The notes beneath the pieces were generated by a model. It was not told the DNA's origin and searched no databases. It saw only the letters and a list, made by a program, of their open reading frames with translations. This document shows positions 1 through 20,212 of a stretch of DNA of 20,212 bases, piece after piece (position 1 is the stretch's first letter; every line of letters begins with the position of its first letter). A program made the translations under genes and the position numbers. The stretch is from a virus. The stretch is from IMG/VR virus record IMGVR_UViG_3300048010_000356, positions 1-20,212 of that record; one strand, given 5' to 3'.

Positions 1-1
1 G

Positions 2-1363
2 GTCACTGATGAAGTCGAAAGGGTATTTGAAGCAGGCACTGCAGCCGCAGAAAGCTATGCTCAAGCTGTAGAACTAGTTGCCTCTAAGGTAAATACAGTC
101 AAGGACAGCATCAAATCAACCGCAGGTACTGTAAAGTCTGCTATCAGCACAGTATTCGATCGTGCTATCGGACAAGAGCGTAGTGGCTCAGGCAGAAAAA
201 AAATTGAAGAGAATAGACTAAGACTATTAGCTAAGATTAGTTCAATAGAGAATTTTATTGATAAAACAAAACTACAAACTGCTTTTACTTTACAACAATT
301 AGAAATAAAAACAATTCAAGCAAGGCTTAGAGGTGAAGCCGAAATTCAACGAGCAAGAGGCAATAATGAGGCAGCGGCAAATCTCACCAGGCAAGTAAGT
401 GCTTATGAAGAAGTTCTTAAGCTAAATCAATTACAATTCAATGTTGAAAGCCAAAATCTAGATCTGCGGAAGAAATTAGCCGGTCAAGCCTTAATCGATG
501 AAGCCTTACAGAAGAAATTGTTTACACGGCATACGAATAGAAAGATAGCTGAAGGCGAAATAACAAAAGCCTTAGGTGTGACTGGAGTAAAATATAAAGA
601 CATCTTAAAAACAGTAAATTTAATTGAGGAAGCTACAAAAGAGACAAAAGCTATTGATGAAAAAACTATTACAGGAGCAACAAACGCTTACGGCTTACAG
701 CTCGAAGCTACTGAGAACATAAAGAAAGAACAAGAAAGTATCGCTAAGTTACTTATCGAAACTAAGGATCATGTAGAGAGAATGACCGGAGCAGTTCAAG
801 CTGTAAATGTAGTTTTTACAGATACCAAAGATACGATTGCTGATATGGTTGAATTCATGGATGAGCTATTGGGCAAAACCAAATTAGTAAAAGCAGAACT
901 TGGTGGTACTGGTGGTGGTGCCCGTTGGATGGGTGGTCCTGTTGCGGGAGGACAAACCTATCGAGTTAATGATGCTGGACTTGGTCGAGAATCATTCATG
1001 AACAAGTTTGGAGATGTGAAGCTCTTGCCTGCAGGCTCTAACATTAACTGGACAGCACCTAGCGCAGGTACGATCTTACCAGCAGCAATCACAAAACAGT
1101 TAACTAATAACTCGCAATACAATTCACAAATAGCTAACAGCAGAAGCAAACTGTCTCCGATGCAGTCATCTATCTCTGGCAATGGAGATACTGGCGTTTC
1201 CGGCAACCTAGTCAAGCAAATGACCGCTGCTTTGACTGGATCTGGTGGCAATCAACGCATTACAAACAACGTGACGATTCAAAGCCAGCAACCTGTCACA
1301 GATGCGTCGAAGATCATGACGAATGTGGCCCGTATGCGGCTCCGTAACGGCCGGAGGATCTAA
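2..1363 (+). CDS. Tail tape measure protein, C-terminal part (5' end outside window)
   Basis: The frame is open from base 2 to the TAA at 1361-1363, giving the last 453 residues of a longer protein. A TTG at 518 is an internal codon, not a start. The first ~290 residues are rich in Ala, Glu, Lys and Gln with long predicted helices, as expected for the rod that sets tail length. Near the end comes a Gly-rich stretch (GGTGGGARWMGGPVAGGQ) followed by YRVNDAGLGRESFMNK. This resembles the GG-x-V-x-x-GQ-x-Y-x-V-x-E-x-G-x-E segment seen near the C-terminus of many tape measure proteins. The end is Ser/Asn/Gln-rich and then basic (RMRLRNGRRI). The next gene starts two bases after the stop. Role inferred: tail length ruler and possibly DNA passage. 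Identification rests on composition, this motif and position before tail-tip genes. Confidence 0.8.
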   Translation, partial: VTDEVERVFEAGTAAAESYAQAVELVASKVNTVKDSIKSTAGTVKSAISTVFDRAIGQERSGSGRKKIEENRLRLLAKISSIENFIDKTKLQTAFTLQQLEIKTIQARLRGEAEIQRARGNNEAAANLTRQVSAYEEVLKLNQLQFNVESQNLDLRKKLAGQALIDEALQKKLFTRHTNRKIAEGEITKALGVTGVKYKDILKTVNLIEEATKETKAIDEKTITGATNAYGLQLEATENIKKEQESIAKLLIETKDHVERMTGAVQAVNVVFTDTKDTIADMVEFMDELLGKTKLVKAELGGTGGGARWMGGPVAGGQTYRVNDAGLGRESFMNKFGDVKLLPAGSNINWTAPSAGTILPAAITKQLTNNSQYNSQIANSRSKLSPMQSSISGNGDTGVSGNLVKQMTAALTGSGGNQRITNNVTIQSQQPVTDASKIMTNVARMRLRNGRRI

Positions 1364-1365
1364 GG

Positions 1366-1785
1366 ATGGCTGGAAGTATCACAATCAGCTACGGAGGCAC
1401 TTCTGTGGCCTTTACGGACTTCTCAGGGGACGATCTACCGAGCTCTGTACTAGGTCAAGCTAGCTTAGAATTTACCCAGATCGGATTAGGTTACGCGCAA
1501 GGTCCAGCTCGCCAACAACGCAAAATCTGGGCAATTGCTACATATGCAACAGATGGACAAATCGCAGCATTAAATGCAATCTTCACGGCATGGGATACAA
1601 ATCGGTCCACTTCTTTGAATACTTCTGTTGTCAATATTGTTGATAACTTACTAAGAGAAGCAACCAATAATGTAAATATACCTATAGTTACAACTACTGC
1701 ATTCTTTACATCTCCACCTACTATCTCAAGAGTAGGCAGAACCAACGAAGTATTTTTATTAAGCTTTGGCTTAACGGAGGTGTAG
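1366..1785 (+). CDS. Small tail protein between tape measure and hub genes
   Basis: A 139-residue protein with a clear ribosome binding site, GGAGG at 1353-1357, 8 bases before the ATG. No signal peptide or membrane segment is visible. The start (AGSITISYGGTSVAFTDFSG) alternates polar and hydrophobic residues as beta strands do. A central part contains RQQRKIWAIATY and a helix-like AALNAIFTAWDTNRS. It ends with a strand-like EVFLLSFGLTEV. Its position directly after the tape measure and before the hub-like protein is where distal-tail or other tail-tip adaptor proteins are encoded in long-tailed phages, so a tail-tip role is inferred. I do not recognise a specific family. The TAG stop is immediately followed by the ATG of the next gene, so the two are probably translated together. 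Confidence 0.7.
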   Translation: MAGSITISYGGTSVAFTDFSGDDLPSSVLGQASLEFTQIGLGYAQGPARQQRKIWAIATYATDGQIAALNAIFTAWDTNRSTSLNTSVVNIVDNLLREATNNVNIPIVTTTAFFTSPPTISRVGRTNEVFLLSFGLTEV

Positions 1786-4700
1786 ATGACACTTGCTAAT
1801 ACGACTTCTAAGATACGTTTATATATTAATGGCACTGATTATAGTAACTTTTTAATTGAAGGTTCTACTTCTGATGATTCTGCTTATAGTACAAATATAA
1901 TTACAACTAAAGGTTCTATTGTTCTCGGCGGCGATACAAGTATACTAGATTACAATAAAACTCTATTCCCATTAGGTTCTAGAGTTAATATTTATGCTAC
2001 GCTAGCTAATTCTAGAGTGGCAAAATTACCGCGTGGTCAACTATATGTTTTAAATTCAAGTATTGACGTTAATACTAGACAGACAATTCTTGAGGTCGGA
2101 TGTTCTCTTGCGTATCTAGCTTCCAGAGAAGCTTCATATCAGTCAAAAATTGAAACTTTGATAACAACTTTTATTTCAAGCGTGGTGAAAGGTTCTTTTA
2201 TTATTGATGATTATAATCTTTCAACTTTACAATCTCTTTTAGAAATAGAAGGCAAGGTAATATTTCAAGATGCATATGGACATATTCAATCTCTCAAACA
2301 GTTTGGTAATGACGGCTTAGGTTCTAATCTAAGTAGTGCAAAATTAACAAGTTTTGATAAACATACTGCGATTGGAATTGATTCAATTGGAGGAGCCATA
2401 GAAGATTTACCTTCAGCAATACTTGCTACCGCCGAAGTAGAGGTGCCTTCTTCTACAGAAGAAGAAGAAGATGTAGGCCTAAATCCTCCTCCTTTTGTAA
2501 CTTCTCAATTAACTAGAACTATTTCTTTACCCGGCGCTATAAAAGGTGGATATAATGGCTTTTTCACGGTAAGAAACGATCCCAGTTCTGATGAAGGTGG
2601 CACTGAAGCTGTAGCCGGCTGTGGCACGATTAATGAGCCTGTTCAAGGGGAGCCATCTCCTTATGCATATACAGCGATAGGATCATCTAGTACGACTGAA
2701 TATGAAGGCTTGGAAAACGTTACTCAAGGTCGTTACATAAGTTATGAAGGTCCAGGAAATCAGGTAGATTTCGAGTATGATTTTGAGTATTGCTCTGCAG
2801 CGACTTATGCTGGTAATGTGATTCGCAGTGTAGTAGGCATTTACGTTAATAGTACAACTAATGAAATTGAAAGATCCAATGCAATACTAAGTAAAGCAAA
2901 TCAAGCTTATACTTTAAGAGATGACTATGCGTCAAGGCCGGGTAACCCTATTTACACTTATTCCAATGGTGTTGTAGTCAATACTACATACACAGCAGAA
3001 GGAACTGTCAATAAAGAAGCTGTTGAATATTATGGCTGTGCGGCAGATCAATACTTACAGGCAGGAAGAAATATTCTAGAAGGTGCAAATAACAGTCTAG
3101 CACGAGTAGCAGTCGAATTTGCAGATAATTATACAGGAATATATGGCTATTCCAGGATGCAGCAAGTATTTTATACTTATGGAGAAGGGGATCAAATCAT
3201 TCAAAAGACGCAACTAAATTATATTCACACAGCCTCCAGTGCAGTAGCACAAAAAGCAGCAAATAGAGTTCGTGTCTCCTACCGTGGCAATGCAAGACTA
3301 GATAGGATGAGATATCAGATAGCGGATGGCATTGATTTCAGTAGTTTTAGGGTTTTGGGCAAATCTTTTGATCGAACAGTAAAAGGGGACTCATTATTGA
3401 CTTCACATAGTGAGTCAAAGTTCAAGAACCCAACTAAATCTTTTAATCTTGTTTTATCATCTAAAACAGTAACTACTTACCAGTATGGCAGTATTTACAA
3501 TACAGAGACTGAAGCTTTTACAGATTTTGAAGACCCTAGCAACAGTTACCGCAGGGTAAATTATTCTTCTGCTAGTGGGCCTGAAGAACCTGATAGGATT
3601 GAATACCAAAGAGATGGTAATGGTTGCTTATATGGCAATGACGATTCTTCTGACACAGAAAATGAAGAAATAAAATATAATGTACCTGTAAGCATTACAA
3701 ACAAGCTTGGGACATCTTCTGTTCCGATCTCATGGCTTGGTACACCTGGGCCTTCAGTAAAAGAAGTTCAAATACCATTAAGCTTTGCCCCGATCAAGAC
3801 AAAGATATGTAATGGAGTAAAGACTGTTCCTGATACATCCGCAACACTTAATACATATAGTCAGATTCTTTCTACATATGCAAATAATCTTGCCAAAAAA
3901 ATTACTGCAGATAATTTTGGCTATCGCATTACAGAAAGCGGTACAAGGGCTGAGGTTTTTGCATACTATCCATTCTATCCAATTTCATTACAAATTTCAA
4001 GCCTTGGAAAAAAATATAAATTACGAGTTGCTTCTTCTAATTGGGTTTTTGATTCTGATAATGTACTATGTTCATTTGACTGTTTTAATGTAGGTCAGGT
4101 TTCGACTTCGAGCTCTGGACCACAGACTACTCCAAGTGTCTATGCTGGCTTTGTAAAGGTCGAGACAACTACTACGTTGACTGGTTCATATTTTAATTTA
4201 CCCCAAACTGCTACGTCTATTACAATTACAGATCTACCTGCCGGCGGCACAGTAAATTTAAACGGCAGTCCAGTAACTATCGGTACGGTAATTACCTCAG
4301 ATCAAATAAATGCAGGCAATGTTACTTTTGTTCCATCTGCTGGTGGTACGACTACAGTCGAGATTGGCTTTGAGGCTTCTACTTCTAGCGGAACCCAGAT
4401 CACCTCTATCGATGGCATTTTCCCTCCAATCCAGCTAGATCTTCCAGCTTATGTTTTTGCTGATGCTGGAGATTTTACTAATAATACTACTAATGGAGGA
4501 TTCGATGGCGATGCTGGTGATTTTGATGCCGGCACAAGCCCTGGTGGGCCTCATAGCATGAATGGCGGTGATTTTGATACTGGGGCAACAGTTGTTATTA
4601 GTGAGCCAGCTACTCCCGTTGGCGCGTCTACCGGCAATAACACAGTAGATCCTGAATTAGAATCAGGTATTTCAGTTGTTGATGTTAACGATACAACTAT

Positions 4701-4962
4701 TTCAAGCGATACCCTGCCAGCACCAGTAGGCAATTTAGATTCAAACTTTGAAGTAATTATTGATTTTAGCTTGAGGCCAAAGACATACTTTAGGCTGGCG
4801 ACCCAGGTATTGCCTCAACTGGGCTGGAACTATTACTACATTACAGCACCTCTTGGTACTGCTATTGATATGGGTACGATTGCAAATCCAAATAGTTATA
4901 CAATGAATTTTGGAACAATTACAACTCCTATCCAGCCAGTTTTAGCCTCTTCTGTGGTTTAG
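1786..4962 (+). CDS. Large tail hub / tail tip protein
   Basis: A 1058-residue protein starting at an ATG directly after the previous stop, with GGAGG at 1776-1780. Residues ~1-165 (RLYINGTDYSNF, GSRVNIYATLAN, LPRGQLYVLNSSIDVNTRQTILEVGC) have the strand pattern of the baseplate/tail-hub fold (gpD/gp27-like): a binding-site-like N-terminus, then a small beta domain ending in a TILEV strand. Residues ~170-780 are beta-rich and unrecognised. Residues ~790-872 form one Ig/cadherin-like repeat (LPAGGTVNLNGSPVTIGTVI, then NAGNVTFVPSAGG). At 894, 910 and 927 there are three short (A/G)GDF repeats in a Gly/Asp/Asn-rich linker. The last ~70 residues look folded again (KTYFRLATQVLPQLGWNYYYITAPLG). Inferred role: hub of the tail tip, with the distal part exposed and perhaps contacting the host or holding fibres. 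Hub assignment is by fold pattern and position only. Confidence 0.65.
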   Translation: MTLANTTSKIRLYINGTDYSNFLIEGSTSDDSAYSTNIITTKGSIVLGGDTSILDYNKTLFPLGSRVNIYATLANSRVAKLPRGQLYVLNSSIDVNTRQTILEVGCSLAYLASREASYQSKIETLITTFISSVVKGSFIIDDYNLSTLQSLLEIEGKVIFQDAYGHIQSLKQFGNDGLGSNLSSAKLTSFDKHTAIGIDSIGGAIEDLPSAILATAEVEVPSSTEEEEDVGLNPPPFVTSQLTRTISLPGAIKGGYNGFFTVRNDPSSDEGGTEAVAGCGTINEPVQGEPSPYAYTAIGSSSTTEYEGLENVTQGRYISYEGPGNQVDFEYDFEYCSAATYAGNVIRSVVGIYVNSTTNEIERSNAILSKANQAYTLRDDYASRPGNPIYTYSNGVVVNTTYTAEGTVNKEAVEYYGCAADQYLQAGRNILEGANNSLARVAVEFADNYTGIYGYSRMQQVFYTYGEGDQIIQKTQLNYIHTASSAVAQKAANRVRVSYRGNARLDRMRYQIADGIDFSSFRVLGKSFDRTVKGDSLLTSHSESKFKNPTKSFNLVLSSKTVTTYQYGSIYNTETEAFTDFEDPSNSYRRVNYSSASGPEEPDRIEYQRDGNGCLYGNDDSSDTENEEIKYNVPVSITNKLGTSSVPISWLGTPGPSVKEVQIPLSFAPIKTKICNGVKTVPDTSATLNTYSQILSTYANNLAKKITADNFGYRITESGTRAEVFAYYPFYPISLQISSLGKKYKLRVASSNWVFDSDNVLCSFDCFNVGQVSTSSSGPQTTPSVYAGFVKVETTTTLTGSYFNLPQTATSITITDLPAGGTVNLNGSPVTIGTVITSDQINAGNVTFVPSAGGTTTVEIGFEASTSSGTQITSIDGIFPPIQLDLPAYVFADAGDFTNNTTNGGFDGDAGDFDAGTSPGGPHSMNGGDFDTGATVVISEPATPVGASTGNNTVDPELESGISVVDVNDTTISSDTLPAPVGNLDSNFEVIIDFSLRPKTYFRLATQVLPQLGWNYYYITAPLGTAIDMGTIANPNSYTMNFGTITTPIQPVLASSVV

Positions 4963-4963
4963 T

Positions 4964-4983
4964 GGAATACTACCTTGAATTGG
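4964..4983 (+). promoter_or_regulatory. Intergenic motif copy 1 (GGAATACTA, diverged end)
   Basis: GGAATACTAC begins one base after the TAG of the hub gene and 27 bases before the next ATG. It matches the GGAATACTAG core in 9 of 10 positions and is followed by CTTGAATT. No Shine-Dalgarno sequence lies between it and the start codon. Function unknown; promoter, RNA processing or translation element are all possible. Confidence 0.45.
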
Positions 4984-4990
4984 TTACACG

Positions 4991-5404
4991 ATGGCTGTTC
5001 TAACGTCTGCAGAGGTTAATGAACAGGTCAATCTGTCATATATTCGTGGCACTTATAAAGTAGCTTTAACATTTACAACTACAGATTACACTTCAACTGT
5101 TTCTTTAGCAACAGTAGCGGCAGATGAAGTTACTGTAGGAGACGGAGGCTATGCAAGGCTAAGTTATACTTACAGTACTGTTGATTTATTAGCTTTTTCA
5201 AATGGGCAGCCATTAGCTGAAAAGGTAGCAACTTTTGTTCATGATGGTTCTTCCACCGATATAACTTTTAACTATGCTGTGTTACTTAGAGACGTAAGTG
5301 GTACGGTAACAGTCGTTGGCTTTCAAAAGCTTGCAGAAACTATTGTTTTATCGAATGGTAATTTTGCACAAATTAATATTAATATCTTGCAGGGAGTTGG
5401 CTAG
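4991..5404 (+). CDS. Hypothetical virion protein, 137 residues
   Basis: A soluble, beta-rich protein (strands such as YKVALTFTTTDYTSTVSLA, YARLSYTYSTVDLL, TVTVVGFQKLAETIVL), rich in Thr, Val and Ser, with no signal peptide or membrane segment. I do not recognise the family. The N-terminus (VLTSAEVNEQVNLSYIRGTY) looks helical and could dock to a partner. The ATG at 4991 has no Shine-Dalgarno sequence; instead the recurrent GGAATACTA motif lies 27 bases upstream. The TAG stop shares a base with the GTG start of the next gene. The position between the tail hub and fibre-like proteins suggests a small structural or fibre-connecting component, which is inference only. Confidence 0.7.
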   Translation: MAVLTSAEVNEQVNLSYIRGTYKVALTFTTTDYTSTVSLATVAADEVTVGDGGYARLSYTYSTVDLLAFSNGQPLAEKVATFVHDGSSTDITFNYAVLLRDVSGTVTVVGFQKLAETIVLSNGNFAQININILQGVG

Positions 5405-5658
5405 TGGAATTAATCGATAAGTTAAATGAAAATTCAAATGTATCAAGATTGAATGCTGTTGATGCTGCATATGCGGGCAATCCCTATGCCGGTTCTAATT
5501 TTAAGGCGAAGTGGCAGGGCTACAATGAAGATGGCATGTCAATTGTCAAGTATCAAGATCAATTGTACACCGCTAAAAACTTATCGGGTCAGTCTGCTGC
5601 AAAAAATAAAACAGTCTTTTTAAGAGCCGCTAAAGGAAGTAGAACTGTAAATTATTAA
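5404..5658 (+). CDS. Small KWQG-domain protein, 84 residues
   Basis: Starts at GTG (5404), sharing its first base with the last base of the previous stop. No Shine-Dalgarno sequence is seen, so translational coupling is likely. After a polar N-terminus, residues ~36-84 form a compact domain beginning KWQGYNEDGMSIVKYQDQLY and ending SRTVNY. The same pattern (KWQG, aromatic, x-x-DG-x-x-IVK, x-TA-x-x-L, ending V-x-Y) occurs at the same distance from the N-terminus in the next protein. This one therefore looks like a stand-alone version of that protein's N-terminal domain. The domain resembles a small beta barrel in strand spacing, but I cannot name the family. Role unknown; being paired with a large structural protein suggests a docking or assembly partner. 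Confidence 0.65.
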   Translation: MELIDKLNENSNVSRLNAVDAAYAGNPYAGSNFKAKWQGYNEDGMSIVKYQDQLYTAKNLSGQSAAKNKTVFLRAAKGSRTVNY

Positions 5659-5659
5659 T

Positions 5660-7870
5660 ATGTCTCTTGAAAGGCTCGTAAAAGAATTTGCAGAACGTGT
5701 TCGCGCTGAATTGTTAGCAAGAATAGAAGCAGAAAAAAATAGCGATACTGCAGTCGTAAAGTGGCAAGGATTTGATAATGATGGCAAGCCCATTGTAAAA
5801 AATTTAGATAAAATTGAGACCGCTGAAGGTCTTGGTAATGTCGCGCAGAAAAAAGGAACAAAACTAATTTATGATAAGAATAGTAGCGTTGAATATAGAA
5901 AAAGAAAGAAAACGAAGCCTGAATTAATTAAAAAACAAGATATTCCATTAGCGGTTCGTGAAAGGAGAATATCAAGAGCACCTCTTCTGACGCCAGATTT
6001 GTTTCAAGTTATCAGCAATTTGTTTGATGTACCAAAAACTGCTTTCTATATGGTTACATACTCGACACACATGCCAGGTCCAGGGTGGTCTGGGGGGCGG
6101 CTGCCTATTGGTGCAGGACAGTCTGAAACAACTTATACGAGCACATCTGAATCTGTCAGCAATTATACGGAGGAAGCGACCCAAGGCGTCACTTATAGAA
6201 TAAGCTGTGGAGCGGCGGCGGTGGCATGCCAAAACTTTTTTCTTGGGCCAGGATTTGCAACCGCTTCAGTCAACGGATTGGGCTTAAATTTATCTTTAGA
6301 CATCACAAGCGCAAATGGCAGTGACGAGCAATGTGATATAGCGATAAATATAGAGCAAACTACAACAGGAGGTACTATTGATCAAGAAGTAACAGCCTCT
6401 ATTCTTTCTTCTCCTGGTAGTTCTACTCAATATCGTACGGGGGATGCAGAGGTGCGGAGCGACTGGGCTTTTCTCTCTTTTCCTAGGGCTGTTTATTATT
6501 TTCAAACGCCAGAAAATATAACAACTGGCAATAATGAAATAAGAGAGATTGATTTAAATACGATTGTTCCTAACAGGATCTATGACAGCAGGATTGTTCA
6601 TAATTATGCTTCTAGGGAAGGCGATGATGTTTTTGTTTACACTATTTATCAGGCTGTAGACGTTGACATGAGTCAAGAATATCAAGTCTACTTGACTAAT
6701 ACAACGAGAGTTAAAGATGACGAAAGGTACCTTGGTAAGGTAACAAAATACATAATTCATACGAGATTAAATCTTTTGACAGGCGAATACGAGCATAAAA
6801 TAAATGAAAGCCCAAATACTGGAAATGCAAATGCTGTTACAGGCCAATTGGATGAATATGACGCTACATCAAACTTACAGACTGGAACTTGGCTTTTGCG
6901 TGTTGCTAGTAGAGCTGATGCCAATCCATCATGGGCAGCTGGTACTTGCTCGGCCAATTGTACAATAGATCTTGATTTCTTTAACCGTCCTTATCACGGC
7001 TTTGCGGATAATCCTGATAACCGATTTTCTTTCAATCCTGAAGCCATTTGGAGAGAGTCTTACGAAGGCGATTGGCTTTATGCTTACAGAAGCCTGTCAT
7101 GGGACAATATTGCGGCATCAAATATTGACGGGTACGATCTTAATGACTTTTTAAATTTATCTTACAAAAATAGCTTCTTTTGGCATGGAATTGATACAAG
7201 TATCAACAGGAATACTTCCTCAGCTTTTAATAGAAAAGATATAACAGGCACCGCATGGGAAGGCAATACACCGCTAACCAATACATATAACGATATTGAA
7301 TACATGTACAGTTTTACCCAGAATGGTCCTACTATTTCTTTGTGGAGTGATTATTTTGACGGGTCAGTCCCAAACGTACCTGATGATTACAGCAGCTGGA
7401 GGAATTGGACATTTATTGAAGGTTATAGTTATGTTTATTCTGGGACTCTTCCCGTAGATCGAATTACAGAGAATGTCTATTCCGAAACGATCTATACTTT
7501 ACCTAACTTTTCTCTTGCAGAAAATGTCCTAGAATCAGGCAGTAAAACTGGAGATCGAATAAGTTATTACCGTACATGGTTTAATTTTGTGCCTCTTGAT
7601 TCTATAAGAATAGTTACTTATGAAATAACCACAGAGACAATAGATGGAATACCGCAGCAAATTATCACACTTATAACAGCCTCACAGGGTTATACGTTTT
7701 ATGCAGGCGATGTTATTCAAATAAGTGAAGATGCGGCAATCAATGGCCAATATGCTATCTATCAAGTCAATTCAAATATTGAATTCAAGGTGAGCCTTCC
7801 AGGATCTACCAACACAGCAGGAGCAATAGCATCTACCGGGATAGCAACTAAATTGCCTCCAGCAGCATAA
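5660..7870 (+). CDS. Large beta-rich virion protein with N-terminal KWQG domain
   Basis: A 736-residue protein; the ATG lies one base after the previous stop (TAATATG). Residues 1-28 are a charged helix. Residues ~34-78 are the KWQG domain (KWQGFDNDGKPIVK...TAEGL). Then comes a very basic linker (RKRKKTKPELIKK, ~79-92). Residues ~110-665 are beta-rich and unrecognised, with Tyr/Trp-rich stretches and a few Cys (CGAAAVAC near 178-186; CSANC). The last ~68 residues (YTFYAGDVIQISED, INGQYAIYQV, FKVSLPG, STGIATK) form a separate module that also occurs near the N-terminus of the next protein. No enzyme motif is seen. Likely an exposed tail appendage or tip protein, inferred from size, composition and fibre-like neighbours. 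The GGAATACTAG motif follows directly after the stop. Confidence 0.65.
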   Translation: MSLERLVKEFAERVRAELLARIEAEKNSDTAVVKWQGFDNDGKPIVKNLDKIETAEGLGNVAQKKGTKLIYDKNSSVEYRKRKKTKPELIKKQDIPLAVRERRISRAPLLTPDLFQVISNLFDVPKTAFYMVTYSTHMPGPGWSGGRLPIGAGQSETTYTSTSESVSNYTEEATQGVTYRISCGAAAVACQNFFLGPGFATASVNGLGLNLSLDITSANGSDEQCDIAINIEQTTTGGTIDQEVTASILSSPGSSTQYRTGDAEVRSDWAFLSFPRAVYYFQTPENITTGNNEIREIDLNTIVPNRIYDSRIVHNYASREGDDVFVYTIYQAVDVDMSQEYQVYLTNTTRVKDDERYLGKVTKYIIHTRLNLLTGEYEHKINESPNTGNANAVTGQLDEYDATSNLQTGTWLLRVASRADANPSWAAGTCSANCTIDLDFFNRPYHGFADNPDNRFSFNPEAIWRESYEGDWLYAYRSLSWDNIAASNIDGYDLNDFLNLSYKNSFFWHGIDTSINRNTSSAFNRKDITGTAWEGNTPLTNTYNDIEYMYSFTQNGPTISLWSDYFDGSVPNVPDDYSSWRNWTFIEGYSYVYSGTLPVDRITENVYSETIYTLPNFSLAENVLESGSKTGDRISYYRTWFNFVPLDSIRIVTYEITTETIDGIPQQIITLITASQGYTFYAGDVIQISEDAAINGQYAIYQVNSNIEFKVSLPGSTNTAGAIASTGIATKLPPAA

Positions 7871-7890
7871 GGAATACTAGTTCAGCATTC
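7871..7890 (+). promoter_or_regulatory. Intergenic motif copy 2 (GGAATACTAG)
   Basis: GGAATACTAGTTCAGCATTC starts with the base after the TAA and lies 28 bases before the GTG of the next gene. The first 11 bases are identical to the copy at 15407. There is no Shine-Dalgarno sequence before the GTG. Confidence 0.5.
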
Positions 7891-7898
7891 TGAAGCCT

Positions 7899-9101
7899 GT
7901 GGCGCTACAAATTAGGAGGGGGACTTCTGCGGATGTAACCTCTGAAAGCTTTGTGCCACTACTTGGTGAGCCATTATATTTAACTGACAATCAAAAGCTT
8001 TATATTGGTGACGGCAGTACTCAAGGCGGAAATGCTATTGGTGGGGCAACTGATTTAAATGAATTAACTTCAGTTACTTTAATCGATGAATCAGTAGGAG
8101 CTTTAGATTTATATTCAGTTACATCAAATACTGTTTTAATAACATTATCAGTAGGTCAAAGTGCTTATTATGTAGGGCTACAGGTCGTCATTTCTAATAG
8201 CTCAGTCGCAGCATTAAATGGCACGCATACAATTACAAGCATTCCGACAGGCAGTCAGTTCACCTTTTCGCTGACAACTGCAGATGTAACCTCTGCAAGT
8301 GTTACGGGTGTGGTAACACCAAAAATTCCAAATGGAAATGTTTTAGCTTGGAATGAAACAAATTCATACTGGGAAAATGCTCAAGCACTTTCTGACGTAG
8401 TCAACGATACCACTCCGCAACTCGGCGGAAACCTGGATACAAATAATAAAACTATTACTAGTACTGGAACTAATAATATTGAATTTGATCCAGCGACCGG
8501 GCAGAATGTAATACTTAAAGGTAATGCAACTGATGGTTCAGGACGAATTAAATTAAATTGCGAAGTAAACAGTCATGGTGTTGTTATTAAAGGTCCACCA
8601 CATAGTGCAGCAGCAACATACACATTAACCCTTCCTAACGCACTGCCTACAGTTGCAGGACAATCTCTAACGTCAGACACAAGCGGTAATTTAAGTTTTA
8701 CCACCGTTAGTGGAGGAGGCGTTGCGACAAGAACAAGTGCCAATGCAACTACAGCTTCTATAGCCGACGGCGCATCTGCTGACATGACAATTACTGGCGC
8801 AAAGTCTTATATGCTTATGTCGATTCAAACCAGTGCAGCTGCCTGGGTTACTGTATACACAAGCACTGCTACCAGAACCTCAGATGCTTCTAGGAGTAGC
8901 AATACTGATCCATTGCCAGGTAGTGGCGTTATAGCTGAGGTTATTACAGGTGCAGCAACTACTCAAAAAATCACGCCAGGGCTATTAGGTTTCAATGATG
9001 AAGCTACACCCACCTCAGACATTTATTTGAAGGTAGAAAACCAGTCTGGATCAGCCGCCGCCATAACAGTAACTTTAAGTCTTTTAGTCCTTGAGTCATG
9101 A
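7899..9101 (+). CDS. Tail fibre protein with tropism-determinant-like head
   Basis: A 400-residue protein starting at GTG. The start is supported by the first residues, MALQIRRGTSADV, followed by GEPLYLTDNQKLYIGDGST. This is the short head domain found at the N-terminus of many phage fibre proteins and of major tropism determinants. Residues ~85-142 (YYVGLQVVISNSS, LNGTHTITSIP, FTFSLTTAD, VTGVVTPK) match the C-terminal module of the preceding 736-residue protein. Then come fibre segments with ALSDVVNDTTPQLGGNLDTNN (~162-182) and a GRIKLNCEVNSHGVVIKGPP to AGQSLTSD part (~215-260), both familiar from cyanophage fibres. The last ~125 residues are a Thr/Ser/Ala-rich beta domain that could be the receptor-binding tip. 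Its stop overlaps the next start as ATGA, so the fibre and the protease are probably co-translated. Receptor unknown. Confidence 0.75.
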   Translation: MALQIRRGTSADVTSESFVPLLGEPLYLTDNQKLYIGDGSTQGGNAIGGATDLNELTSVTLIDESVGALDLYSVTSNTVLITLSVGQSAYYVGLQVVISNSSVAALNGTHTITSIPTGSQFTFSLTTADVTSASVTGVVTPKIPNGNVLAWNETNSYWENAQALSDVVNDTTPQLGGNLDTNNKTITSTGTNNIEFDPATGQNVILKGNATDGSGRIKLNCEVNSHGVVIKGPPHSAAATYTLTLPNALPTVAGQSLTSDTSGNLSFTTVSGGGVATRTSANATTASIADGASADMTITGAKSYMLMSIQTSAAAWVTVYTSTATRTSDASRSSNTDPLPGSGVIAEVITGAATTQKITPGLLGFNDEATPTSDIYLKVENQSGSAAAITVTLSLLVLES

Positions 9102-11335
9102 GCACTTTTGAGTATGTTGTTACGCTTTTAAATCGCGGTGATTTAGATGCATTTTACGCTGACATGGAGACACTGGGACACACTCGTGCTGAGGTGCCAG
9201 AAAGAGAGGTCGAATGTTTTCAACGAAGAGAGATAAGTAGAAATACTCATTACCTGCTTACTGAAGAAGAAGCTGGAGCTCTCAAGTCTGATGACCGGGT
9301 TAGATGTGTTCAATTGCTTGACGAAATACCTGAATTAACTAAGAATGCATCTCAGACATCTTATTTCAATAGGGGGTATGTCTCTGACAGTAATCATACA
9401 AGTCATTGGCACAACACTGACAAAAACTGGGGATTGTATCGTAATTTTGTAGACACAAGTACCGCAAACTGGGGAGAGGAAAGTAGCAATGCAAATGCTT
9501 TTCCTAGAGTCAATGCAACAATCTCATGGAACTTAGAGGGGCAAGACGTTGATATTATTATTAATGATGACCTAATCGACCCAAACCATCCTGAGTATGC
9601 GATCAATGATGATGGCACAGGCGGATCACGGGTGCAAAATATTGACTGGACTGATTATTTGTCTAGTGGCAGTGTTGCTCATTGGAAAAGCATTTTCTTT
9701 GATTACACAGAAAACCATGGAGCCTTGTGCGCTTCTAGTGCTGCTGGCAATACGCATGGATTAGCTCGTAAATCAAATATTTACTGTCTTGAGGCATCAG
9801 GAAGGCCTAAATTCGCAAAATTTAAAGCTACGAGAACAGGGTCTCTTTTGACAGTTGTTTCTGTAGAATCTGGAAGTGAACCTATAGCTGTAGGTCAAAG
9901 AGTTTATGGTACTTCAGATACAAACATTGGCACTACAAGAACAATCTCTAGTCTTGGCACTGGCACTGGAGGCACTGGCACTTATTACCTGAGTTCAGCT
10001 CCATCAGGAGATCATTTATTCGTCGACGATTATTTCACTGGACATTCGAGTGCTGGTCAAAATTACATGTGGGATTACATTAGAGCTTTTCATAAAAATA
10101 AGCCGGTAAATTCTACGACAAATAGGCGCAACCCTACCGTTGTTAACGCTAGCTATGGGTTTGTAACCTATTATTATTACAGTAATTTAAGTTCTGTTCA
10201 GTACAGAGGCACGTCATATACTTCATCAAATACAACATGGACAAACGACAATTTACATGGCAGCTTTGGTATTGTTCCTGCCCCATATTTCAACGAAACA
10301 AACTCTAACGCTACTCAATTTAGTTACACCTCTACAAGTGCATCGCTGCAATCTGACATAGAAGATGCTATTGAAGATGGCATAATGATTGTCGCTGCGG
10401 CTGGCAACTCACAGCATAAAATGGATGTCAGTGGTGGGTTAGATTTTGCGAATACATTTAATAACTACTCCTCTTATTCTTATCATAACGGTGGACTTTT
10501 TGGCCCTACTGGTGCAATTGTAGTAGGGGGACTTGATAATGCAATATCTTCAGGTAACGAATTAAAATCAGACTCTAGTAACACGGGACCAAGGCTAGAT
10601 GTCTATGCCGCTGGCGTTAGTGTTTTAGGCACTGATTCTGGCGACAAAGTTTTTGGCAATATTGTGTCCTGGTCGATAACCAATAATGTGGCAACTTTTA
10701 ATATACAAGGCGAAAATTACTTTTTCAATAATGCGAATTATGCAGTGTATGGTGGCAATACCGTGCGAATAAAAATACAAATGGACAGCTCTTCGCAATT
10801 TAATGGTTACCACGATTTTAAAGGGATCGTTACGGCCAGCGGCGCATCAAATCCAACTGGTTTTACAATTGATTTTACAGCAGCTGATACGTCTCTGACA
10901 ACTGAAGATGGGTCTTTCTATAGTTGCAGTGAAAATAGCCCAAAAATCTTATATGCATATCATTTATGCGATCCAAGAAATGACAATAAGTATTTATACC
11001 ACGCAACCGGCACAAGCTTTTCCGCACCAATAACAACAGGATTGGTTGCATGCTGGATGGGTTATTTTGGTCGACTTGATAGAGAAGAATTTAAAGCTTT
11101 AATTGCAGAAAACGGCGCTTTGAATAAAATGACTGCAGGAGCAACAGACGATTATGATGATCCTCGTGCTCTCTTAGGTGGTCCCAATACTATACAACGA
11201 TACAAAGAGTTTCGACCAAGTTCTGGATTTACCTATCCTCAAAACACCCATAAAGCAAGAAGCACAGCAACAGTAAAAGGACAAACTAGTTATGTAGCTT
11301 TTCCAAGGCAAAGAGTTTTGAGATACGGGTCGTAG
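9098..11335 (+). CDS. Subtilisin-like (S8) serine protease with two inserted domains
   Basis: A 745-residue protein. Residues ~1-80 have the size and strand-helix pattern of a subtilase I9-type propeptide (EYVVTLLNRGDLDAFYADM ... LLTEEEAGALKSDDRVRCVQ). The catalytic triad is readable: Asp157 in VDIIINDDLIDPNHPE, His207 in ENHGALCASSAAG, Ser640 in GTSFSAPI. The oxyanion Asn is 437 (VAAAGN), and VVNASYGF is the usual strand near 348-355. The Asp motif is D-D-L rather than D-S/T-G, and His is followed by GAL rather than GTH, both mild departures. Two insertions interrupt the domain: ~239-310 (AVGQRVYGTSDTNIGTTRT, GTGTGGTGTYYLS) and ~514-632, between Asn and Ser. No signal peptide is seen. The gene overlaps the fibre gene by ATGA and precedes the scaffold gene. 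It may be a virion-associated enzyme cutting host surface or phage proteins, or a capsid maturation protease; the sequence does not decide. Confidence 0.85.
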   Translation: MSTFEYVVTLLNRGDLDAFYADMETLGHTRAEVPEREVECFQRREISRNTHYLLTEEEAGALKSDDRVRCVQLLDEIPELTKNASQTSYFNRGYVSDSNHTSHWHNTDKNWGLYRNFVDTSTANWGEESSNANAFPRVNATISWNLEGQDVDIIINDDLIDPNHPEYAINDDGTGGSRVQNIDWTDYLSSGSVAHWKSIFFDYTENHGALCASSAAGNTHGLARKSNIYCLEASGRPKFAKFKATRTGSLLTVVSVESGSEPIAVGQRVYGTSDTNIGTTRTISSLGTGTGGTGTYYLSSAPSGDHLFVDDYFTGHSSAGQNYMWDYIRAFHKNKPVNSTTNRRNPTVVNASYGFVTYYYYSNLSSVQYRGTSYTSSNTTWTNDNLHGSFGIVPAPYFNETNSNATQFSYTSTSASLQSDIEDAIEDGIMIVAAAGNSQHKMDVSGGLDFANTFNNYSSYSYHNGGLFGPTGAIVVGGLDNAISSGNELKSDSSNTGPRLDVYAAGVSVLGTDSGDKVFGNIVSWSITNNVATFNIQGENYFFNNANYAVYGGNTVRIKIQMDSSSQFNGYHDFKGIVTASGASNPTGFTIDFTAADTSLTTEDGSFYSCSENSPKILYAYHLCDPRNDNKYLYHATGTSFSAPITTGLVACWMGYFGRLDREEFKALIAENGALNKMTAGATDDYDDPRALLGGPNTIQRYKEFRPSSGFTYPQNTHKARSTATVKGQTSYVAFPRQRVLRYGS
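9956..9982 (+). repeat. GGCACT hexamer repeats inside the protease gene
   Basis: GGCACT occurs at 9956, 9962, 9971 and 9977, with one GGA triplet between the second and third copies. It encodes the Gly-Thr run GTGTGGTGT of the first inserted domain. The run is typical of this kind of beta-module, and the reading frame is kept. Confidence 0.7.
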
Positions 11336-11354
11336 GAACACTAGCCCGTCTATT
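11335..11354 (+). promoter_or_regulatory. Intergenic motif copy 3 (GGAACACTAG)
   Basis: GGAACACTAG starts on the last base of the protease stop codon and is followed by CCCGTCTATTTAG. It differs from the core GGAATACTAG at one base. It lies 42 bases before the scaffold ATG, farther than other copies, because a hairpin is placed between. Confidence 0.45.
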
Positions 11355-11355
11355 T

Positions 11356-11370
11356 AGGGAGTGATTCCCT
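11356..11370 (+). promoter_or_regulatory. Hairpin with GTGAT loop before scaffold gene
   Basis: AGGGA-GTGAT-TCCCT is a perfect 5-bp stem with a 5-base loop, ending 6 bases before the scaffold ATG and followed by TTT. The left arm plus first loop base (AGGGAG) is the only Shine-Dalgarno-like sequence upstream, so folding would hide it. The loop is identical to those of two hairpins in the capsid gene leader. It could be a translational operator or a weak attenuator. Confidence 0.5.
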
Positions 11371-11376
11371 TTTATC

Positions 11377-12114
11377 ATGTCTGAAGAAAACACCAAAGCC
11401 TCCGAGATGGAGACTGGCGGCCAAGAACTCACACCACAGATCAGTGCTGAGGATAAATCTCAGTACAGTCCAGATGAGGTCGCCAATCTCGTTAAAGCAC
11501 TACGTTCTGAACGTGAAGCTCGTAAAACTTATGAGCGTCAATACAAAGATAAAGAACAGCAACTTTTAAAACTAAAAGATGTTGATTTAGATCGTTACCA
11601 ACAACTTGAGGCTGATGCTGCCCGTGCGGCTGAGATTGAATCACGTTATGGTGAGACAATTCAAGCTATTGAAGAAAAGTATGGAAGGCAGACAGCAGAA
11701 GCTGAAGGCAAAGCCAAACAAGCTGAAACGCAAATTAATGAATTTAAAAAGCGTTATGCTCTTGAGAAGGTATTTACTTCAGCTGGTGGACGAACTGATT
11801 CTGCCGACGGCGTATCTTTTTTCGACATGTTCGCAGAACAGATGAGTAAGCGGTTTAGGCAAGAGGCTAACGGCAGCATTACTGTTGTCGATGAGCAAGG
11901 TGATCCTATTCTTGATAGCGAATCTGGCAAGCGAATTTCGCCTGAAGACTTTGTAAGCAGTTACAAAACACATCCTGTCTACGGCACTTTCTTTAAAGGA
12001 GTCAAGGGTTCAGGTGCTGGATTGAACTATGCCGGGACAGATGCAAACGGAATGCCAGTAGAAGATTTATCGTCATTGTCTAGAGAAGAATTATTCTTAA
12101 AGGCATTCGGATAA
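11377..12114 (+). CDS. Capsid scaffold protein
   Basis: A 245-residue, highly charged protein. Residues ~1-30 are acidic and polar (MSEENTKASEMETGGQE). Residues ~33-135 are almost continuous predicted coiled coil rich in Glu, Lys, Gln and Ala (VANLVKALRSEREARKTYER through AEGKAKQAETQINEFKKRYA). A short conserved-looking part follows (VFTSAGGRTDSADGVSFFDM). The end is acidic with a terminal helix (DLSSLSREELFLKAFG). This is the usual build of head scaffold proteins, and the gene sits directly before the major capsid gene. Known role of the family: an internal core that directs procapsid assembly and is then removed. A strong terminator follows the stop within 8 bases. A hairpin covers the probable ribosome binding site. 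No protease domain is fused to it. Confidence 0.8.
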   Translation: MSEENTKASEMETGGQELTPQISAEDKSQYSPDEVANLVKALRSEREARKTYERQYKDKEQQLLKLKDVDLDRYQQLEADAARAAEIESRYGETIQAIEEKYGRQTAEAEGKAKQAETQINEFKKRYALEKVFTSAGGRTDSADGVSFFDMFAEQMSKRFRQEANGSITVVDEQGDPILDSESGKRISPEDFVSSYKTHPVYGTFFKGVKGSGAGLNYAGTDANGMPVEDLSSLSREELFLKAFG

Positions 12115-12121
12115 ATGTTTT

Positions 12122-12141
12122 GCCCCGAAAGGGGCTTTTTT
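12122..12141 (+). terminator. Intrinsic terminator after scaffold gene
   Basis: GCCCC-GAAA-GGGGC (12122-12135) is a 5-bp GC stem with a GNRA tetraloop, followed by TTTTTT. It begins 7 bases after the TAA, so it separates scaffold from capsid transcription. Confidence 0.9.
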
Positions 12142-12194
12142 ATTGGGAAGAATAGAAGTTTCGGAATTATATGTTAGAAAGCACCCGGTTTTGA

Positions 12195-12211
12195 CTGGCC
12201 GTGATGGTTAG
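12195..12211 (+). promoter_or_regulatory. Hairpin with GTGAT loop, capsid leader (first)
   Basis: CTGGCC-GTGAT-GGTTAG forms a 6-bp stem (four Watson-Crick and two G-T pairs) around the loop GTGAT in the ~150-base leader of the capsid gene. It is weaker than the other two, but the loop is identical and the closing pairs are G-C. Confidence 0.4.
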
Positions 12212-12230
12212 CAGGCAGGGTGTTCGAGTT

Positions 12231-12245
12231 AGAGCGTGATGCTCT
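12231..12245 (+). promoter_or_regulatory. Hairpin with GTGAT loop, capsid leader (second)
   Basis: AGAGC-GTGAT-GCTCT is a perfect 5-bp stem around the same 5-base loop, 32 bases before the AGGAG ribosome binding site at 12277-12281. Same build as the hairpin before the scaffold gene (AGGGA/TCCCT), with different stem bases. Confidence 0.5.
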
Positions 12246-12291
12246 GGACACGTTTCACCTTTCCTCCATTAACCACAGGAGTTTAATTCTA

Positions 12292-13194
12292 ATGGCTTTA
12301 AATCTATCCGAGGCTAAAAAGCACTCTCGGAACCCCCAAGAACTGGCAGTTGTCACAGAACTGGCTGCTGGTCCTCTGCTATCCGTTCTCCCTTTCCGCG
12401 ACATTCAAGGCAACGGCCTTTTCTGGAAGCGTGAAGAGAGCCTCGGAGACGTGGGTTTCCGTAACTACAACGCTAACTACACCGAAAGCTACGCTGAGGT
12501 AAGTCAGCAGTCTGAAAGCCTTCGTCTGTTTGGCGGAGACATCAAAATTGACCGCGCAATCCTTGATCTAGAAGGTGGCGAGTCACGCGCTTATCAGGTT
12601 CAATCCAAGACCCGCGCAATGCGTCTTTCTTGGGAATCCCTGTTCATCAATGGCGACTCTAACCAGTCTCCTTCTGAGTTTGATGGCTTGGCTGCTCGCA
12701 TGCCGGCGGCTGATCACGCAACTAATTCACAAGTTATTCGTAACGCTTCTAGCGCCGCGACTCTTGACTTAGGTGCTCTTGATGAAGCAATCGACTCTGT
12801 TGATGCACAAGGCGGTACTAAGTACTTGGTTATGTCCAAGTCTGCACGTCGTGCTTTGACAACTAAGGCCCGTGCCTCCGCTCAGATCGACATTGCTCGT
12901 AACGAGTTTGGCTATCAGCAGATGGTTTACGCCGGTCTGCCTGTCATCGAGCTTGATCGTGACCACCAGAACGCTGCAATCCTTGATTCCACCCCTGCTG
13001 ATCAATCGATCTATGTGGTGACCTTCGGCAATGACTTGCTGACTGGTATCCAGAACGGCGGCATTCAGGTTCGTGACTTGGGCGAAAGCACTGCTTCTCC
13101 TCAAATCATCGTTCGTGTTGAGTGGTATTGCGGACTGGCTATGGTTAATGGCCGTGCTGCTGCTCGCCTGACTAACGTTAACGCAACTGTCTGA
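12292..13194 (+). CDS. Major capsid protein
   Basis: A 300-residue protein. The start chosen is ATG 12292, because AGGAG at 12277-12281 lies 10 bases upstream and MALNLSEAKKHSRNPQELAV is a plausible N-terminus. The frame is open further back to a TTG at 12220, which is rejected. The sequence has the pattern of a short HK97-fold coat protein: an N-terminal helix, a middle with SWESLFINGDSNQSPSEFDGLA, a helix ALDEAIDSVDA, then TKYLVMSKSARRAL, GYQQMVYAGLPVIELD and a strand-rich end (QIIVRVEWYCGLAMVNGRAAARL). No cleaved delta domain is obvious; a scaffold is encoded separately. Codon use (CGT, GGC, AAC, GAC, CTT) differs from the more AT-rich fibre genes and fits very high expression. Terminators lie on both sides, so the gene appears to be its own transcription unit. 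Confidence 0.88.
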   Translation: MALNLSEAKKHSRNPQELAVVTELAAGPLLSVLPFRDIQGNGLFWKREESLGDVGFRNYNANYTESYAEVSQQSESLRLFGGDIKIDRAILDLEGGESRAYQVQSKTRAMRLSWESLFINGDSNQSPSEFDGLAARMPAADHATNSQVIRNASSAATLDLGALDEAIDSVDAQGGTKYLVMSKSARRALTTKARASAQIDIARNEFGYQQMVYAGLPVIELDRDHQNAAILDSTPADQSIYVVTFGNDLLTGIQNGGIQVRDLGESTASPQIIVRVEWYCGLAMVNGRAAARLTNVNATV

Positions 13195-13221
13195 TTTTTC
13201 CTTCTTACAATCAGCGACACT

Positions 13222-13244
13222 GAGGGGCTTCGGCCCCTTTTTTT
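13222..13244 (+). terminator. Intrinsic terminator after major capsid gene
   Basis: AGGGGC-TTCG-GCCCCT stem (13223-13238) with the very stable C(UUCG)G tetraloop, followed by a T tract to 13244. It lies 28 bases after the capsid stop. Confidence 0.92.
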
Positions 13245-13284
13245 ATGTAATTGGGAACCTATTACAGACCAAGTTGCTAACAGT

Positions 13285-13294
13285 TGAGCACTAG
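13285..13294 (+). promoter_or_regulatory. Possible diverged motif copy before decoration gene
   Basis: TGAGCACTAG matches GGAATACTAG at 7 of 10 positions and the variant GGAACACTAG at 8 of 10. It lies 36 bases before the ATG at 13321 and downstream of the capsid terminator. A TAGG at 13309-13312 may act as a weak ribosome binding site. The match could be chance. Confidence 0.2.
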
Positions 13295-13320
13295 GTTTTT
13301 AAAATTTTTAGGTATTTATT

Positions 13321-13671
13321 ATGGCTGCACGTTCTACGGGAATGTTCCCCCGCGAAAAGTTTGACATTGACGCTAACTTTCTTGTCACTGCAAGTGACAC
13401 GACCCCTGGCGTAACTCTTGCTAATATCAAGACCATCCGCGTTGGTCTTGTTAACACGACGATCACTGGCGACGCTACTGTTGTTTTCAACATTGGCGGC
13501 CAAGACGTTACTTTCACTGCTAACGATTTCGACAAAAATGGTACTGCTATTGCTCACCTCCGTGGTGCTTTGTGTGATGCGGACAACCTCGTCAAGTACA
13601 CAGCCACTGCTGGTTCCGGTACGGTCTCGGTAGGCACTGCTTTCCTCGATACAGTCGATAACGTCGGTTGA
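13321..13671 (+). CDS. Putative head decoration protein
   Basis: A 116-residue protein directly after the major capsid gene. It starts MAARSTGMFPREKFDIDANF and continues as a beta-rich, Thr/Val/Ala-rich domain (LANIKTIRVGLVNTTITGDATVVF, QDVTFTANDF, LVKYTATAGSGTVSVGTAFL). No signal peptide, membrane segment or enzyme motif is present. Codon use resembles that of the capsid gene (CGC, GGC, AAC, ACC, CTC), which suggests strong expression. Terminators lie both before and after it. Size, fold type, codon use and position all fit a capsid decoration or cement protein, but no specific family is recognised. A head-completion or tail-tube protein is less likely on length and composition grounds but cannot be excluded. 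Confidence 0.6.
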   Translation: MAARSTGMFPREKFDIDANFLVTASDTTPGVTLANIKTIRVGLVNTTITGDATVVFNIGGQDVTFTANDFDKNGTAIAHLRGALCDADNLVKYTATAGSGTVSVGTAFLDTVDNVG

Positions 13672-13692
13672 TTTAACAACATACGGAATAAT

Positions 13693-13719
13693 AAGGGTGG
13701 CTAAGGTCACCCTTTTTTT
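13693..13719 (+). terminator. Intrinsic terminator after decoration gene, abutting the next start
   Basis: AAGGGTG ... CACCCTT (7-bp stem, 8-base loop) followed by seven T residues ending at 13719. The next ATG is at 13723, so ribosomes initiating there would have to open the hairpin on read-through transcripts. Confidence 0.85.
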
Positions 13720-13722
13720 GTT

Positions 13723-13962
13723 ATGCATTTATCAAAGCTTCCCACAATCTTCGTTAAGGGTGGCGAAGAGCGCAAAGCGTTTTTTACTATCCAAGCAAAA
13801 GAGCTTATTGCTGCCGGATGGGTAGAGAAAGGAACTGAAGAAAAAGTTGCTGAGCCTGTTGCTGAAGTAAAAGAAGAACCAAAAGTTGTTGTTGAAAAGC
13901 CTAAAGCTGAAGAGAAGCCTAAAGCACGTCGCGTTACAAAAAAGAAAGTTGAAGAATCATGA
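13723..13962 (+). CDS. Small protein with Lys/Glu-rich tail, 79 residues
   Basis: The N-terminal half (MHLSKLPTIFVKGGEERKAF, then TIQAKELIAAGWVEKG) looks like a small folded domain. The second half is a repetitive Lys/Glu/Pro/Val tail (EEKVAEPVAEVKEEPKVVVE, then EKPKARRVTKKKVEES) and is probably disordered. The ATG is three bases after a terminator T tract and has no Shine-Dalgarno sequence outside the hairpin, so expression depends on read-through. The stop overlaps the next start (ATGA). Short proteins with a similar head and a charged tail sit after head genes in other marine phages, from memory. I cannot assign a function; a head-tail or virion accessory role is a guess. Confidence 0.65.
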   Translation: MHLSKLPTIFVKGGEERKAFFTIQAKELIAAGWVEKGTEEKVAEPVAEVKEEPKVVVEKPKAEEKPKARRVTKKKVEES

Positions 13963-14144
13963 ACGATGAAGTTCTTTATGTGAAAGGCCCAAGATATCTT
14001 GACGGTGTTAATCTTGACGCCGACATTATTTCAGCTGAACCAAAGATCATTCGCCGGCAGGTAAGTGATCCTGTAAATGACGGAAGTCTTGGTAAACCTA
14101 CATATGTTCCAGGTTCAAAGAACCTAGACGGCACACCTCTTTAA
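13959..14144 (+). CDS. Hypothetical protein, 61 residues, with repeated ends
   Basis: Starts with ATGA overlap on the previous gene. The protein begins MNDEVLYVKGPRYLDGVNL and ends TYVPGSKNLDGTPL. These two ends share the pattern YV-x-G-x-x-x-LDG-x-x-L, so the protein seems to hold two copies of a short motif about 44 residues apart. The middle is IISAEPKIIRRQVSDPVNDG. No family is recognised. Translational coupling with the upstream gene is likely. It ends with two adjacent stop codons (TAATAA). Confidence 0.6.
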   Translation: MNDEVLYVKGPRYLDGVNLDADIISAEPKIIRRQVSDPVNDGSLGKPTYVPGSKNLDGTPL

Positions 14145-14182
14145 TAAAAGCGGAAGACTACAAAGAACTGCGTGGGCAAGTA

Positions 14183-14338
14183 ATGGCAATGCCTCTTTCT
14201 ATTGCCAAAAGTCTTGGCAAGTCTAAAGCTAAGAAGAGCAAAGTAATTAGTGAATATGGCGGCAAGGCATCGCCTATCAAGAAAAAACCTTTCAATGGTG
14301 CAACCAATCGCTTAAGGAGGAAAAAGAGTGGCCGCTAA
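14183..14338 (+). CDS. Very basic small protein, 51 residues
   Basis: ATG at 14183 opens MAMPLSIAKSLGKSKAKKSK, continuing VISEYGGKASPIKKKP and ending RLRRKKSGR, with about a third Lys plus Arg. Its stop lies 11 bases inside the next gene, which fits the overlaps elsewhere here. It fills what would otherwise be a 183-base gap. No good Shine-Dalgarno sequence is seen before the ATG; a second ATG lies two codons later. The frame stays open upstream to at least 14102, with a protein-like segment just before the ATG (LIKAEDYKELRGQV), so an upstream start or a frameshift from the 61-residue gene is possible. Likely binds nucleic acid or sits in the virion; both are inference. Confidence 0.55.
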   Translation: MAMPLSIAKSLGKSKAKKSKVISEYGGKASPIKKKPFNGATNRLRRKKSGR

Positions 14339-14621
14339 AGGACGCACCGCCAAATTTTACGCTAGTAATCCTGAAGCGTATAAGAAGAAACTTGCTTATG
14401 ATAAAAAACGGAATGAGAAGCCAGCACAAAAGAAATATCGGGCGGAACTAGCTAGAGAGCGTAGAGCTAGAGGTGTTATGGGTAAAGGTGGTAAGGACGT
14501 AAGTCATACTGCCGACGGCAAATTTAAGATGGAAAACCCAAAAAGCAATAGGGCAAGAAATGGTCACGGCAAAAACGGTAGACTTGCTCCAGGTAAAGGT
14601 ACTAAGAAATCTAAGCGGTAG
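14328..14621 (+). CDS. Small basic protein, 97 residues
   Basis: GTG start with the best ribosome binding site in this part, AAGGAGG at 14314-14320. The sequence is extremely rich in Lys, Arg and Gly: FYASNPEAYKKKLAYDKKRN, then a helix-like KKYRAELARERRARGVMGKG, then KDVSHTADGKFKMENPKSNR and a basic tail. I recall similar small proteins with KGG-x-D-x-SHT and ENP-x-x-NRARN in T4-like cyanophages, where their role is not established. It could bind DNA or be a minor head component. The charge is extreme, but the middle motif looks conserved rather than low-complexity. The first 11 bases overlap the end of the preceding 51-residue gene. Confidence 0.75.
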   Translation: MAAKGRTAKFYASNPEAYKKKLAYDKKRNEKPAQKKYRAELARERRARGVMGKGGKDVSHTADGKFKMENPKSNRARNGHGKNGRLAPGKGTKKSKR

Positions 14622-14640
14622 GCAGACTAGCCTAGTCATT
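14621..14640 (+). promoter_or_regulatory. Intergenic motif copy 4 (GGCAGACTAG)
   Basis: GGCAGACTAGCCTAGTCATT starts on the last base of the TAG stop and lies 27 bases before the next ATG. It has 8 of 10 core matches, and the following CCTAG/CATT resembles copies at 15407 and 11335. No Shine-Dalgarno sequence precedes the ATG at 14648. Confidence 0.45.
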
Positions 14641-14647
14641 TAGTGCA

Positions 14648-15406
14648 ATGGCGGTAAGGATAACCTCTGCAGAATCAATCAAGCAGGCTATTCTTGCTGA
14701 TGTTTTACTGCGTGAAATATTTGTCAAAGTACAGGTCAACCAAACAGGACTAGCACCAATTGCTTTAGGACCAAGTGTTGGTATTCTTGGTATTCCTTCA
14801 ATTAGTGATTTTGAAGCTACTTGGAAGCTTGCAATCATTGGTTTAACTAGTCTAGAATCTAAGCAAGTAGCAGATTCGCTTGAGAGAATATTTATTGGAG
14901 CGTCGTTCAAATTTTCTAATAACGACATCCAGGTTAGTATCTTTTCGCTGGCAACACGAGAAGTTTTAGAATCTGCAGAAGAACAGCAAAAATTAAAGAA
15001 AGATGCCCAGCGGTCAAAGAATCTTGAGAAGGCGATTGAATATGCTGAGAATTTAAAAAGCGGCATCGATGGCCAAAGAGGTATTCAAGGTATTGCAGGA
15101 GCAAAAGGCGAACCTGGACTACAAGGGCCACCGGGAAGAGATGGACAAGATCTTGTTGCTACTGAAGCCGAGCTTCATGACTTAAAGGATGTTTTTATTC
15201 CTGATCCAAGAGTTGGCCAGGTATTAACATGGGATGGAGCTAGTTGGGTTTCATTGTTTGTGCCACAAACGTACAGATATGCTGGAAGCGGTATAGAGGA
15301 AGCACCTAATGACGGTAATTATTATGTACGCCAAAACAAAGTTTGGATTCTGCTTTCTGAGGCATTAGGCAATACAGGTATCGAATCAGGAGACTTTGAC
15401 CCGTAA
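14648..15406 (+). CDS. Collagen-like tail fibre / structural protein
   Basis: A 252-residue protein. Residues ~1-100 are a mixed domain (ITSAESIKQAILADVLLREI, GLTSLESKQVADSLERIF). Residues ~103-137 are a charged coiled-coil-like helix (ESAEEQQKLKKDAQRSKNLE). Then come ten uninterrupted collagen-type Gly-x-y triplets (~139-168), from GIDGQRGIQG to GPPGRDGQD. The C-terminal ~80 residues form a small domain (ATEAELHDLKDVFIPDPRVG, LTWDGASWVSLFVP, YYVRQNKVWILL) that resembles the tip segments of other fibre proteins. Coiled coil plus collagen repeats indicates a homotrimer. A fibre, or a linker between fibre and tail, is the likely role. A GGCAGACTAG motif lies before the start and a GGAATACTAG motif after the stop. 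Confidence 0.75.
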   Translation: MAVRITSAESIKQAILADVLLREIFVKVQVNQTGLAPIALGPSVGILGIPSISDFEATWKLAIIGLTSLESKQVADSLERIFIGASFKFSNNDIQVSIFSLATREVLESAEEQQKLKKDAQRSKNLEKAIEYAENLKSGIDGQRGIQGIAGAKGEPGLQGPPGRDGQDLVATEAELHDLKDVFIPDPRVGQVLTWDGASWVSLFVPQTYRYAGSGIEEAPNDGNYYVRQNKVWILLSEALGNTGIESGDFDP

Positions 15407-15426
15407 GGAATACTAGTCTAGCATTT
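15407..15426 (+). promoter_or_regulatory. Intergenic motif copy 5 (GGAATACTAG)
   Basis: GGAATACTAGTCTAGCATTT begins with the base after the TAA and lies 28 bases before the ATG at 15435. The core is identical to the copy at 7871, with the same position relative to stop and start. No Shine-Dalgarno sequence precedes the ATG. Confidence 0.5.
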
Positions 15427-15434
15427 TTACGTCG

Positions 15435-16568
15435 ATGCCAACCCCCGCTAATCGTGCAAAGATACAGGTAGCAAGGGGTTCCTTTACGAATATTTCTGCT
15501 AGCCTTTCCGATCTGCTTGATGGAGAGCTTTGTTACGCAAAAGACGAGAATAGACTTTATGTGGTTGAGGGTACAACCCTTACACCAGTAACGGCAGAAG
15601 ACGATGATGTTTTAGTCGAAGTACATAATCAATCTGGTTCAGATATTGTAAAAGGCAAGCCTGTCTATGTCAGCGGGACTCATAGTTCAGGTAAGCCAAT
15701 TGTTGAATTAGCTGATAATAATGGATCAGGAACTTATCCGGCGATTGGCCTTGTCCATGAAACAATTACGAATGGTGCTGATGGCAAAGTAATCATCAGT
15801 GGCTTGCTCACAAATATAGCTACAAGTACTTTAGGTAGCGCCGGAGATGCTCTTTATATTGATTCTACTGCCGGTGGTTTAACTACAACAAGACCTACTG
15901 CTGCAACAGAAAAAGTACAAAAAGTTGGATTAATTACAAGGTCACATGCTTCAAATGGCAGTATTATAATTATTGGTGCTGGACGTACAAATGATATTAA
16001 CAATGAACTTGTTGCATTAACAGGTGTTAGTTTAAACGCTACTAATTTAGGAACGTTTACTGGATTAACAATTCCAGATAATCAAGACATTAAAAATGCA
16101 CTGCAAGCATTAGAAACTAAAGCAGAAACGGCTATTGTTGATGCTGATATTTCCGCAACAGCTGAAATTGCGGTAAGCAAACTAGCAAATGGCACCGTTA
16201 ACCAAGTACTGGTTACTGACGGCACAGATGTTAGCTGGTCCGATAATTTAACGATTGCCGGCAATCTCACAGTTTCCGGCACAACTACTACTATTGATTC
16301 ACAGACTCTTACTATTGAAGATAAAAATATTGAACTTGCAAAAGTCACGACCCCAACAGACGTTACTGCCGACGGCGGTGGTATTACATTAAAAGGCACG
16401 ACCGACAAAACAATTAATTGGATTGACGCAACTGATGCATGGACATTTAGTGAGCATATTAATATTGCAGATACAAAAGAATATAGAATGAATGGCACAG
16501 CCGTTTTAGCTTATTCTGGATCAGACAAGATTCTTGATAACGTTATTGTTGACGGTGGCACGTACTAA
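15435..16568 (+). CDS. Tail fibre protein, 377 residues
   Basis: The N-terminus (ANRAKIQVARGSF, then LLDGELCYAKDENRLYVVEG) is a diverged tropism-determinant-like head. Residues ~56-180 are a beta domain (VEVHNQSGSDIVKGKPVYVS, PAIGLVHETITNGADGKVII, GDALYIDSTAGGLTTTRP, GLITRSHASNGSIII). Then follow modules familiar from cyanophage fibres: ETAIVDADISATAEIAVSKL (~233-252), DGTDVSWSDNLTIAGNLTVS (~261-280), TIDSQTLTIEDKNIELAK (~286-303) and TPTDVTADGGGITLKGTTDK (~306-325), ending in NGTAVLAYSGSDKILDNVIV. Such modules make up long trimeric fibre shafts. No catalytic motif is visible. The translation start has no Shine-Dalgarno sequence but carries the GGAATACTAG motif 28 bases upstream. Confidence 0.8.
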   Translation: MPTPANRAKIQVARGSFTNISASLSDLLDGELCYAKDENRLYVVEGTTLTPVTAEDDDVLVEVHNQSGSDIVKGKPVYVSGTHSSGKPIVELADNNGSGTYPAIGLVHETITNGADGKVIISGLLTNIATSTLGSAGDALYIDSTAGGLTTTRPTAATEKVQKVGLITRSHASNGSIIIIGAGRTNDINNELVALTGVSLNATNLGTFTGLTIPDNQDIKNALQALETKAETAIVDADISATAEIAVSKLANGTVNQVLVTDGTDVSWSDNLTIAGNLTVSGTTTTIDSQTLTIEDKNIELAKVTTPTDVTADGGGITLKGTTDKTINWIDATDAWTFSEHINIADTKEYRMNGTAVLAYSGSDKILDNVIVDGGTY

Positions 16569-16570
16569 TC

Positions 16571-16580
16571 GGTAACCTAG
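16571..16580 (+). promoter_or_regulatory. Intergenic motif copy 6 (GGTAACCTAG)
   Basis: GGTAACCTAG follows the TAA after two bases; 7 of 10 positions match the core, and it is followed by TTCGCCGTT. It lies 62 bases before the next ATG; unlike copies 1, 2, 4 and 5, a GGGAG ribosome binding site is present downstream. This is the weakest of the six main copies. Confidence 0.3.
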
Positions 16581-16584
16581 TTCG

Positions 16585-16598
16585 CCGTTATATAACGG
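16585..16598 (+). promoter_or_regulatory. Perfect 14-bp palindrome CCGTTATATAACGG
   Basis: CCGTTATATAACGG is a perfect inverted repeat without a spacer in the 64-base gap before the 154-residue fibre gene. There is no T tract, so it is not an intrinsic terminator. It may be a protein-binding site or contain a -10-like TATAAC. The ATG at 16633 has its own GGGAG at 16624-16628. Confidence 0.5.
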
Positions 16599-16632
16599 TG
16601 TACCGGCCTACATAGGCACAAAAGGGAGCCAC

Positions 16633-17097
16633 ATGGCTAACACTATCAAACTAAGGCGTTCCGCAACGTCTGGGGCGGTTCCTACGGCTAGTCAGCTTGC
16701 CTTAGGCGAGTTAGCGATGAATACTTTCGATGGAAAGTTATTCATTAAAACAGATCAAAGTGGTACAGAGTCAATCGCTGAGATTGGCGCAGGTGGTAGC
16801 ACAGTTACGATTGCAAGCACGCCTCCAGGAAGTCCTAATGTAGGAGATATCTATTGGGATGATGTTGATGGTTCAGCATACATCTATTACGATGACAGCG
16901 ACACTCAGCAATGGGTATCATTAAGTGCTGCAGCTTCAGCAGTTGATTCTGCATTTATTGAAACTCCGCAATCTATTTCAACTGATAAAACAATTGCTGC
17001 TAGTACAAATGCAGGAATGATGGGACCGACAGTTGCCATCAATTCAGGTATATCTATTACTGTCGGAGCTAATTCTCAACTTACTGTGCTTAACTAA
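16633..17097 (+). CDS. Short tail fibre protein, 154 residues
   Basis: Starts MANTIKLRRSATSGAVPTAS, continuing QLALGELAMNTFDGKLFIKT: the third head domain of the tropism-determinant-like kind in the window. Residues ~62-97 (IASTPPGSPNVGDIYWDDVD, SAYIYYDDSDTQQWVSLS) are the PP-x-x-P-x-x-GD-x-(W/Y)WD motif common in phage fibre and neck appendage proteins. The C-terminus (STDKTIAASTNAGMMGPTVA, INSGISITVGANSQLTVLN) is another beta module I recall from cyanophage fibres. The ATG has a good ribosome binding site (GGGAG). Its size suggests one link of a fibre made from several gene products, together with the next two genes. The following ATG lies two bases after the stop. Confidence 0.75.
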   Translation: MANTIKLRRSATSGAVPTASQLALGELAMNTFDGKLFIKTDQSGTESIAEIGAGGSTVTIASTPPGSPNVGDIYWDDVDGSAYIYYDDSDTQQWVSLSAAASAVDSAFIETPQSISTDKTIAASTNAGMMGPTVAINSGISITVGANSQLTVLN

Positions 17098-17099
17098 TC

Positions 17100-17633
17100 A
17101 TGGCATACGGAAAAATTAAAGCAGATTCACTCGTTTATGACAACAGTGGCTCTGATGTAGAAGTAACTCTGCAAAGTCTAACGACTAAACTTGGATCATC
17201 AGATATTGGATCAACTGTTCAAGCCTTTGATGCTGATACTGCGAAAACAGATGTAGCTCAAACATTTACATCTTTGCAAACACTGAATGCAGGACTAAGT
17301 GTTGATGGCCCTTACAAGCAAACAGCAGAAGCAGTGAGTGCTCTTGATATTGATCTTGCTACTGGCAACTATTTTACAAAAGCGATTAGCACCTCCTCCA
17401 CAGTTACTTTCAGCAACCCACCAGCCTCTGGCACTGTTGGTTCCTTTACTTTAGAACTCGTTTTGACTGGTGCATCTACAGTTATTACGTGGCCAGGTAG
17501 TGTTTATTGGAATAATGATGCCGGTCAAACGGCACCAACCCTTGTTGATGCACGCACTCACCTCTTTATGTTTGTTACCACCGATGGTGGTACTAAATAT
17601 CGCGGTGCTGTCCTAAGTAATTACACGGCTTGA
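17100..17633 (+). CDS. Tail fibre protein, 177 residues
   Basis: The N-terminus MAYGKIKADSLVYDNSGSDV begins with the short head often found at the start of cyanophage fibre proteins. Residues ~20-75 are shaft-like (VTLQSLTTKLGSSDIGSTVQ, AQTFTSLQTLNAGLSVDG). Residues ~80-177 are a beta domain with NYFTKAISTSSTVTFSNPPA, FTLELVLTGASTVITWPGSV, WNNDAGQTAPTLVDARTHLF and a final YRGAVLSNYTA. This pattern is a common phage fibre tip module. No Shine-Dalgarno sequence is seen (TAATCATGG at the junction), so translation is probably coupled to the gene before. The next ATG is one base after its TGA. No enzymatic motif. Confidence 0.75.
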   Translation: MAYGKIKADSLVYDNSGSDVEVTLQSLTTKLGSSDIGSTVQAFDADTAKTDVAQTFTSLQTLNAGLSVDGPYKQTAEAVSALDIDLATGNYFTKAISTSSTVTFSNPPASGTVGSFTLELVLTGASTVITWPGSVYWNNDAGQTAPTLVDARTHLFMFVTTDGGTKYRGAVLSNYTA

Positions 17634-17634
17634 T

Positions 17635-19632
17635 ATGGATCCTATTACACAACAAACAGTATTAGCTGCAGCAGGTGCAGCAGGTGCAGGTCCGCTTTAT
17701 GTTGATGATGTTTTTAGTACTTATGTATATGAGGGTACAGGGCTATCCAAGCAAATTACAAATGGACTTGATTTAGCTGGTGAAAAGGGGTTAGTTTGGT
17801 TTAAAGCTAGAGAGTCCTTATCTTCACCTTACACTAATCTTGAATTGCACTGTTTATTTGATAATGTTAGAACAGGAGCTACTGGTGGAAGCGCAGGTGG
17901 AGGTGGTAGATTACGAACGGACTCGAGCCAAGGGGCTCAGCCAGATACTTATTTAGACTCATATAATTCTAATGGATTCACAATTACACCAAATTCTACG
18001 GAGAGTGCTGCAAATCTTATTAACCAGAGTGGAAAAGAATTCGTCTCTTGGTCATTCCGCAAAGCGCCTGGTTTCTTTGATGTAGTTACATATAACGGTG
18101 ACCCAAATGGCAACCCTCAAAGCATTTCTCATAATTTAGGCAGTGTGCCTGGGATGATACTGGTTAAAAGAACTGACACTACTGAAAATTGGCATGTTTA
18201 TCATAGGTCTACTGGTGCTACTAAGTATTTAATTTTAGATGCTAATAATTATGAAGCTAGCGGATCTAGCATCTGGAACAACACAACACCTACGTCCACT
18301 AATTTTACTGTTGGTACTAATGGTGCCGTAAATGGCTCTGGCGGCACCTACGTTGCCTACATCTTTGCCCATGACGACGCACAATTTGGCACGGATGGTG
18401 ATGAAAGCATTATTAAATGTGGCAATTATACGGGAAACTACACAAGCACTTCTCCTATTAATCTAGGGTTTGAGCCGAGCTTTGTAATTATCAAGGGTAC
18501 ATCCGAGAACACCGATTTTGACTGGAGAATGTTTGACAATATGCGGGGTGTAAACACTGGAAGTAATGATATATCACTCTGTGCTAACACAGCGTCCGTA
18601 GAATTAGCCGGTACTAACTATGACCGCGACTATATTAGTTTTACTCCGACAGGCTTTGAGGTAAAGTCTAACGACAATTCGGTTGCTCAATCAGGTAAAA
18701 ACTTCATCTACATGGCAATCCGCCGTCCGAATAAGCCGCCTGAAGCTGCAACGGAAGTGTTTGCTATTGATACAGGAAATGGATCTTCATCTATCCCAAC
18801 ATGGGACAGCGGGTTTCCTGTTGACATGGCGCTTGCCAAAAGCACCAGCAATGGTGACAGCTTTATGCCAGCAAGACTTATCGGGTCTAAACAATTAAAA
18901 CCTACTGGACATGCTATCGAAAGTAGTGACGGTTCTTTAACTTGGGACTCAAATGCAGGATGGGCTAAGGACTACAACAGTGCTTATATTTCTTACATGT
19001 TCAAACGTGCCCCAGGTTTCTTTGATGTAGTTGCTTATCCGGGTGAAGGAGGAAGTAACAGGTCTGTAGCACACAATTTAACCGTAACGCCAACGTTGTG
19101 GATTACTAGAAATAGATTGTCAATTGGAGGTTGGTATGCCAACTACACAGTAGTTGATGGCAGTTGGGATTATCTAAGACTTGATAACGACGGATCAGTA
19201 ACTGGTGTAGGAGGTGGCCTTACATTACCTACGTCAACAGCATTTTTTGTAGATTCAAGTGGTGGGAGTGATATCAGTGGTGACACTTATATCGCTTACC
19301 TATTCGCAACCCTACCCGGCATCAGTAAAGTAGGTACTTATTCTGGTGATACTGGAAATGCAGTTAACGTTGACTGCGGGTTTACGAATGGTGCCAGGTT
19401 TGTATTAATCAAAAGAACCGATAGCTCTGGCCATTGGTATCTTTGGGATACAACTCGTGGTTACAATGGAACCACTGATAACTTCTTACTGGTAAATAGT
19501 CCCTCAGGGGAAAACGCTAATATAGCCAATATTGATGATCATCTTGACGCATTACCTGCAGGATTTACCGTAAGAGCTTCGTCAGGAGTTAATACTTCTG
19601 GTGCAACCTACATCTTCCTTGCAATCGCTTAA
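17635..19632 (+). CDS. Large repetitive tail fibre / receptor-binding protein, 665 residues
   Basis: A short N-terminal helix with Ala/Gly (LAAAGAAGAGP) precedes six diverged beta repeats: ~21-144, 145-247, 257-363, 374-459, 460-560 and 562-665. A typical unit has a start like GFFDVV-x-Y-x-G, a NLG/GF-x-P segment, (I/V)LVKRT or LIKRT, an aromatic W-x-(V/L), then FTV and an end such as GGTYVAYIFA. I associate this unit with a domain of unknown function found in marine phage tail proteins (possibly DUF7483). Units 1-3 and 4-6 look like copies of one three-unit block: PGFFDVV occurs at 145 and again at 460, both in FRKAPGFFDVV-like context. No enzyme motif is seen. A receptor-binding or adhesion role is inferred. 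The ATG lies one base after the preceding TGA without a Shine-Dalgarno sequence. Confidence 0.75.
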   Translation: MDPITQQTVLAAAGAAGAGPLYVDDVFSTYVYEGTGLSKQITNGLDLAGEKGLVWFKARESLSSPYTNLELHCLFDNVRTGATGGSAGGGGRLRTDSSQGAQPDTYLDSYNSNGFTITPNSTESAANLINQSGKEFVSWSFRKAPGFFDVVTYNGDPNGNPQSISHNLGSVPGMILVKRTDTTENWHVYHRSTGATKYLILDANNYEASGSSIWNNTTPTSTNFTVGTNGAVNGSGGTYVAYIFAHDDAQFGTDGDESIIKCGNYTGNYTSTSPINLGFEPSFVIIKGTSENTDFDWRMFDNMRGVNTGSNDISLCANTASVELAGTNYDRDYISFTPTGFEVKSNDNSVAQSGKNFIYMAIRRPNKPPEAATEVFAIDTGNGSSSIPTWDSGFPVDMALAKSTSNGDSFMPARLIGSKQLKPTGHAIESSDGSLTWDSNAGWAKDYNSAYISYMFKRAPGFFDVVAYPGEGGSNRSVAHNLTVTPTLWITRNRLSIGGWYANYTVVDGSWDYLRLDNDGSVTGVGGGLTLPTSTAFFVDSSGGSDISGDTYIAYLFATLPGISKVGTYSGDTGNAVNVDCGFTNGARFVLIKRTDSSGHWYLWDTTRGYNGTTDNFLLVNSPSGENANIANIDDHLDALPAGFTVRASSGVNTSGATYIFLAIA

Positions 19633-19644
19633 ACATAACTAACT

Positions 19645-19728
19645 ATGGAAATTAGAAATCGATCAAATTTAGCCTCCGCTACCCTTCATGCTAGTGGCGG
19701 CACCTACTTATTCCTCGCCATTGCTTAA
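19645..19728 (+). pseudogene. 27-codon chimeric remnant: chaperone-like start joined to fibre-like end
   Basis: ATG 19645 to TAA 19728 encodes 27 residues starting MEIRNRSNLASATLHA and ending SGGTYLFLAIA. The first six residues equal the start of the next gene (MEIRNRLDGE), and the end equals the end of the 665-residue fibre (SGATYIFLAIA). Synonymous codons differ (ATT AGA AAT CGA against ATC CGC AAC CGT), so it is an old or foreign copy rather than a recent slip. Most simply it is the scar of a duplication or exchange of the fibre-plus-chaperone unit followed by deletion. It may or may not be translated. Confidence 0.65.
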
Positions 19729-19730
19729 TC

Positions 19731-20212
19731 ATGGAAATCCGCAACCGTTTAGATGGTGAATTGACTACCGTTAGTCAGTTCAAAGCAACACAACCGAATA
19801 CTAGCTTCCCTAAGCAAATTACAGCTGACATCCTTAATAGTTATGGGTATGATCCTGTACTAAATGGTCCAGCAGCTACTGTCACTGCTCCTTATGGCGT
19901 CAGCATCCGTGATGGCGTTGAAGAGATTGATGGGCAATGGTTTACTAAGTTTATCGCTGGCCCGGTTTTCACTGACACAACCGATGACGACGGCAACGTA
20001 ACGACAGCAGCCGACAATGAAATTGCGTACAAAGCACGTATTGATGCAGAGGCTGCTAAATCAGTTCGTGCAAAGCGTGACAAGCTAATTGCTGAAACCG
20101 ACTGGGTTATTGTTATGGCAAAAGAGACTGGAACAAACATTCCATCTGCAGTAAAAACTTATAGACAAGCTCTTCGCGATCTGCCTAGTGCTGATGGTTT
20201 TCCACATACGAT
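19731..20212 (+). CDS. Tail fibre assembly chaperone-like protein (3' end outside window)
   Basis: The ATG at 19731 lies two bases after the remnant's stop (TAATCATGG). The frame is open to the window end, giving 160 residues so far. After MEIRNRLDGELTTVSQFKAT come PNTSFPKQITADILNSYGYD and DGVEEIDGQWFTKFIAGPVF. An Ala-rich helix then leads into RAKRDKLIAETDWVIVMAKE and TYRQALRDLPSADGFP. The pattern R-x-x-RD-x-L(I)-x-x-(S/T)DW followed by W/TYRQALRDLP is the hallmark of the phage tail assembly chaperone family (Phage_tail_APC type), usually encoded directly after a fibre gene. Here the motif is kept, although the segment before YRQALRD has an unusual KETGTNIPSAVKT. Role by family: helps fold or attach the upstream fibre. 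Its end cannot be seen. Confidence 0.8.
   Translation, partial: MEIRNRLDGELTTVSQFKATQPNTSFPKQITADILNSYGYDPVLNGPAATVTAPYGVSIRDGVEEIDGQWFTKFIAGPVFTDTTDDDGNVTTAADNEIAYKARIDAEAAKSVRAKRDKLIAETDWVIVMAKETGTNIPSAVKTYRQALRDLPSADGFPHT

Follow-up and report, generated by a model that had tools for sequence, protein, structure and literature searches.

A subtilisin-type protease gene paired with a tail-fibre gene in a cyanosiphovirus and in other cyanophages

The locus and its genes

We have analyzed a 20,212-nucleotide stretch of viral DNA (IMG/VR record IMGVR_UViG_3300048010_000356, positions 1 to 20,212), referred to here as the window. It comes from a cyanosiphovirus of the S-CBS2/S-CRES type, and its coat protein is 68-72% identical to the coat proteins of S-CBS2 and S-CRES; the phage is marine and its host is probably a cyanobacterium. 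The features of the locus are listed in Table 1. A gene for a subtilase of 745 residues lies between a fibre gene and the genes for the head scaffolding and major capsid proteins; the true start of the capsid gene is probably the ATG at 12292. Since the start codon of the subtilase overlaps the stop codon of the fibre ORF, the junction is an ATGA, and the coupling to the fibre gene proposed in the initial annotation is borne out, as is the placement of the subtilase directly before the scaffold. The latter order is found in every contig of the window's cyanosiphovirus clade that is long enough to show it. The fibre protein begins with an Mtd_N domain (PF18454, E 2.7e-12), also matches phrog_9627 and phrog_15343, and ends in a jelly-roll that we have named domain X.

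Table 1. Coordinates of the features at the fibre-subtilase locus of the window.
Feature	Position	Strand	Description
Fibre gene	7899..9101	+	400 aa; N-terminal Mtd_N, C-terminal domain X
Domain X	8724..9098	+	125-aa C-terminal jelly-roll of the fibre
Subtilase gene	9098..11335	+	745 aa; S8, proteinase-K type; ATGA overlap with fibre gene
N-terminal domain	9104..9337	+	residues 3-80; probable I9-type pro-domain
Asp157 codon	9566..9568	+	catalytic
His207 codon	9716..9718	+	catalytic
Insert 1	9803..10033	+	residues about 236-312; predicted phage-fibre-type beta domain
Asn437 codon	10406..10408	+	oxyanion hole
Insert 2	10634..10963	+	residues about 513-622; beta-rich, low model confidence
Ser640 codon	11015..11017	+	catalytic; GTS motif
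C-terminal peptide	11279..11332	+	conserved; includes FPRQR, the window form of the family motif
Head scaffolding protein	11377..12114	+	phrog_206, E 1.1e-23
Major capsid protein	12220..13194	+	phrog_212, E 1.7e-71

Subtilase fold, pro-domain and inserts

The window protein is assigned to subtilase family S8 by the order of its Asp-His-Ser triad and oxyanion-hole Asn and by its modelled fold, and proteolysis is its predicted activity. The four residues that the initial annotation had named are all in place and are fixed among 84 aligned homologues: Asp and His are each present in 84/84, Asn in 81/81 and Ser in 80/80 of the sequences in which the column is filled (3 and 4 sequences, respectively, have gaps there). 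This alignment omits the named phages and the duplicate copies (L025-L028) of contigs included already, and it draws on the 80 best loci per scan, a sample biased towards the query; the residue counts, like the gene-gap, domain-X and pairing counts below, include near-identical contigs. A chance ORF is excluded by this fixation of catalytic residues across 84 homologues. The predicted model superimposes on 8c4z (Z 34.4, rmsd 2.3, 275 residues aligned) and on proteinase K (2prk, Z 33.4), and a profile search of PDB sequences found aqualysin (E 1.2e-29). The Peptidase_S8 Pfam model (PF00082) matches 61 of 63 family members; searched alone, the window subtilase matched 0 Pfam families and, by single-sequence phmmer, nothing in the PDB. 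The catalytic fold is thus common to the secreted subtilases of the proteinase K/aqualysin type (S8A), from which the window protein differs in having a phage fibre partner and inserts in the cleft-side loops. Origin as a host-derived auxiliary gene was also considered. When genomes were scanned with the family alignment, a single relative, on a Rickettsiales MAG contig, turned up among the 589 pattern matches listed, so that a phage-borne family appears more likely than a host-derived one.

Residues 3-80 probably form an I9-type pro-domain. AlphaFold2 predicts for them the order beta-alpha-beta-beta-alpha-beta, with pLDDT mostly 81-93, which fits the I9 fold, and Inhibitor_I9 was the commonest Pfam match among N-terminal segments of the family (18/49 at E <= 1, best 0.0023). 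The N-terminus of the window protein itself gave no Inhibitor_I9 match in Pfam, and a pro-domain profile run against PDB sequences returned no relevant match, the three matches at E about 1 being irrelevant. No signal peptide was seen by eye; the protein opens with the pro-domain-like segment.

The initial annotation had placed beta-rich inserts at residues ~239-310 and ~514-632 of the catalytic domain. Length comparison confirms both, with closely similar bounds (Table 1). The segment at residues 226-325 is 98 aa long in the 9 window-clade sequences and 18-36 aa in the other 75; that at residues 506-638 measures 130-137 aa in the window clade and 25-39 aa in those 71 of the others that extend to it. 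Both inserts are limited to the cyanosiphovirus branch. Structure prediction, which had been suggested as a check, draws both as all-beta (AlphaFold2), insert 1 with moderate confidence and insert 2 with low confidence (36-62), and for this reason we claim no fold for insert 2. By profile matches and predicted fold, insert 1 is a phage-fibre domain: it matches the tail fiber protein phrog_38233 (E 4.6e-7), shows matches of about 80 columns to fibre and other phage structural proteins, and carries the GTGTGGTGT motif where it had been reported; tblastn of the phage collection with insert 1 gave no match. Neither PHROG nor, at E 0.01, tblastn of the phage collection gave a match to insert 2, the fastest-evolving part of the subtilase.

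Many family members end in RPxxGxx[FY]PR or a variant of it, an ending shared by unrelated fibre-cluster proteins. The window protein departs from the strict motif and keeps only FPRxR; its Phe735 is invariant in alignment A1. Among 3592 non-subtilase ORFs the strict motif was found in 7, every time at the C-terminus, compared with 0.0 expected from shuffles. One of the seven is PSS2 gp090, for which four peptides are reported from the PSS2 virion (PMC2784084). A PHROG search with six other fibre-cluster proteins, five of which have the C-terminal motif, gave no match.

The gene pair among cyanophages

Ninety of 92 subtilase genes begin no more than 20 nt from where an ORF on the same strand ends, and by profile count domain X terminates 74 of the 92 ORFs upstream. 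The association is reciprocal: when domain X alone was the query, 75 of 84 ORFs had a subtilase directly behind them; 8 were followed by something else and 1 by the contig end. In all nine annotated cyanomyoviruses (9/9) the subtilase immediately follows another gene of a fibre/baseplate cluster, and in 7/9 that gene carries domain X. Location within a tail-fibre cluster, as seen for the subtilase, is what is expected of a virion-associated tail enzyme. The S8 proteins of T4-like cyanophages (phrog_9158, E 2.3e-64; T4-GC 292) are by sequence of one family with the window subtilase, with 28-41% identity in tblastn matches, the same catalytic set and a position directly behind a fibre-cluster gene; their records name them 'subtilisin-like serine protease' (S-H38, S-WAM2) or 'peptidase' (S-CREM1). 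The window branch differs from them in belonging to a siphovirus, in preceding the head scaffold gene and in its two beta inserts. S8 peptidase genes in cyanophages are mentioned in PMC3037559; our literature search found no study of cyanophage subtilases as virion enzymes or of their pairing with fibre genes.

Domain X starts at an invariant Arg (R3) and is modelled with a pLDDT of 97; it is also present in S-CBS2 and S-CRES1-3. Structure comparison returned assorted unrelated jelly-rolls (best Z 7.7), and we therefore claim no relationship for it. The P-domain of kexin and furin is a C-terminal jelly-roll of subtilases. The similarity of domain X to the C-terminal jelly-roll of Tk-SP (Z 6.6-6.7) is tied with that to unrelated jelly-rolls and indicates a common fold only; in contrast to Tk-SP and kexin/furin, it is here the partner fibre that carries the jelly-roll, in trans.

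Evidence on the virion comes from a homologue. S-SCSM1 gp144, a subtilase with an added Laminin_G_3 lectin domain from a branch lacking domain X, is tagged as a virion protein in its record, in which 47 CDS are so labelled. Mass spectrometry of S-SCSM1 detected 45 proteins (PMC9602691, section 13), and the same paper cautions that some of those detected may be carried over. Fusions to lectin and plastocyanin-like domains occur in the family. A search for proteomic data on the window phage and its clade found none. A divergent relative in S-CAM1 (79.6 bits), annotated as tail fiber, keeps the fibre partner and the C-terminal motif, has Glu aligned with the catalytic Asp, and has a glycine-rich linker before the domain X of its partner. 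The recurrence of the same two-gene pair in many cyanophages makes the subtilase most likely a part of the tail rather than a head-maturing enzyme.

Possible roles in head, fibre and adsorption

One reading in the initial annotation was a replacement prohead protease, which would cleave scaffold and coat protein. Its position before the scaffold throughout the clade suits this, and the claim that no usual prohead protease lies near the scaffold and capsid genes agrees with our scan, in which none was recognized among the window proteins scanned. The subtilase, as an S8 protein, is outside the prohead-protease families (S77, S78, S49 and Clp-type); it shares with them adjoining scaffold and coat genes in the window clade, while fold and family differ. 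However, four complete relatives (S-CBS2, S-CRES2, S-CRES3 and PSS2) share the scaffold and coat genes of the window, and neither a protease of these families (0/4) nor a subtilase (0/4) was found in them; the missing prohead protease is thus normal for the lineage, and this scaffold/coat pair does not need one. The T4-like cyanophages S-SCSM1 and S-CREM1, unlike these relatives, possess an S77 prohead protease in addition to the subtilase (2/2 tested). Fourteen peptides of the PSS2 scaffold were found in particles (PMC2784084), and outside the window clade the subtilase pairs with fibres at loci where no homologue of the window scaffold was found. From the distribution of subtilase and prohead-protease families among relatives we reject a prohead protease, which is highly improbable.

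We consider it reasonably probable (about 60%) that the gene encodes a fibre-coupled, virion-borne protease of the subtilisin type that acts at adsorption, is made as a zymogen and takes no part in head maturation. The enzyme would be made with its I9-like pro-domain, translated together with the fibre, as the gene overlap and domain order indicate, and docked on domain X, as gene order suggests, possibly with help from its own C-terminal peptide. Reciprocal gene pairing, the virion-labelled homologue and the shared C-terminal peptides point to carriage at the tail. Tailspike and tail-fibre depolymerases are enzymes borne by the part of the tail that binds the receptor. The subtilase may be carried in a comparable place and, as they do with polysaccharide, would cut a cyanobacterial surface protein at adsorption; it differs from them in its predicted protein substrate, in being a separate gene product and in belonging to no depolymerase family. 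In the model both inserted beta domains sit in the loops bordering the substrate cleft, and because of this location they would probably restrict or choose the substrate. Against a virion role, cyanosiphovirus relatives without a subtilase exist, including the domain-X carriers S-CBS2, S-CRES2 and S-CRES3, so that the subtilase is dispensable in the lineage. Of the other reading in the initial annotation, the association with fibre and virion is strongly favoured by the gene pair, the virion-labelled homologue and the fibre-type and lectin domains in or fused to the enzyme; the sequence is compatible with either a host-surface or a fibre target.

The main rival is a fibre-maturation protease. 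Its cut in the partner fibre, for instance within the linker that precedes domain X, would either uncover the tip or free the domain to act as a chaperone of trimerisation, and the enzyme would not have to stay in the virion. Pairing with one specific C-terminal domain in a constant place suits a substrate no less than a dock, and the invariant Arg at the domain boundary and the S-CAM1 linker before it are consistent with cleavage there. This is nevertheless rather unlikely: the domain-X fibres of S-CBS2, S-CRES2 and S-CRES3 do not need a subtilase, since those phages lack one; S-SCSM1 gp144 bears a virion label; the lectin and plastocyanin-like fusions are easier to reconcile with a displayed protein than with an enzyme of assembly; and S-CAM1 retains the pair and the C-terminal motif despite its Glu at the catalytic Asp. 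That same S-CAM1 protein would fit a structural subunit of the fibre that makes use of an enzyme fold, in which proteolysis is no longer essential or serves only self-processing of the pro-domain. Invariance of the four residues in the family proper, wherever the column is present, is unexpected without selection for activity, and renders such a subunit improbable.

A broader proposal, possible but doubtful as a whole, is that fibre and subtilase form an exchangeable cassette across cyanophage tail types, in which the fibre jelly-roll would be a P-domain-like dock, in trans, for a subtilisin zymogen. The receptor-binding tip would then bear a protease that opens a protein layer of the cyanobacterial surface, with cleft-side inserts tuning its target and RPxxGxx[FY]PR acting as a general docking tag of fibre-cluster proteins. 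The isolates S-CREM1, S-H38 and S-WAM2 carry the subtilase, and S-CBS2 and S-CRES2 have the fibre domain without it. The enzymes known from phage tails mostly cut sugars or cell wall. If the adsorption role is true, the wide occurrence in cyanophages of a protease paired with one fibre domain would suggest that surface proteins of Synechococcus and Prochlorococcus are a barrier to infection.

Sequence, fold and inserts of the subtilase

Both sequence and fold identify the protein encoded at 9098-11335 as a subtilase. On its own it matched no Pfam model; Peptidase_S8 was matched by 61 of 63 aligned family members. An AlphaFold2 model built from 63 sequences (mean pLDDT 75.4, pTM 0.72) resembles proteinase-K-type enzymes (Z 32-34, rmsd 2.1-2.6), and the alignment profile matches aqualysin (E 1.2e-29). 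The initial annotation described the S8 catalytic residues as intact, and this is borne out in 84 aligned homologues: Asp and His are each present in 84/84, and wherever the column is filled so are Asn (81/81) and Ser (80/80). Residues 3-80 have a predicted beta-alpha-beta-beta-alpha-beta order (AlphaFold2; stretches of pLDDT 81-93 as far as residue 70), and Inhibitor_I9 is the commonest Pfam match of 49 N-terminal segments (18 at E <= 1, best 0.0023); the window's own segment has no Inhibitor_I9 match in Pfam. Given this strand and helix order and the family matches, the N-terminus is likely, but not proven, to be an I9-type pro-domain.

Two insertions in the catalytic domain had been proposed, and segment lengths between fixed alignment columns confirm both. 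The segment with insert 1 (residues ~236-312) has 98 residues in all nine members of the window clade versus 18-36 in the other 75. The segment with insert 2 (~513-622) has 130-137 residues in the same nine versus 25-39 in the 71 others that reach that far. Both inserts are present, too, in L111 and L112, contigs that share the scaffold gene but are more distant (identity to the window in the remaining catalytic core, 270/534 and 208/533), so the inserts characterise the whole cyanosiphovirus branch as sampled here. Insert 2 is the fastest-changing part: contig L007 and the window are identical at 55/110 positions there, 53/77 in insert 1 and 422/557 in the core. The fibre-like character suggested for insert 1 is supported by a match to tail-fibre family phrog_38233 (E 4.6e-7); BFVD structure comparison of the subtilase gave many matches of ~80 columns to phage structural proteins, which by their length should cover insert 1. 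In the aqualysin alignment insert 1 comes after the strand following 'aniY', and insert 2 sits between 'APG' and 'GTS'. In subtilisins these loops border the non-primed and primed sides of the cleft, and the inserts therefore probably limit or select substrates.

Elsewhere in the family, L065 has tandem subtilases of 917 and 1089 aa; each has a long additional stretch within or ahead of its catalytic part. A plastocyanin-like end (TYYYxCxxHxxM) occurs in some subtilases, including those of L023, L024 and several contigs; the ACG-2014h subtilase has a Copper-bind match (E 0.0014) below that model's cut-off.

Coordinates of the features discussed
Locus	Coordinates	Strand	Feature
Window	7899-9101		Fibre ORF
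Window	9098-11335	+	Subtilase, 745 aa; ATGA overlap with stop of fibre ORF
Window	12220-13194		Coat protein ORF
Window	14648-15406		Collagen-like product
Window	17635-19632		DUF7483 protein
L187 (S-CAM1)	1658-3913	minus	'Tail fiber protein'
L065	5274-8024; 8039-11305		Tandem subtilases
L023	5983-8904		Subtilase, plastocyanin-like end
L024	5260-7317		Subtilase, plastocyanin-like end
L013	18596-19024		RPxxGxx[FY]PR, non-subtilase
L104	13679-13921; 15594-16700		RPxxGxx[FY]PR, non-subtilase
L020	5639-5920		RPxxGxx[FY]PR, non-subtilase
L101	3853-4116		RPxxGxx[FY]PR, non-subtilase
L168	2780-3061		RPxxGxx[FY]PR, non-subtilase
L181	1801-2076		RPxxGxx[FY]PR, non-subtilase

The window phage

The window spans the whole of a 20,212-base virus record, which has near-identical contigs in IMG/VR. 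In coat protein it shares 68-72% identity with the cyanosiphoviruses S-CBS2 and S-CRES1-3, and 51% with PSS2. Gene order is also like that of S-CBS2, S-CRES and PSS2, from tail-tip genes through a run of fibre or structural genes to scaffold and coat protein. On these two grounds the host is probably a marine picocyanobacterium. The coat protein probably starts at ATG 12292 and not at the upstream GTG, since the alignments with S-CRES relatives begin near residue 22-25. The window also encodes a 665-aa protein that strongly matches DUF7483 (E 3.7e-81) and is probably a virion component, and a product with a short collagen-like stretch that matches collagen-like tail fibre families.

Fibre pairing and a shared C-terminal peptide

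The ATGA coupling to the fibre gene noted initially has counterparts throughout the family. Among 92 subtilase genes, drawn from the window, IMG/VR loci and nine named phages, 90 have a same-strand ORF ending <=20 nt from their start, most commonly at +1 (39), -4 (15) or -1 (10). In 74 of the 92 this ORF, otherwise very variable in length, ends in a 125-aa domain, here called domain X. A reverse scan by domain X alone found 84 such ORFs in 80 loci; the subtilase is directly next in 75, another gene or none follows in 8, and the contig ends after 1. The 18 subtilase genes without domain X upstream include those of S-SCSM1 and P-SSM2. The midpoint of the tree is a 98/92 split with 13 subtilases on one side, none of them with domain X upstream; on the other side, only L065, L068 and L082 lack it among rows whose upstream ORF was examined. 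A confident model of domain X (pLDDT 97) shows a beta sandwich of eight strands. Its best structural matches are assorted jelly-rolls (Z up to 7.7), so we claim no relationship; the C-terminal jelly-roll of the Tk-SP subtilase scores Z 6.6-6.7 against it, level with unrelated folds, and bears only on the boldest reading, in which the fibre's jelly-roll might serve in trans as a docking module of the subtilase. In L115, L123 and L168 a domain-X ORF is followed by a gene of a different family, whose products begin MAIVQR... or MAIQNN... and which may take the subtilase's place as partner.

Many of the subtilases terminate in a peptide like RPxSGxxYPRxR, of which the window protein retains just FPRxR. 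In 129 subtilase ORFs the strict form RPxxGxx[FY]PR has 33 occurrences close to the C-terminus and 7 at more internal positions. In 3592 other ORFs (607,409 residues in all, counting spurious ORFs; mean 0.0 in 20 shuffles) it occurs 7 times, each <=19 residues from the C-terminus and never inside. The bearers are PSS2 gp090, S-SCSM1 gp139 and gp137, and small ORFs in L020, L101, L168 and L181, all fibre-cluster proteins and unrelated except for the alike pairs L020/L168 and L101/L181. PSS2 gp090 directly precedes the scaffold gene, and 4 of its peptides are reported from virions (PMC2784084); S-SCSM1 gp137 is labelled a virion protein in its record. The S-CAM1 'tail fiber protein', a divergent subtilase relative in which Glu aligns with the catalytic Asp, retains the C-terminal motif as well as the domain-X partner, from which it is separated by a 1-nt gap. 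The presence of the motif in subtilases, unrelated fibre-cluster proteins and this relative suggests a docking peptide.

Role of the subtilase

The subtilase homologue of S-SCSM1, gp144 (1411 aa; Laminin_G_3, E 2.7e-26), is one of 47 CDS labelled "virion protein" in the full record. Mass spectrometry detected 45 proteins in CsCl-purified S-SCSM1 phage, some of which, the authors caution, may be carry-over (PMC9602691). The label as given in the record seems to track this experiment closely, since a translational repressor and an NMNAT, which no predictor would call structural, also bear it.

The position of the subtilase before the scaffold gene had raised the possibility of a replacement prohead protease. 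Whole-record searches of S-CBS2, S-CRES2, S-CRES3 and PSS2 found Peptidase_S78, S77, S49 and CLP_protease in 0/4 each, and no match to the subtilase profile; judged from these genomes, the scaffold/coat pair therefore functions without any of these enzymes. PSS2 particles yielded 14 peptides of the scaffold homologue gp091 and 43.5 of the coat protein gp092 (PMC2784084, where the proteins are named otherwise). S-SCSM1 and S-CREM1 have one S77 and one subtilase match apiece, so here the subtilase is present alongside a regular prohead protease. Both observations make head maturation very unlikely. The other side of the initial proposal fares better: given the conserved domain-X pairing and the virion-labelled gp144, the subtilase is most likely carried on the virion, docked to the fibre, as a protease that serves in adsorption (probability about 0.6). 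Its chief rival, that the subtilase matures the fibres, seems to us rather improbable.

Annotations of the subtilase family in T4-like cyanophages already existed. The literature searched appears to contain no description of its two-way association with domain X, of the C-terminal peptide shared with other proteins, or of the siphovirus branch that carries the inserts.
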